A DNA stretch of 64,000 nt from Methylomagnum ishizawai (GTDB lineage: Bacteria > Pseudomonadota > Gammaproteobacteria > Methylococcales > Methylococcaceae). The notes beneath the pieces are model-generated. The model worked only from the letters and a program-made list of their open reading frames with translations. It did not search any database and was not told the origin of the DNA. Shown piece by piece: positions 1-64,000 of this stretch (positions within the stretch are counted from its first letter, which is position 1; every line of letters begins with the position of its first letter). The stretch is from the NCBI RefSeq assembly GCF_900155475.1, contig NZ_FXAM01000001.1, positions 855,501 through 919,500 on the forward strand, written 5' to 3'. The translations under genes and the position numbers were made by a program.

Positions 1-600
1 CTGCATCTCGTCGCCGCGCTCGCCGATGACCGAACAACTCAGGCTGTGGCGGCTGGAAGCGTAGCCGTGCAGGAACCCGAGGCTGTTGCCCATGACCCGG
101 ACCCCTTGGAAGGTGTTGAGGCTCGCGCCCTCGGAATTGGCGATCTCGGGATGGTAGCCGCGGGCGGCGTCCTCGCAGGCGACGGCGATGCCGATGGCGG
201 TTTCGGCGTCGGGTTCCCAGGGGTGGTAGACATCGAGATCGGGGAATTCGATGGCCAGCATGTCCTGATCGGGAAGCCCCGAGTATGTGTCCTCGGCGGC
301 GTAGCGGGCGATGCGGACGGCGGCTTCGACCGTCTCGCGCATGGCTTCGCGGCTGAGATCGGTGGTGCTGGCCGAGCCTTTGCGCTGGCCGATGTAGACC
401 GTGAGCCCCAGGCCGCGGCTGCGGTGGTGTTCGACGGTTTCCACCTCGCCCATGCGGGCGGTGACGGAAAGGCCCAGTTCGACGCTGACCCCGGCTTCGG
501 TGCCGGTCGCGCCTTGCTTGGCGGCTTCTTCCAGGCAGTCGGCGACCAGTGATTCGAGGTGGGCGAGTTGGGCTTGGGTGGGGGCGGGTAGGTTGGACAC
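1..600 (-). CDS. pmbA: PmbA/TldE metalloprotease subunit, N-terminal part
   Basis: This is the first 200 codons of PmbA (TldE), the partner of TldD in the heterodimeric TldD/TldE zinc protease that degrades or matures peptides in the cytoplasm. The gene runs off the left edge, so the C-terminal half is missing. The reading frame is open from a GTG codon at 600, preceded by an AGGAG ribosome binding site at about 4 bases. The visible protein has the family's N-terminal domain, including the stretch RGLGLTVYIGQRKGSASTTD and the NSEGASL region. It lies 92 bases downstream of tldD on the same strand, so the two are probably cotranscribed. Many relatives place yjgA between these two genes; it is absent here. 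Identity rests on family recognition and the tldD neighbour. Confidence 0.9.
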   Translation of the reverse strand, partial: MSNLPAPTQAQLAHLESLVADCLEEAAKQGATGTEAGVSVELGLSVTARMGEVETVEHHRSRGLGLTVYIGQRKGSASTTDLSREAMRETVEAAVRIARYAAEDTYSGLPDQDMLAIEFPDLDVYHPWEPDAETAIGIAVACEDAARGYHPEIANSEGASLNTFQGVRVMGNSLGFLHGYASSRHSLSCSVIGERGDEMQ

Positions 601-692
601 GGGGACTCCTGGTGAAATTGATCTTCGTGCGTGCTTGCTGGGCGGGGTCAAAAAGCGGGGGGGGTTATTCCTGGGTTATACGTTTTGGATGC

Positions 693-2138
693 TCAAACCC
701 TGGTCCCGCCCACCGTCAACCCATCCACCCGTAAGGTTGGCTGGCCCACGCCCACCGGCACGCTTTGCCCATCCTTGCCGCAGGTGCCGACGCCGAAATC
801 GAGTTCCAGGTCGTTGCCCACCATGCTGACGCGGGTCAGCACATCGGGGCCGTTGCCGATCAGGGTCGCGCCCTTCACCGGGCGGGTGATCTTGCCGTCC
901 TCGATCAAATACGCCTCGCTGGCCGAGAACACGAACTTGCCGGAGGTGATATCCACCTGCCCGCCGCCGAAATTCTTGGCGTACAGGCCGTGCTTGACCG
1001 AACGCAGGATTTCCTCGGGGTCGTGCGGGCCGGGCAGCATATAGGTATTGGTCATGCGCGGCATGGGCAGATGGGCATAGGACTCGCGGCGGCCATTGCC
1101 GGTCGGGGCCACGCCCATCAGCCGGGCGTTGAGCCGGTCCTGCATATAACCCTTGAGGATGCCGTTCTCGATTAGGGTGGTGCAGTGGGTCGGCGTGCCT
1201 TCGTCGTCGATGGTCAGGGAACCGCGCCGTCCCGGCAGGGTGCCGTCGTCCACCACGGTGCAGAGCGGCGAGGCCACCCGCTCGCCCACCCGGCCCGAGA
1301 AGGCCGAGGTGCCTTTGCGGTTGAAATCGCCTTCCAGGCCGTGGCCGATGGCTTCGTGCAGCAGGATGCCCGGCCAGCCGGAACCCAGCACCACGGTCAG
1401 GGTGCCCGCCGGGGCTTCCTCGGCTTCGAGGTTGACCAGGGCGAGCCGCACGGCTTCGCGGGCATAGCCGGAAGCGGTATCGCCTTCCAGGAAGGTGCGG
1501 TAATCGGTGCGTCCGCCGCCACCGCAGCTGCCTTGTTCGCGGCGTCCGTCCTGCTCCACGATCACGCTGACATTGAGCCGCACCAAGGGCCGCACATCGC
1601 CGTGCATCGTGCCGTCCTGGCCGATCACCATCACCACGTCGTGGCAGCCGGTGAGGCTCACGAAGACCTGTTCCACCCTGGGATCGAGTTGGCGGCATTC
1701 CTGGTCCAGCCGTTTCAGCAGGGCGATTTTTTCTTCTTCCGGCAGGGATTGCAGTGGGTCGATGGGGAGATAAAGCGCGGGCGGGCGTTCCACCGGGGCG
1801 ATGGCGCTGCGGCCTTCGCCACCTAGCCGGGCGATGGCGCGGGCGTTCTTGGCGGCTTCGAGCAGGGTGGGGAGGGCGATCTCGTCGCTGTAGGCGAAGC
1901 CGGTTTTTTCGCCCGACACGGCGCGGACCCCGGCTCCTTGTTCGATGCTGTGGCTGCCTTCCTTGACGATGCCGTCTTCCAGCGCCCAGGACTCGTAGCG
2001 GGTGCTTTGCAGGTAGACATCGGCGGCGTCCACGTTCGCGCCGAGCAGTTGGCCCATCACCCGGTCGAGGTCGCCATCGGCGAGACCGGCGGGTTCGAGC
2101 AGGGTGTGTTGGGCGATGGCGATGGGGTCTTGGTTCAT
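693..2138 (-). CDS. tldD: Metalloprotease TldD
   Basis: TldD is the catalytic subunit of the TldD/TldE (PmbA) zinc metalloprotease, which unwinds and cleaves small unfolded peptides in the cytoplasm. The 481-residue product has the usual family length. It carries the zinc-binding motif HEAIGH, followed by [16 protein letters not shown], and ends in the typical C-terminal beta-rich region. The start at 2138 (MNQDPIAIA) fits family N termini. It lies downstream of nit and upstream of pmbA on the minus strand, consistent with an rng-yhdP-nit-tldD-pmbA transcription unit. Nothing looks truncated or unusual. Confidence 0.96.
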
Positions 2139-2158
2139 GGGTTTGGGTCTTGGGCTGG

Positions 2159-2175
2159 GGTACGCGGCGCGTACC
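2159..2175. repeat. Short perfect inverted repeat between nit and tldD
   Basis: The arms GGTACGCG and CGCGTACC flank a single central G in the 87-base gap between nit and tldD. A small RNA hairpin is possible, with the central bases unpaired. There is no T tract, so it is not a standard intrinsic terminator. It could be an operator or an RNA processing site, but nothing else supports either role. Confidence 0.35.
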
Positions 2176-2225
2176 GTGGGAAACTGGGGCGGGTGCGCGG
2201 CGGCGGGACGCGACCCGTCCTACGG

Positions 2226-3050
2226 TTAGCGGCAAAAGAGCTTGATGTGTTCCAGGGCCGGGAAGGCGCTGCGGACCTTGTCCAAGCGGTCGCGGTCGTA
2301 TTCGGCCAGGACCACGCCCGCGCCCTGGGCTTGGCGGGCCAGCACCACGCCCCAGGGGTCCACGATCATGCTGTTGCCGTAGGTTTCGCGGCCATTGAGG
2401 TGGAAACCGCCCTGGTTGGCCGCGATGGTGTAGCACAGGTTCTCGACCGAGCGGGCGCGGACCAGGATTTCCCAATGGGCCGCGCCGGTGCGGGCGGTGA
2501 AGGCCGAGGGCACGGCCAGGATGTCCATGCCGACGGTGGACATCTGCCGGTACAGTTCCGGGAAACGGATGTCGTAGCACACGGTGAGTCCCAGCCGTCC
2601 GAACGGCGTGTCCATCACCAGGGCGCTCTCTCCGGCCTCGATGGTGGCGGATTCCTTGTAATGCTCCTCGGTGCCGGGCACGCTGACATCGAACAGGTGA
2701 ATCTTGTCGTAGCGGCCCACGCGCTGGCCCTTGTCGTCGTGGACCACGCAGGCGGCGCGGACCTTGCCCGGCGCTTGGCCCCGGATCGGGAGGGTGCCGC
2801 CGACCAGCCAGATTTTATGGCGTTCGGCGGTCTTGGCCAGGAAATCCTGGATCGGTCCCTTGCCATCGTCCTCGCCCGCTTCCAGCTTGTCGCTATCCTG
2901 CTTGCCCATCAGGGCGAAATTCTCCGGCAGCACCACCAAACGCGCCCCCTGTTGGGCGGCTTTTTCGATCAGCCGTCCGGCCTCGATCAGGTTGGAGCCC
3001 ACGTTGGGGCCGGAAGCCATTTGGATGGCGGCGAAGAGCGCTTTTCTCAT
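2226..3050 (-). CDS. Carbon-nitrogen hydrolase of the Nit/omega-amidase group
   Basis: This is a nitrilase-superfamily amidase of 274 residues. Close relatives (Nit1/YbeM/NIT2 type) hydrolyse deaminated glutathione or omega-amides as metabolite repair enzymes in the cytoplasm. The catalytic triad is visible as Glu43 (LPENFAL), Lys116 (YDKIHLF) and Cys158 (TVCYDIRFPELYR). The start chosen at 3050 gives MRKALFAAIQM, has AGAGGAA upstream, and overlaps the yhdP stop by four bases (ATGA), so translation is probably coupled to yhdP. A longer open frame starts at 3107 inside yhdP but lacks support. Substrate cannot be settled from sequence alone. Confidence 0.9.
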   Translation of the reverse strand: MRKALFAAIQMASGPNVGSNLIEAGRLIEKAAQQGARLVVLPENFALMGKQDSDKLEAGEDDGKGPIQDFLAKTAERHKIWLVGGTLPIRGQAPGKVRAACVVHDDKGQRVGRYDKIHLFDVSVPGTEEHYKESATIEAGESALVMDTPFGRLGLTVCYDIRFPELYRQMSTVGMDILAVPSAFTARTGAAHWEILVRARSVENLCYTIAANQGGFHLNGRETYGNSMIVDPWGVVLARQAQGAGVVLAEYDRDRLDKVRSAFPALEHIKLFCR

Positions 3051-6000
3051 CGGGATTGTTCCTCTTGCTGGGGGCCGAAACCGGATAGGTCTTTGATGCC
3101 GCCCCAAGCCCGGTCTAGCACATCGAGCGGCATATAGTCATGGTTGACGCGGGTGATCGTGGGATGTTCCCAGGGGCCGCGCAGGGCGTAGTGGGTGGCG
3201 GCGATGTGTTCGACCTGCTCGCCGATCAGCCTTTGGGCCACGAACATCGCCGCGCCGACCGCCGGGCCACCCGCCAAAGCGCCCGCGATGGGCAGGGCCA
3301 CCGCGGTATGCGGGATGACCGTCACGGTTTGGTCCATATCCTTGGAGGCCAAACCGATGCGGCCATTGACCAGTATCCGGGCCGAGACGGCGTCGATCAA
3401 CAGCCCTTCCGTGATCGCCTGGCCCCCACCGAGTTTAAAGGTTCCGGCGCTGCCATCATAGGCCAGCCCCTCGCCGAACAAATCGCTGAAATCGAGGCTG
3501 AGCCGCCGCCATAGGGTATTCAAGTTTAACATACCGATCATCCGCCCCAGGCCCGGCTCGACCTTGAGCAGGCTGCCCTTGCCGAGGTTCAGCTTGAGCT
3601 TGCCGGCCACCGCCGCCGCCGCGTAGCGCTTGGGAGAACCGGGCCAGTCCAGGGTGAATTCGGCGTCGGTCTGGGTTTCCCGTACATGGCCGCCCTGGCC
3701 GACGTGGGCCAGGAAATCGCCCAGGTTGTCGATGTGGAGCTTGCCTTCCAGATGGGTGCTGGCGGGCCGGGCCGGGGTGCGGGTCCAATCGCCCCGCAGT
3801 TCCAGCGCGTGGCCTTCGGTTTTGAGCGACAGGTGCCTGATGACCATGCCGTGGGCATGGCGCTCGGTGGCAAGGTCGAGGGGACCGAGTTCGGCGTTGC
3901 GCCAATAGAGTTTGTGGGCGTGTAGCTTGAGGCTGGGGAGGATGGCGGGATCGATTTCCGGGGCGGCGGCGGCGGGGTTGGCGCTGGGCGGCGGTTTGGG
4001 CGCGTCGGCGGGTTTGGGGATTTTCAGGGATTCTAGATCGAAAGCCACGAGGTCCGGCGTCGCGTCGATATCGCCCTTGGCGTAGGCGCTGTAGAGATGG
4101 CCTTGCCAGCGCCCGCCCGCCTGCTTCAGCCGGAGCGAGGCGGGGCCGAGCGGGGTGTTTTGCCAGAGCAATTGGCCGCAATGCAGGCTTAGTTCCCGCA
4201 ACGGGGCGGCGGGGATGCCGCCCGCGCCACCGCCGTCGGCAAGCTTCCGGTCCCACCAGTCGCGCCAAGCGCTGGCGTCCCATTCGTCCAGATGCAGATA
4301 AAGGCCCAGGCCGGTCCCGCCACCCGTGGCGGGCAAGGGCTGGCCGAGGGCGAGGTCGGCGCTGTCCAGCTTGAAACCTTGCCCCAGGCGGTCCGCCACC
4401 CATTGCGCCTGGGCTTTGACCTCCGCGCCATAGGCCAGCTTGACCGGGATTGCCGCCCCGGCTTGGAAGCGGGTTTCCAGCATGAGCGGGCGCTCGTCCT
4501 GTTCTGGCTTGCCCAGGGGCGCGGGCAAATCCAGGGCCACGCCCTTGAGGTCGGATTGGAGCGCGAGCCGGAGCGGGGCGCTCTTGGCGTCCAGGCTGGC
4601 CGGGAAACGCAGGTCCAGCCGATAGCCCAGCGTGCCTTGGGCCGGGTTCCAGGCCGGCGAGGGGAATTGCTTGCGCAACTCGTCCAGGGTGGCGCTGCCC
4701 CGCACCGCGAGCGCGATGTCCTGGTGTTCGTCGGCCACGGCGACGGTGGCGGGACCGCCCAGGATGCGGGCTTGGAGGCGGTCGGCGTGGATGCCCTCGG
4801 CGTTGAAATGCAGCAGGCCCTCGATGGCTTCCACCCCCAGCTTGGGGTCGCGCAGATGGAACCCGGCCCGGTGCAAATCCGCCGTGCCGGTGACGACGAT
4901 GGGGGCGCTGGCGGCATCCAGGGGGGCGAACAGGTCCAGGGTGATGTCGGCCTCGCCCGAGACCTCGGCGATGCGCCGCAGCCGTTCGGGAATCCGCCGC
5001 AGCGGCGAATGGGCCAGGACGTCCAGGCTGTCGGCCACCCCGGCGCGGGCCTTGCCGGTCAGGGTGAGTTGGGTGTTGTGCAGCAGGTTGGGGATATCGG
5101 CGTGGACTTCGACGATGCGGCCCGCACCGATCTGTCCGCCCTGGGCCGTGCCGACCACGCCGGGGCCGCGGAAGGCGACATGGGCGCTGGCCTCGGTCAC
5201 GGGCGGCCAGTCCGGGTTGAAGCGCAGCTTGACGTGGTCGGCGTCGAACTCGGTCTGGAACACGCCTTCGCCATGGTAGAACGGGAAATCATCGACGAAA
5301 CCGCTGAACAGCATGTCGGCCTGGGGGATGCGTCCGCTTTCCAGGGCTTGTTCCAGCCAGCGGCAGGTGGCGGACATCACGGCGCAGGGCAGGTAGCCGA
5401 CCAGCCGGGCCGCGTCCACCTCGCTCAAGCGGGCCAGGAGTTCGAGAAACGGCGCTTGGTCCGGGCGTTTATAAAGCGCCGCCCGCAGCCGCAGCGCCAG
5501 GGCCAAATCCGGGGTCCGGGCCGAGAACCTGGGCAGGTCCAGCCACCAGGCGTCGGCGGTTTGTTCCCAGAATAGCCGTGCTTGGGCGGCCAGGAACCCG
5601 ACCGGATGTTTGAGCTTGAGTTGGGCCAGGGTCAGGCCGTCCAGGGCGAAATCCACCCGGCCCACCGCGTCGGTGCCCCGGAAATCGCCGCCCAAGCCCG
5701 CCACGCCGGGGATGTTCCGCCAAGGCTCGAAGCCCACGGCGCGGAACTGTCCATATAAGCCCAGCCGTTGCCCCGCCGCCGCGTCCGGGGCGTAGAACAG
5801 CCCGGCGTTTTCCAAGGTGCCATGTGGGGCCAAACCCGCCAGCGCTGCCGTGGTTTCCGGGTCCGGTAGCCCCAAGCCGCGCAGTGCCGCCGCGATATCG
5901 CCCAGGTCCAACCGGGAAGCGGCGGCGGCGATGTGGTCCAGCCCGCCGTCGCCGCGCCGGGTGGATTCCAGGGCCAGCCGGGTGGCGGGCCAGGGTTCGC

Positions 6001-6958
6001 GCAGGGCGGGCCGGAACTGGGCGAGGTCCAAGCGCCAGCCATCCGGTCGGGCTTGCCAATGGAAATGCCCGGCCAGGGAGGCCAGGGACAAGGCCCGTTC
6101 GCCCTGTGGCCCGGCGCGGTGGACCAAGGTCGGTCTGGCCAGCTTGAATTCCCCGGTCGCCGAGCCGAGCCCATCCGCCCAATGCAGCCAAAGCCGCGCA
6201 TCGGCGCTGCCGCCGCGTAGGCCGAAGGCGCTGGCTGGGAGCAGGGTTTGCAGTAGGGCGATATCCAGCCCTTGGGTTTCCAGATAGGCCGTGCCTTGCC
6301 AGTTTGCGCCGGATTCGGCCCGGCGGGCCTCCAAGACCACGCGCAAACTCCGGCCCAGGGCTTCCGGCAAATGGACTTCGGCACCGAGGCGGTGGCGGCC
6401 TTGCCGGTTGTCCAGGCTGAGGTCGGTGCGGCCCAGCTTGAGCGGCGGCGCGGCGGCGCGTTCGTCCTGCCAATCGACCTCGGCGTCGAGGATTTCGATG
6501 CGGCCATCGGCCAGCAGCCAAGCGGGCGGTGGACCGTCCCCGGCGGGGGCCAGTCCCAGGACGGCGATGCCGCCATCGGGCTTGCGTCGGAGCGAAAGCT
6601 TGGGACCGATGATTTCGGCCCGGTCGAAGCGCGGGGCGTGGTCGGCGAAACTGCGGAAAGGATCGATAGATAGCCGGACCTGGGCGAAGCGCAGCGCCGG
6701 CCGGCCTTGCGGGCCGAGGATGTCCAAGCCGGCGATGGCGAGTTCCGGCTTGAATCCGCGCAGCCGGGCGGAGAGGGTTTCGATCTGGACGGGCGCGCCC
6801 ACCACGGCGGCGAGATGGGTTGCCAAATGCGCCCGATGCGCCGCCACCCTGGGTAGCAGCCAGTACCGCAGATAGCTCAGGCCCAGCGCGATGGCGACCA
6901 GGCCGGCCAATCCCAGATAGAAGGCCGTGCGTAGGGCGTGGCGGAGCAGCGGTTTCAA
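3047..6958 (-). CDS. yhdP: YhdP family AsmA-like protein
   Basis: YhdP belongs to the AsmA/TamB-like bridge proteins, which are thought to carry phospholipids from the inner to the outer membrane. The 1303-residue protein has the expected size, one N-terminal membrane helix at about residues 12-35, and a very long periplasmic beta-rich region. It keeps the C-terminal YhdP signature region, including MIGMLNLNTLWRRLSLDFSD. The start is a TTG at 6958, 10 bases after the rng stop, with no better ATG nearby. It sits between rng and nit, a neighbourhood also seen in Pseudomonas-type genomes. Its 3' end overlaps nit by four bases. Confidence 0.93.
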   Translation of the reverse strand: MKPLLRHALRTAFYLGLAGLVAIALGLSYLRYWLLPRVAAHRAHLATHLAAVVGAPVQIETLSARLRGFKPELAIAGLDILGPQGRPALRFAQVRLSIDPFRSFADHAPRFDRAEIIGPKLSLRRKPDGGIAVLGLAPAGDGPPPAWLLADGRIEILDAEVDWQDERAAAPPLKLGRTDLSLDNRQGRHRLGAEVHLPEALGRSLRVVLEARRAESGANWQGTAYLETQGLDIALLQTLLPASAFGLRGGSADARLWLHWADGLGSATGEFKLARPTLVHRAGPQGERALSLASLAGHFHWQARPDGWRLDLAQFRPALREPWPATRLALESTRRGDGGLDHIAAAASRLDLGDIAAALRGLGLPDPETTAALAGLAPHGTLENAGLFYAPDAAAGQRLGLYGQFRAVGFEPWRNIPGVAGLGGDFRGTDAVGRVDFALDGLTLAQLKLKHPVGFLAAQARLFWEQTADAWWLDLPRFSARTPDLALALRLRAALYKRPDQAPFLELLARLSEVDAARLVGYLPCAVMSATCRWLEQALESGRIPQADMLFSGFVDDFPFYHGEGVFQTEFDADHVKLRFNPDWPPVTEASAHVAFRGPGVVGTAQGGQIGAGRIVEVHADIPNLLHNTQLTLTGKARAGVADSLDVLAHSPLRRIPERLRRIAEVSGEADITLDLFAPLDAASAPIVVTGTADLHRAGFHLRDPKLGVEAIEGLLHFNAEGIHADRLQARILGGPATVAVADEHQDIALAVRGSATLDELRKQFPSPAWNPAQGTLGYRLDLRFPASLDAKSAPLRLALQSDLKGVALDLPAPLGKPEQDERPLMLETRFQAGAAIPVKLAYGAEVKAQAQWVADRLGQGFKLDSADLALGQPLPATGGGTGLGLYLHLDEWDASAWRDWWDRKLADGGGAGGIPAAPLRELSLHCGQLLWQNTPLGPASLRLKQAGGRWQGHLYSAYAKGDIDATPDLVAFDLESLKIPKPADAPKPPPSANPAAAAPEIDPAILPSLKLHAHKLYWRNAELGPLDLATERHAHGMVIRHLSLKTEGHALELRGDWTRTPARPASTHLEGKLHIDNLGDFLAHVGQGGHVRETQTDAEFTLDWPGSPKRYAAAAVAGKLKLNLGKGSLLKVEPGLGRMIGMLNLNTLWRRLSLDFSDLFGEGLAYDGSAGTFKLGGGQAITEGLLIDAVSARILVNGRIGLASKDMDQTVTVIPHTAVALPIAGALAGGPAVGAAMFVAQRLIGEQVEHIAATHYALRGPWEHPTITRVNHDYMPLDVLDRAWGGIKDLSGFGPQQEEQSR

Positions 6959-6968
6959 GGGGGCGGCT

Positions 6969-8423
6969 TCACAGCAGGACTACATCGTACTGTTCCTGGG
7001 TGTATTGGGATTCGGCGCGGAATTTGATCCTGACGCCCAGGAAGGTTTCCAGTTCCGACAAGGGATCGGCTTCTTCGTCCAGCAGGCGCTCGACCACTTC
7101 GTTCGAGGCCAGGACCAGGAGTTCCTGCACATTGTATTGGCGCACCTCGCGGATGATTTCCCGGAAGATTTCCAGGCACACGGTTTCCGCCGTCTTGAGG
7201 ACGCCGCGCCCGCCGCAGGTGGGGCAGGGTTCGCACAGGATGTGTTCCAGGCTCTCGCGGGTGCGCTTGCGGGTCATCTCGACCAGCCCCAGGGCCGAGA
7301 CTTCGCAGATGGTGTTCTTGGCGTGGTCTTTTTCCAGGCCTTTTTGCAGGCTATGCAGGACTTGGAAGCGGTGTTCCTCGTCGCGCATATCGATAAAGTC
7401 GATGATGATGATGCCGCCGAGGTTCCTGAGCCGGAGCTGGCGGGCGATGGCCTGGGCCGCTTCCAGGTTGGTCTTGAAGATGGTTTCTTCCAGGTTGCGC
7501 CCGCCGACGAAGCCGCCGGTGTTCACGTCGATGGTGGTCATGGCCTCGGTTTGGTCGAGGATCAGGTAGCCGCCGGATTTGAGCGCCACCCGGCGTTCCA
7601 GGGCTTTCTGGATTTCGTCCTCGACGCTGTAGAGGTCGAACAAGGGCCGTTCGCCCGAGTAATGTTCCAGCAAGGGGGCCAGTTCGGGCACGAATTCCTT
7701 GGCGAACTTGACGATGCGGCCATAGGTTTCCTTGGAATCGACCCGGACCTTTTCCACCTTGGCGCGGTGCATGTCGCGGAGGACGCGCATGCTGAGGGGC
7801 AGGTCTTCGTGCAGCAGGGTCTTGGGTTTGGCGGTTTTGCTGCGCTGGGAGATGGAGTTCCACAGCTTGAGCAGGAACAGCATATCGGCCCGGATCGCCG
7901 TTTCGTCGCTGCCTTCGGCGGCGGTGCGGGCGATGAAGCCGCCGGTAGAGTGTTCCTTCTGGAACGCCTCCACGCAATGGCGCAGCCGCGCTCGCTCGCG
8001 GTCGCATTCGATGCGCTGGGACACGCCGCAATTCTTGGCGTAGGGCATGTAGACCTCGTACACCGAGGGGATGGAGATTTCGGTGGTGAGCCGTGCGCCC
8101 TTGGCCCCGAGCGGGTCTTTCACCACCTGCACGATCAATTCCTGGCCGTCGCGGAAGGCGAGTTCGATCTGGTCGTGGACGGCACGTTCCTTGTCTGCCG
8201 CGTTGAGGTCGGAGATATGCAGGAAGGCGGCGCGTTCCAGGCCGATATCGACGAAGGCGGCTTGCATCCCCGGCAGGATGCGGCAGATTTTGCCTTTGTA
8301 GATATTGCCGACCAGGCCGCGGCGGCGCTGGCGTTCGATCAGGACTTCCTGGAGGACGCCGTTTTCGACGATGGCGACCCGGGTTTCCGGGGGGGTGACG
8401 TTGATGAGGATTTCGTCGCTCAT
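6969..8423 (-). CDS. rng: Ribonuclease G
   Basis: RNase G is a single-strand-specific endoribonuclease that matures the 5' end of 16S rRNA and takes part in mRNA decay. The 484-residue length and N terminus (MSDEILINVTPPETRVA) match RNase G rather than the longer RNase E. An S1 RNA-binding domain covers roughly residues 38-125. The catalytic aspartates lie in TIDVNTG and IDFIDM, and the zinc-link cysteines lie in CEPCPTCGGRG. It lies between maf and yhdP on the same strand, an order shared with many gammaproteobacteria. No strong ribosome binding site is visible before 8423. Confidence 0.97.
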   Translation of the reverse strand: MSDEILINVTPPETRVAIVENGVLQEVLIERQRRRGLVGNIYKGKICRILPGMQAAFVDIGLERAAFLHISDLNAADKERAVHDQIELAFRDGQELIVQVVKDPLGAKGARLTTEISIPSVYEVYMPYAKNCGVSQRIECDRERARLRHCVEAFQKEHSTGGFIARTAAEGSDETAIRADMLFLLKLWNSISQRSKTAKPKTLLHEDLPLSMRVLRDMHRAKVEKVRVDSKETYGRIVKFAKEFVPELAPLLEHYSGERPLFDLYSVEDEIQKALERRVALKSGGYLILDQTEAMTTIDVNTGGFVGGRNLEETIFKTNLEAAQAIARQLRLRNLGGIIIIDFIDMRDEEHRFQVLHSLQKGLEKDHAKNTICEVSALGLVEMTRKRTRESLEHILCEPCPTCGGRGVLKTAETVCLEIFREIIREVRQYNVQELLVLASNEVVERLLDEEADPLSELETFLGVRIKFRAESQYTQEQYDVVLL

Positions 8424-8544
8424 GGGCGCTGGGAGTCCGTGGCCTCTGGGTGGGGGCGGACATGGTAACGCAATGGGGACGGGTTGGGCATGGCCGGTAA
8501 AGCGGGGCCGGTCATCGCCCGGTTGGGCGTCCGGGTATGATCGT

Positions 8545-9123
8545 TTAGCCGAAGCCGACGCGCCCCAGCAATTCCGCCGTCTCGTACAAGGGCAAGCCCA
8601 TCACTCCCGAATAGCTGCCCGCGATATGGCGGATGAACCGCGCTCCCCGGCCCTGGATGGCATAGGCCCCGGCCTTGCCCTGGGGTTCGCCGCTGGCCCA
8701 ATAGGCCGCGATTTCGGCGGGGGTCAAGGCGCGGAATTCCACGGTGCTGAGGCTCAAGGCTTCCCAGTGCTGGCCTTCCGCCCGCAACGACACCGCGCTC
8801 AAGACCCGGTGTTCCCGCCCGGACAGCCGGGCCAGCATCCAGGCGGCGTGTTCAAAGTTTTGGGGCTTGCCGAAAATCTCCCCGTCCAGCACCACTTCGG
8901 TATCCGCCGCCAGCACGGCGAGGCCGGAGCTTTGCGCCTCCCACACCGCCAGCGATTTTTCCGCCGCGATGCGCCGGACATAGGCTTCCGGGGGTTCGCC
9001 AGGGCGTGGGATTTCGGGAATATCGGCAGGCAGGACGCTGTGGGCGACGCCGATCTGGTCCAGGAGTTCACGGCGGCGCGGCGAGGCCGAGGCCAGGATG
9101 AGGCGGGGCGTGGGATCGTTCAT
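8545..9123 (-). CDS. maf: Maf-family nucleoside triphosphate pyrophosphatase
   Basis: Maf proteins hydrolyse non-canonical or excess nucleoside triphosphates, commonly dTTP and UTP, to monophosphates and pyrophosphate. The 192-residue protein has the N-terminal family signature SASPRRRELL, the ADTEVVLDG catalytic segment and GKPQN. The start at 9123 lies four bases after the rlmH stop and is preceded by TTAGGACC. It belongs to the rlmH-maf-rng run, and a 121-base gap separates it from rng. Assignment to the dTTP/UTP (YhdE) subgroup is inference from overall similarity. Confidence 0.93.
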   Translation of the reverse strand: MNDPTPRLILASASPRRRELLDQIGVAHSVLPADIPEIPRPGEPPEAYVRRIAAEKSLAVWEAQSSGLAVLAADTEVVLDGEIFGKPQNFEHAAWMLARLSGREHRVLSAVSLRAEGQHWEALSLSTVEFRALTPAEIAAYWASGEPQGKAGAYAIQGRGARFIRHIAGSYSGVMGLPLYETAELLGRVGFG

Positions 9124-9127
9124 GGTC

Positions 9128-9595
9128 CTAACGATGATAGGGATGGTTCTGCGACAGGCTCCAGGCCCGGTAAATCTGCTCGGCCACGATCACCCGCACG
9201 ATGGGATGCGGGAAGGTCAGCCGTGACAGGCACCACACCTGCTGCGCCCGTTGCAAACAGGCCGGGGCCAAGCCATCCGGCCCGCCTACCAAGAGCGCCA
9301 CGTCGCGGCCATTGCCGAGCCAGCGTTGTAGTTGCTGGGACAGGTCGGGCGTGGACCAATCCTGGCCGCCGAGGTCCAGGGCCACCACATGGCTATCGCG
9401 GGGCAGGGCGGCCAGCATCCGCCCGCCTTCGTCCTCGCGCAATTTGCCGATATCGGCATTCTTGCCGCGCTTGGCCGGGGCGATTTCCTTGAGGACCAGG
9501 GCGCATTCGCGGGGCAGGCGCTTGGCGTATTCTTCGTAGCCGGCCACGACCCAATCGGGCATGCGGTGGCCGACGGCCAGCAGATGGATTTGCAT
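9128..9595 (-). CDS. rlmH: 23S rRNA pseudouridine-1915 N3-methyltransferase RlmH
   Basis: RlmH is a SPOUT methyltransferase that methylates pseudouridine 1915 in helix 69 of 23S rRNA using S-adenosylmethionine. The 155-residue length is typical. The SAM-binding knot is visible as [11 protein letters not shown], and the C terminus keeps the family ending [17 protein letters not shown]. The start chosen is the ATG at 9595 ([13 protein letters not shown]); the same frame extends upstream but that part is the antisense-like shadow of glcF. In most gammaproteobacteria rsfS lies immediately upstream; here glcF does, which marks a break in the conserved order. Confidence 0.97.
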
Positions 9596-9624
9596 AGGGA
9601 TGGGGCGGGACGGAAAAGCGGCGA

Positions 9625-10854
9625 TTATAAGTCCGGGCCGGGTGCGATGGACTCGTCCAGCCATTCGATCCAATGCCGTACCGGCACATCCGTCTGGGTT
9701 TGGAGATGGCTCAGGCAGCCGATATTGGCGGTGGCGATGCAATCGGGTCCGCCCGCTTGCAAGGCCCGCAGTTTGTCCGCCAACAGTCGTTGCGACAGTT
9801 CCGGTTGCAGCAGCGAATACGTCCCCGCCGAACCGCAGCAGAGGTGCCCATCGGCCACCGGCACCGACTCGAAACCCAGTTCGACCAGCAGGCTTTCCAC
9901 CAATCCACCGAGTTTCTGCCCATGTTGCAGGGTGCAGGGCGAGTGGAAGGCGATTTTGCGCGGCGTGGTGGTCTTGAAGCCGCTCAAATCCTCGCGGGCC
10001 AGGATTTCGCCGATATCCAGGGCCAGCGCCGCCACCCGCGCCGCCTTGTCGGCGTAGGCCGGATCGTGCCGCAAGGCATGGCCGTATTCTTTCACCATGG
10101 CCCCGCAGCCGCTGGCGGTCAGCACGATGGCTTCGGCCCCGTGCTGGAGATGCGGCCACCAGGCGTCGATATTGCGCCGCATGAAAGCGCGGGCTTCTTC
10201 CTGCGCCGCGAGATGGTGGCTCAGCGCCCCGCAACAGCCGCCCGCGACCGGAACCAAGCCGATGCCGAGCCGGTCCAGCACCCGCGCCGTGGCGGCGTTG
10301 ATCGACGGGGCCAGGACGGGTTGCACACAGCCTTCGAGCATCAGCATCTTGCGGCGATGTGGTCTTGTGGGCCGGGGCGCGGGTGGTGTGGCGGGCGCGG
10401 GCAGCTTGGACTTGAACTGCTGCGGCAGGAAGGGACGCGCCAGCCGCGCCGCCCATAGCAACAGGCCGAACCTCCGGGGATGGGCCAGGAGCTTCCGCAA
10501 GGCCAGCCGTTGGAGCCGTTCGCGCCAGGGTCGCCGGGTTTTGGCTTCGATCAAGGGACGGCCCAGGTCCAGCAGCTTGCCGTATTCCACGCCGGAAGGG
10601 CAGGCGGTTTCGCAGGCGCGGCAGGTGAGGCAGCGGTCCAGGTGTTGGCGGGTGCGGGCGCTGGTATCCTGGCCTTCCAGCATCATCTTGAGCAGGTAAA
10701 TCCGGCCGCGGGGTCCGTCGCGTTCGTCGCCCAAGATTTGGTAGGTCGGGCAAACGGCGTTGCAGAAGCCGCAATGCACGCACGCGCCCAGGATGGCGTC
10801 GGCTTCCCGGCCTGCCGGCGTGTCCTTGATGAAGTCGGCGAGTTGGGTTTGCAT
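9625..10854 (-). CDS. glcF: Glycolate oxidase iron-sulfur subunit GlcF
   Basis: GlcF is the iron-sulfur subunit of membrane-associated glycolate oxidase, which converts glycolate to glyoxylate with GlcD and GlcE. The 409-residue protein has two [4Fe-4S] ferredoxin motifs near the N terminus ([11 protein letters not shown] and [12 protein letters not shown]) and two C-terminal cysteine-rich CCG-type elements (GGCCGALS and [10 protein letters not shown]). The ATG at 10854 shares one base with the glcE stop (TGATG), so glcE and glcF are translationally coupled. No glcD lies in the window; the neighbour upstream of glcE is an unrelated divergent gene. Confidence 0.95.
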
Positions 10855-11930
10855 CAGTAGTCCGGGTGGAGCCGTCCGGGATTCAAGAGGCCGTCCGGGT
10901 CGAATCTGCGCTTCAAGTCCAGGTGCAGCCGGTGCAGGGCGGGCGCAAGCGGTTGGAATACCCGGTCCCCGGCGTTTCCGCCCCGGAACCGGGTCGCATG
11001 TCCGCCCGCCTGGGCGGCGGCGGCGAAGACAACGGCGGGATCGGCCTCCGACCGGAGCCAGCGCAAGGCACCGCCCCAGTCGTACAGCCAATGGCCGGGC
11101 AGGTCCAAAGGCGGCGTGGCGGGTGGTAGCGATAAGCGCCACAGCGTCCCGCCCAGGGCCGGATATTGGAAGAAGCGCGAGCGCTGCTCCCGCATATCTT
11201 CCCAGAAGCCGGGACCATCGGCGGCGGGATCGCCCCCGAGCCGCCGTTCCGCCGCCGCGACCGCCGCTTCCGCGCCCGCCAGCCGCAGATAGGCCCAACT
11301 GCCATCGTAGGCCAGCCCGGAAATCGGCCAGGGTTCGCGGCACCAACGGGTCATCGCCGCTAGGGCCGCGGGTGTGTCGAGGGCGTAGACCAGGGTGCGC
11401 TCGCATTCGGGCCGGGGCAGCACCTTCAGCGAGATTTCCAGCAACACGCCCAGCGTGCCCAAAGCCCCGACCATCAGCCGCGACAGGTCGAAGCCCGCCA
11501 CGTTCTTGATGACCTGTCCGCCGAAAGCCAGGATTTGGCCCTGGCCGTCGAGGATTTTGCAGCCCAGTACGGCATCGCGCACCGAACCCGCGAACGGGCG
11601 GCGCGGTCCCGACAGTCCCGCCGCCACGGTGCCGCCCAAGGTCGCGCCCGCGCCGAAATGCGGCGGCTCGAAACCGAGCCTCTGGCCGTGCTGGGCCAAG
11701 CGGGCTTCGATTTCGGCCAGGGGCGTGCCCGCGCGGGCGGTGAGGACCAGTTCGCTAGGCTCGAAGCCGACGATGCCCCGGTGGGGCGAAGTGTCCAGTC
11801 TGCCGTGGCCGTCGGCGCTGTGGCGTCCGTAGAAGGCTTTGGTGCCGCCGCCCACGAGGGTCAAGGGACGGCGGTCGGCGCGGGCGGCCAGCAGGGTGTC
11901 GCGCAGGGCTGCGCTGTGGTCGGTGTTCAT
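10854..11930 (-). CDS. glcE: Glycolate oxidase FAD-binding subunit GlcE
   Basis: GlcE is the smaller FAD-binding subunit of glycolate oxidase. The 358-residue protein has the FAD_binding_4 fold: [13 protein letters not shown] near the N terminus, [17 protein letters not shown] in the middle, then the [18 protein letters not shown] segment. It ends in [10 protein letters not shown], as is usual for this oxidase family. The ATG at 11930 ([11 protein letters not shown]) was chosen over one at 12035, because the longer N terminus is not family-like and runs toward the divergent Uma2 gene. No clear ribosome binding site precedes it. It is coupled to glcF by a one-base overlap. The partner FAD subunit GlcD must be encoded elsewhere. 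Confidence 0.93.
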
Positions 11931-12038
11931 GGCGGGAGGCCGGTGGGTCTGGTCATCTGTGTGATTTCCTTGCGGGCGGGCCGGGGTAGTTTGTAGACCG
12001 GGAGGGTTTCGATCAAGTCCAGCCATGCCCATCATGCT

Positions 12039-12044
12039 TATAAT
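12039..12044 (+). promoter_or_regulatory. Possible -10 box for the Uma2 gene
   Basis: A perfect TATAAT lies 42 bases before the ATG at 12087. No good -35 hexamer stands 16-18 bases upstream, so this is only a candidate promoter in the 156-base divergent gap between glcE and the Uma2 gene. Confidence 0.35.
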
Positions 12045-12086
12045 CCCGCTATCCTGGTCCTACCCGCCATCACAGGAGATCAGCCC

Positions 12087-12680
12087 ATGAGCCTGGCCCA
12101 GCGCGACGACGCCTACCACACCTATGCCGATTATCTGGCCTGGCCGGAAACCGTCCGCTACGAACTGATCGACGGGGTGGCCTATCTCATGGCCCCCGCG
12201 CCGGTACTGGATCATCAGCATATCGCCGGGGAGGTCTACTACCAGCTACGCCGTAGCTTGGCCGGCAAACCCTGCCGCCCCTTCATCGCCCCGGTGGATG
12301 TGCGCCTGCCCAAGCACGACGAGGCCGACGAATACATCGACACCGTGGTGCAGCCGGATGTGTTGGTGGTGTGCGATCCGGCCAAGCTGGACCGGCGCGG
12401 GGTGCGCGGCGCCCCGGATTTCGTGGTGGAGGTGCTGTCGCCCGCGACGGCGGGCCATGATCAGGTGCGGAAGCGCCGCCTCTACGAGCGTGCGGGGGTG
12501 AGGGAATATTGGCTGGTCCATCCCACCGACCGCCTCGTCATCGTCTACCGGCTGGCCGGGGATGAATACGGTAAGCCGGATATCCAGGAATTGAGCGGGG
12601 AGACGCCGGTCGGGGTGTTGCCCGGCGCCGCCATCGCCTGGGACGAAGTGGTGTCGGGCCTGTGGCCGCAGGAGCTTTGA
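12087..12680 (+). CDS. Uma2-family (DUF820) putative restriction endonuclease-like protein
   Basis: Uma2/DUF820 proteins have a PD-(D/E)XK nuclease fold; their cellular role is unknown and they are often present in many copies in cyanobacteria and some proteobacteria. The 197-residue protein shows the family pattern: YELIDGVAYLM, then VQPDVLVVCD, PDFVVEVLSPAT and GVREYWLVHPTD. The Asp of VQPDV and the Glu of VVEVLSP are the likely metal ligands. AGGAG lies upstream of the ATG at 12087. It is transcribed away from glcE and converges on the DUF2076 gene with a 28-base gap. It is probably a mobile accessory gene, though no transposon ends are visible. Confidence 0.9.
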   Translation: MSLAQRDDAYHTYADYLAWPETVRYELIDGVAYLMAPAPVLDHQHIAGEVYYQLRRSLAGKPCRPFIAPVDVRLPKHDEADEYIDTVVQPDVLVVCDPAKLDRRGVRGAPDFVVEVLSPATAGHDQVRKRRLYERAGVREYWLVHPTDRLVIVYRLAGDEYGKPDIQELSGETPVGVLPGAAIAWDEVVSGLWPQEL

Positions 12681-12708
12681 TCCCGCAGCCAGGGAGGCAC
12701 TCCGGCCC

Positions 12709-13371
12709 TTATACGCTTAGGCTGTCGTCGTCGTCATCGTTGTAGGCATCGAAGCCGTCGTCCTGCAGATCGAAGCCGCTGTCCAGGAAGCCGTTGCTGT
12801 CCGGCGCGTTGTCGTCGTTGCCGTAATATTCGTTGATGGTGACGTTTTCGACCCGCTCGTCGTTGTCCACTCCCGCCGTGTCGAAGAAGCCGTTGCCGGA
12901 GTTATGGTGTCCGCCGAACAGGTTCTCCAGCCCTTGGAACAGGAACGCGCCGCCCGCGATCCCCGCCGCAGTCGCCGCCGCCGTGCCGAGGAAACCGCCC
13001 AAGCCGCCGCCGCCGGAACCGGCCTGCGGCGCCGCCGGAGCGCCCCAAGAAGAGGCGGGCGCAGCGGGACGGGGCGCGGCGCTGGCCCAAGGGTCACCGC
13101 CGCCGAGGAAGCCGCCGCTCCGGGTCGGAGCCGGAGCCGGGCGGGCTTGGGCCTGGGCGAGTTGGTTCCTGAGGTCGGCGATTTGGGCGCGGGCGTTGTT
13201 GAGCGCCTGTTCCTGCAACAACGCCTTCTGCACCAGCAGATAGCAGGCGTCGGGTTGTTTGGCGGCGGCCTGGGCGATCAAGCCGTCGGCGTCCGGGTCT
13301 TTCGCCACGCCCTTGACCTGGGCGAGTTGATCGAGGAATTCGCTAAGCAATCGGCGTTCTTCGCTGTTCAT
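12709..13371 (-). CDS. DUF2076 domain-containing protein
   Basis: This is a DUF2076 protein of 220 residues; the molecular function of the family is not established. The N-terminal third (MNSEERRLLSEFLDQLAQVK to about residue 75) is helical with a coiled-coil-like QALNNARAQIADLRNQLAQ segment. It is followed by a proline/glycine/alanine-rich linker and a glycine-rich segment (GGGGLGGFLGTAAATAAGIAGG) that may insert in or contact membrane. The C-terminal 60 residues are strongly acidic and end in DDDDDSLSV. The ATG at 13371 fits family N termini better than the upstream in-frame start at 13476. It is divergent from the SDR gene. Confidence 0.8.
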   Translation of the reverse strand: MNSEERRLLSEFLDQLAQVKGVAKDPDADGLIAQAAAKQPDACYLLVQKALLQEQALNNARAQIADLRNQLAQAQARPAPAPTRSGGFLGGGDPWASAAPRPAAPASSWGAPAAPQAGSGGGGLGGFLGTAAATAAGIAGGAFLFQGLENLFGGHHNSGNGFFDTAGVDNDERVENVTINEYYGNDDNAPDSNGFLDSGFDLQDDGFDAYNDDDDDSLSV

Positions 13372-13558
13372 TGGGGGTACCTGCTGGTTTGGACCCTGGT
13401 CTAGGGTCTGAAATCGCCCGCGGCTTGCGGGATTATCCTGCCATGGGCCGGACTCCAAGGCGGGTGGGCCAACCACCGGCCCTTGGGACCGGCCCTTGGG
13501 TTGGCGACAATGTGCTGCCTAATTTCGCATCATTCAAGACCCGCAGGAGGGAAAAACC

Positions 13559-14254
13559 ATGACCACCGTACTCATCACCGGGGCCAACCGTGGCCTGGGC
13601 CTGGAATTCTGCCGCCAATACGCCGAGTCGGGCTGGCGGGTGTTGGCGGGTTGCCGCGAGCCGGAAACCGCCGGGGCCTTGCGCGGCTTGGCTGACAGCT
13701 ATCCGCAGTTGTCCTTGCACCGCCTGGACCTGGGCCAGTTCGGCCAGATCGACGCCTTGGCCCAGGAATTGGCGGATCAACCCATCGATGTGTTGCTCAG
13801 CAACGCCGGAGTGTACGGCGATTCGGCCCAGACCGGCTTCGGCAAACTCGATTACGCGGCCTGGCGGCGGGTGTTGGACATCAACCTGCTGGCCCCGGTC
13901 AAGCTGGCCGAGGCGTTCCAGCCCCAACTGGGCTTGGGTTCCCGCAAGCTCATCGTCGCCCTCACCAGCCTGATGGGCAGCATCGCCGACAACACCAGCG
14001 GCGGCTCGATCCTCTACCGCTCCAGCAAGGCCGCGCTGAACGCCGCCATGAAGAGCTTGTCGCTGGAACTGCGGCCCCAGGGCGTCGGTGTCCTGCTGCT
14101 GCATCCGGGCTGGGTCAAGACCGATATGGGCGGGCCGGACGCGCCGACCCTGCCGGAAGCGAGCGTCGCCGGGATGCGGCGGGTGATCGAATCCTACGGG
14201 CCGGGCGATAGTGGGCGGTTCCTGGATTTCCAGGGTCGGCCCTTGCCTTGGTGA
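13559..14254 (+). CDS. Short-chain dehydrogenase/reductase (C-factor-like SDR)
   Basis: This 231-residue protein is a classical SDR oxidoreductase that should use NAD(P)H in the cytoplasm. The cofactor loop is TGANRGLG at residues 7-14, the NAG motif is at 82-84, and the catalytic residues are Ser137, Tyr153 and Lys157 (YRSSK). Its small size and sequence resemble the C-factor/CsgA-like branch, whose substrates are poorly defined. GGAGGG lies about eight bases before the ATG. The gene is apparently monocistronic, divergent from the DUF2076 gene and followed by a 183-base gap. Substrate cannot be predicted from sequence. Confidence 0.88.
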   Translation: MTTVLITGANRGLGLEFCRQYAESGWRVLAGCREPETAGALRGLADSYPQLSLHRLDLGQFGQIDALAQELADQPIDVLLSNAGVYGDSAQTGFGKLDYAAWRRVLDINLLAPVKLAEAFQPQLGLGSRKLIVALTSLMGSIADNTSGGSILYRSSKAALNAAMKSLSLELRPQGVGVLLLHPGWVKTDMGGPDAPTLPEASVAGMRRVIESYGPGDSGRFLDFQGRPLPW

Positions 14255-14437
14255 GGGGACGGCGCGGAATCTTCGGGCATGGGTGCCCGCGTCCGGGCCA
14301 CGCCGATGGGACATGGGTTTGAAAAAGCCCGCTGGCTTGCCTAATCTTAATAGGATTTTCCAGCCGTCCGGGGATGCGTCGCGCCGGTTCGGACGGGCGG
14401 TTCCCTCCTGTTTTGCCAGCCATCCCGCGAGGTCGCT

Positions 14438-14923
14438 ATGTCGAAGATGCCCAGAATCCTGCTGCTCGCCGCGTTGACGGCGCTTTCCACCGCCGCCCCG
14501 GCCAGCCCGCCCCCGGCCCAGGGGGCGCTTAGCGTCGCCAACGCCCCGGTCCCGCCCGCCGACGACTATGGCGACAAGGTCCGGCTCAAGCTGGCTTCGG
14601 GCATCATGAACATGATGACCGGCTTCGTCGAAGTGCCCAAGAACATGATCAACACCGCCAACAACACCAGCAGCTACGGCAGCGCCTTCGACCGTGGCGG
14701 CTATGTGTTGTGGGGGATCACCGGCGGCGGGCTCAAGGGCGCGATGCACATGCTGGGCCGCACCTTGGCCGGCCTGACCGACTTCGTGACGTGTTTCGTG
14801 CCCACCGAACCCATCACCCATCCGGCCTTCGTCTGGCAGAACTTCTACACCGACACCCAATACGGTCCCTATTTCAAGGTCGATAGCCAGCCCAAGCCCG
14901 CCGCGCCCGCCCCCCGCAAATAA
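14438..14923 (+). CDS. Exosortase system-associated protein, TIGR04073-like
   Basis: The 161-residue product has an N-terminal signal peptide (MSKMPRILLLAALTALSTAAPA) and a conserved body matching the TIGR04073 pattern as I recall it: a MNMMTGFVEVPKNMINT segment, a glycine-rich hydrophobic hairpin (WGITGGGLKGAMHMLGRT) and a short FVPTEP turn. This family co-occurs with exosortase/PEP-CTERM systems that sort proteins to the envelope, but its own biochemical role is unknown. No exosortase, PEP-CTERM substrate or exopolysaccharide gene lies in this window. The start at 14438 has a modest GCGAGG site upstream. Confidence 0.7.
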   Translation: MSKMPRILLLAALTALSTAAPASPPPAQGALSVANAPVPPADDYGDKVRLKLASGIMNMMTGFVEVPKNMINTANNTSSYGSAFDRGGYVLWGITGGGLKGAMHMLGRTLAGLTDFVTCFVPTEPITHPAFVWQNFYTDTQYGPYFKVDSQPKPAAPAPRK

Positions 14924-14924
14924 G

Positions 14925-14942
14925 GCCCGGGCCGATCCGGGC
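14925..14942. terminator. GC hairpin after the TIGR04073-like gene
   Basis: GCCCGG pairs with CCGGGC across a six-base loop immediately after the stop codon at 14923. No T tract follows, so it may only mark a weak or Rho-assisted end. Confidence 0.3.
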
Positions 14943-15115
14943 AACCGGGTCGGTCTTCCCGCAGGGTTCTCCCGGTTCCATCCCTCAATGCCGCCGGTTT
15001 TTCCGGTCCTTGCCCCGGCCCGGCGGGTCGTGCTTGCATAGCTCTCCGGGATCGGAACCCCGGCGGCGCACCGGGGGTCCGAAGGGTCATTGAAGGCGGC
15101 TTCCGCCGTCCTGCG

Positions 15116-15121
15116 AGGAGG
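15116..15121 (+). promoter_or_regulatory. Strong AGGAGG ribosome binding site with no normal start codon in position
   Basis: A perfect AGGAGG stands upstream of the phosphatase frame, which is open from 15094. The in-frame codons at usual spacing are ATT (15124) and ATC (15130); the first conventional in-frame start is TTG at 15199. Either translation begins at a rare codon near 15124-15130, or this site is unused. Confidence 0.4.
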
Positions 15122-15198
15122 GCATTGCCATCGATACCAAAAACCAAGCGTTCAGGCTGGCCGAACCAGGCGGTGGCGGGCCGGGGGGTGGGTTCGCG

Positions 15199-17139
15199 TT
15201 GCCGGGGCGGGAGCCCTTCGCGGCGCAACCCGATCCCGCCTGCGATATTGTCTCCAATTTCCGCGCCATCCTCGACACCATCGCCGACGGCGTGATCGTC
15301 ATCGACGAGGCCGGGACCATGCATTGGTTCAACCCGGCGGCGGAGCGCCTGTTCGGCTACCACCGTGACGAGGTCATGGGCCGCAACGTCAGCCTGTTGA
15401 TGCCCGAGCCCGATCATTCTCGCCACGACGGCTACCTGGCCGATTACCTGCGCACCGGCATCAAGAAGATCATCGGCGTGGGCCGCGAGGTCCAGGGGCG
15501 GCGCAAGGATGGCTCGCTGTTCCCCATGTATCTTTCCATCGGTGAGCAACGCCAGGGCGATCAGCGCTTGTTCGTCGGCATCGTCCACGACCTGACCCGC
15601 CGCAAGCAGGCCGAGGCCGCCCAGCGCCGCGACCACGAGGCGTTGCGGGAGAGCGAGGCGCGGTTCAGCCAGGTGGCCGATATGGTGGGCGAATGGTTGT
15701 GGGAACAGGACGCCGCCGGGCGCTATGTCTATTGCAGCAACGCGGTGGAGAGCATCCTGGGCTACCGGCCTGGGGATGTCCTGGGCCGTTCCTACCTGGA
15801 CCTGATGACTTTCGAGGACCGCCGACACTGGTCGGAAGGCGTGCCACCGCAGGGACGCGACGCCCGCCCCTTCCAACGCCTGGTCAACCGCTACCGCCAC
15901 CGCGACGGGCACGAGGTGTTCACCGAATCGACCGGCATGCCCATCTTCGACGAGGCCGGGCGCTTGCTGCGCTGGCGCGGCGTGGACTTGGATATCACCG
16001 CCCACAAGCGTTTCGAGGACGCCCTGCGCCTCCGCGAACGCGCCATCGAGGCGGCCAGCGTGGGCATCGCCATCGCCGACGCCCGCCGCGACGATTATCC
16101 CAACCTCTATGTCAACCCGGCCCTGGTCCGCATCACCGGCTACGCCCGCGAGGAACTCCTGGGCCAGGGCATGGCGATGTTGCAAGGTCCGGGCACCGAC
16201 CCGGAGTCCAGGGCGGCGATCCGGTCGGCCTTGCGCGGGGGCGGGGTTTACGAAGGCGTCCTGTTGAATTACCGCAAGGACGGCACGCCGTTCTGGAACG
16301 AATTGTTGCTGTCGCCGGTGCGCGACGAGGCCGGGGCCGTGACCCATTACATCGGCGTGCAGACCGATGTCACCGAGCGCCGCCGGGCCGAGGCCGAGCG
16401 CCAGGAATTGGAAATCGCCAAGCAAATCCAGCTTTCCCTGCTGCCCAAAGCGCCCTTGCGCCTGCCCGGTGCCGAGATCGCCGGGATGTGCGTCCCGGCC
16501 ACCCATGTCGGCGGCGACTATTTCGACTATTTCTCGCACGATGGCCGGGTGGACCTGGTGATCGCCGATGTGTCCGGCCATAGCGTCGGGGCCGCGCTCA
16601 TCATGACCGAACTTCGCAGCACCCTGAAGGCCGAGTTGCGCCGCGCCCACGAAGACCGGGCCGCGCCCGGTCCCGCCGCCTTGCTGGGAGCGGTCAACGC
16701 CGCCTTGTTCGAGGATTTGCAAGGGGCCGAACTCTTCATCACCTTGTTCTATCTGCGCTATGAACTCGCCACCCGTCGGTTGCGCTTCGCCAATGCCGGG
16801 CATAACCGGGTCTTGCTGCGGCGACGGGCGGTGGCGGGCTGCGTCGAACTGGACGCCGATGGTTTGATCCTGGGCGTCAAGCGCGAACCGGGCTTCGAGG
16901 AGAGCGGTTTGGTGCTGGAGCCGGGGGATTGTTTGCTGCTCTACACCGACGGAGTGGTCGAGTCCCGCAACGAACAGGGGGAATTTTTCGGGGTCGGGCG
17001 CTTATGCCGCTGGATCGGGGCTTATGGGGACATGGCCCCCGGACAGATGGTCCGGTCTTTATTGGAGGAATTGCGTGGCTTTTGTGGCAAGGCCGCGTTC
17101 GAGGACGATATCAGCATGGTGGCGATGCGGGTGATGTGA
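15199..17139 (+). CDS. Multi-sensor PAS-PAS-LOV-like/SpoIIE (PP2C) phosphatase
   Basis: This 646-residue soluble protein joins three sensory domains to a SpoIIE/RsbU-type PP2C serine phosphatase, usually the input module of partner-switching control of sigma factors. PAS1 (about 22-140) resembles FixL: His76 and Arg96 lie 20 residues apart as the haem ligand and distal arginine do there. PAS2 covers about 150-272. PAS3 (about 280-398) is LOV-like, with Asn357, Asn367 and Gln388 in flavin-contact positions, but Met325 replaces the photoactive cysteine. The phosphatase (about 405-646) keeps GGDYFD, IADVSGH, LYTDGVVE and FEDDIS. TTG at 15199 is the first conventional start; the true start may be upstream near 15124-15130. 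No anti-sigma partner lies nearby. Confidence 0.85.
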   Translation: MPGREPFAAQPDPACDIVSNFRAILDTIADGVIVIDEAGTMHWFNPAAERLFGYHRDEVMGRNVSLLMPEPDHSRHDGYLADYLRTGIKKIIGVGREVQGRRKDGSLFPMYLSIGEQRQGDQRLFVGIVHDLTRRKQAEAAQRRDHEALRESEARFSQVADMVGEWLWEQDAAGRYVYCSNAVESILGYRPGDVLGRSYLDLMTFEDRRHWSEGVPPQGRDARPFQRLVNRYRHRDGHEVFTESTGMPIFDEAGRLLRWRGVDLDITAHKRFEDALRLRERAIEAASVGIAIADARRDDYPNLYVNPALVRITGYAREELLGQGMAMLQGPGTDPESRAAIRSALRGGGVYEGVLLNYRKDGTPFWNELLLSPVRDEAGAVTHYIGVQTDVTERRRAEAERQELEIAKQIQLSLLPKAPLRLPGAEIAGMCVPATHVGGDYFDYFSHDGRVDLVIADVSGHSVGAALIMTELRSTLKAELRRAHEDRAAPGPAALLGAVNAALFEDLQGAELFITLFYLRYELATRRLRFANAGHNRVLLRRRAVAGCVELDADGLILGVKREPGFEESGLVLEPGDCLLLYTDGVVESRNEQGEFFGVGRLCRWIGAYGDMAPGQMVRSLLEELRGFCGKAAFEDDISMVAMRVM

Positions 17140-17166
17140 CGGGAGGCCCGCCCCGCCATCTTGGCG

Positions 17167-17187
17167 GCACCGGACCGGGATCGGTGC
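17167..17187. terminator. Possible bidirectional hairpin between convergent genes
   Basis: GCACCG pairs with CGGTGC over a nine-base loop, in the 121-base gap between the phosphatase gene and the convergent small gene at 17261. No T tract is present on either strand, so terminator activity is uncertain. Confidence 0.3.
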
Positions 17188-17260
17188 GCCGTCCCGGCCC
17201 GGTGGTACGGACCCTGGTCAACCCGGCCTTGTCTATCGGCGGGGAATATCGTGTCTGGAT

Positions 17261-17563
17261 TTAAGGTTTCCAGGGTTTCGGGGCATCTTGTTTTTGTGCT
17301 AACCGGCTGCCGGGACGCTCGTCCTTTTTGGTAGGGGTTTCCTCGGCTTTGTCGGGTTGCGCCGACGGGTTGGGGTTCAGGCCGGCCAATTGCCCTATAG
17401 CTTGGTGTATTTGCTGGGCTTGGCTGGTGGGTATCAACAGGCGGACGGTATCCATGGGCTTGCCTTGTTGGTCCAACTGCATGAACTGGATACGGGCCAC
17501 GTCGTTATGGATGGCGATGGTGGTAATACCATCGACCAGGAATGCGGGGTTGGGGTTGCTCAT
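17261..17563 (-). CDS. Hypothetical 100-residue protein
   Basis: I do not recognise this gene. The 100-residue product has a compact N-terminal part (about residues 8-62) predicted as beta strands followed by a helix (SQAQQIHQAIGQLAG). It then has a charged, proline- and lysine-rich tail (about 66-100) likely to be disordered. There is no signal peptide or membrane segment. The start at 17563 has only a weak AAAGA upstream. It converges on the phosphatase gene and is divergent from the CarS-like gene, with an AT-richer spacer upstream. The domain shape recalls small DUF3467-like proteins, but I would not assign it. Confidence 0.6.
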   Translation of the reverse strand: MSNPNPAFLVDGITTIAIHNDVARIQFMQLDQQGKPMDTVRLLIPTSQAQQIHQAIGQLAGLNPNPSAQPDKAEETPTKKDERPGSRLAQKQDAPKPWKP

Positions 17564-17957
17564 GATCTTTAGACAGATATTGTTGGCGGAGAAAGCGGTT
17601 GTGGCGAAGGTAATCTCGTGGCGTGATGTTGAATTTTTGGGACGCTACTTGCAAAAAATATTGACAGGTTTTTGTAGCCTCCGTTTGCCTTTTTAAGTTT
17701 AGCGAATTCAATGGAGTCGCGGAAAAGGTAGCGGATCGAATTTGTATCGGATTGTAGTGGCTTGCCACCCGCCTGGCTATCCCAGGATGGGCGGCAATAC
17801 GCCTGCCAGGGATCGATCTTCCGCATCGCTTTCCCGGCGTCGGCGGTGGCGGGCAGGGGGCGGAGACCGTGGAATCGCCCGGTGCCCGACGGGCCTTGTC
17901 GTGGTTTCCAGGGGCCGGAATAATGCGCCGACGCGGGTGGATCATCAGGGAAGGACC
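17564..17957. other. 394-base gene-free spacer, AT-rich in its first half
   Basis: No convincing reading frame is seen. The part from about 17570 to 17720 is clearly AT-richer than its surroundings and has runs of A and T plus a TTGACA at about 17659, but no matching -10 box at proper spacing. It probably holds the promoters of the two divergent flanking genes. The right half is ordinary GC-rich sequence. Confidence 0.5.
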
Positions 17958-18440
17958 ATGGTCTTGACATTCAAGCTGCTGTTTTTGCTGGTCGTGGCCA
18001 ACGGCGCACCGATCTTGCTGCGTAAAGCCTTGAAGGCCCGCTACGACTGGCCGGTGGATGGCGGCTCGCGCTATTTCGATGGCCGCCCGCTGTTGGGACC
18101 GTCCAAGACTTGGCGCGGCGTGGCTGCCGCCCTGTCGGCGACCGGGTGCGCCGCCTGGGCCATGGGCTTGCCGCCGGGCTTGGGGGTGTCGATGGGCGGC
18201 GCGGCCATGTTGGGCGATCTTTTCTCCAGTTTCCTCAAGCGCCGGCTTGGGGTGTCGTCCAGCGGCATGGTTTTGGGTTTGGACCAGGTGCCGGAATCTT
18301 TGTTTCCCTTGCTCGCGGTGCGGGCCGAACTCGGGTTGGAGCCGGGTTATATCGCCGGGATGGTACTGGCGTTCCTGGTGCTGGAACTGGCCTTGTCGCG
18401 CCTGTTGTTTTGGTTGCGCATCCGGGAACAGCCGCACTGA
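17958..18440 (+). CDS. CarS-like (DUF46) integral membrane protein
   Basis: The 160-residue protein resembles CDP-archaeol synthase (CarS, DUF46) of the CDP-alcohol/cytidylyltransferase group, which in archaea activates unsaturated archaetidic acid with CTP. Key motifs are in place: GRPLLGPSKTWRG (about residues 41-53), GDLFSSFLKRRLG (about 84-96) and LDQVPESL (about 107-114). Four or five hydrophobic segments indicate an inner-membrane protein. The ATG at 17958 has AAGGA upstream; a longer frame from 17742 was rejected. Bacteria do not normally make archaeol, so the true substrate is probably another phospholipid or prenyl lipid precursor. It converges on the metallophosphoesterase gene with a seven-base gap. 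Confidence 0.8.
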   Translation: MVLTFKLLFLLVVANGAPILLRKALKARYDWPVDGGSRYFDGRPLLGPSKTWRGVAAALSATGCAAWAMGLPPGLGVSMGGAAMLGDLFSSFLKRRLGVSSSGMVLGLDQVPESLFPLLAVRAELGLEPGYIAGMVLAFLVLELALSRLLFWLRIREQPH

Positions 18441-18447
18441 GTCCCGC

Positions 18448-19458
18448 TCATGCCCGCCGCAGCCGGTGCAAGGTGATTTCCGGCGGGCAATTCAGGCGCA
18501 CATCCACGATGCTCGCCCCGCTCCCCGCCGAGGTATAACCCCGCAAATCCTGGTAGCGCCAAGGCCCGTGGCAGAACCGGCGCGGCGCGTTCGCGTTCAG
18601 CAGCAGGGCGATACCGCCCGGCAGGCAGATTTGCCCGCCGTGGGTGTGGCCGCTCAGCATCGCGCCGCAGCCGGCGTAGGCGGCGTGGCGGTACATTTCC
18701 GGCGAATGCGAGAGCAAAATCGACACGGCGTCCTCCGGGATACCCTCGACCGCCTTTTCCAGGTTGTCGGCCCGGTAATAATGCGGGTCGTCGATGCCGG
18801 CCAGATAGATCGCCGCCCCGTCCCGCCGCAGGGCCACCGCTTCGTTCAGCAGCAGGCGTATCCCCAAATCCTCCAGGCCCGGCACCATGCGGATGGTGTC
18901 GTGGTTGCCGAGGATGCCGTAGATCGGGCTATGGATATGCGGCACCACCCGCGCCATGGCGGCGAGCGCGTCCTGGTAGGGGCCGAAGGTGCGGGCGCGG
19001 TAGTCGCCGGTCAGGACGCAGAGGTCGTACCGGCCCGCCCGGCCCAGGGCGTCGATCAGCGCGTCCGGGAAATCGCCGCGCAAGTCCAGGTGCGGGTCGC
19101 TGATATGCAGCAGGGTGTAGCCCTCGAAGGCCGGGGGCAGGCGCGGCAGGTGGAAGTCATGATGGCGGACGACGATGCGGCGGGCGTTGGCCCGTCCCCG
19201 CCGGTGGAGTCCCAGCAGCCGCAGGGCGTGGCGCATCAGCCCATGCACCGAATACCAGTTCTCGATATGGAACCAGGTCCGGCCCTGGCCGAACACCCGC
19301 GCCTCGCAATCCTGTTCGATGCCGAGCCGCTGGCTCAGATGGCAAGGTTGGACCCGTTGCCGGAGGCGGGCCTGGGTCTGGGGGTCCAGGGGCGGGCAGC
19401 GGTGTGGCGGGTGCGGTGGGCGGGCGGTGGAACCCGGCGCAATGGGCTGCGGGAGCAT
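18448..19458 (-). CDS. Metallophosphoesterase (calcineurin-like, YkuE-type)
   Basis: This 336-residue protein is a calcineurin-like binuclear metallophosphoesterase. All family blocks are present: SDPHLD, LTGDYRA, GNHD, LLSHSPE and SGHTHGGQ. The first 95 residues are a distinct basic region without an obvious signal peptide, and they include WFHIENWYS, often found in bacterial proteins of this type. The start at 19458 has GAGGA eight bases upstream. Relatives act on UDP-diacylglucosamine, phospholipids or nucleotides, so the substrate is open. Its convergent neighbour is a CarS-like lipid enzyme, but the orientation argues against an operon. Confidence 0.88.
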   Translation of the reverse strand: MLPQPIAPGSTARPPHPPHRCPPLDPQTQARLRQRVQPCHLSQRLGIEQDCEARVFGQGRTWFHIENWYSVHGLMRHALRLLGLHRRGRANARRIVVRHHDFHLPRLPPAFEGYTLLHISDPHLDLRGDFPDALIDALGRAGRYDLCVLTGDYRARTFGPYQDALAAMARVVPHIHSPIYGILGNHDTIRMVPGLEDLGIRLLLNEAVALRRDGAAIYLAGIDDPHYYRADNLEKAVEGIPEDAVSILLSHSPEMYRHAAYAGCGAMLSGHTHGGQICLPGGIALLLNANAPRRFCHGPWRYQDLRGYTSAGSGASIVDVRLNCPPEITLHRLRRA

Positions 19459-19559
19459 GGTGAATTCCTCGGAAGGCCATGCCGTGAGCTTGGCCCCGCC
19501 GCCGGGGCACGGGGACGGGCGGGAGGGGCCGCGCCTTGGGCGGCGCGGCGGAAGCGGGA

Positions 19560-19868
19560 TCAGGTCAGGACGTGGTTGAGCAGTTTGGTGAGCTTGCCGA
19601 TGGCGTCGGTGACGGCGGGGAGCGCTTCCTTGATCTGGCCGGGGTCCTTGGCGGCTTTTTCGCAGCGGGAGGCGGCCAGCCCCATGGCTTGGTGGGCCTG
19701 CTGGTAGGGGGTCGCCGCCGGGTTGGTGTTGAGGTTGGCGAGATCGATCTTTTGCTGGAACAGCTGGTCGAGCAATTCTTCCACCCGCTCCACTTGGGGC
19801 GGATTCTTTTCGCTCAGGGCTTCCAGGGCGCGAATCGTGCGTTGTAGGCTTTGCTGTAAATTATCCAT
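19560..19868 (-). CDS. Hypothetical 102-residue helical protein
   Basis: I do not recognise a named family. The 102-residue product is predicted almost entirely alpha-helical and starts MDNLQQSLQRTIRALEALSE. It has heptad-like spacing suggestive of a coiled coil around residues 1-45 and again around 60-100. It has no signal peptide or membrane segment. The ATG at 19868 follows a GAGGG about 11 bases upstream; an in-frame start at 19931 gives an unlikely basic leader. It is divergent from the MazG-like gene and reads in the same direction as the metallophosphoesterase, 101 bases away. Confidence 0.65.
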   Translation of the reverse strand: MDNLQQSLQRTIRALEALSEKNPPQVERVEELLDQLFQQKIDLANLNTNPAATPYQQAHQAMGLAASRCEKAAKDPGQIKEALPAVTDAIGKLTKLLNHVLT

Positions 19869-20003
19869 AGGCTTGTACCCTCGCGAGCGATTGTTTATGG
19901 TCCGTGGCGGCTGGCGCGGAGCCGCTGCCACTCGTTCTTATACCGGTTATTTTCGCTTATTTCCGAATCAATCAGAAAGACCTGTCGAGGGAGGGCCGCT
20001 GTC

Positions 20004-20360
20004 ATGAATGTCGATGCGATTCAGAAGAGCCTCCGGGAGTTCGCCGAGGAGCGGGATTGGAACCGCTTCCACAGTCCCAAGAATATCGCGACCGCCCTGG
20101 CGGTGGAAGCGGCGGAGCTATTGGAGAACTTCCAGTGGCTCACCGAGGAAGAGTCGCGCCGCTTGGCGGAACGGCCCGAGGAGTTCCGCGCGGTGCGGGA
20201 GGAAATCGCCGATGTGCAGATTTACCTGCTGCGGCTGGCCGACCTGCTGGACATCGGGTTGGAGGCGGCGGTCCGCGACAAGCTGGCCCTGAACGCCGCC
20301 AAATATCCGGTGGCCTTAGCCAAGGGCAACGCGCTGAAATACAATCGCCTTTGCCCCTGA
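20004..20360 (+). CDS. MazG-like nucleotide pyrophosphohydrolase
   Basis: The 118-residue protein is a small all-alpha MazG-like/RS21-C6-type NTP pyrophosphohydrolase, which removes pyrophosphate from dNTPs such as dCTP or modified dCTP. The metal-binding glutamates are in EAAELLENFQWL (about residues 35-46) and EEIADVQIYLLRLAD (about 66-80). The N terminus IQKSLREFAEERDWNRFH is typical. GAGGGAGGG lies upstream of the ATG at 20004. It reads toward hflD, 26 bases away, and may be cotranscribed with it. A nucleotide pool-cleaning role is inferred from the family. Confidence 0.9.
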   Translation: MNVDAIQKSLREFAEERDWNRFHSPKNIATALAVEAAELLENFQWLTEEESRRLAERPEEFRAVREEIADVQIYLLRLADLLDIGLEAAVRDKLALNAAKYPVALAKGNALKYNRLCP

Positions 20361-20386
20361 GACCGCCCGTTTTCCCGGAATTGCCC

Positions 20387-21007
20387 ATGATCAAAACCCT
20401 TCCCAACCAAGCCATCGCCCTGGCCGGCCTGTCCCAGGCGGTCTGCCTCGTCCAGCAGATCGCCAAGAAGGGCGCGGCGGAGCCGGAACCCTTGCGGGCC
20501 AGCATCGCCAGCACCTTGAAGATCGACGCCGACGATGTGCTGGATGTCTACGGCGGCTTGGAGGGCGTCCGCCTGGGCCTCCGCTGCCTGGACAACCAAT
20601 TGTCCGGCCCGGAACGGGCCAACCCGGAACAGGCCCGCTATGCCTCGACCCTGCTGTTCCTGGAACGCGCCCTGATGAAGGAGCCCGCGATGGTCGAGGC
20701 TATCGGCGTATCGGTACACCGGGCGGCGGAATTGGCCGAGACCGTGGGCGTGCTGGACGAAGGCGTCTTGAAAATCCTGGCCGAGGCCTATTCGCGCACC
20801 CTGAGCCAGTTGCGGCCCAGGGTCTTGGTGGCCGGGGAACAGAGGTTCCTGGCCGAAGGCGAGAACGCCGACAAAATCCGCGCCCTGCTGCTGGCGGGGG
20901 TGCGTTCGGCGGTGTTGTGGCGGCAGTGCGGCGGGGCGCGGTGGAAGCTGCTGTTCCAGCGGGGCCGCTTGCAGCAGGAAGCGCGGCAATTCCTCAAGGC
21001 GCTGTGA
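20387..21007 (+). CDS. hflD: High frequency lysogenization protein HflD
   Basis: HflD (YcfC) is a small helical, membrane-associated protein, known in E. coli for binding phage lambda CII. The housekeeping role is unclear. The 206-residue length matches, and the family features AIALAGLSQAVCLVQQIA at the N terminus and QRLLFQ/RARLLQ-like basic segments at the C terminus (WKLLFQRGRLQQEA) are present. In many gammaproteobacteria it lies between mnmA and purB; here it follows a MazG-like gene instead. The ATG at 20387 is 26 bases after the previous stop. It converges on the pterin dehydratase gene. Confidence 0.92.
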   Translation: MIKTLPNQAIALAGLSQAVCLVQQIAKKGAAEPEPLRASIASTLKIDADDVLDVYGGLEGVRLGLRCLDNQLSGPERANPEQARYASTLLFLERALMKEPAMVEAIGVSVHRAAELAETVGVLDEGVLKILAEAYSRTLSQLRPRVLVAGEQRFLAEGENADKIRALLLAGVRSAVLWRQCGGARWKLLFQRGRLQQEARQFLKAL

Positions 21008-21013
21008 GCCGGT

Positions 21014-21385
21014 TCAATCGTATTTCAGGTATTTGAAGCGGGGATCGTCCGGCGTGCCTTCCAACACCCCGCCGCTCTCTTCCTGCGGCTTCCATTGCAC
21101 CACCGCCTCGATCTGGCGGGCCAGGGCGAAATCCTTGTCGGTGATGCCCTTGGCCGAATGGGTCGTCAGTTTCACGATCACGAAGGCATAGGACACGGTG
21201 AGGTCCGGGTGGTGCCAGGCGGCTTCCGCCAGGTGCCCGACCGTGTTCACCACCATCAGGCTGGCCTTCCAGCCGCTGGTGCGGTATTTGCGCCGTATCC
21301 AGCCGTTCTCGTAATACCAGTGCGGTAGTTCCTGGGCGAGGCGCTCGCTGATTTGCGCCTCGGTGTAGGTGGTTTCCGTGGTCAT
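21014..21385 (-). CDS. phhB: Pterin-4a-carbinolamine dehydratase
   Basis: This enzyme dehydrates 4a-hydroxytetrahydropterin, the by-product of aromatic amino acid hydroxylation, and some bacterial members support molybdopterin enzymes instead. The 123-residue product has the catalytic HHPD motif in AEAAWHHPDL, followed by the usual THSAKGITDKDFALA segment. It is somewhat longer than the roughly 100-residue core because of a C-terminal extension (GVLEGTPDDPRFKYLKYD). The start at 21385 has AGAGGAAA upstream. No aromatic amino acid hydroxylase lies in the window, so the partner pathway is not evident. Confidence 0.9.
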   Translation of the reverse strand: MTTETTYTEAQISERLAQELPHWYYENGWIRRKYRTSGWKASLMVVNTVGHLAEAAWHHPDLTVSYAFVIVKLTTHSAKGITDKDFALARQIEAVVQWKPQEESGGVLEGTPDDPRFKYLKYD

Positions 21386-21453
21386 GGCCGGGTTTCCTCT
21401 GGATTGAAGGGACGGCAGGTTCCGGTTTCCGCCAGGCCCTGTCAAGCGGGGCG

Positions 21454-22758
21454 TCAGGGCGCGACCACCGTGATCCGGCTGGTGGCGGGGGCGCTGTCGT
21501 AGGTGCCGTCGTTGACGATGAGCTGGACCTGGTAGGTGCCGGCTTGGTCGGCCACGAAACTGGGCGAATCGGTGTCGGCGTCGGCCAGGCTGGCTTGGCT
21601 GCCCTGGGGTTTCTGGGTGAAGGTCCAGCGGTAGTCCAGGTCCGCGCCCTCGGGATCGTAGGAAGCCGAGCCGTCCAGATAGACGGTGTCGCCGGTCGTG
21701 GCGGTTTGATCGAAGCCGGCGTCCGCCACCGGGGAAGTGTCCGCCTGGGCCGAGACCACGATATTGGCGAGGGCCGGGGCGCTATCCATGGCGCCATTGT
21801 TGACGATGAGCTGGACCTGGTAGGTGCCGGCCTGGTCGGCCACGAAGCTGGGCGAATCGGTGTCGGCGTCGGCCAGGCTGGCTTGGCTGCCCTGGGGTTT
21901 CTGGGTGAAGGTCCAGCGGTAGCCTAGGTCGGCGTCTTCGGGATCATAGGAATTGGTGCCATCCAGGTACACGGTATCGCCGATGCCGGCGGTTTGGTCG
22001 CCCCCGGCATCGGCCACGGGCGGCGGGCTGGCGACGGTCAAGGTCAGGGTGGTGGGGTCGCTGGCGGCGTTGCCGTCGGTGACCAGCAGCCGGATTTGGT
22101 AGCTGCCGGGCTGGTCTGGGGTCAGGCTGGGCTGGGCGCTGGCCGGGTCGCTGAGGCTGGCCGTGCTGCCGGTGGGCGCGGCGGCAATCGACCAGGCATA
22201 GCGCAAGGCCAAGCCCCTGGGATCGGTGGAGCCGGAACCGTCCAGGGTGACGGTATCGCCGAGGGCGGGGCTTTGGTCGGGACCGGGGACCGCCGTGGGC
22301 CGTTTGCTGCCGGGGTAGCCGTATAGCTTGCGCTGGAATTTGAAATGGGCGTCGTCCGCGTTGGCGAAGCTGAGGACGTTGTCCTTGATCCGCTGGTGCG
22401 GGGCCAGGCCATGATCCGGCAGGGCGATGGACAAATAGGACTTGCCGCCCGTTGTGGTGCCGCTGGCGTTGGCCAGGCTGATTCCGGCCGGTTCGATGGG
22501 GCCGACCACTAGGTTGAACGCGCCGTGGAAGGTTTTTTTGGCGCTGCGGTTATGGAGGGTGATCGGGGCGTCGTAGGTATCGGTGTCGGCGTTGTAGGTG
22601 GGAACCCCGACGCTGAGGCCGATCTGTGCGCCCAACGGAGTGCCCAGGGCGGGTTTCCGGGCCGTTTGGGCCCAGCCTGGGGTGGGCCACCAGCCCAGGC
22701 TCGCGCAGAGCCCGATGAGGGCGGGCAGGGAATGGAAACGGTGGCGTTGCGGGAGCAT
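21454..22758 (-). CDS. Secreted PKD-repeat protein
   Basis: The 434-residue product has a clear Sec signal peptide (about residues 1-30, cleavage after GWA). An uncharacterised N-terminal domain of about 115 residues follows, then three tandem PKD/Ig-like domains starting near residues 156, 250 and 345. Domains 2 and 3 are nearly identical and share WTFTQKPQGSQASLADAD. PKD domains usually mediate protein-protein or protein-polysaccharide contact outside the cell. There is no catalytic domain, LPXTG, PEP-CTERM or membrane anchor at the C terminus. AGGAGGAAA lies just before the ATG at 22758. A terminator separates it from nadD upstream, so it should have its own promoter. Confidence 0.85.
   Translation of the reverse strand: MLPQRHRFHSLPALIGLCASLGWWPTPGWAQTARKPALGTPLGAQIGLSVGVPTYNADTDTYDAPITLHNRSAKKTFHGAFNLVVGPIEPAGISLANASGTTTGGKSYLSIALPDHGLAPHQRIKDNVLSFANADDAHFKFQRKLYGYPGSKRPTAVPGPDQSPALGDTVTLDGSGSTDPRGLALRYAWSIAAAPTGSTASLSDPASAQPSLTPDQPGSYQIRLLVTDGNAASDPTTLTLTVASPPPVADAGGDQTAGIGDTVYLDGTNSYDPEDADLGYRWTFTQKPQGSQASLADADTDSPSFVADQAGTYQVQLIVNNGAMDSAPALANIVVSAQADTSPVADAGFDQTATTGDTVYLDGSASYDPEGADLDYRWTFTQKPQGSQASLADADTDSPSFVADQAGTYQVQLIVNDGTYDSAPATSRITVVAP
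21512..21634. repeat. Copy 1 of a near-identical tandem PKD-coding repeat
   Basis: This stretch is almost identical to 21800-21922, offset by 288 bases (96 codons), with only a few base differences. It encodes part of the third PKD domain and points to recent duplication or gene conversion within the gene. Confidence 0.85.
21800..21922. repeat. Copy 2 of the PKD-coding repeat
   Basis: This is the matching copy of 21512-21634, encoding the same part of the second PKD domain. The flanking sequence of the two domains has diverged more than this core. Confidence 0.85.
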
Positions 22759-22810
22759 GGGTTTCCTCCTGGGAAGTGGAATCGAACTCGTGGGCCGGGA
22801 GGCCCGCGCC

Positions 22811-22849
22811 AAAAAAAGCCGGTCCAAGCTGGGGGAAGCCTGGACCGGC
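22811..22849 (-). terminator. Intrinsic terminator downstream of nadD
   Basis: On the minus strand GCCGGTCCA pairs perfectly with TGGACCGGC (nine base pairs) and is followed at once by seven T residues. It lies about 200 bases after the nadD stop and upstream of the PKD gene, so it should end the nadD transcript. Confidence 0.85.
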
Positions 22850-23047
22850 AAGCATGAACAAACGACACATCCAATGGGTGTGCGGATCGATGGAAGCAGG
22901 AAGCGTGCCGTCCATCCTGGAATAAAAAACCCAATGGAATCAGCGGTTCGCTGCCGCAGGGGGAGGTGCGGGCGCGGCGGGGTGGTGGAATTGCACAAGC
23001 GCCGCCGGGGGCTTGGAACCCACGGGAGCGGGGGCCGCCCGCCCGGT

Positions 23048-23692
23048 TTAAGCGGCGGGGGGCCGGTAGAGTCCCAGGGTCTGGATCGAGCGCAGCACCG
23101 CGTCGGGCAGCAAGTAACGGGCGCTCAGTCCTTGGGCGAGGGCGGCGCGGATGCGGGTCGCCGAAATCTCCAACTGCGAGACCTCGATGAAATGGATTTT
23201 GCCGCAAGCCCTGGTCCGTAGCGCCCCTGGGTCGGATGCAAGGCGGCGATCCAACCAGGTCCGCAGTTCGGCGGGGAAATCGGGGGCGGCACCGGGCCGC
23301 CGCAGCACCGCGATATGGGCGAGGCCGGGCAAATCCCGCCAGCGGTGCCAGCGGTGCAGTTGGAGAAAAGCGTCCAGCCCGGCGATCAGGCACAAGGGTT
23401 CGGTGTCGCCGATTTCGGCCCGGATCGATTCCAGGGTATCGACCATGTACGAGGGACCGGGCCGTTCCAGTTCGCGGGTATCGATGCGGAAGCCGGGTTC
23501 GGCGTCGGCGAGCGCGGCTTCCAGCAGGGCGAGGCGCTGCGCCGGGGTCGCGCCCGGCGTGGCCCGGTGCGGCGGGATTTGGCAGGGCACCAGGCGGAGC
23601 TGGTCCAAGCCCAGGATTTCCTTGGCCTCCAGTGCGGTGCGGAGGTGGCCGTAATGGATGGGGTCGAAAGTGCCGCCGTAGATGCCGATCAT
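23048..23692 (-). CDS. nadD: Nicotinate-nucleotide adenylyltransferase NadD
   Basis: NadD adenylylates nicotinate mononucleotide to deamido-NAD in NAD synthesis. The 214-residue protein has the nucleotidyltransferase signature GIYGGTFDPIHYGHL at the N terminus and the ISATRIRAAL motif near the C terminus. The start at 23692 (MIGIYGG) matches the family; an upstream in-frame start at 23743 gives a non-family leader. In related genomes nadD is followed by rsfS and rlmH. Here the downstream 350 bases contain a terminator and no rsfS, and rlmH is 13.4 kb away. A divergent gene separates it from proA. Confidence 0.95.
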   Translation of the reverse strand: MIGIYGGTFDPIHYGHLRTALEAKEILGLDQLRLVPCQIPPHRATPGATPAQRLALLEAALADAEPGFRIDTRELERPGPSYMVDTLESIRAEIGDTEPLCLIAGLDAFLQLHRWHRWRDLPGLAHIAVLRRPGAAPDFPAELRTWLDRRLASDPGALRTRACGKIHFIEVSQLEISATRIRAALAQGLSARYLLPDAVLRSIQTLGLYRPPAA

Positions 23693-23818
23693 GGGGGAGT
23701 TTGCATGGGCCGGGAGGTGTGGAGGGCTGCGCCGGGGTGGCACGTTTCCGCATGGGCCTTGTTAATCTATAGTTTCATGTCTAATTCATTCGCGATGATT
23801 AATAGGGGCGGGAATTCC

Positions 23819-24592
23819 ATGAAACTCATCCATATGGGCTGTATCGCCACGCTGCTGGGATTGTCGGGGCCGCCGCCATGTGCGATAGCCGACGAATCCC
23901 CGGAGGATTGGCGGGTCAAAGGCTCCGATCCCCAGGAAATGATCAGCCGACTCGAACTTCGCTACGAATACCTGGACCTGCCCGCCGGGGAGTATCTGAA
24001 CCAGTTGTATTTCCATGGCGATTACGCGCCCAACGACAACATGGCGTTCGGGCTGCAACTGCCGGTGGCCTTCGGTGGCGACGCAACCACCAAGACTCAA
24101 GCCGGTATCGGCGACATAGCCGTGGGCGGGCGGGGCAAGCTCACCTTCGGCGAATCCATGGCCTGGATCAACGGTGTGGACCTGTGGTTCGACACCGCCA
24201 GCCATGAGGTGTTGGGGGCCGGGTGGAACCAGATCGTTCCCAGCACGGTCCTGACCTATTGGCCCAATCGGCGGCTGCTGGTATGGACCATGTATAAATA
24301 CACCGGCTCCTTCGGCGATGGCCGGGACAAACCGCCGATCAGCGAATCCCTGTTCCAGTGGGGCGGGCTGTATAACTTTCCCGGCGGCTATTGGCTGCTG
24401 TTGACCCCCGGCGTCGCGCTCAACCACGAGCAAGGCGACCAGGCCAGCCTGTTCCTGGAGGGCGAGGTCGGCAAGGTGGTTGCGCCGGGGGTGGAATTCT
24501 GGATGCGGGGCGGCGACCATCTGTTCGGCATCGGACGCGACGAGCGGATGGGCTGGAAGGCCGAGACCGGTATCCGCTACCTGTTCCATTGA
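23819..24592 (+). CDS. Predicted outer-membrane beta-barrel protein of unknown role
   Basis: The 257-residue product has a signal peptide (MKLIHMGCIATLLGLSGPPP, cleavage near AIA). The mature part has alternating amphipathic strands rich in Tyr, Trp, Phe and Gly, and ends in IRYLFH, compatible with a beta barrel of the outer membrane. The pattern (AFGLQLPVAFGG, IGDIAVGGRGKL) recalls the transporter-like MetA-pathway/phenol-degradation barrel families, but I do not assign one. The start at 23819 was chosen because it opens the signal peptide; another in-frame ATG lies at 23777. The gene sits between the oppositely oriented proA and nadD, an insertion into a normally contiguous set. Confidence 0.7.
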   Translation: MKLIHMGCIATLLGLSGPPPCAIADESPEDWRVKGSDPQEMISRLELRYEYLDLPAGEYLNQLYFHGDYAPNDNMAFGLQLPVAFGGDATTKTQAGIGDIAVGGRGKLTFGESMAWINGVDLWFDTASHEVLGAGWNQIVPSTVLTYWPNRRLLVWTMYKYTGSFGDGRDKPPISESLFQWGGLYNFPGGYWLLLTPGVALNHEQGDQASLFLEGEVGKVVAPGVEFWMRGGDHLFGIGRDERMGWKAETGIRYLFH

Positions 24593-24599
24593 GCGCGGT

Positions 24600-25862
24600 T
24601 CAGGCCCGGACGTGGCCGTCGCCCAGCACCACGAATTTCAGCGTGGTCAGTCCTTCCAGGCCCACCGGCCCGCGGGCGTGCAGCTTGTCGGTGGAAATGC
24701 CGATCTCCGCGCCCAGGCCGTACTCGAAACCGTCGGCGAAACGGGTCGAGGCGTTCACCATCACCGAACTCGAATCCACTTCCCGCAGGAAGCGGCGGGC
24801 GCGGCCATAGTCCTCGGTGACGATGGCTTCGGTGTGCTTGGAGCTATGGCGGGCGATATGGTCCATGGCTTGGTCCAGGTCCGCCACCACCCGGATCGAG
24901 AGGATGGGCGCGAGGTATTCGGTATCCCAATCCTCCTCGGTCGCGGGAACGCAGTGTTCCACCAGTTCGCGGGTGCGCGGACAGCCGCGCAGTTCCACGC
25001 CTTTCCCGCGCAGTTGCGCCGCCAGTGCCGGCAGCAGCGTGGGCGCGACGCCTTCGGCGATGAGCAAGGTTTCCAGGGCGTTGCAGACGCCGTAGCGCTG
25101 GGTTTTGGCGTTCAGCGTGATGCGGATGGCCTTGTCGGGGTCGCAGCGGTCGTCGATGTAGACGTGGCAGATGCCGTCCAGGTGTTTGAGGATCGGGATG
25201 CGGGATTCTTCCATGATGCGCTGGATCAAGCCCTTGCCGCCACGCGGCACGATCACGTCGATGGCGTGTTCCAGCCGCAGCATCGCGCCCACGGCGGCGC
25301 GGTCGGTGGTTTCGATCAATTGCACGGCGTCGGCGGGAAGCCCGGCGGTTTCCAGCCCTTGGCGGATGCAGGCGGCGATAGCCTTGTTGGAATGGATGGC
25401 CTCGGAGCCGCCCCGGAGGATGCAGGCGTTGCCGGACTTGAGGCAGAGCGCGGCGGCGTCGGCGGTGACGTTGGGGCGCGATTCGTAGATGATGCCGATG
25501 ACGCCCAAGGGCACCCGCATCTTGCCGACCTGGATGCCGGAAGGCCGATAGGTCAGCCCGGTGATTTCGCCCACCGGGTCGGGCAGGGCGGCGATTTCGC
25601 GGAGGCCGTCGGCCATGGTCTTCACGCGCTTCGCGTTGATGTCGAGGCGGTCGAGCATGGCGCTGTCGAGGCCGCTCTGGCGGCCCGCTTCCAGGTCTTT
25701 TTGGTTCTCGGCGATGAGGAAGGCGGCTTCGGCTTCCAAGGTGGCGGCGATGGCGAGCAAGGCTTGGTTCTTGGCGGCGGTCTCGGCCCGGCTGATCTGG
25801 CGGGCGGCGGCGCGGGCGTTGTGGCCGATGGTTTCGAGATAGGTTTGGATGGATTCGGTCAT
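24600..25862 (-). CDS. proA: Gamma-glutamyl phosphate reductase ProA
   Basis: ProA reduces gamma-glutamyl phosphate to glutamate semialdehyde with NADPH in proline synthesis. The 420-residue protein has the aldehyde-dehydrogenase-like fold, with the catalytic cysteine in [11 protein letters not shown] and the family motifs [14 protein letters not shown] and [11 protein letters not shown]. The C terminus ([19 protein letters not shown]) is characteristic. It lies downstream of leuS-lptE-holA, 211 bases from holA, and seven bases from the convergent barrel gene. No proB lies nearby, so the ProB partner is encoded elsewhere. Confidence 0.97.
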
Positions 25863-26073
25863 GGCTGGAGGGTGGGATTATTGCTCAATGGATTCAAGGG
25901 TATACGGATGTCGTTGTGCTGGAAATCCGGGGCAGTTTGATTCGCCGCGCTTGACGAGGCGTCATAGGTTTTCCTCTGGAACGGACCATCCATTGGTTTC
26001 CAAAGTCGCGATACGAAGCCCGATGACTGCCCGCGATGAATATGTGCCCCATGGAATTAACTCCTATGCCGGA

Positions 26074-27108
26074 TTATGAATGGAGCCGATCCAAAACCGC
26101 TTTCCCAGGCGGTGCCGCCACACACAAACACACCGCCAACAACGCATCCCAAGCCTCCCCCACGCCCGCGCCCTTGATGACCCGATCCGCCTCTGCGGCC
26201 AGCAACAGGGCGCGATGCACCGTGCCCCGGTCCAGTCGCCGCAGGGCCAGCCCCAGGGTTTCCTTGCGGTTGTCCCAGACCTTGAGCTTGGCGTAGGCCG
26301 AGTCTTGGGAGGTCCCGCCCGCGATTTCCCGCAGCAGGGCCGCGACCAGCCGGATATCCCGGCCCAGCGCCCACAGCGCCACGGCGGGGGCCACGCCTTC
26401 GGCCTTGAGTCCCATCAGCACCCGGTAGGCTTTCCCGGCCTGTCCGCGCAGGACTTCCTCGGCCAGGTCGAACACATCGTAGCGGGCGCTGTTCGCCACC
26501 GCCTGGACGATCTGCTCGTCGCTCAGCTTGCCCCGGCCATGCAGGATATGCAGCTTCTCGATTTCCTGGGCGGCGGCGAGCAGGTTGCCCTCGGTGCGGG
26601 CGGCGATGAGGCGCAGGCCCGATTGGTCGGTCAACAGCCCCCGCGTGCTGAGGCGGCGGTCGATCCAGCGCAGGAGTTTCTCGCCTTCCAAGGGCCAGAC
26701 CGGCAGCACCGCGCCGATTTTGTCGATGGCCTGGTACCACTTGGCCTTCTGGTCGGCGGTGGCCAGCTTGGCGGTGCTGATGACCAGGATGGCGTCTTCC
26801 GGTGGGCGCTCGGCGTAATGCAACAGGGCGGCGGTGGCGTTCTTGTCCGGTTTGGCGGGGATGCGGAGGTCGAGCAAGCGCCGCTCGCCGAACAGCGAGA
26901 AGGCGTCGGTGGCTTCCCGCAGCAAGGCCCAATCGAAACCGGCGTCGGCGTAGAACAATTCCCGGCTGGGATAGCCCTGGGCCTTGGCGGCGTGGCGCAG
27001 GGCGTCGGCGGCCTCGGTCAGTTGCAGGGGTTCGTCGCCGCTCAGGAGGTAGATCGGCAGCAGCTTGCGCTTGAGGTGTTCCTCCAACTGCTCGGGATAG
27101 AGTTTCAC
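26074..27108 (-). CDS. holA: DNA polymerase III delta subunit HolA
   Basis: HolA opens the beta sliding clamp as part of the clamp loader. The 344-residue product has the family N terminus (MKLYPEQLEEHLKRKLLPIYLLSGDEPLQL) and the usual three-domain layout of AAA-like domain, lid and collar helices. The ATG at 27108 overlaps the lptE stop by four bases (ATGA), so the two are translationally coupled. The order leuS-lptE-holA is conserved across gammaproteobacteria. Confidence 0.95.
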   Translation of the reverse strand: MKLYPEQLEEHLKRKLLPIYLLSGDEPLQLTEAADALRHAAKAQGYPSRELFYADAGFDWALLREATDAFSLFGERRLLDLRIPAKPDKNATAALLHYAERPPEDAILVISTAKLATADQKAKWYQAIDKIGAVLPVWPLEGEKLLRWIDRRLSTRGLLTDQSGLRLIAARTEGNLLAAAQEIEKLHILHGRGKLSDEQIVQAVANSARYDVFDLAEEVLRGQAGKAYRVLMGLKAEGVAPAVALWALGRDIRLVAALLREIAGGTSQDSAYAKLKVWDNRKETLGLALRRLDRGTVHRALLLAAEADRVIKGAGVGEAWDALLAVCLCVAAPPGKAVLDRLHS

Positions 27109-27629
27109 GTCGGGTTCGCCGTTTTGCGCTGCTGCCGGAGGGTGTAGGACACCTGCCGCAGCAGGGTCCGGGCGGCCTCCTTCTGCATTTCCTGGCGGTA
27201 CATGTCTTCTTCGTAGCCTTGGCCCAGCGGCGTGGTCTGGTCGTTGAAGTAGTCGCGGCGGATTTCGAGTTCCTGTTGCGGGATCAGGATTTCACCCTTG
27301 GGGCTGCGGACATCGTAGACGACCCGGTAGGTCAGGTCGAAGGTGTTGGCGCGGCCTTGCTGGCTCAGGGTGATGGGGCGGCGGGTGTGGGCGGCCGAGG
27401 TGATGTGGACGACCGCGCTGGCGAGTCCCGGCGTCGGGGCCAACACGCCGCCGAGGTTGTTCAGCGTCTGGTTGAAGTCGCCATAGAACGGGTTCTTGTT
27501 GGTGATGCCGGAGAGGTAGAGCGTGTTTTCGAGCTTGGTGCCCGGCATTTCGCCGCGCAGGTGCCAGCCGCAAGCGGCCAGCGCCAGGGCGGCGGAGAGC
27601 GGAGCGGCGAGGCGGAGCCGTCGGGCCAT
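27105..27629 (-). CDS. lptE: LPS-assembly lipoprotein LptE
   Basis: LptE plugs the LptD barrel and helps insert lipopolysaccharide into the outer membrane. The 174-residue product is a lipoprotein with lipobox LAAC (about residues 17-20), followed by GWHLRGEM, as in the family. The ATG at 27629 lies four bases after the leuS stop; a longer in-frame start at 27881 lies inside leuS and is rejected. It overlaps holA by four bases. Its position between leuS and holA is diagnostic. Confidence 0.93.
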   Translation of the reverse strand: MARRLRLAAPLSAALALAACGWHLRGEMPGTKLENTLYLSGITNKNPFYGDFNQTLNNLGGVLAPTPGLASAVVHITSAAHTRRPITLSQQGRANTFDLTYRVVYDVRSPKGEILIPQQELEIRRDYFNDQTTPLGQGYEEDMYRQEMQKEAARTLLRQVSYTLRQQRKTANPT

Positions 27630-27633
27630 GGGC

Positions 27634-30321
<2,688 letters not shown>

Positions 30322-30422
30322 TCATACCGCGCCGCTGCCGGGAACGGCACGATCCACCGGGTCTATGATGGAGGTTGTCCTGTCGGCACATTGCCTGGGT
30401 TTCCCTGAACGGAGAGCGCACC

Positions 30423-32024
30423 ATGTTCCAAACCCTCCTATCCTGGTTCTTCCGCGGGGATTTCCTGCCCCATGGCAATTGCTTGATCTGGAGCCGGGGC
30501 TTGATCGAACTGCATGTGATTTCCGACGCCCTGACCGGCTTGGCCTATTACTCGATCCCGTTCGGGCTGGCCTTCTTCGTGCGGCGGCGCACCGATCTGG
30601 TCTACCGTTGGATGTTCATCCTGTTCGCCAGTTTCATCCTGGCTTGCGGCACCACCCATTTCTTCGATATCTGGGTGCTGTGGCATCCCGATTACGCCGT
30701 GCAGGGCATCTTGAAGGCGGTGACGGCGGCGGTGTCGGTGTGTACCGCCATCTTGCTGTGGCCGGTGCTGCGCCGGGCTTTGTACCTGCCCAGCCCTGCC
30801 GAGTTGGCACGGATCAACGCCCGGTTGGAGCGCGAAATCGCCTGCCACCGCGAAGCCGTCGCCCATCTGGAGGCCGAGGCCGCCGGGCGGCGGCTGTTGG
30901 AGGAAAAGCTCAGGCGCAACGAAGCCCGGTTGCGGGCCATCCTCGACACCGCCGTGGAAGGCATCGTCACCATCGACGACCAGGGCGTGATCGAACTGTG
31001 CAATCCCGCCGCCGCCCAGATGTTCGGCTACACGGTCGATGAATTGCTCGGGCGCAACGTCAACCAACTCATGCCCCAGCCCTTGCGGGAGGCGCACGAT
31101 GCTCTGCTCGCCAAGACCCGGATATCCAGTCCCAACCGTAGCCTGTCTTGCGGGCGCGAATTGTCGGGCTTGCGCAAAAATGGCTCGGTGTTCCCGGTGG
31201 AAATCGCCGTCGGCGGGTTCGATGGCGGCGGCCTCCATTTCACCGGCATCCTGCGTGATATCAGCGAGCGCAAGGCTTTGGAGGACCGCCTGCAACAACA
31301 GCGGCTTGAATTGCTGCATGTGCATCGCCTCACCGTGGCGGGCGAATTGGCCGCGACCATGGCCCATGAACTCAACCAACCGCTGGGGGCCATCGCCAAT
31401 TACCTGGGCGGGGCCAAGCTCCGGTTCCGCGCCGTGTTCGAGGACCATCCCCGCCTGGCCGAGGCCATCGACGAGACCTTGCGCCTGTCACAACGCGCCG
31501 CCGAGGTGGTGCATGGTATCCGCGACTTGGTCCGGCGGCGCGAGACGGGCCGGGACTGGGTGGCGGTCGAAGCCGTGGTCGATGCCGCCCTGGCCGTGGC
31601 CCGCCAGGAGTTGGCCCGGCGCAAGATCGCCGTGGTCCGGCATCTTCCCGCCGCCTTGCCGCCGGTCTGGGGCCAGCGGGTGCATTTGCAGCAGGTGTTG
31701 TTGAACCTGATGCTCAACGCCATGGAGGCGATGGAAGCCATCCCGCCCGAACGCCGCCGGCTCGCGGTGAGCGCCGGGCCGGTGTCGCCCACGGAAATCG
31801 AAATCGCCGTGGCCGATACCGGGCCGGGGTTTTCCGATGGTTTGGCCGGGACGATGTTCGAGCCTTTCGTCAGCACCAAGGCCAAGGGCATCGGCCTGGG
31901 CCTGTCGATCTGCCGCACCATCGCCGAGGCGCATGGCGGGCATATCGTGGCGGACTCGGTCCCGGACGCGGGGGCGGTGTTCAAACTGGTCTTGCCGACG
32001 GGCGACGGAAGGAGCGGGGCATGA
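30423..32024 (+). CDS. Sensor histidine kinase with ethylene-receptor-like (ETR1-type) membrane domain
   Basis: The 533-residue kinase begins with a three-helix membrane domain (about residues 27-115) that matches the plant ETR1/cyanobacterial ethylene-binding domain. Asp35, Tyr42, Ile45, Pro46, Cys75 and His79 fall at the same relative spacing as ETR1 D25, Y32, I35, P36, C65 and H69; Cys and His hold the Cu(I) that binds ethylene. A PAS domain follows (about 165-285), with His225 and Arg245 spaced as in FixL. The kinase has phospho-acceptor His315 (MAHELNQP), N-box Asn428/Asn432, DTGPGF at 465-470 and GIGLGLS. GGAGA precedes the ATG. It overlaps the regulator gene by four bases. Ethylene sensing is inferred, not shown. 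Confidence 0.88.
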   Translation: MFQTLLSWFFRGDFLPHGNCLIWSRGLIELHVISDALTGLAYYSIPFGLAFFVRRRTDLVYRWMFILFASFILACGTTHFFDIWVLWHPDYAVQGILKAVTAAVSVCTAILLWPVLRRALYLPSPAELARINARLEREIACHREAVAHLEAEAAGRRLLEEKLRRNEARLRAILDTAVEGIVTIDDQGVIELCNPAAAQMFGYTVDELLGRNVNQLMPQPLREAHDALLAKTRISSPNRSLSCGRELSGLRKNGSVFPVEIAVGGFDGGGLHFTGILRDISERKALEDRLQQQRLELLHVHRLTVAGELAATMAHELNQPLGAIANYLGGAKLRFRAVFEDHPRLAEAIDETLRLSQRAAEVVHGIRDLVRRRETGRDWVAVEAVVDAALAVARQELARRKIAVVRHLPAALPPVWGQRVHLQQVLLNLMLNAMEAMEAIPPERRRLAVSAGPVSPTEIEIAVADTGPGFSDGLAGTMFEPFVSTKAKGIGLGLSICRTIAEAHGGHIVADSVPDAGAVFKLVLPTGDGRSGA

Positions 32025-32632
32025 AGGATTCCACGGTGTTCGTGGTGGACGACGACCAGGACATGCGGCAGTCGTTCAAATGGTTGATCGAATCGGTGGG
32101 CTTGCCGGTCGAGGCGTTTGTGTCGGCGGAGGATTTCCTGGCGGCCTACCGGGACGATAGGCCGGGGTGTTTGCTGCTGGATGTGCGGATGCCGGGGATG
32201 GGCGGCTTGCGCTTGTTGGAGCGCCTGCGGGAGTTGGGCTTGTGCTTGCCGGTCATCGTCATCACCGGCCACGCCGAGGTGTGGATGGCGGTGCAGGCCA
32301 TGAAGGCGGGCGCGTTCGATTTCCTGGAGAAGCCGGTGACCCACCAGCAAATGTTGGACCGCATCCAGGACGCCCTGCGCCAGGACCGGGAGCGGCGGGC
32401 GCGGGCCGTGGAATGCGCCGCGTTCCGGCAGCGGTTGGCCCTGCTCACCCAGCGCGAGCGCGAGGTGCTGGACCGCATGGTGCGGGGCGAGCCGAGCAAG
32501 GCCATCGCCCTGGAATTCGGGCTCAGCGAGCGGACCATCGAGAAGCACCGCGAGAACCTCATGCACAAGATGGAGGCGCGGTCGCTGGCGCAGTTGATCC
32601 GGGGGATGGTGGAGTTCGGGCGGGAGGGGTGA
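32021..32632 (+). CDS. FixJ-family response regulator
   Basis: The 203-residue protein is a FixJ/TodT-type transcription regulator and the evident partner of the upstream kinase. The receiver domain (about 1-120) has the acidic pocket at Asp10-Asp12, phospho-acceptor Asp54 (LLLDVRMPG), Thr82 and Lys104 (LEKPV). A LuxR-type helix-turn-helix (about 137-195) carries LTQREREVLDRM and SERTIEKHRENLMHKM. The start overlaps the kinase stop (ATGA), so the two are coupled. Target promoters are unknown; no obvious neighbour is a candidate, since rodA converges 17 bases downstream. Confidence 0.93.
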   Translation: MKDSTVFVVDDDQDMRQSFKWLIESVGLPVEAFVSAEDFLAAYRDDRPGCLLLDVRMPGMGGLRLLERLRELGLCLPVIVITGHAEVWMAVQAMKAGAFDFLEKPVTHQQMLDRIQDALRQDRERRARAVECAAFRQRLALLTQREREVLDRMVRGEPSKAIALEFGLSERTIEKHRENLMHKMEARSLAQLIRGMVEFGREG

Positions 32633-32649
32633 GCGCGCCTGTCCTGGCT

Positions 32650-33780
32650 TCAGCCCCCGTTGCGCCGCTGGTGGGTCTGGATCGACATCAGCATCCCGAA
32701 GCCCGCCAGCAAGGTCACCATCGAGGTACCGCCATAGCTCACCAAGGGCAGCGGCACGCCCACCACCGGCAGGATGCCGATCACCATGCCGATGTTCACG
32801 AACACATAGACGAAGAAAGTGAGCGTCAAAGCCCCCGCCAGATAGCGGCTATAGCGGTCCGGGGCCTGCATCACGATATACAGGCAGCGCCCGAGGATGA
32901 ACAGATAGATCGCCAGCAACCCCGCACAGCCCAATAGCCCGAATTCCTCGGCGAACACGGCGAAGATGAAGTCGGTGGAGCGCTCCGGCAGGAATTCCAA
33001 ATGGGCCTGGGTGCCGTGCAGCCAGCCCTTGCCATAAACCCCGCCCGAGCCGATAGCGATCTTGGATTGGATGATATGGTAGCCGCGGCCCAGGGGGTCG
33101 GCCTCCGGGTTGAGGAAGGTCAATACCCGGTCGCGCTGGTAGCCGTGCATGAAATGCCAGACCACGGGCAGGAGGCTCCCGCCCAGGGCGGCCAGCCCCA
33201 GGAGATAAATCCAGGGCAAGCCGGCCAGGAACACCACGGCGGCCCCGCCCGTCCCCACCAGGACGGCGGTGCCGAGGTCCGGTTGCTTGGCGATCATGAG
33301 GGTGGGCAGCAGGATCAGGAAACCCGCCGCCAGGAGGTGCTTGAAGTTGGGCGGCGGGGCTTGGTTCGATAGGTACCAGGCGATCATCATCGGGGTCGAG
33401 AGCTTGGTCAGCTCCGAGGGCTGGAACCGGACCACGCCCAAATCCAGCCAGCGCTGCGCCCCCATGCTGATCTTGCCCATCAGCAACACCAGGGCCAGCA
33501 GCGTCACGCCCACCAGGTACAAGGCCGGGCTGTGGAATTTCAAATGGCGCGGATGGATTTGGGCGACGGCCAGCATGATGCCGGTGGCCAGTGCCAGCCG
33601 CGCCGCCTGCCGCAGCAGCACCTCCAGGCTTTGCCCGGACGAGGAATACAGGATCACCATCGCCAGCGCCGCCAGCATCCCGAGGCCGCCCATCAAGGGC
33701 AGGTCGATATGGAGCCGGCTGAGCGGCGAGGCACCGCGCCGGGCCGGGCCTAGGCGCAACTCGGGAAGGATATCGTTCAT
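32650..33780 (-). CDS. rodA: Rod shape-determining protein RodA
   Basis: RodA is the SEDS-family peptidoglycan glycosyltransferase of the elongation complex. The 376-residue integral membrane protein has about ten transmembrane segments and the SEDS signatures, including FQPSELTKL, KQPDLGTAVL and VGVPLPLVSYGGTSM near the C terminus. Its ATG overlaps the mrdA stop by four bases, coupling it to its partner PBP2. It is the last gene of the mreBCD-mrdA-rodA unit. Confidence 0.97.
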   Translation of the reverse strand: MNDILPELRLGPARRGASPLSRLHIDLPLMGGLGMLAALAMVILYSSSGQSLEVLLRQAARLALATGIMLAVAQIHPRHLKFHSPALYLVGVTLLALVLLMGKISMGAQRWLDLGVVRFQPSELTKLSTPMMIAWYLSNQAPPPNFKHLLAAGFLILLPTLMIAKQPDLGTAVLVGTGGAAVVFLAGLPWIYLLGLAALGGSLLPVVWHFMHGYQRDRVLTFLNPEADPLGRGYHIIQSKIAIGSGGVYGKGWLHGTQAHLEFLPERSTDFIFAVFAEEFGLLGCAGLLAIYLFILGRCLYIVMQAPDRYSRYLAGALTLTFFVYVFVNIGMVIGILPVVGVPLPLVSYGGTSMVTLLAGFGMLMSIQTHQRRNGG

Positions 33781-35624
33781 GGCCGTTCGTTGAGGTATTG
33801 ATCCATGACCGCGCGGGCGATGGGCGCGGCCACCGAGCCGCCATGGCCGCCATGCTCGGCGATCACGGCGACGGCGATGCGCGGGTTCTCCGCCGGGGCG
33901 AAGGCCACGAACCAGGCATGGTCGCGCATTTCTTTAGTGATGTTCATCTTTTTGTAGTCCTGGCCCTGGCCCACGGTGAAGACCTGGGCGGTGCCGGTCT
34001 TGCCGGCCATGTGGTAGCGGAGGCCGGGCGCGATGCCCTTGGCCGTGCCCCGCTGGCTATGCACCACGTCGATCATGGCGTCGGCGATGGCCTGCCAGCG
34101 CTTGTGGTCGATCTGGCCCACGGTTTCTTCGTGGTTGCGGGGATAGGGGTTGTCCACCGCGTAGCCGGCTTTGATGCTGTCCACCAGTCGCGGTTCCACG
34201 CTGTGGCCCTGGTTGGCGAGCATCGCCACGGCGCGGGCCAGTTGCAAGGGCGTGACCTGCACATAGCCCTGGCCGATGCCGGCGATCAGGGTTTCGCCGG
34301 GGAACCATTGCTGGGTCTTGCGCTTTTTCTTCTTCCATTCGCGGGAAGGGAACAGGCCGGATTTCTCGCCTTCCAGGTCGATGCCGGTATGCCTGCCGAA
34401 GCCGAAACGGCTCATATATTCTTGCAAATGGTCGATGCCGATATGGTTGGCGAGTTCGTAGAAATACACGTCGCAGGATTGGACCAGGGCCAACCGCAGG
34501 TCCACCGGCCCGTGCCCGCCCTTGCGCCAATCGCGGTATTTGTGGTCGGAATTCGGCAGTTTGTAATAGCCGGGGCAATAGCTTTTCTTGCCGGGATTCA
34601 AATCCAGGTATTCCATCCCGGCCAGGGCCACGAACGGCTTCACGGTCGAGCCGGGCGGATAGACGCCGCGCAAAACCCGGTCGTACAAGGGTCGTTCCTT
34701 GTCGTTTTGCAGGCTGTCGTAGAGTTCCTTGCCGATGCCGTGGATGAAGGGGTTGGGGTCGAAGCTGGGCTTGCTCGCCATCGCTAGCACTTTGCCGGTG
34801 GCGGGTTCGATGGCGACCACCGCTCCCGAATATTCGCCCAGGGCGTCGAGGGCGGTTTTTTGCAGGCGGATGTCCAGCGAAAGATAAAGATCGGCCCCGG
34901 TCAAGGGATCGGTGGTGCCCAGGACCTGGATGGCGCGGCCCTGGACATTGGTCTCGTATTCCTCGTAGCCGGTCTTGCCGTGCAGGATGGCCTCGTAGCT
35001 CTTTTCCACCCCGGTCTTGCCGATATGGTAGGTGCCGCGGTATTGGGCCGGGTCCAGCACCTGCAATTCGGCCTCGTTGATGCGGCCCACATAGCCCACG
35101 GCATGGGCCGTCAAATCGGCGTAGGGATAGGCCCGCAACAGCCGGGTACGGATTTCCACGCCGGGGAAATACGGCATCTTCACCGCGAAACGGGCGATAT
35201 CTTCCTCGCTGAGTTCGAGTCGCAGGGGCACGCTTTCGAAGCTCTTGCGCTGGCCGCGCTGGGTTTGGAAGCGGGCGATCTCCTCGTCGCCGATATTGAT
35301 GAGCGCCTTGAGTTCGGCCAGGGTGGCCTTGAGGTCCGGCACCTGCTCGGGGACGATCTCCAGGCTGTAGGTGGCGATGTTGTCGGCCAGCACCTCGCCG
35401 TTGCGGTCGAAGATCAGGCCGCGGGAGGGGGCCAGCGGGGCGATCTTGACCTGGTTGTCGTGCGAGAGGTTGGTGTATAGCTCGTGGCCGACCACTTGCA
35501 GATAGATCAAACGCGCCACCAAGGCCAGGGTCAGCGCCAACATGCCGATGACGCTGGCGACGATACGGTTCAGGAACATCCGGTTTTCCCGGAAGTTGTC
35601 CTTGAAGATGAATTCGCGGTCCAT
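33777..35624 (-). CDS. mrdA: Penicillin-binding protein 2 (MrdA)
   Basis: PBP2 is the transpeptidase partner of RodA in lateral wall synthesis. The 615-residue product has an N-terminal membrane anchor (about residues 17-40), a pedestal domain and a C-terminal transpeptidase. The active-site motifs are SxxK in PPGSTVKPF, SxD/N in VQSCDVYFYE, and KTG in MAGKTGTAQVF. Length and order match the family. It overlaps rodA by four bases and lies 64 bases after mreD. Confidence 0.97.
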   Translation of the reverse strand: MDREFIFKDNFRENRMFLNRIVASVIGMLALTLALVARLIYLQVVGHELYTNLSHDNQVKIAPLAPSRGLIFDRNGEVLADNIATYSLEIVPEQVPDLKATLAELKALINIGDEEIARFQTQRGQRKSFESVPLRLELSEEDIARFAVKMPYFPGVEIRTRLLRAYPYADLTAHAVGYVGRINEAELQVLDPAQYRGTYHIGKTGVEKSYEAILHGKTGYEEYETNVQGRAIQVLGTTDPLTGADLYLSLDIRLQKTALDALGEYSGAVVAIEPATGKVLAMASKPSFDPNPFIHGIGKELYDSLQNDKERPLYDRVLRGVYPPGSTVKPFVALAGMEYLDLNPGKKSYCPGYYKLPNSDHKYRDWRKGGHGPVDLRLALVQSCDVYFYELANHIGIDHLQEYMSRFGFGRHTGIDLEGEKSGLFPSREWKKKKRKTQQWFPGETLIAGIGQGYVQVTPLQLARAVAMLANQGHSVEPRLVDSIKAGYAVDNPYPRNHEETVGQIDHKRWQAIADAMIDVVHSQRGTAKGIAPGLRYHMAGKTGTAQVFTVGQGQDYKKMNITKEMRDHAWFVAFAPAENPRIAVAVIAEHGGHGGSVAAPIARAVMDQYLNERP

Positions 35625-35688
35625 GGGAAGCTGGGCGATAGGTTGGGGGCGGCGGCGGAGGGGGTTTATCCAAACATCCGCCCGCGCT

Positions 35689-36177
35689 TCAGGCGATCTT
35701 GTAGCGCCGCCGCAGATGCCGGAGCGCGATCCGCACCCAGGGCCAGACCACGGCCCCGGCCAGGGGCGGCAGCCAATAGGCGCGGGTCATGCTTTCGGCG
35801 TTCTTGATGTGCTGGGTCCAATAGACCAACACCTGCCCGGCCAACAGGAATCCCAGCACCCACAGGCATTGCTGGGGTAGCGGATACAGCCGCAGCCGCC
35901 GGTAGAAGCGTAGGCTCAGATAGGCGATCACCGAATAGGCCACGGCGTGCTGGCCCAGCATCCGCCCGGTCAGTACATCGGCGAACAGCCCGGTCAGCCA
36001 GGCCGTGCCCACGCCCACCCGTTCCGGCAAGGCCATGGTCCAGTAAATCAGGCACAACGCGATCCAATCCGGGTTGAAGATGAACCACTCGTGCGGCAGG
36101 GGCAGGATGCGCAACATCATCGCCAGCACCAGGCTGGCTCCCATCACCATGTAGGTGCGGACGTTAAGGTCGGGCAT
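35689..36177 (-). CDS. mreD: Rod shape-determining protein MreD
   Basis: MreD is a small inner-membrane protein of the elongasome that works with MreC. The 162-residue product has about five transmembrane helices and family features such as PDWIALCLIYWTMALPERVGVG and GLFADVLTGRMLGQHAVAY. The ATG at 36177 lies inside the end of mreC, overlapping it by 14 bases. Confidence 0.94.
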   Translation of the reverse strand: MPDLNVRTYMVMGASLVLAMMLRILPLPHEWFIFNPDWIALCLIYWTMALPERVGVGTAWLTGLFADVLTGRMLGQHAVAYSVIAYLSLRFYRRLRLYPLPQQCLWVLGFLLAGQVLVYWTQHIKNAESMTRAYWLPPLAGAVVWPWVRIALRHLRRRYKIA

Positions 36178-37084
36178 CGGCGGTCGGGCTGCGCGGGGCC
36201 GGATTGGGCACGGCCTCGGGAATCCTCGGGATGGGCTGGGAATCGCTCCATACCAGGAGCAATTCCCGGTTGCGGTCCAACTGCGCCACCGGCACGGCGC
36301 TGATCTTGGCGAAGGGGCTTTTCTGTGGGGAGATGGCCGTGACCTTGGCCACCGGATAGCCCTGCGGGAACACCCCGCCCATGCCCGAAGTCACCAGCAA
36401 ATCGCCGACCTGCACATCGGCGTTGCTGGGGAGGTAAGGGAGGGCCAGCCGGTCGATCTGGCCGGTGCCGAGCGCGATGGTCCTCAGGCCGTTGCGGTTG
36501 ATCTGGACCGGGATGGCGTGGCTGGGGTCGGTGATGAGCATGACCTCGGCGGTCTGCGGCGTGACCCTGAGGACTTGTCCCACCACGCCATTGCCGTCGA
36601 ATACCGCTTGCTGCGGATGCACGCCGAAGCGGCTGCCCTTGTTGACCACCACCACATGTTCGTAGGGCACGAGGTTGATCGACAGGAGTTCGGCGATCAG
36701 GACTTGCTCGCCCACCTTGAACGAAGTATCGAGCAAGCCCCGCAGCCGGATGTTCTCCTGTTCCAGCGCGGCGAATTTCAGCAGCTTGGTTTTGAGGACC
36801 AATTGCTCGTCGCGCAGCCGTTGGTTCTCGGCGGCGAGGTCGGTATAGCTGGAAAGCGTGTCGATGGCTTTGCGGACCAGGTGTACGGGGGAATTGACGG
36901 CCTGCTGCAAGGGATAGATCAAGGTCGCGAACGGGAGCCTGAGTCCTTGCCAAGCGCCGTGCTGTTCGATGGTCAACAGCACCAAGCCCGCCGCCACGCA
37001 AGCGGCCAACCTGATGTTGAGGGAATAGCCGGTGGTGAACAGTCTTTTGCTGGGCCGGCCCTCTGCTTCAAACGGTCCGTTCAG
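36164..37084 (-). CDS. mreC: Rod shape-determining protein MreC
   Basis: MreC is a bitopic periplasmic scaffold that activates PBP2/RodA. It has one N-terminal membrane helix (NIRLAACVAAGLVLL), a coiled coil (LAAENQRLRDEQLVLKTKLL) and the paired beta domains with GVVGQVLRVTPQTAEVMLI and VTSGMGGVFPQGYPVAKV. No ATG or GTG lies between the mreB stop and the membrane helix in this frame. The best start is a CTG at 37084 (encoding MNGPFEAEG), seven bases after AGGGAG, giving 306 residues. The only upstream in-frame ATG, at 37225, lies inside mreB and gives an implausible leader. The start call is therefore inference. Confidence 0.9.
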   Translation of the reverse strand: MNGPFEAEGRPSKRLFTTGYSLNIRLAACVAAGLVLLTIEQHGAWQGLRLPFATLIYPLQQAVNSPVHLVRKAIDTLSSYTDLAAENQRLRDEQLVLKTKLLKFAALEQENIRLRGLLDTSFKVGEQVLIAELLSINLVPYEHVVVVNKGSRFGVHPQQAVFDGNGVVGQVLRVTPQTAEVMLITDPSHAIPVQINRNGLRTIALGTGQIDRLALPYLPSNADVQVGDLLVTSGMGGVFPQGYPVAKVTAISPQKSPFAKISAVPVAQLDRNRELLLVWSDSQPIPRIPEAVPNPAPRSPTADARP

Positions 37085-37160
37085 ATGGGTGCTCCCTTGA
37101 AGTGTGTCGCGGATGGTCGGAGGAGGGATGCCCCGCGTCTTCGACCTTGGAGGAACGGGA

Positions 37161-38546
<1,386 letters not shown>

Positions 38547-38834
38547 ATGTCCCTGACTTCCGAAAATGTGAACAAAATCGCATGGCTGGCCCGGTTGGCC
38601 ATCGATCCCGACAAGACCGAAGCCTACGCCCGCGACCTGTCCGGCATCCTCGATCTGGTGGCCCAGATGGAGGCGGTGGACACCGACACGGTGCCGCCCA
38701 TGGCCCATCCTTTGGACCAAGCCCAACGGCTCCGCCCCGACGAGCCGCTCGAACCCGATCAACGGGCGCGGTTCCAGGCCCATGCGCCCTTGGTCGAAGC
38801 CGGACTTTATCTGGTGCCCAAGGTGATCGAATAA
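38547..38834 (+). CDS. gatC: Asp-tRNA(Asn)/Glu-tRNA(Gln) amidotransferase subunit C
   Basis: GatC is the small belt subunit of the GatCAB complex, which converts Glu-tRNA(Gln) and/or Asp-tRNA(Asn) to the correctly charged tRNA. The 95-residue product has the family N terminus VNKIAWLARLAID and the C-terminal EAGLYLVPKVIE. The ATG at 38547 was chosen because it gives the normal length. It lies 83 bases before gatA and is divergent from mreB. Confidence 0.95.
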   Translation: MSLTSENVNKIAWLARLAIDPDKTEAYARDLSGILDLVAQMEAVDTDTVPPMAHPLDQAQRLRPDEPLEPDQRARFQAHAPLVEAGLYLVPKVIE

Positions 38835-38917
38835 GGGTGAATCGTAGATTCCAGTCCTGTCCCAAGTTTGGGATGGGAACGGTCCCTTAATATCCCCTTT
38901 GCTTTCTGGAATTTTCC

Positions 38918-40366
38918 ATGCACGACAAAACCATCGCCGAATTAGCCTTGGGCTTGCGGAATAAAGAATTCAGCAGCGTCGAGTTGACGCAAGCCTTCCT
39001 GTCCCGCATCCAGCGCTACGACGGCCAGCTTAACAGCTTCATCACCGTGACCCAGGACAGCGCCTTGGCCGCAGCGAAGGCCGCCGACGAGCGGATCGCC
39101 CGTGGCGAGGCCGGACCCCTGACCGGCGTGCCCCTCGGCCAGAAGGACATCTTCTGCACCCAGGGTGTCCGCACCTCCTGCGGCTCCAAGATGCTCGACC
39201 GTTTCATCTCGCCCTATGACGCCACCGTGGTGGAGCGTTTCAAACAAGCCGGGACCGTGATGCTGGGCAAGCTCAACATGGATGAGTTCGCCATGGGTTC
39301 CTCCAACGAAACCAGCTTCTACGGGCCGGTCAGGAATCCTTGGGATACCGGCACGGTGCCGGGCGGTTCTTCCGGTGGTTCGGCGGCGGCGGTGGCGGCG
39401 CGGTTGGTGCCGGGCGCGACCGGCACCGATACCGGCGGTTCCATCCGCCAGCCCGCCTCGTTCTGTGGCATCACCGGCATCAAGCCGACCTATGGCCGGG
39501 TGTCGCGCTGGGGCATGATCGCCTTCGCCTCCAGCCTGGACCAGGGCGGCCCCATGGCCCGCACCGCCGAGGATTGCGCCCTGATGTTGCGCACCATGGC
39601 CGGGTTCGATCCCAAGGACTCCACCAGCGTGGATTTGCCGGTGCCGGATTATGCCGCCTGTTTGAATGGCAGCTTGGAAGGCTTGCGGATCGGCCTGCCC
39701 AAGGAATTCTTCGGCGATGGCCTGGACGCCGATATCGCCCGCCTGATCCACGCCGCCGTGGCCGAATACGAAAAGCTGGGCGCGACGGTGAAGGAAATTT
39801 CCCTGCCCAATATGCATTTGTCGGTGCCCGCCTATTACGTGGTCGCGCCCGCCGAGTGTTCGTCCAATCTGGCCCGCTTCGACGGTGTGCGCTACGGCCA
39901 TCGCTGCGAGAATCCCAAGGACTTGAAGGATTTGTACATGCGTTCCCGCGGCGAGGGCTTCGGGGCCGAGGTGCAGCGCCGCATCCTGATCGGCACTTAC
40001 GCGCTGTCGGCGGGATATTACGACGCTTATTACCTCAAGGCGCAGAAGGTGCGCCGCCTCATCAGCGAGGATTTCAAGCGGGCGTTCCAGGAGGTCGATG
40101 TCATCCTGGGACCGACCGCGCCTTCGGTGGCGTTCCGTTTCGGCGAAAAGACCGCCGATCCGGTCGCCATGTACCTGTCGGATATTTACACCATCGCGGT
40201 GAATCTGGCCGGTTTGCCGGGCATGTCGATCCCAGTGGGCTTTTCCAATGATCTGCCGGTGGGGATGCAGATCATCGGCGATTATTTCGCGGAAGAGCGC
40301 TTGCTAAACGTGGCGCACCGTTATCAGCAGGTCACGGATTGGCATCGGCAAGCGCCGGCCTTGTGA
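38918..40366 (+). CDS. gatA: Asp-tRNA(Asn)/Glu-tRNA(Gln) amidotransferase subunit A
   Basis: GatA is the glutamine amidase of GatCAB and supplies ammonia by hydrolysing glutamine. The 482-residue amidase-signature protein has the Ser-cisSer-Lys triad: Lys in LGQKDIF, the cis-serine in [13 protein letters not shown] and the nucleophile region [12 protein letters not shown]. It lies between gatC and two non-gat genes. The gene ends only 26 bases before the zinc-ribbon gene. Confidence 0.97.
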
Positions 40367-40392
40367 AGATCGACTAGCCGGGCGCTGCCGCT

Positions 40393-41427
40393 ATGGCCGG
40401 GGACCGCGCCTATGAAATGCTCTGGGATTGCGGCTACTGCGGTGCCCGGAAACTCCTGGGCAAGAGCCAGAAATTCTGTCCCCAATGCGGTGCGCCGCAG
40501 GATGCCCAAACCCGCTATTTCCCGGACGAGCAGGACAAGGTCGAAGTCCTGGGCCACCGCTACCAAGGGGCCGACAAAATCTGCCCGGCCTGCCAAGCGC
40601 CCAGCGGGGCCAAGGCGGAATTCTGCGGGCGCTGTGGTTCCCCGCTGGGCGATGCGCCCGAGGCGCGGCGGCTGCAAGACCAAGTACGGGCCGAGGATGC
40701 CAAGTTCGCCGAGAGCCTATCGTTGCGGCGGCTGGAGGCGGAACAGCGGAAGCATCCATCGGTGGTGGAATCCGTGGCGGCGATCCCGAAACGACGGGGC
40801 TATCTTTGGGCCACCATGGCGCTGGGCATCGTCGCCCTCGTCGTTGGCTTGTTGTTCTGGACCCGGCAGGAAACCGTGGTGGTGTCCGGCCATTACTGGC
40901 GGCAAGCAATCCAGATCGAGCGTTACGGGCCGGTGGCCGAATCGGCGTGGTGCGATTCCATGCCGTTCGCAGCCTATGGGGTTGCCCGGCATTCGGAAAT
41001 CCGCTCGTATCAACAAATCCCCGACGGCCAGGATTGCCAGGTGCGGCGGGTGGACCGGGGCGATGGGACGTTCACCGAACATCAGGAATGCCGCCCCCAA
41101 TACCGCAGCGAACCCGTCTACGGCGAGCGCTGCGATTACCGCATCGACCGCTGGTCGTGGAGCCGAGAAGCCAGCGCCGAAGGCCACGACCTCGCGCCGC
41201 GCTGGCCGCAAACGGGTTTGGCGGGTGCCCGCCCATGCTTGGGTTGCGAGCGGGAAGGCGGGCGCGAATCGCGCTTCGAGGTCTTGCTGCGCGGCCAGGG
41301 CCGGGAGTACCGCTGCGGCTTGGCGCAGGAAGCTTGGCACGGGATGCGGGACGGCAGTCGTTGGACCCTCAAGGTCGGGGCGGTGGATAAGCAACCGCGT
41401 TGCGATAGCTTGAAGCCGGTGGATTGA
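40393..41427 (+). CDS. Membrane-anchored double zinc-ribbon protein of unknown role
   Basis: I do not recognise a named family. The 344-residue protein starts with two zinc-ribbon-like elements: CGYCGARKLLGKSQKFCPQC (about residues 13-32) and CPACQAPSGAKAEFCGRC (about 63-80). A charged linker and one membrane helix follow (about 138-157, WATMALGIVALVVGLLFW). The last 185 residues are presumably periplasmic and cysteine-containing, with several spaced Cys residues that could form disulfides. The ATG at 40393 lies 26 bases after gatA. It interrupts the usual gatA-gatB order. It could be a regulator or an envelope protein, but nothing confirms either. Confidence 0.75.
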   Translation: MAGDRAYEMLWDCGYCGARKLLGKSQKFCPQCGAPQDAQTRYFPDEQDKVEVLGHRYQGADKICPACQAPSGAKAEFCGRCGSPLGDAPEARRLQDQVRAEDAKFAESLSLRRLEAEQRKHPSVVESVAAIPKRRGYLWATMALGIVALVVGLLFWTRQETVVVSGHYWRQAIQIERYGPVAESAWCDSMPFAAYGVARHSEIRSYQQIPDGQDCQVRRVDRGDGTFTEHQECRPQYRSEPVYGERCDYRIDRWSWSREASAEGHDLAPRWPQTGLAGARPCLGCEREGGRESRFEVLLRGQGREYRCGLAQEAWHGMRDGSRWTLKVGAVDKQPRCDSLKPVD

Positions 41428-41471
41428 CCGAAACGGACGGGTTTTAATCGAATATTGAAGAGGTGGAATCC

Positions 41472-42128
41472 ATGACTGGCATTTATGGCGACGCGCATCG
41501 GCGGATGCAGGCTTTATTTGAAACCACCGCCCTGGCCGACCGGGTGCGCGATATCATCGTGGCCCCGGCAATCGCCGACGAGCATAAGGGCTTCATCGAA
41601 ACCCGCGACCTGTTCTTCCTCAGCACGGTGGACCACCGGGGTTTTCCGACCTGTTCGTACAAGGGCGGCGCACCCGGCTTCGTCCGGGTCTTGGATGGCA
41701 AAACCCTGGTTTTCCCCAGTTACGACGGCAATGGCATGTTCCTGTCCATGGGCAATATCGCCGCCAATAACAAGGTGGGCCTGCTATTCATCGATTTCGA
41801 GACCCCGCACCGGGTCCGGGTCCATGGCACGGCCAGCGCTAGCCCCGACGATCCGCTGCTTCCGAGCTTCCCCGGCGCGGAATTGCTGGTGCGGGTCGAA
41901 GTTGCCGAAATCTTCGTCAACTGCCCGCGCTACATCCATAAATACCAGCGCGTCGCCGCCTCGAAATATGCGCCGCAAGCCGACGTTCCAGCCCCGCTGC
42001 CGCCCTGGAAGCGCATCGACGCCGTGCAGGATGTCTTGCCGGGACAGGACAGGGACCGGGTGGCGGATCACGGCGGCACGCTCACGCCGGAAGAGTACGG
42101 CGTGCTGGTGATGAAGGGCGAGGCGTGA
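41472..42128 (+). CDS. Pyridoxamine 5'-phosphate oxidase-family flavoprotein
   Basis: The 218-residue protein belongs to the split-barrel FMN-binding (PNPOx-like) superfamily. Recognisable segments are FLSTVDHRGFPTCSYKGGAPGF near residues 50-70 and LLFIDFETPHRVRVHGTAS near 110-130, followed by ELLVRVEVAEIFVNCPRYIHK. Members include flavin reductases and general stress proteins, so the reaction is unknown. The ATG at 41472 is preceded at good spacing by AGAGGTGG; an in-frame GTG at 41463 lies within that site. It sits between the zinc-ribbon gene and gatB, again separating gatA from gatB. Confidence 0.85.
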   Translation: MTGIYGDAHRRMQALFETTALADRVRDIIVAPAIADEHKGFIETRDLFFLSTVDHRGFPTCSYKGGAPGFVRVLDGKTLVFPSYDGNGMFLSMGNIAANNKVGLLFIDFETPHRVRVHGTASASPDDPLLPSFPGAELLVRVEVAEIFVNCPRYIHKYQRVAASKYAPQADVPAPLPPWKRIDAVQDVLPGQDRDRVADHGGTLTPEEYGVLVMKGEA

Positions 42129-42190
42129 ATCGCCGCCCGACGATGCTTATTGGCCCGAATCATTTTCACTGACGAACAAGGTATCACGCC

Positions 42191-43624
42191 ATGCAATGGG
42201 AAACCGTCATCGGGCTGGAAATCCACGCCCAGCTTGCCACACAATCCAAAATCTTCTCCGGCGCCCCGACGGCCTACGGGGCCGAACCCAATACCCAGGC
42301 CTGCGCCATTGATTTGGGGATGCCGGGCGTTTTGCCGGTCCTGAATAAGGAAGCCGTGCGTATGGCGGTCAAGTTTGGTCTCGCCATCGGGGCCAAGGTC
42401 GCGCCGCGCTCGGTGTTCGCCCGCAAGAATTATTTCTACCCGGACTTGCCCAAGGGCTACCAGATCAGCCAGTACGATCTGCCGGTGGTCAGTACCGGGC
42501 AACTCAGCATCGAGGTGGACGGCGCGGAGAAAACCATCGGCATCACCCGCGCCCATCTGGAAGAGGACGCCGGTAAATCCCTGCACGAGGATTTCCACGG
42601 CTATTCCGGCATCGACCTCAACCGGGCCGGGACGCCGCTCTTGGAAATCGTCTCCGAACCGGATTTGCGTTCGGCGAAAGAGGCCGTGGCCTATATGAAA
42701 AAGCTGCACGCCCTGGTGCGCTATCTCGAAATCTGCGACGGCAATATGCAGGAAGGTTCGTTCCGCTGCGATGCCAATGTCTCGGTGCGCCCGGTCGGCC
42801 AGGAGAAATTCGGCACCCGCGCCGAGATCAAAAACCTGAATTCCTTCCGTTTCGTCGAGAAGGCCATCAATTTCGAGATCGAGCGCCAGATCGAGCTGAT
42901 CGAAAACGGCGGCACGGTGGTGCAGGAAACCCGGCTCTACGACGCCAACAAGGACGAAACCCGCTCCATGCGCAGCAAGGAGGAAGCCAACGACTACCGT
43001 TACTTCCCCGACCCGGATTTGCTGCCGCTGGAAATCACGTCCGAATTCATCGAGGACGTGCGTGGCGGCTTGCCCGAATTGCCGGATGCCAAGCGCGAGC
43101 GCTTCAAATCCCAATACGGACTCAACGACTACGACGCCGGCGTTTTGACCGCCACCCGCGAACTGGCCGATTACTACGAGGCCGTGGTGCGGGCGGCGGG
43201 CTGCGATGCCAAGCTGTGCGCCAACTGGGTGATGGGCGATTTGGCCGCCGCGCTCAACAAGGCCGGGTTGGAGATCGAACAAAGCCCGGTCGAACCGGCG
43301 CGTTTGGCCGGCTTGGTGCAACGCATCGCCGACGACACCATTTCCGGCAAGATCGCCAAGCAGGTGTTCGAGGCGCTGTGGGAAACCGGCGACAGCGCCG
43401 ACGCCATCATCGAAAAACAGGGCTTGAAGCAGATCACCGATAGCGGCGCTATCGAAGCCATCATCGACCAGATCATCGCGGCCAATCCCGAGCAGGTGGC
43501 GGGCTATCGCGGCGGCAAGGAAAAGCTATTCGGCTTCTTCGTCGGCCAGGCCATGAAGGCTACGGCTGGCAAGGCCAATCCGGCGCAGTTGAACGAGTTG
43601 TTGAAGCGGAAATTGCAGGGTTGA
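42191..43624 (+). CDS. gatB: Asp-tRNA(Asn)/Glu-tRNA(Gln) amidotransferase subunit B
   Basis: GatB is the kinase/amidotransferase subunit of GatCAB. The 477-residue product has the family N terminus [20 protein letters not shown], the catalytic [13 protein letters not shown] segment, and the C-terminal YqeY-like tRNA-binding tail ending [16 protein letters not shown]. It is 62 bases after the flavoprotein gene. Other gat genes lie upstream on the same strand, so they may share transcripts. Confidence 0.97.
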
Positions 43625-43686
43625 TCCGGCACGACTGGCGGCGGCGTGGATTGCCGCCATCTTCAATTTGAACAGGAACCTTTCGG

Positions 43687-44262
43687 ATGCAATCCCAGGA
43701 CACTTCGGATAAGCAGGCGCTCGCCAAACTCGTCCCCACCCTCATGAGCTTCGCCAAGCTGGCGGAAGCGCTCGCCAACCGCTTCAAGGGCGCGGTGCTG
43801 TGGGGCACGGTCAGCGGCGGCTTGGCGGCGGTGTGGCTGGCGTTCTTCGCCCACAGCGTTTGGCAGGCATCGACCGCGGTAACGGTCGGCGTGGGCGTGG
43901 TGCTGGCGGTGCCGGCCCTGGTCGCGGGCTGGTGCTGGTCGGTGCTGGACGACGCGGTGGGAATGCCGCAGCGCATCGCCGATTGGGTGCAGCGGGCCAA
44001 GCTCTATGCGGGCGATGCCAAGGAACGCTTGCAAGGGGCCAAGCCTTCCGGCGGGCGCTTCAAGGATTTATGGCAACTCGGCGGACTCACGGTCGAACTC
44101 GCCATGATGGGCGGCGACGCCCGCGATTTGTTAGGCTTGGTCGGCGGCACCCTGGCCCTCACCAATCCCGTGTTCCTGTTCGCCTTGATCGGCTCGGGCT
44201 TGGCGATTGGGTTGGTGGATTTGGGCGGCTTCATCGCCGGATTGTTCTACTTGTTCCGCTAA
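43687..44262 (+). CDS. Hypothetical membrane protein
   Basis: I do not recognise this gene. The 191-residue protein has two hydrophobic segments at about residues 37-56 and 63-82, and a C-terminal hydrophobic pair at about 145-190 (VFLFALIGSGLAIGLVDLGGF). An intervening polar region (about 90-130) is rich in Lys and Arg. It is likely an inner-membrane protein. The ATG at 43687 follows a short 62-base gap after gatB. Its stop overlaps the stop of the convergent barrel gene: the two genes share 44259-44262. Confidence 0.7.
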   Translation: MQSQDTSDKQALAKLVPTLMSFAKLAEALANRFKGAVLWGTVSGGLAAVWLAFFAHSVWQASTAVTVGVGVVLAVPALVAGWCWSVLDDAVGMPQRIADWVQRAKLYAGDAKERLQGAKPSGGRFKDLWQLGGLTVELAMMGGDARDLLGLVGGTLALTNPVFLFALIGSGLAIGLVDLGGFIAGLFYLFR

Positions 44263-45533
44263 AACGGAATCCTCAGTCCCAATTCCACCGTATTGCTGGT
44301 CAAGTAAGGCTGGCCCAGCCGCGCCTCGTAACGCAGGAACGCCCCCACCCCCCCGCCGAACGCCGCCGTCACCCCACCGCCCAGGTTCACATAATCCCGG
44401 TCCGGGTTGCCAGTCGGCAGGATGAACTGGCCGGTGCCCGCCGGGGCGTCGGCCAGACGGATATGCAAGAGCTGGTTGTCGTTCAGGAACTGGTGTTCCC
44501 ACTCGAAGCGCAGGGACGGCGTCAGCACGCCCCAGGACGTGCTGAACACATGGCTGAGTTGCAAGCCCGATACGCTGATGAAGGACTCGTAGGCTTGCAG
44601 CCCCACTTGGTAATTCAGGCCGCTGACGCCTTGTTCCTGGTAGGCTGGGATTTGCAGGTTGATGTACTCGAAACGGGCGTAGGGGTTGAGCGTCCAGGCG
44701 TCCAGGGCGAAATCCCGGCCCAGCGTGGCCGAGAAGCCATATTGATCGGCGTCGGGTTCGCTCAGTGCGAGGCCGTTGAAGCCGGGATAGGCGAATTTCC
44801 GGTTCAGGTCGTTGTTGTAGCTGCCGTAGGTCGCGGCCCAGTCCAGATACATCTCCAGGGGTAGGAAATAACTGCCGTAGAACGCCGCCAACAGGGCGTC
44901 GGTGCCCATGTTGCCGGAATCCTGGGTCATCAGCGCGTCGGTGCGGGTGTAGCCGGTGGCGAGGCCCAGCACCAGTTGATCGCTCACCCGGTAATCCGCG
45001 CCCAACGTGAGGTTGTAGGTCTGGTAATCGAAGCTCGCGCTGCCCTTGTCCTTGCCGCCCGCCTGATATTTGCCCTGCACGAACCAGCCCCAGGGACCGT
45101 CGCGCAATTCCCCATCGCCCGAACCCCCGCCTTGATGGCGCTGTCCATCGATATCGAAGCTATAGGCGGGTTCCTGCCCGGCATGGACGGCGGCGAGGCG
45201 GGCGCGGGTGTCGATCTGGGCCATGCGCAGCTTGATCGGCATTCCCGATTGCGGCAGGAATTGGTAGGGGGTCAGTTGGTTGATGGCCTGGGCTTGTTGC
45301 TGGGGGCCGAGGGCTTGGAGCTGGGCGCAGCGCCCGGCCAGGTTGCCGGTGGCCTCGGGGCAGGCCTGATCCAGTGCGGCCCCGAGGCCGCGCTGATAAG
45401 GCGCGAGGCCGGGCAGGCCGGCGAAATCGTCCGCTCCGGCTTCCGGCGATAGCGCGGCCAGGGCCAGGAGCGGCAGCAAATTCCGCTCGATCCGCCGGGT
45501 CGGCGGTTTCTTGAAAACAAGGCGATGGTTCAT
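44259..45533 (-). CDS. Autotransporter beta-domain protein with a very short passenger
   Basis: The 424-residue product has a signal peptide (about residues 1-34, cleavage near AGA). A small Gln/Leu-rich helical region of about 80 residues follows (ACPEATGNLAGRCAQLQALG), then about 285 residues of outer-membrane barrel. It ends in the terminal phenylalanine signature LGLRIPF. The barrel portion resembles the autotransporter domain, but there is no long passenger, so it may be a stand-alone barrel. It converges on the membrane protein gene and is divergent from the P-type ATPase gene across 201 bases. Function is unknown. Confidence 0.75.
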   Translation of the reverse strand: MNHRLVFKKPPTRRIERNLLPLLALAALSPEAGADDFAGLPGLAPYQRGLGAALDQACPEATGNLAGRCAQLQALGPQQQAQAINQLTPYQFLPQSGMPIKLRMAQIDTRARLAAVHAGQEPAYSFDIDGQRHQGGGSGDGELRDGPWGWFVQGKYQAGGKDKGSASFDYQTYNLTLGADYRVSDQLVLGLATGYTRTDALMTQDSGNMGTDALLAAFYGSYFLPLEMYLDWAATYGSYNNDLNRKFAYPGFNGLALSEPDADQYGFSATLGRDFALDAWTLNPYARFEYINLQIPAYQEQGVSGLNYQVGLQAYESFISVSGLQLSHVFSTSWGVLTPSLRFEWEHQFLNDNQLLHIRLADAPAGTGQFILPTGNPDRDYVNLGGGVTAAFGGGVGAFLRYEARLGQPYLTSNTVELGLRIPF

Positions 45534-45734
45534 GGCGGTGGACCCGGAAAGCTGTGGAAGTCCATAAAGTGTCGCATGATCGAGAGCGGTTCATCCCGCC
45601 TGTCGCGGACAAGGTGTGATTAAACGGGGGATGGGCGTATCAGGTCCAGTGTGAAAATGCTTGAGGCGGCGGGCGGGCTTCTCGGGTAAATTCTCGGCAA
45701 CTTTCCCAACCGCCTTCCCGTAGGAGTATTCCCC

Positions 45735-48419
45735 ATGAAATCCCGACCTTCGGCCCCGCCGCCGGATTGGCATAGCCTGAGCCTCGATGCGGTCTTCGCC
45801 CGGTTGGAAGCCCGGCCCCAAGGTTTGGGCGCGGCGGAAGCCGGATGCCGTCTGGCCCAATACGGGCCCAACCGCATCGAGCGGGACCGTGGCGTGTCCT
45901 TGCCGAGGGTGTTCCTGGCCCAATTCAAAAGCATCCTGGTCTTCATCCTGTTGCTGGCGATAGGCTTCTCGGTCTATGTCGGGCATGGGGTCGAGGCCGG
46001 GGTGATCGGCGCCATCGTGCTGCTGGCCGTGCTGCTGGGCTGTGTGCAGGAATACCGCGCCGAGCGGGCCATGGCCGCCTTGCAGAAGTTGGCGGCCCCC
46101 ACGGCCTCGGTTTTGCGCGATGGCAAATTTATCGAGATGCCGGCCGAGCGGCTGGTGCCGGGCGATGTGCTGCGCTTGCAGACCGGCAAGCGCGTCCCCG
46201 CCGATCTGCGCCTGATCGAAACGGTGAACCTCAGGATTAACGAAGCGCCCCTGACCGGCGAGTCGGAACCCGCCACCAAGCAGGCCGAAGCCTTGCCCGA
46301 TCCCCAATCCGCTTTGGCCGACCGCGGCAATATGGCCTATGCCGGCACGGCGGTGGTCCATGGCCGGGGCCAGGGCGTGGTGGTCGCCACCGGGATGGGT
46401 ACCGAATTTGGCCGTATCGTCGGTCTGCTCCGCGCCACGGTGCAGCGCGATACGCCCTTGCAGCGCAGCTTGGATAAGGTCGGGCGGGTCCTGGCCGGGG
46501 TGGCTTTGTTGATCGTGGTCGCCATCGTGGTTGCGGGAATGCTGCGCGGCGAGGCGCTCCACGACATGCTGTTGTTCGGCATCGCCCTGGCGGTGGCGGT
46601 GGTGCCGGAAGCCCTGCCCGCCGTGGTCACGATTTCGCTCGCCATCGGCGCCCACCGCATGGCGGCGCGGAACGCCTTGATCCGCCGCTTGCCCGCCGTG
46701 GAAACCCTGGGCTGCACCTCGGTCATCGGCTCGGACAAGACCGGTACCTTGACCAAGGACGAAATGACCGTCCGCAAGCTGTGGGTGGCCGGGAAAGCCC
46801 TCAGCGTCACCGGGGTGGGGTACGAGCCGGTGGGGCGGATCGTCTCCGGCGGCTACGAAGTGAAGATGACGCCGCCCTTGTCGGCCTTGCTGGGCGCGAT
46901 GGCCCTGGTCAACGACGCCGAACTGCTGCGGGTCGGGCGCGGACGCTGGGAAATCAAGGGCGATCCCACCGAGGGCGCGTTATTGGTCGCGGTCGCCAAG
47001 GCCGGGGTCAACAAAGCCCAACTCGAAGCCCGCTTCCCCCGTGTCGCCGAAATCCCCTTCACCTCTGAATCCAAGCGCATGACCACGCTGCATACCGACC
47101 CGGAGGGCGGTTTGCTCGCCTGCGCCAAGGGGGCGGTGGAGGTGATCTTGGCGTCCTGCACCCATTGGCTCACGCCGCGCGGCGAAATCCCGCTGGATGG
47201 CGGTACCCGCGCCCGTATCCAATCCGAGGCCGAGCGCATGGCGGTACAGGCGCTACGTGTCCTCGCCATCGCCGCCAAATCGAACACCGAAGCCGAGACC
47301 GCGGAAACCGGGCTGTGCTTCCTGGGCTTGGTCGGCATGATCGACCCGCCCCGGCCCGAGTCCAAAGCCGCCATCGCCACCTGTGCTCAGGCCGGGATCA
47401 AGGTGGTGATGATTACCGGCGACCATCCCATGACCGCCCGCGCCGTGGCTCGCGAACTGGGCATCCTCAAGGATGGCCGGGTGGTGACCGGGGCCGAGTT
47501 GGACACGATGGACGCGGCCAAGCTGGCCCTGGCCGCGCCGGTGATCGAGGTCTATGCCAGGGTTTCGCCCGAACATAAGCTGCGGGTGGTCGCGGCCTTG
47601 CAAGGCTTGGGACGGGTGGTGGCGATGACCGGCGATGGGGTCAACGACGCGCCCGCCTTGAAACAGGCCGATATCGGCATCGCCATGGGCGTGACCGGTA
47701 CCGATGTGTCCAGGGAAGCCGCCGCCATGACCCTGACCGACGATAATTTCGCCTCCATCGTGGCGGCGGTGGAAGAGGGGCGGGGCATTTTCAGCAACAT
47801 CAAGAAATACCTGATGTATCTGTTGTCCTCGAATATCGGCGAAATCGGCCTGATGGCGGGGGCGACCCTGGCCGGCTTGCCTCTGCCCTTGAGCGCGGTG
47901 CAAATCCTCTATGTCAACCTCGCCACCGATGGCCTGCCCGCCGTGGCTTTGGCGGTCGATCCGCTCGACAAGGGCTTGATGTCGCAACCGCCCCGCGATC
48001 CCAAACGCGGTATTTTCAGCCTGCCGGTGTTGTTGCTGATGCTGGTGGGGGGCTTGTGGTCCACCCTGGTGAACCTGGGGGTGTTCGTCTGGGCTTTGCG
48101 GGAAGGCCGGTCCCAGGCCGAAGCCATGAGCCTGGTGTTCGCCACCCTGGTCGTGACCGAGTTCGTCAAGGCTTACCAGTTCCGTTCGGACCACCGCTCG
48201 GTGTTCCACCGAACTTTCGCCAACCGCTGGCTGAATTTGGCGGTGCTATGGGAGTTGGCGCTGCTGGGCTTGGTGCTGTACCTGCCATTCCTGCAAGATT
48301 TGTTCGGCACGCTGCCCCTGACGGCGGCGGATGGACTCAGGGTGGTGGGCGCGGCCTTGACCCTGGTGCCGGTGTTGGAGTTGGCGAAGTGGGGGGTGCG
48401 GCGGTGGGGTTGGGGATAA
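45735..48419 (+). CDS. P2A-type cation-transporting ATPase, probably Ca2+
   Basis: This 894-residue P-type ATPase has the full layout: cation-ATPase N-terminal domain, the TGES dephosphorylation loop (PLTGESEPATK), the phosphorylated Asp334 in DKTGTLTKDE, the nucleotide domain, and the GDGVNDAPAL hinge. SERCA-type Ca2+ ligands appear to be conserved: Glu in M4 (PEALP), Asn and Glu in M5 (SSNIGE), and Asn, Thr and Asp in M6 (NLATDGLP). Ca2+ export is therefore likely, though Mn2+ or mixed specificity is possible. The start at 45735 was chosen because the N-terminal domain begins there. It is apparently monocistronic. Confidence 0.88.
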   Translation: MKSRPSAPPPDWHSLSLDAVFARLEARPQGLGAAEAGCRLAQYGPNRIERDRGVSLPRVFLAQFKSILVFILLLAIGFSVYVGHGVEAGVIGAIVLLAVLLGCVQEYRAERAMAALQKLAAPTASVLRDGKFIEMPAERLVPGDVLRLQTGKRVPADLRLIETVNLRINEAPLTGESEPATKQAEALPDPQSALADRGNMAYAGTAVVHGRGQGVVVATGMGTEFGRIVGLLRATVQRDTPLQRSLDKVGRVLAGVALLIVVAIVVAGMLRGEALHDMLLFGIALAVAVVPEALPAVVTISLAIGAHRMAARNALIRRLPAVETLGCTSVIGSDKTGTLTKDEMTVRKLWVAGKALSVTGVGYEPVGRIVSGGYEVKMTPPLSALLGAMALVNDAELLRVGRGRWEIKGDPTEGALLVAVAKAGVNKAQLEARFPRVAEIPFTSESKRMTTLHTDPEGGLLACAKGAVEVILASCTHWLTPRGEIPLDGGTRARIQSEAERMAVQALRVLAIAAKSNTEAETAETGLCFLGLVGMIDPPRPESKAAIATCAQAGIKVVMITGDHPMTARAVARELGILKDGRVVTGAELDTMDAAKLALAAPVIEVYARVSPEHKLRVVAALQGLGRVVAMTGDGVNDAPALKQADIGIAMGVTGTDVSREAAAMTLTDDNFASIVAAVEEGRGIFSNIKKYLMYLLSSNIGEIGLMAGATLAGLPLPLSAVQILYVNLATDGLPAVALAVDPLDKGLMSQPPRDPKRGIFSLPVLLLMLVGGLWSTLVNLGVFVWALREGRSQAEAMSLVFATLVVTEFVKAYQFRSDHRSVFHRTFANRWLNLAVLWELALLGLVLYLPFLQDLFGTLPLTAADGLRVVGAALTLVPVLELAKWGVRRWGWG

Positions 48420-48467
48420 CCCGCCGGGTTTCTGGGCGATACCTGCCAAGAGTCTTATGGGTGGTGA

Positions 48468-49235
48468 TTATTCCAGCGGGATGAGGCTTGCCCTGACCTC
48501 CTGTTCCATCCGCTCGAAATCGGCCTCGGTCATGGTCTCGGAAAGCGATAGCTTCATATCCTTGCGCTTGTTTTGCATGAAGGCGCTGGTTCTCAATTCC
48601 GGTTGGCGCTCCAGGGAAATCTCCGTTTGAAAGAAAGTGGATAGGTTTTGTAGGCAGGTAGGGTTTTCCTCGAACAAATCCTTGGATTCGATTTTGAGGA
48701 TGGCGGCCCCCAAACCCGATAGGTATCTTTCGTAATAGCGGGCGCGTCTATCAGTTTCCAGGGTATACCAATAGCATAGTTGATAAGGGGTCCATGGTTT
48801 TTGGGGGCTGAGCTTATAAACGTGCGGATCGTTGGGGCTGAGCAACCATTTCAGCCCCAGCGGCGTGATGTCGGGTACGGTTTCCAGCCTGAGCAGGCTG
48901 AGGGCCACCGCCCGGTTGTCGCGCTTCAAGATCAGGATATCGGGTATCACTCCTAAATCCAGGAGCGGTTCGATAAAGCCTTTGCAAAACATATGGCTGG
49001 ATTCGAAATAGGTATGTCCATTGGGGTGGGACTTGAGGGATTGGATATGGGGCAGCTTGTAATATTTCCAGAAATCGCGGGCCAGCCGGGAGTCCCTTTG
49101 GGCATCGCGCATCACTTCCACGAAATTGGGGGCCGGTTCGTGGAAAGCTTGTACCCCGTTGGCACGCAAGACTTGCGTGATATATTTGGAGCCGGACCGG
49201 CCGGTCGTGATGGTGAATATCAGTCGTTTACTCAT
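48468..49235 (-). CDS. Sulfotransferase-like protein
   Basis: The 255-residue product begins with a P-loop-like 5'-PSB motif, TTGRSGSKYI at about residues 10-19, which is typical of PAPS-dependent sulfotransferases, and continues with ILKRDNRAVALSLLRLE, the usual 3'-PB-like region. It has no signal peptide. The substrate is unknown. Its codon use is noticeably less GC-rich than its neighbours (for example long A/T-rich stretches between about 48560 and 48800), which suggests acquisition by transfer. The start at 49235 places the P-loop near the N terminus; in-frame starts at 49286 and 49313 are alternatives, and none has a strong ribosome binding site. Confidence 0.7.
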   Translation of the reverse strand: MSKRLIFTITTGRSGSKYITQVLRANGVQAFHEPAPNFVEVMRDAQRDSRLARDFWKYYKLPHIQSLKSHPNGHTYFESSHMFCKGFIEPLLDLGVIPDILILKRDNRAVALSLLRLETVPDITPLGLKWLLSPNDPHVYKLSPQKPWTPYQLCYWYTLETDRRARYYERYLSGLGAAILKIESKDLFEENPTCLQNLSTFFQTEISLERQPELRTSAFMQNKRKDMKLSLSETMTEADFERMEQEVRASLIPLE

Positions 49236-49331
49236 GGGCGAATCCAGGGTGGCGGGGAAACTTGGCCGGGAGGGGTAGGTATTCATGGCGGGGGGATTTC
49301 CCCCGGAAACCACCGGGGAGGTGGCGTGGAA

Positions 49332-49748
49332 TCAGCCGAGCAATAATTCCACCTCGACCGCCCGCTTTTCTCCGTCGATGCGGAAACCCCGCAATTCCAA
49401 CACGCCTTGGGTATCCAGCGAGACGATGAGATACAGCGCTTCCGGGTAGGCCGCGAGTTCCAAGTCGGTGGCGGAAGGTTCGGCGGGGGCTGCGGGGTGG
49501 GAATGGAAGATCGCGAAGAGTTGCTCGCCCTTTTCGCGCATGGCGCGGAGGACGCCGATATGTTGCTCGGGGTCCAGGCGGTAGCGGCGCTCCGGGTCGT
49601 CCGCTGTGTTGCGGATGGGGTAGCAGGTGGTGGGCTGGCCGTGCTTGCCGCCGATCAGGCCGCAGATTTCCTGTTCCGGGGAAGATTGCGCGTAATGCAG
49701 CAATTGGTTGACCAAGTGGCGGGGCAGGGCGATGGGGGCGTAGGACAT
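49332..49748 (-). CDS. M67-family (JAMM/MPN+) metallopeptidase
   Basis: The 138-residue protein is a Mov34/JAMM zinc metalloprotease domain. The full metal and catalytic set is present: Glu27 (QEICGL), His82 and His84 (HSHP), Ser92 and Asp95 (PSATDLELA). Bacterial members cleave ubiquitin-like or sulfur-carrier tails, for example in thiocysteine or thiamine-type sulfur transfer, or act alone. No sulfur-carrier protein or E1-like enzyme lies nearby. The start at 49748 has CGGAG upstream. It lies downstream of prmC, 16 bases away, and may be cotranscribed with hemA-prfA-prmC. Confidence 0.9.
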   Translation of the reverse strand: MSYAPIALPRHLVNQLLHYAQSSPEQEICGLIGGKHGQPTTCYPIRNTADDPERRYRLDPEQHIGVLRAMREKGEQLFAIFHSHPAAPAEPSATDLELAAYPEALYLIVSLDTQGVLELRGFRIDGEKRAVEVELLLG

Positions 49749-49764
49749 GGGCGCTCCGAAGGTT

Positions 49765-50637
49765 TTAGGCGGATGGGGCAAGGCCGGGCCAAAGCGCCGT
49801 GGTGGTGCGCGGATGGCCTTGCAGGTCGTGGTGGTGGGCGATATCGGCGTAGCCCTGCGCGGTCAGGAGATCGGCCAGGGCGGCGGCTTGGTCGTAGCCA
49901 TGTTCCAGCAACAAATGCCCGCCCGGTTTGAGATGGTGGCGGGCACCCGCCGCGATGGTGGTCAAGGCGTCCAGCCCCGTGGCACCGGAAGCCAGCGCCA
50001 ACACCGGCTCGAACCGCAAATCGCCCTGGGCCAAATGCGGGTCGCGCTCGGCGATATAGGGCGGATTGCTGGCGATGAGGTCGAAGCGCTGGTCGGCGGA
50101 TAAGGGCTCGAACCAAGCGCCTTGCAGGAAGCGGATATGGGCCGCGCCGTGGCGGACGGCGTTGGCGCGGGCCACGGCCAGGGCTTCGACGCTGAGGTCG
50201 ATGGCGGTGACGCTGGCCCTGGGTCGTTCGGCGGCGAGGGTCACGGCGATGATGCCGCTGCCGGTGCCGAGGTCGAGGATCGCCGCTGGTGCCTGGACCG
50301 GCATCCGCGCCAGGGCCAGTTCTACCAGCAATTCGGTTTCCGGGCGCGGAATCAGCACGCCGGGGCGCACGATGAAATCCCGCGACCAGAATTCCCGTTG
50401 CCCGGTGAGGTAGGCGATGGGCATGCCCGCCGCCCGTTGCCCGATCCAATCCCGGAAGCGCCCGGCTTGCTCGGGCGTCAGTTCCCGTTCTGGCCAGGTC
50501 CGCAGATAGGCGCGGCCCTGGCCCAGGCTATGGCAGAGCAGGATTTCGGCGTCGAGGCGCGGGGTGTCGGTGAACGGGGCGAGGCGGTCGATGGCGGATT
50601 GGAGCGCCTGTCCAAGCGTCGGCGTGGGCCGGTTCAT
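49765..50637 (-). CDS. prmC: Peptide chain release factor N5-glutamine methyltransferase PrmC
   Basis: PrmC methylates the glutamine of the GGQ motif in release factors 1 and 2, using S-adenosylmethionine. The 290-residue product has the substrate-recognition NPPY motif ([12 protein letters not shown]), the SAM-binding [16 protein letters not shown], and the RPETELLVE segment. The ATG at 50637 overlaps the prfA stop by four bases, so it is coupled to its substrate gene. The order hemA-prfA-prmC is conserved in gammaproteobacteria. Confidence 0.96.
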
Positions 50638-51716
50638 TCCGCCGCCAACTGCGCCAATAATTCCGCCTGATGCTCGTGGATCAAGGGTTCGATCACCGGA
50701 TCGAGTTCCCCTTGCATGATGGTTTCGAGCTTGTACAGGGTCAGGTTGATGCGGTGGTCGGTGAGGCGGCCTTGTGGGAAGTTGTAGGTGCGGATGCGCT
50801 CCGAGCGGTCGCCGCTGCCGACCTGGAGCTTGCGCGAGGCGGCGATTTCGGCGTCCTGCTTTTGCTGTTCCGCCGAGAGGATGCGCGATTTCAGCAGCGA
50901 CATGGCCCGCGCCCGGTTCTTGTGCTGGGAACGCTCGTCCTGGCATTCGACCACGATGCCGGTCGGGATATGGGTGATGCGGATGGCCGAATCGGTGCGG
51001 TTGACGTGCTGGCCACCCGCCCCGGAAGCGCGGTAGGTATCGACCCGGAGGTCCGCCGGGTTGATGTCGATCTCGACCTCCTCCACTTCCGGCAGGATGG
51101 CGACGGTGCAGGCCGAAGTATGGATGCGGCCTTGGGCCTCGGTGGCCGGGACGCGCTGCACGCGGTGGGTGCCGGACTCGAATTTCAGCCGGGAATATAC
51201 CTCCTGGCCGCTGATGCGGACGATGATTTCCTTGTAGCCGCCGAGTTCGCCCTCGCTCTCGCCGACCACTTCGGTTTTCCAGCCTTTTTGCTCGGCGTAG
51301 CGGATGTACATGCGGCAAAGATCGCCCGCGAACAGCGCCGCCTCGGCCCCGCCGGTGCCGGCCCGGACTTCGAGGAAGATATTGCGTTCGTCGTTGGGGT
51401 CGCGCGGCAGCAGCAGGATTTCCAGTGCTTGCTCCAAGCCGTCGCGGCGGGTTTGGGCTTCGTCCAGTTCTTCCTGGGCGAGGGCGCGGACTTCGGGGTC
51501 CGGGTCTTGTTGCAGGTCTTGGGCGTAGGCGAGGGCGTCCAAGGTGTCCTGGTGGTTGCGGAAGCAAGCCACCACCGGATTGAGCTGGGCATATTCGCGG
51601 CTCAGGGCGCGGAAGCGGTCCTGGTCGCTTTGGACTTCGGGTTCGGCGAGCAGCGCGGTGATTTCCTCGAAACGGTGGGAGAGGTGTTCGAGTTTCTGGA
51701 GGATGGAGGGTTTCAC
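50634..51716 (-). CDS. prfA: Peptide chain release factor 1
   Basis: RF1 terminates translation at UAA and UAG. The 360-residue product has the GGQ peptidyl-hydrolysis motif (SGAGGQHVN) and the anticodon-like PAT-type tripeptide PAT in [10 protein letters not shown], which specifies RF1 rather than RF2. It lies just downstream of hemA (six-base gap) and overlaps prmC by four bases. The normal family length and the operon leave little doubt. Confidence 0.97.
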
Positions 51717-51722
51717 GAAGAT

Positions 51723-52985
51723 TTATGTGCCGTCTTTCAGTTGGAAGATTTCGCGGGCGGCGGCGATGAGGTCGTGCCGTTCGTAGATGCCCGCCTGTTT
51801 CAATTGGATGCTGGGGGTGTGGGTCAATTTATTGGTCAGCAGATGGGCGAGTAGTTCCAGGGCTTGTTCCGGCGGGCGGCCCGACTTGAGGGCTTGCAGG
51901 GCCTTGGCGAGGGCTTCGTCGCGCAAGGTTTCGGCCTGCTTGCGGAAATCCTGGATGGTGGTGATCGCGCCTTGGGCCTTGAGCCAGGCCAGGAAATGAT
52001 CGACTTCGGTGTCGATGATCTCCTCGGCTTGCAAGGCGGCTTCCTGGCGCGAACGCAGGTTTTCCTCGACCGTGTTGCGGAGGTCGTCCACGGTATAGAG
52101 GTAGACATCGCGCAGTTGCTCGACTTCCGGCTCGATGTCGCGGGGCACGGCCAGGTCCACCATGAACATCGGCTTGTGTTTGCGGGCCTTGATGGCGCTC
52201 TCGACGCTGCCCTTGCCGAGGATAGGCAAAGGGCTGGCGGTGGAGGCGACCACGATATCGGCCCGCGCCAGATGCTTGGGGAGTTCGGATAGCGAAATCG
52301 CGAAGCCGTTGAATTGCTGGGCCAGGGCGTGGGCCTTGTCGTAGGTGCGGTTGGCGATGATGAGTTCGCCGATCTTGTTTTCGGCGAGATGGCGGGCGGT
52401 GAGTTCGATGGTTTCCCCGGCCCCGATCAGGATGGCGGTCTGGCGGCTCAGGTCGTCGAAGATGCGCTGCGCCAAGCGCACGGCGGCGAAAGCCACCGAC
52501 ACCGGGCTGGAACCGATGGCGGTATCGGTGCGGACTTTCTTGGCGGCGGTGAAAGTGTGTTGGAACAGTTTGCCCAGGGTCTTGCCCAGGGTGCCGGCCT
52601 CGGCGGCGGATTGGTAGGCCGTTTTCATCTGGCCCAGGATTTGCGGCTCGCCCAGGATCATCGAATCCAGCCCCGAAGCCACCCGGAACATATGGCGGAT
52701 GGTATCGGCCCCGCGATGGGTATAGAGGAAGGGCTGGAAATCCTCGCGCCGCAAGCGCTGTTCGTGGGCGATCCAATCGATCAGGGTTTCGTGGGGGGTC
52801 GGGGTTTCGGCACCGCAGTATACTTCGGTGCGGTTGCAGGTGGAGAGGATCGCCACCTCGCGGACTTCCGGGAGTTGGATCAGCCCTTGCAGCGCGTGGT
52901 GCAGGCGCTCGGCGGGAAAAGCCAAGCGTTCCCGGATCGAGACCGGCGCGGTGTTGTGGTTCAGCCCCAAGGTCAAGATGCCCAT
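51723..52985 (-). CDS. hemA: Glutamyl-tRNA reductase HemA
   Basis: HemA reduces glutamyl-tRNA to glutamate-1-semialdehyde, the first step of tetrapyrrole synthesis by the C5 route. The 420-residue product has the N-terminal MGILTLGLNHNTAPVSIRERL, the catalytic Cys in STCNRTEVYCG, the NADP-binding GAGETIELTARHL and the conserved DLAVPRDIEPEV. It is the first gene of hemA-prfA-prmC and is divergent from a TPR lipoprotein gene, with an AT-rich gap of about 255 bases between them. Confidence 0.97.
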   Translation of the reverse strand: MGILTLGLNHNTAPVSIRERLAFPAERLHHALQGLIQLPEVREVAILSTCNRTEVYCGAETPTPHETLIDWIAHEQRLRREDFQPFLYTHRGADTIRHMFRVASGLDSMILGEPQILGQMKTAYQSAAEAGTLGKTLGKLFQHTFTAAKKVRTDTAIGSSPVSVAFAAVRLAQRIFDDLSRQTAILIGAGETIELTARHLAENKIGELIIANRTYDKAHALAQQFNGFAISLSELPKHLARADIVVASTASPLPILGKGSVESAIKARKHKPMFMVDLAVPRDIEPEVEQLRDVYLYTVDDLRNTVEENLRSRQEAALQAEEIIDTEVDHFLAWLKAQGAITTIQDFRKQAETLRDEALAKALQALKSGRPPEQALELLAHLLTNKLTHTPSIQLKQAGIYERHDLIAAAREIFQLKDGT

Positions 52986-53064
52986 GGATTCACTGTATTC
53001 GACTTTATTAAGAATATAATTCTAGGAAAAAAGCGGGGGCCGGGCCAATCGAACCCCGGTAAAT

Positions 53065-53094
53065 TTGTCGCCACTCATCAAGGAAGGCTAAAAT
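53065..53094 (+). promoter_or_regulatory. Possible sigma-70 promoter for the TPR-lolB unit
   Basis: TTGTCG at 53065-53070 is separated by 18 bases from TAAAAT at 53089-53094. The spacing is acceptable and the hexamers are moderate. It lies about 145 bases before the chosen TPR start, in the divergent gap with hemA. Confidence 0.4.
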
Positions 53095-53240
53095 CCCTGC
53101 CGTGCCCGTTGTCCTCGAACTCCGCCATCGTGTGGATACGCCTTCCGGGGGTGCGCTTTTCCGGGAACGCAGCGGAAACCAACCCTTGTCGAGACGACTC
53201 CAATTTTCCTTTATTTCGATTCAGAGATTCCATCACCGTG

Positions 53241-54962
53241 GTGAAACGATTGGTCTATTTGGCCTGCGCCGGGGCGTTCTTGATCTCGGGTTGCGCCGGT
53301 TTGGGTATGTCGCGCAAAGGTGCCGACGGCGGCATGGAGAGCGACCTCAGGACGAGCACCCGTCCCGTCGAGCGGGATTCGGAACTGGTCTATCTGCTGC
53401 TCGCCGCCGAATTGGCCGGGCAGCGCGGGCAGTACGAACTGGCCCTCAATAATTATCTGCAAGTGGCCCGCCGCGACCCCGATCCCCAAATCGCCGAACG
53501 CGCCACCCAAATCGCCCTGTATCTCAAGGATAGCGACAAGGCGCTGGAAGCCGCCCAGCTTTGGTCCGGGCGCGATCCCAACAGCGTTTCCGCCCGCCGC
53601 GTCGCCGCCATGCTGCTGCTGAAAACCGGGCAGGTGGACGCGGCCATCGCGCAGTTCCAAGCTTTGCTGGCCCTGCCCAACCCCGACCTCGAAAACACCT
53701 TGATCGAATTGGTCAAATGGCTGGATGCCGAGTTGCCGAAGGAGCAAGCCTTGGCGGCGATGCAGCAATTGGTCGGGCATTTCCCGCGCCAGGCGGAATT
53801 GCATTTCGCCTATGCCTTGCTGGCGAGTGGCAAGGGCGAGCATCAATTGGCCCTGGAAGAAACCGAACGCGCCTTGGCCCTGCATCCCGATTGGAGTCGC
53901 GCCCGCTTGTTGCAGGCCCAGGTGATGTCGCAGATGGGCGATTCCAAGGCGGCGCGGGATGCCGTGCAGCGGGCTTTGAAGGCCGATCCCGGCAATATGC
54001 GCTTGCGGTTGATCTATGCGCAATTCCTGGCCAAGACCGGCGATTTCAAGATGGCGGAGCATGAGCTATCCCGCATCCTTGCCAAGGAGCCGGACAACCA
54101 CGACGCCCGCTTCGCCCTGGCCTCGACCTTGATGGAAATGGGCCAGATCGACCGGGCCAAGCAGGATTTCCTGGAATTGACCGAGGTCTCGAAATGGCAG
54201 TCCCAGGCTTATTTCTATCTGGGATTGATCGAGGCCAAGCGCGAACGCCTGGATAATTCGCTGCGTTGGTTCGACAAGATCACGTCCGGCCCCTTGCAAT
54301 TCGACGCCCAGGTCAACGCTATCACGGCGCTCATCAACCTGGGGCGCATGGGCGAGGCCCGCCAGCGTTTGGGCCAGGTCCGCAAGGCGTTCCCCAACGA
54401 GGCGTTGCGGCTCTATCTGCTGGAAGCGGAATTGCTGTCGAAGAACAAGGACTACGACGCCGCTTTCGAGTTGTTGAGCGAAGCCTTGGAGCAGTTGCCG
54501 GGACAACTGGAATTGCTTTATGCGCGGGCCTTGGTCGCCGAGGAATTGGGCCGCTTCGATGTGCTGGAAGCCGATTTGCAGGCCGTCCTGGAAAAACACC
54601 CGGACGATCCCAATGCGCTGAACGCCCTGGGATATACCTTGGTGGACCGGAATGTGCGCCTGGACGAGGCCAAGGACTATCTGGACAAGGCCATCGAACT
54701 GAAGCCCGAAGACCCGGCCATCTTGGACAGCTATGGCTGGTTGCAATACCGGTTGGGCGATCATCCGGCGGCTTTGGATTATCTGCGCCGCGCCTATGAT
54801 TTGGTGCGCGATCCCGAGATCGGGGCGCATCTGGGCGAGGTGTTGTGGGAATCGGGCAAGCGCCAGGAGGCCAAGAAGGTTTGGAGGGAAGCGATCAAGA
54901 AAGACCCGGACCAGGACGCCGTGAAGAAGGTCAGGGCGCGCTACAAGGATGCCTTCAAATAA
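53241..54962 (+). CDS. Tetratricopeptide-repeat lipoprotein
   Basis: The 573-residue product begins with a lipoprotein signal (MKRLVYLACAGAFLISGC, lipobox cysteine Cys18) and is then almost all TPR-like helices: repeats recur about every 34 residues, with clear ones near YELALNNYLQVARRDPD, VDAAIAQF and AKDYLDKAIELKPEDPA. TPR lipoproteins usually scaffold outer-membrane or envelope complexes. The partner here is unknown. The start is a GTG: 53241 is chosen because the signal peptide then starts MKR, but 53238 (also GTG) is equally possible. It overlaps lolB by 14 bases, so the two are coupled. Confidence 0.85.
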   Translation: MKRLVYLACAGAFLISGCAGLGMSRKGADGGMESDLRTSTRPVERDSELVYLLLAAELAGQRGQYELALNNYLQVARRDPDPQIAERATQIALYLKDSDKALEAAQLWSGRDPNSVSARRVAAMLLLKTGQVDAAIAQFQALLALPNPDLENTLIELVKWLDAELPKEQALAAMQQLVGHFPRQAELHFAYALLASGKGEHQLALEETERALALHPDWSRARLLQAQVMSQMGDSKAARDAVQRALKADPGNMRLRLIYAQFLAKTGDFKMAEHELSRILAKEPDNHDARFALASTLMEMGQIDRAKQDFLELTEVSKWQSQAYFYLGLIEAKRERLDNSLRWFDKITSGPLQFDAQVNAITALINLGRMGEARQRLGQVRKAFPNEALRLYLLEAELLSKNKDYDAAFELLSEALEQLPGQLELLYARALVAEELGRFDVLEADLQAVLEKHPDDPNALNALGYTLVDRNVRLDEAKDYLDKAIELKPEDPAILDSYGWLQYRLGDHPAALDYLRRAYDLVRDPEIGAHLGEVLWESGKRQEAKKVWREAIKKDPDQDAVKKVRARYKDAFK

Positions 54963-55554
54963 GCGATGGGGCGCGGCCCTGTTGTTGGCCGCACTGATGG
55001 TTTTGCCGGGCTGCGCGTGGTTCCGCGGGACGGGCACCCCGGCACCCGCGGTGGAAGCCGACCGGGCGGCGCTCTACGCCCTCAAGGCTTGGCGCATGGA
55101 TGGCCGGATCGGTATCCAGACCGCCCACGACGCTTGGCAGGCCAATCTGTTTTGGGAACATGAACCGGCCCAGGACCGGCTGCGGATTTCCGGTCCCTTG
55201 AGCCAGGGCATGATTTCCATCGTGCTGCAAAAAGACCTGATCTACATCAACGAGGGCAATGGCGTCACCCAGCTTTCCCGCGATCCCGACGCGGCTTTGC
55301 GGGAGCGTCTGGGATTCGCGGTGCCCTTGTCCAGCCTGCGGAGCTGGATATTGGGTATCCCCGATCCTGGCCTTGAGTCCACCCCGTTGCCCGCCGAAGC
55401 GGGCGCTGTGGGCGGATTCCGCCAATCCGGCTGGACGATCCACCTCGATCAATACATGGAGGCCAACGGCCATCCGCTGCCCCGGAAGTTCCGCATTCAA
55501 GGCTCCGGGGTAAAGCTGAAAATCGTCGCCGACACCTGGGAAATCAAGGGATAA
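54949..55554 (+). CDS. lolB: Outer-membrane lipoprotein insertase LolB
   Basis: LolB accepts lipoproteins from LolA and inserts them in the outer membrane. The 201-residue product is itself a lipoprotein with lipobox VLPGC (Cys22), followed by the family pattern WRMDGRIGIQTAHDAWQANLFW and GWTIHLDQY. It overlaps the upstream TPR gene by 14 bases and precedes ispE by three bases. The lolB-ispE-prs order divergent from hemA is a gammaproteobacterial hallmark. Confidence 0.95.
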   Translation: MPSNKRWGAALLLAALMVLPGCAWFRGTGTPAPAVEADRAALYALKAWRMDGRIGIQTAHDAWQANLFWEHEPAQDRLRISGPLSQGMISIVLQKDLIYINEGNGVTQLSRDPDAALRERLGFAVPLSSLRSWILGIPDPGLESTPLPAEAGAVGGFRQSGWTIHLDQYMEANGHPLPRKFRIQGSGVKLKIVADTWEIKG

Positions 55555-55557
55555 GCC

Positions 55558-56427
55558 GTGGAAGAAATCGAGACCTTACGTTTACCGGCCCCGGCTAAGC
55601 TCAATCTGCTGCTCAGGGTCGTGGGGCGGCGCGAGGATGGCTACCACCTCTTGCAGACCGTGTTCCAATTCATCGACCGCTGCGATTGGATTACCCTGGG
55701 TCGGCGCACCGATGGGGAAATCCACCTAAAAACGCCCTTGCCGGGCGTCCCGCCCGAAGCGGACCTCACCGTGCGGGCGGCGCGGGCCTTGGCCGCTGCC
55801 ACCGGAACCCGTGCCGGGGTGGATATCGGCATCGAAAAAAACCTGCCGATGGGCGGTGGCTTGGGCGGCGGCAGTTCCGATGCCGCGACGGTCTTGGTCG
55901 GCCTGAACCGCCTGTGGCATACGGGGTTGGGTGTCGAGGCGCTGATGGAACTGGGCTTGAAACTGGGCGCGGACGTGCCGGTTTTTGTGAATGGCCGGAG
56001 CGCCTGGGCCGAAGGCGTCGGCGAACAACTGACCCCGTTGGACTTGCCCGAACCTTGGTATGTGGTGGTCGTACCCGACTGTCACGTCGCGACCAGAACC
56101 GTTTTTTCTTCGCCGAATTTGACGCGGGACAACAAACCCATCATAATAGCGGACTTTATCGCGGGGCGGCAGGAGAACCATTGCCTGCCAGTGGTTATGG
56201 AGTTATACCCCGAGATCGGTGCGGCCATGGATGATCTCTCCCGCTACTCGGAACCCAGGCTGACCGGAACCGGAGCCTGTGTGTTCGCGGCCTTCGCCGA
56301 TGAGCGGCAAGCCCGGCAAGCTGCGGTGGATTTGGGATCGACCAGGTCCGTATTCGTCGCCAAAGGCGAGAACCTGTCACCTCTACAGCGGGCGTTGGGA
56401 TTCGATCCCGGTTCCCGGCAATCTTGA
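55558..56427 (+). CDS. ispE: 4-diphosphocytidyl-2-C-methyl-D-erythritol kinase IspE
   Basis: IspE phosphorylates 4-diphosphocytidyl-methylerythritol in the MEP isoprenoid pathway. The 289-residue GHMP kinase has LPAPAKLNLLLRVVGRREDG at the N terminus and the glycine-rich ATP loop PMGGGLGGGSSDAA. The start is a GTG at 55558, three bases after lolB. It precedes tRNA-Gln by four bases. Confidence 0.96.
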   Translation: MEEIETLRLPAPAKLNLLLRVVGRREDGYHLLQTVFQFIDRCDWITLGRRTDGEIHLKTPLPGVPPEADLTVRAARALAAATGTRAGVDIGIEKNLPMGGGLGGGSSDAATVLVGLNRLWHTGLGVEALMELGLKLGADVPVFVNGRSAWAEGVGEQLTPLDLPEPWYVVVVPDCHVATRTVFSSPNLTRDNKPIIIADFIAGRQENHCLPVVMELYPEIGAAMDDLSRYSEPRLTGTGACVFAAFADERQARQAAVDLGSTRSVFVAKGENLSPLQRALGFDPGSRQS

Positions 56428-56431
56428 ATAT

Positions 56432-56506
56432 TGGGGCGTAGCCAAGCGGTAAGGCACCGGGTTTTGATCCCGGCATTCCCAGGTTCGAATCCTGGCGCCC
56501 CAGCCA
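56432..56506 (+). tRNA. tRNA-Gln (anticodon TTG)
   Basis: The cloverleaf is complete: acceptor strands TGGGGCG and CGCCCCA, an anticodon arm CCGGG/CCCGG with loop TTTTGAT giving anticodon TTG, a T arm with GGTTCGAATCC, and an encoded CCA end. It lies between ispE and prs, the usual gammaproteobacterial position. Confidence 0.97.
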
Positions 56507-56540
56507 TTCACTCGGCTCAATCCTGTTTGGAGTTGCTCGA

Positions 56541-57494
56541 ATGACCGACACCTCGTTCATGGTGTTCTCGGGGAATGCCAATCTGCCCCTGGCCGAGGGC
56601 ATCGTCCACAAGCTCAACATGCGCCTGGGGATGGCGTCCATCGGGCGCTTCAGCGACGGCGAAATTTCCTTCGAGATCGAAGAGAGCGTGCGCGGGCGCG
56701 AGGTCTTCATCGTCCAGCCCATTTGTTCGCCGATCAGCGAGAACCTCATGGAACTGCTGATCATGATCGACGCTTTCCGGCGGTCTTCGGCGGGCATCAT
56801 CACGGCGGTCATCCCTTATTATGGCTATGCGCGGCAGGATCGCCGCATCCGTTCGGCGCGGGTGCCGATTTCCGCGAAATTGGTCGCCAAGATGATTTGC
56901 GCGGCGGGGGCCGACCGCGTGTTGACGGTCGATTTGCATGCCGACCAGATCCAGGGATTTTTCGATGTGCCCGTGGACAATGTCTACGCCTCGCCTATCT
57001 TGCTGGGCGATGTGTGGCGGCAACAATATCCCGATCTGATGGTGGTTTCCCCCGATGTGGGCGGCGTGGTCCGGGCCAGGGCGCTGGCCAAGCGTTTGGA
57101 CGACGCCGACCTGGCCATCATCGACAAGCGCCGCCCCAGGCCGAACGAGGCCAAGGTGATGAACATCATCGGCGATGTCGAAGGCCGCACCTGCATCATG
57201 GTGGACGACCTGGTGGACACGGCGGGTACGCTGTGCCGGGCGGCGGGTGCCCTGAAAGACCATGGAGCCACCAAGGTGGTGGCTTATTGCACCCATCCCG
57301 TATTGTCGGGACGCGCTGTGGACAACATCGAAAATTCGGTGTTGGACGGACTGGTGGTGACAGACACCATCCCTTTGCGCCCGGACGCCGAGCAATGCCT
57401 CAAAATCCGGCAATTGAGCGTGGCCGAGATGCTGGCGGAAACCATACGCCGCATCGCGGTGGGCGAATCCGTGAGTTCCATGTACGTCGATTGA
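56541..57494 (+). CDS. prs: Ribose-phosphate pyrophosphokinase
   Basis: Prs makes phosphoribosyl pyrophosphate from ribose-5-phosphate and ATP for nucleotide, histidine, tryptophan and NAD synthesis. The 317-residue product has [12 protein letters not shown], the PRPP-binding [18 protein letters not shown] loop and the [10 protein letters not shown] flexible loop. It is 34 bases after tRNA-Gln and 48 bases before rplY. Confidence 0.97.
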
Positions 57495-57542
57495 TGGCAA
57501 TCGGCTTTTTTATTCACTGCTAAGAGTATTTTGGAGAAAAAG

Positions 57543-58133
57543 ATGGCAGGCAGTTTTGTATTCGATGCGGAATTGAGGACCAACACCGGCAAGGGCAACG
57601 CCCGCCGCTTACGGAACTTGAACAAGGTACCCGCCGTGCTGTATGGCGGTGGCGAGCCGGTGAGCTTGATCCTCGAACACAACAAGGTCGTGAAAGCCTT
57701 GGAGAACGAGGCCACCTATTCCCACATCCTCACGCTCAATATCGGGGACAAGCAGGAGCAGGCCATCCTCAAGGAGTTGCAGCGCCATCCCAGCAAGCCG
57801 ATCATCATGCACATGGACTTCCAGCGGGTGAGCGAATCCGACAAGATCAAGGTCCATGTGCCCCTGCACTTCATCAACCAGGAAACCTCGGTCGGCGTGA
57901 AGAAAGGCGGCGTGGTCAACCACAACCTGGTGGATGTCGAAGTGACCTGTCTGCCCAGCCAATTGCCCGAATTCATCGAGGTCGATATGGCGGACGTGGA
58001 TATCGGCGGATCCGTGCATCTTTCCGACCTCAAGCCGCCGGTCGGGGTCCAGATCGTGGCCTTGTTGCATGGTCCAGAACACGACACTCCCGTCGCGGTG
58101 ATCCAGACCACCCGCGCCGCCGAGGCGGGTTGA
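57543..58133 (+). CDS. rplY: 50S ribosomal protein L25 (Ctc type)
   Basis: L25 binds 5S rRNA. The 196-residue product is the long, two-domain general-stress (Ctc) form rather than the short E. coli form. The N-terminal L25 domain (about residues 1-95) has KGNARRLRNLNKVPAVLYGG, and the C-terminal TL5 domain follows. The ATG at 57543 has GGAGAAAA upstream; a TTG at 57531 would only extend the frame into that site. It lies between prs and pth. Confidence 0.95.
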   Translation: MAGSFVFDAELRTNTGKGNARRLRNLNKVPAVLYGGGEPVSLILEHNKVVKALENEATYSHILTLNIGDKQEQAILKELQRHPSKPIIMHMDFQRVSESDKIKVHVPLHFINQETSVGVKKGGVVNHNLVDVEVTCLPSQLPEFIEVDMADVDIGGSVHLSDLKPPVGVQIVALLHGPEHDTPVAVIQTTRAAEAG

Positions 58134-58169
58134 TTGCTCCCATGAACCACGGGTCCGGGATCGGGCGGC

Positions 58170-58763
58170 ATGCCCGCTAACTTCAAGCTTCTGGTCGGAT
58201 TGGGCAATCCCACCGCCCAATACGAAAAAACCCGGCATAATGCCGGGTTTTGGTTTTTGGACGCCATCGCCGCCCGTTACCGCTTGGGTTTCCGCGAGGA
58301 GTCGCGTTTCCACGGCCTGACCGCCAAGCTCGAATTGGCCGGGGATACGCTATGGCTGCTGAAGCCCACCACGTATATGAACCGCAGCGGTTTGGCGGTG
58401 GGCGCGATGGCGAAGTATTTCAAGGTCGAACCCGCGCAAATCCTGGTCGCGCACGACGAATTGGATTTGCCGCCCGGCGTGGTGCGGCTCAAGCGTGGGG
58501 GAGGGCATGGCGGCCATAATGGATTGCGCGATATCCTGGCCCATCTGGGAACGCCGGATTATTATCGGCTCCGGTTCGGCATCGGCCATCCCGGCGACCG
58601 CGATGCGGTAGTGCCCTATGTGCTGGGTGCGCCATCCCGGGCCGAGGCCGGGCTGATCGAGGAAGCGATCTCGAACGTGGCCGATTCGGTCCCGGAGTTG
58701 ATTGCCGGGAACCTGGCGGCCTTGATGAATCGCCTGCATTCCGAACCCAAGAAAAAAACTTGA
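58170..58763 (+). CDS. pth: Peptidyl-tRNA hydrolase
   Basis: Pth recycles peptidyl-tRNA that drops off ribosomes. The 197-residue product has the catalytic His in KTRHNAGFWFLD, the TYMNRSG loop, and Asp in AHDELDLPPG. The ATG at 58170 gives MPANFKLLVGLGNP, which is family-like. It follows rplY by 36 bases. A striking terminator-like hairpin lies early within the coding region (58227-58251), and the stop codon at 58761-58763 overlaps the -35 box of the next operon. Confidence 0.96.
   Translation: MPANFKLLVGLGNPTAQYEKTRHNAGFWFLDAIAARYRLGFREESRFHGLTAKLELAGDTLWLLKPTTYMNRSGLAVGAMAKYFKVEPAQILVAHDELDLPPGVVRLKRGGGHGGHNGLRDILAHLGTPDYYRLRFGIGHPGDRDAVVPYVLGAPSRAEAGLIEEAISNVADSVPELIAGNLAALMNRLHSEPKKKT
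58227..58251 (+). terminator. Terminator-like hairpin inside pth
   Basis: A perfect 11-base-pair inverted repeat (AAAACCCGGCA with TGCCGGGTTTT) has a three-base loop and a T-rich right arm followed by GGTTTTTGG. It lies about 57 bases into pth. It has the shape of an intrinsic terminator and could attenuate pth relative to rplY, although it also encodes the conserved TRHNAGF region. Confidence 0.5.
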
Positions 58764-58788
58764 CAGACATGGGCGATCCATAGAAAAT
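58760..58788 (+). promoter_or_regulatory. Sigma-70 promoter for the tRNA-tuf operon
   Basis: A consensus TTGACA at 58760-58765 is spaced by 17 bases from GAAAAT at 58783-58788, about 18 bases before tRNA-Tyr. The -35 box overlaps the pth stop codon. Confidence 0.65.
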
Positions 58789-58805
58789 ACGGGACTCACT
58801 TGCTC

Positions 58806-58890
<85 letters not shown>

Positions 58891-58903
58891 CTTGTTTTTG
58901 AAC

Positions 58904-58977
<74 letters not shown>

Positions 58978-58996
58978 GTGACGACATAGAGTTTCG

Positions 58997-59072
<76 letters not shown>

Positions 59073-59116
59073 GTTTTTCGCATATCTCGGCAAAAAACAG
59101 TAAGGGGTGTTGGCGG

Positions 59117-60307
<1,191 letters not shown>

Positions 60308-60319
60308 GTTTTGGTATCA

Positions 60320-60341
60320 GGGCTTCCCGGTCGGGAAGCCC
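60320..60341 (+). terminator. Hairpin after tuf
   Basis: GGGCTTCCC pairs perfectly with GGGAAGCCC across a four-base loop just after the tuf stop. No T run follows, so it may act as a processing or stability element or a partial terminator before tRNA-Trp. Confidence 0.5.
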
Positions 60342-60361
60342 CGCCTCTCAGGGTAAAGCGT

Positions 60362-60437
60362 AGGTCAGTAGCTCAATTGGTAGAGCAGCGGTCTCCAAAA
60401 CCGCAGGTTGGGGGTTCGAGCCCCTCCTGGCCTGCCA
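60362..60437 (+). tRNA. tRNA-Trp (anticodon CCA)
   Basis: The 76-base cloverleaf has acceptor strands AGGTCAG/CTGGCCT (with one G-T pair), an anticodon loop CTCCAAA giving CCA, and an encoded CCA end. Its place between tuf and secE is conserved. Confidence 0.96.
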
Positions 60438-60482
60438 CCTTTTTCCTTTCCCTGTAATCCTATTCATATAATCAAGGATATT

Positions 60483-60863
60483 ATGGCTGCTCGGGCGGAG
60501 TCGGGTGCATCGGCGTTCGATACGGCGAAGCTGGTATTGGCCGTTGTCTTGCTGGTTACCGGGATAGCCGGTTATCACTATTTTTCCGGCCAATTGCTTG
60601 TATACCGGGTGCTGGGTGTACTCGTGTTTTCAATCGCCGCTATTGCGACCGTATTGACAACCCCACTTGGAAAGGGATTCCTGGGTTTCTTGAAAGAATC
60701 TCAGATCGAAGTTCGCAAAGTGGTTTGGCCCACCAAACAGGAAACCATTCAATCAACGCTGGTTGTGGTTGCCTTGGTATTCTTGGTGGGTATTATCCTA
60801 TGGCTGTTGGACATGTTCTTGTTTTGGGGGATTAGTTCGCTGACTGGAACTGCGGGGAAGTAG
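60483..60863 (+). CDS. secE: Preprotein translocase subunit SecE
   Basis: SecE is an essential subunit of the SecYEG channel. The 126-residue product has three predicted membrane helices, like the enterobacterial form, and the conserved cytoplasmic segment [20 protein letters not shown] before the last helix. The ATG at 60483 has AAGGA upstream. It lies four bases before nusG. Confidence 0.95.
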
Positions 60864-60867
60864 TAAC

Positions 60868-61401
60868 ATGTCCCTTAAATGGTATGTTATCCATTCTTAT
60901 TCCAACTATGAAAATCAGGTCAAGCGTTCCCTTGAAGAAAGGATAAAACGTTCCGGCTTGGAGCAGTATTTCGGGAAAATTCTGGTTCCGACCGAGGAAG
61001 TGGTCGAAATGAGGATGGGTCAGCAGCGTAAAAGTGAGCGTAAATTCTTTCCTGGTTACGTACTGGTTCAAATGGAGTTGAACGAAGAAACTTGGCATTT
61101 GGTAAAAGAAGTTCCCCGTGTGTTGGGTTTTATTGGCGGTACTTCTGATAAACCTGCCCCGATTAGCGACGCCGAGGCCGATGCGATTTTAAACCGGGTC
61201 GAAGAGGGGGCCACTAAACCGAAGCCCAAAGTATTGTTTGAAGTCGGTGAGGTGGTTAGGGTCGTTGAAGGGCCGTTCAAAGACTTTAATGGCGTAGTCG
61301 AGGAAGTGAGCTACGAAAAAAGCAAGCTACGGGTTTCCGTATTGATTTTTGGTCGATCCACGCCTGTGGAACTCGACTTTAGTCAAGTAGAGAAAGGGTA
61401 G
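60868..61401 (+). CDS. nusG: Transcription termination/antitermination factor NusG
   Basis: NusG binds RNA polymerase and links it to Rho or to the ribosome. The 177-residue product has the N-terminal NGN domain ([20 protein letters not shown]) and a C-terminal KOW motif ([18 protein letters not shown]). Its order after secE and before rplK is conserved. Confidence 0.97.
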
Positions 61402-61486
61402 TCGGCAGGAAATGCCGCTGCTATCAGCGCTGTTAGAGCGTTAATAATTTGGGGAGCCTACGGCGTTAGACCCATTGGAGTGATTA
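61402..61486 (+). promoter_or_regulatory. rplK leader with possible L1 autoregulatory site
   Basis: The 85 bases between nusG and rplK hold a hairpin-forming segment at about 61451-61473, starting GGGGAGCC and closed by CCC. It resembles the position of the L1 operator in E. coli rplKA mRNA. Feedback repression by L1 is inferred from that parallel; the exact fold is uncertain. Confidence 0.4.
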
Positions 61487-61918
61487 ATGGCTAAGAAAAT
61501 AACTGGATATATTAAGCTACAGGTAAAAGCCCAGGAAGCTAATCCTAGCCCGCCTATCGGTCCGGCGTTAGGTCAGCGCGGTGTCAATATTATGGAATTC
61601 TGCAAGTCTTTCAACGCCGCCACCCAAGGGGTTGAGAAAGGGTTGCCACTGCCGGTTGTTATTACTGTTTATAGCGACCGTAGTTTTACTTTTATCACCA
61701 AAACCCCTCCTGCCACGGTCCTGATTAAAAAAGCGATTGGTTTGGCTAAAGGGAGCAGTAATCCCAATACCAATAAGGTCGGGAAAATTACCCGCGATCA
61801 ATTGGTTGAAATCGCCAAGCTCAAAGAGCCGGACTTGACCGCAGCCAGCGTCGACGCGGCCGTGCGTACCATCGCGGGCAGTGCCCGTAGCATGGGATTG
61901 GAAGTGGAGGGAGTGTAA
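61487..61918 (+). CDS. rplK: 50S ribosomal protein L11
   Basis: L11 forms the stalk base with L10/L12 and the GTPase centre RNA. The 143-residue product has the family N terminus ([20 protein letters not shown]) and the conserved [15 protein letters not shown]. It overlaps rplA by one base (TAATG). Confidence 0.98.
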
Positions 61919-62613
61919 TGGCCAAGCTGACCAAAAGAGCCAAATTAATCAAAGGGAAAGTCCAGCCCGGCAAGAACTACGCGATTGAAGAAGCTTTCGC
62001 GGTTCTGAAAGAAGTTGCGAGTGCCAAATTTGTCGAGTCGGTCGATGTCGCGATCAACTTGGGTGTGGACCCAAGGAAGTCGGACCAAGCGGTCCGTGGC
62101 GCGACCGTCATGCCGCATGGCACGGGTAAAAATGTGCGTGTGGCTGTCTTTACACAAGGGGCTAATGTCGAAGCCGCCAAGGAAGCGGGTGCGGATATCG
62201 TGGGTATGGACGATCTCGCTGCCCAAGTGAAAGCAGGGGAGTTCAATTTCGATGTGGTGATCGCATCACCTGACGCTATGCGCGTTGTGGGCCAGTTGGG
62301 CCAAATCTTGGGTCCGCGTGGCTTGATGCCGAATCCCAAGGTGGGCACCGTGACCGCCGATGTGGCGGGTGCCGTCAGAAACGCCAAAGCCGGTCAGGTC
62401 CGTTACCGCACGGACAAGAAAGGTATTATTCATTCCACCATCGGCAAGGTTAGTTTCGAGCCGAATGCCTTGAAAGAAAACCTGGAAGCCCTATTGGCCG
62501 ATTTGAAGAAGATCAAACCGGCGACTTCTAAGGGTATCTACCTCAAGAAGATCACCGTATCCACTACGATGGGGCCGGGTCTCCCTGTTGATCAAAATAG
62601 TCTGGCCGCGTAA
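61918..62613 (+). CDS. rplA: 50S ribosomal protein L1
   Basis: L1 forms the mobile L1 stalk that helps release the E-site tRNA, and represses its own operon in E. coli. The 231-residue product has the normal length and motifs such as [20 protein letters not shown]. Its ATG shares one base with the rplK stop. Confidence 0.98.
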
Positions 62614-62824
62614 TTCTTGGACTTTGGGTTACCGGAAGCTTGAGGCATGCCGGTAACCGTCAAAGACCGCGGGTGTGCCCTAGGGCGCTTAATCATGAAA
62701 ACCCGCGTAGACGGTGTACTGAAACCTAAATGGTTATACAGAAGCCGTAATGGGCATCCTCCGGGATGTTTTGCTGGCTCTGAATGGTTCCCAAACTGTT
62801 CAGATAATTATTCGGAGATGAAAA
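62614..62824 (+). promoter_or_regulatory. rplJ (L10) leader with a long perfect hairpin
   Basis: This 211-base leader separates rplA from rplJ. It begins with a perfect nine-base-pair hairpin (GGTTACCGG at 62627-62635 with CCGGTAACC at 62650-62658), then a longer folded region. By position it matches the L10 leader, where the L10-L12 complex represses rplJL translation in E. coli. No small gene is evident in it. Confidence 0.6.
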
Positions 62825-63367
62825 GTGGCACTGAGACTGGATGACAAGATCGCTGTCGTCGCGGAAGTCGCCGCTGTTGCCGCTAAAGCCCATTCCGCCG
62901 TCGCGGCGGAATACCGGGGCTTGACCGTCGCCCATTTGACCCAGCTCCGCAAGAGCGCAAGGGAGTCGGGCGTTTACCTGCGGGTGGTGAAAAACACCCT
63001 GGCCCGTAGGGCGGTCGAAGGGACCGCTTTTGCTTGCATGCAAGAAGGCTTGGTCGGACCTTTGATCTTGGCGTTCTCGCTGGAAGATCCGGGTGCGGCG
63101 GCCAGGGTCGTCAGCGATTTCCTCAAGCAGAGCGACAAGCTGGTCGCCGAGAAGCTGGTGGTGAAATTGGTGGCGGTCGGCGGCAAGCAATATGGTCCGT
63201 CCGAACTTGAGCGTCTGTCGAAGCTCCCCAACCGGGAGCAGGCTTTGGCGATGCTGATGGGCGTCATGAAAGCCCCCATCGAGAAGTTCGTGAGAACCAT
63301 GGCGGAACCCCATGCCAAATTAGTGCGCACTGTAGCGGCGATACGAGACCAAAAAGAAGCAGCTTAA
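62825..63367 (+). CDS. rplJ: 50S ribosomal protein L10
   Basis: L10 anchors L12 dimers in the ribosomal stalk. The 180-residue product has [19 protein letters not shown] at the N terminus and the [15 protein letters not shown] family segment. The start is a GTG at 62825 with CGGAG nearby. It is followed by rplL after 40 bases. Confidence 0.97.
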
Positions 63368-63407
63368 GCGTCTCGTACTATCGAAAGTTAAATTTTGGAG
63401 CAGATCG

Positions 63408-63782
63408 ATGGCAGTATCTAAAGACGAAATCCTGGAAACCATTGCCAATATGACGGTAATGGAAGTGGTGGAATTGATTTCCGCCATGGAAGAAAAGTTC
63501 GGCGTTTCCGCCGCGGCGGCGGTCGCGGTGGCTGCGGCTCCGGCGGCAGCGGCGGCTCCGGTCGAAGAACAGACCGAGTTCGACGTGATCATGACCAGCT
63601 TCGGCGAAAACAAGGTCAATGTGATCAAGGTCATCCGCACCATTACCGGCCTGGGCCTGAAGGAAGCGAAGGATTTGGTCGAAGGCGTGCCTTCCACCGT
63701 GAAGGAAGCTGTGAGCAAGGCCGACGCCGAGAGCATCAAGAAGCAACTGGTTGAAGCGGGCGCCACGGTCAATATTAAGTAA
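63408..63782 (+). CDS. rplL: 50S ribosomal protein L7/L12
   Basis: L7/L12 recruits translation factors to the ribosome. The 124-residue product has an N-terminal dimerisation domain, an Ala-rich hinge ([17 protein letters not shown]) and the C-terminal [20 protein letters not shown] signature. The normal length and rplJ neighbour make it unambiguous. Confidence 0.98.
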
Positions 63783-63816
63783 TTGACCCCTGGTTCCAGC
63801 AAGAACGCCGGTTCAA

Positions 63817-63841
63817 GGCTGGCAGCGTTCCGCTGCCGGCC
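63817..63841 (+). terminator. rplL-rpoB attenuator hairpin
   Basis: GGCTGGCAGCG pairs with CGCTGCCGGCC (11 pairs, one G-T) over a three-base loop, followed by TTTCC. It lies 35 bases after rplL, where E. coli has the partial attenuator before rpoB. Confidence 0.65.
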
Positions 63842-64000
63842 TTTCCGCGTTGCGAATATTATGATTTTACAGTTATTCCGGGAGCGGTGTATCTGGCTTT
63901 GACCAGTCCGGTCCGTTATCCCTACAGAATTCCCAGCCGCGTCCTATGTCTACATGGGAATGGTTATCCGAGCTTCGAGGCTCCAGATAGACGCCGTGGT
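63842..64000 (+). other. Start of the rplL-rpoB spacer
   Basis: No gene is visible up to the window edge. By conserved order rpoB should begin shortly beyond 64000. I see no additional RNA gene or clear promoter here. Confidence 0.5.

Follow-up and report, generated by a model that had tools for sequence, protein, structure and literature searches.

Does a methane-oxidising bacterium possess an ethylene receptor, and if so, is ethylene all that the receptor senses? The question is raised by a pair of overlapping genes in the window, the 64,000-nucleotide stretch of Methylomagnum ishizawai DNA analysed here, which was originally predicted to encode a histidine kinase with an ETR1-type ethylene-binding domain (EBD) translationally coupled to a FixJ-type regulator. 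Our best reading of the sequence is that the kinase would be a dual sensor, of ethylene/Cu(I) through the EBD and of O2 or redox state through a FixL-type PAS domain that the original prediction missed, along with the FixL-like character of the kinase, three further EBD proteins encoded elsewhere in the host genome, and the abundance of EBDs across the host's order.

The gene pair

The features of the pair are collected in Table 1. The predicted translational coupling is borne out by the ATGA in which the kinase stop and the regulator start overlap, and the FixJ type of the regulator by the receiver and GerE domains of the downstream product; GGAGAG lies about 8 nt 5′ of the kinase ATG and GGAAGGAG precedes the regulator start, both being good ribosome-binding sequences. 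The genes around the pair, leuS/lptE/holA and rodA/mrdA, have housekeeping roles and give no hint of a regulon.

Table 1. Features of the kinase and regulator genes (window coordinates)
Feature	Position	Strand	Basis or remark
Sensor histidine kinase gene (EBD, coiled coil, FixL-type PAS, HisKA, HATPase)	30423..32024	+	533 aa; ORF, translation, Pfam domains
ETR1-type ethylene-binding domain, residues 27-121	30501..30785	+	PF25487 (ETR1_N), E=9e-38; AlphaFold2 helices; hydropathy
Asp35 (ETR1 Asp25, AzoEtr1 D35)	30525..30527	+	alignment
Cys75 (30645-30647) and His79 (30657-30659), predicted Cu(I) ligands, helix 2	30645..30659	+	alignments, residue census, helix 62-87
Long helix/coiled-coil linker, residues 125-176	30795..30950	+	AlphaFold2 secondary structure
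FixL-type PAS, residues 169-280; may sense O2/redox through haem	30927..31262	+	PF00989/PF13426; PDB sequence and model matches
His225 (BjFixL His200, haem-iron ligand position)	31095..31097	+	gapless alignment through the region
Cys243 (31149-31151) and Arg245 (31155-31157; BjFixL Arg220)	31149..31157	+	spacing of 18 and 20 after His225
HisKA dimerisation/phosphoacceptor domain, residues 307-373, FixL-like HELNQPL box, His315	31341..31541	+	PF00512
HATPase_c catalytic domain, residues 418-526	31674..32000	+	PF02518, 5e-20
ATGA shared by the kinase stop and the regulator start	32021..32024	+	sequence; translational coupling
FixJ-like response regulator gene	32021..32632	+	203 aa; receiver with Asp54, then GerE/LuxR helix-turn-helix; PF00072 and PF00196

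The ethylene-binding domain

The kinase scores 128.9 bits against PF25487, where the cut-off is 27, and the E value rules out a chance match. All six ETR1 residues that the original prediction singled out are indeed present: D35, Y42, I45, P46, C75, and H79 correspond to ETR1 D25, Y32, I35, P36, C65, and H69. I72 also fits a seventh ETR1 residue, Ile62. For D35, C75, H79, and K98 the equivalence has a published basis: the same four residues of Azospirillum brasilense AzoEtr1 have been aligned to ETR1 D25, C65, H69, and K91 (PMC11819568), and AzoEtr1 aligns with the window kinase without a gap. Mutation of Asp25 abolishes binding by ETR1, and AzoEtr1, which has the same EBD residues at the same positions as the window kinase, binds 14C-ethylene (PMC11819568).

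AlphaFold2 predicts three membrane helices (residues 25-55, 62-87, and 91-119; pLDDT mostly 76-93), and hydropathy concurs for helices 2 and 3. The pTM of the full-length kinase model, which bears on domain arrangement and helix packing, is low (0.43). Cys75 and His79, four residues apart, both fall within predicted helix 2 and are thus inside the membrane helices, not outside them as an erroneous assignment would have placed them. A sequence search of solved structures found no match to the EBD. From the residues and their placement, we consider it probable that the window EBD binds copper and ethylene.

A FixL-type PAS domain and the question of haem

The best PDB sequence matches of the PAS domain are the FixL haem PAS (1e-28) and then DosP (4e-14). 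Modelled by itself (pLDDT 89), the PAS superimposes on the BjFixL haem PAS with Z 19.4 and 2.0 Å over 139 residues at 37% identity, a fold match that was to be expected because the alignment from which the model was built consisted of FixL-like sequences. Rows 1-17 of the VIA-align comparison are all haem PAS domains (FixL, FG214, and DosP; Z 19.4-15.9), with non-haem PAS domains close behind from Z 15.8.

In BjFixL, His200 is the haem-iron ligand and Arg220 touches bound O2 (PMC10765370); more broadly, in the PAS cluster that includes the FixL type, haem binding depends primarily on the F-helix His, which is missing from about 40% of the FixL-type cluster (PMC10468136). The corresponding His225 of the window lies within a predicted helix (residues 221-234) and is invariant in the PAS alignment, and Arg245, exactly 20 residues further on, is kept as well. 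The distal pocket gives a mixed picture: comparison of Ser240/Leu241/Ile261/Val263 in the window with Ile215/Ile216/Leu236/Ile238 in BjFixL shows three of the four positions to be hydrophobic and the first not. That first position (BjFixL Ile215, SmFixL Ile209), which is important for O2 affinity, is Ser in the window and Asp in a relative, G004, and O2 may therefore not be the ligand. Cys243, which is replaced by His in G004, occupies the position that Met95, a distal haem ligand, has in E. coli DosP, and together with Ser240 it suggests that the haem may be six-coordinate, sensing redox state, NO, or CO rather than O2. On these sequence features we incline, somewhat, to the view that the window PAS binds haem.

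The chief alternative is that the kinase is simply an ethylene receptor of the AzoEtr1 kind, with the PAS serving as a structural relay or binding some other ligand. AzoEtr1 functions although the FixL His is absent from its PAS, as it also is, as noted, from a sizeable part of the FixL-type cluster; Ser240 stands at the FixL distal position; and two relatives (G002 and G016) have deleted the haem-ligand stretch of the PAS but kept EBD, kinase, and regulator, so that haem is not essential to the lineage. Against this, both His and Arg are kept at exactly the FixL/DosP spacing in the host (G000), in its sister species (G001), and in G004, and the nearest solved structures to the window PAS all bind haem. 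We regard the plain receptor as possible yet doubtful, and retain the dual sensor as our preferred reading.

A FixL/FixJ-like chassis

The best family match of the kinase is NCBIfam FixL (NF041777), with 305 bits over residues 155-528 only and a cut-off of 850 that is not reached; the nearest named family of the regulator is NCBIfam FixJ (NF006900), with 224.6 bits over residues 2-196 and a cut-off of 255, again not reached. Because both equivalog cut-offs are missed, we rejected naming the pair FixL/FixJ proper. That the kinase transfers phosphate to its partner regulator is very probable.

A comparison of relatives shows how the EBD is distributed over this chassis. The G001 pair, 95-98% identical, lies in the same leuS/rodA setting; the G004 kinase has the architecture EBD-PAS-PAS-kinase; and three further genomes (G103, G033, and G019) encode kinases without an EBD, having GAF/PAS or PAS-only input and 39-51% identity in the matched part, together with the same kind of regulator. 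Specifically, i) in the kinase-domain tree the window, G004, G002/G016, and the three EBD-less relatives fall into one clade (100/97) beside FixL-type kinases including BjFixL, with AzoEtr1 far outside; ii) in the EBD tree the window, G004, and G002/G016 group together (96/97); and iii) all 8 of the 8 kinases of the clade have a FixJ-like partner, 52-98% identical. The two trees thus place the EBD on only part of a FixL/FixJ-like lineage in one methanotroph family, apart from Azospirillum, and show that its fusion to a FixL/FixJ-type chassis arose independently of Azospirillum; orthology to AzoEtr1 is rejected on the kinase tree. A genome-contig scan of named genomes for close homologues returned only PAS-kinase relatives, all without an EBD.

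An EBD followed by a PAS with the His and Arg is also found in scattered other genomes (L186, L187, L190, L191, and L195); among the loci examined, the combination with an adjacent FixJ-like regulator occurs only in G000, G001, and G004. The haem-ligand stretch of EBD-linked PAS domains has apparently been lost repeatedly, in G002/G016 (L111 and L112) and in several g172 genomes of the same phylum (L130, L135, L137, L138, and L141); at L129/L186, sister to the g172 loss loci, the FixL-type His and Arg are kept.

Host, copper, and ethylene

The host genome (5.48 Mb in 8 contigs) contains three genes of the PmoA/AmoA family, of which two score identically, and adjacent sMMO alpha- and beta-like genes; the host is therefore a methanotroph, as the original prediction had supposed it might be, and has both pMMO and sMMO. 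This brings up a second alternative, that the EBD reports its own copper loading and that the pair belongs to the copper control of methane monooxygenase (MMO). The EBD does need Cu(I), and a host with copper-dependent pMMO alongside sMMO must manage a copper switch; yet the residues required for ethylene, beyond the copper ligands, are all kept, inspection of the locus neighbourhood places the pair near neither MMO nor copper genes, and EBD proteins also occur in bacteria outside the host's order, so that we think a Cu(I) sensor unlikely. It is likewise improbable that the EBD binds another Cu(I) ligand (CO, acetylene, or a metabolic alkene) or is a mere membrane anchor as in rhizobial FixL, whose membrane parts are dispensable for O2 sensing: the ligand specificity of bacterial EBDs has been little tested, but an anchor would not need D35, Y42, P46, C75, and H79, which are kept in five genomes (G000, G001, G004, G002, and G016) even though the EBDs of G004 and G002/G016 share only 50-59% identity with that of the window.

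The suggestion that ethylene matters to methanotrophs agrees with the literature, in which it is a real stress: at natural levels (3-50 ppmv) ethylene inhibits the oxidation of methane by soils, methanotrophs show a protein-level response to it, pMMO co-oxidises it to toxic epoxyethane, and it accumulates, alongside methane, in waterlogged, O2-poor soils (PMC11507031). Inhibition, a toxic product, and build-up where oxygen is scarce together provide a rationale for reading ethylene and oxygen jointly. A link to CoM-dependent epoxide detoxification was sought through the CoM-synthesis family ComA, which was not found in the host genome.

Possible targets of the regulator

Gene neighbourhoods of the relatives differ. 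In G002/G016, haem-copper oxidase subunits II (COX2, 9e-10) and I (COX1, 3e-91) lie directly downstream of the pair on the same strand; in G033/G019 the EBD-less pair adjoins NiFe hydrogenase genes; and in G004 the pair is surrounded by glnK, amtB, and another ammonium-transporter gene. All pair-bearing genomes of the examined set also have an oxidase of the G002/G016 type, which in the window genome is unlinked to the pair (C1:3991385), and a search for a shared promoter motif upstream of the oxidase operons of nine relatives gave nothing convincing. That respiratory genes are targets of the regulator is thus a tentative suggestion.

In methanotroph genus g11 (L125 and L126), NiFe hydrogenase genes adjoin a FixJ-like regulator and a FixL-like kinase that has GAF/PAS input and no EBD, and this pair is a candidate hydrogenase regulator. 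Two different EBD genes are found beside glnK-amtB: one, encoding an EBD-PAS-GGDEF-EAL protein of the host (L192 3978-6098; G000:C1 at about 1.115 Mb), is divergent from glnK, and the other is the G004 EBD kinase pair (L110 2593-10377). In A. brasilense, ethylene reduces glnB and amtB transcripts (PMC11819568).

How the pair might work

In the dual-sensor reading, Cu(I) would be held by C75 and H79 in the membrane EBD and ethylene bound through the copper; the EBD signal would travel along the coiled coil of residues 125-176; the cytoplasmic PAS, if loaded with haem at H225, would add O2 or redox state; both domains would act on the FixL-like kinase at His315; and the kinase would phosphorylate Asp54 of the co-translated FixJ-like regulator, switching transcription. 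The likely logic would be that ethylene and oxygen are read together and that respiration and methane oxidation are adjusted in response. We put at about even the chance that an ETR1-type EBD and a FixL-type haem PAS on a FixL-like kinase, with a FixJ-like regulator, constitute a two-component gas-sensing system, and whether one kinase integrates the EBD and PAS inputs seems to us a similarly balanced question. In the fullest version, this would be the first ethylene receptor to be coupled to a sensor of O2 or redox state based on haem (perhaps six-coordinate), and its FixJ-like regulator would reset both respiration and methane oxidation; that is a possibility which we would back only hesitantly.

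Ethylene-binding domains in the host and its order

The window kinase is one of four EBD proteins encoded by the host genome. The other three (L001/L127, L003/L128, and L004/L192) are two c-di-GMP enzymes, EBD-PAS-GGDEF and EBD-PAS-GGDEF-EAL, and a hybrid with the architecture EBD-PAS(x3)-kinase-receiver-Hpt; ethylene-type input may therefore feed several outputs in this host. Across the host's order, an EBD above the Pfam cut-off is found in 125 of 234 genomes, compared with 31 of the 397 genomes in a phylum sample; by genus, the figures are 31/48 (at E ≤ 0.001) and 22/232. Relatedness inflates the significance of both comparisons (Fisher p 2e-38 for genomes and 1e-15 for genera), although the contrast is still large. 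On this survey, ethylene perception is likely to be a general trait of the methane consumers of this order.

Several IMG/VR viral contigs (L158 3001-3420, L161 2881-3333, L164, L165, and L167) encode an EBD as a separate small protein of about 120-170 aa, with no output domain attached. That of L158 keeps every ethylene residue (PF25487, 2e-35); that of L161 lies near a Rep3 replication initiator, and the contig may for this reason be a plasmid or a phage-plasmid.

Within the partial literature covered, we found no paper that describes an ethylene receptor of methanotrophs (PMC11507031 names none), and none that combines "ethylene-binding domain" and "FixL". EBD kinases themselves were already known; here the ethylene-receptor input is fused to a FixL/FixJ-type chassis, and a second sensor based on haem is credible. 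The locus supplies a testable candidate for an ethylene sensor of methanotrophs, together with the transcription factor that is its partner, and hints that a single protein reads both ethylene and oxygen. If this is true, the dual sensor would belong to an order-wide ethylene-sensing repertoire of gammaproteobacterial methanotrophs.

Comparison with known systems

Four systems resemble the window pair in different parts. FixL/FixJ of Bradyrhizobium and Sinorhizobium share with it the His200/Arg220 equivalents, the HELNQPL box, and a FixJ-like regulator, but the membrane part of the window kinase is an EBD, and Ser240 stands at the distal Ile215 position. In the haem PAS of E. coli DosP, His77 and Arg97 have the spacing of His225 and Arg245 in the window kinase, with Met95 at the position of Cys243; DosP differs in its output, a c-di-GMP phosphodiesterase, and in having no membrane EBD. 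SynEtr1 of Synechocystis (slr1212) resembles the window kinase in being a bacterial EBD kinase that carries another sensory domain, and is a two-input receptor for light and ethylene (PMC11819568, PMC7700396); its second input is a chromophore-binding GAF (PMC7700396), whereas the second domain of the window kinase is a FixL-type PAS.

The closest characterised protein is AzoEtr1, which with AzoRR-etr1 forms a pair in A. brasilense and which, as a proven proteobacterial receptor, shows that the original view of the EBD as a domain of plants and cyanobacteria was too narrow (PMC11819568). AzoEtr1 and the window kinase have the same order of domains (EBD-PAS-histidine kinase), nearly the same length (525 vs 533 aa), the same residue numbers for D35, C75, H79, and K98, a kinase gene that overlaps the regulator gene, and 35% identity over the whole length. 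They part company at the second sensor and at the output: the PAS of AzoEtr1 is without the FixL His that the window PAS has as His225, and AzoRR-etr1 is a lone 135-aa receiver with no output domain, whereas the window regulator is a FixJ-like DNA-binding protein.
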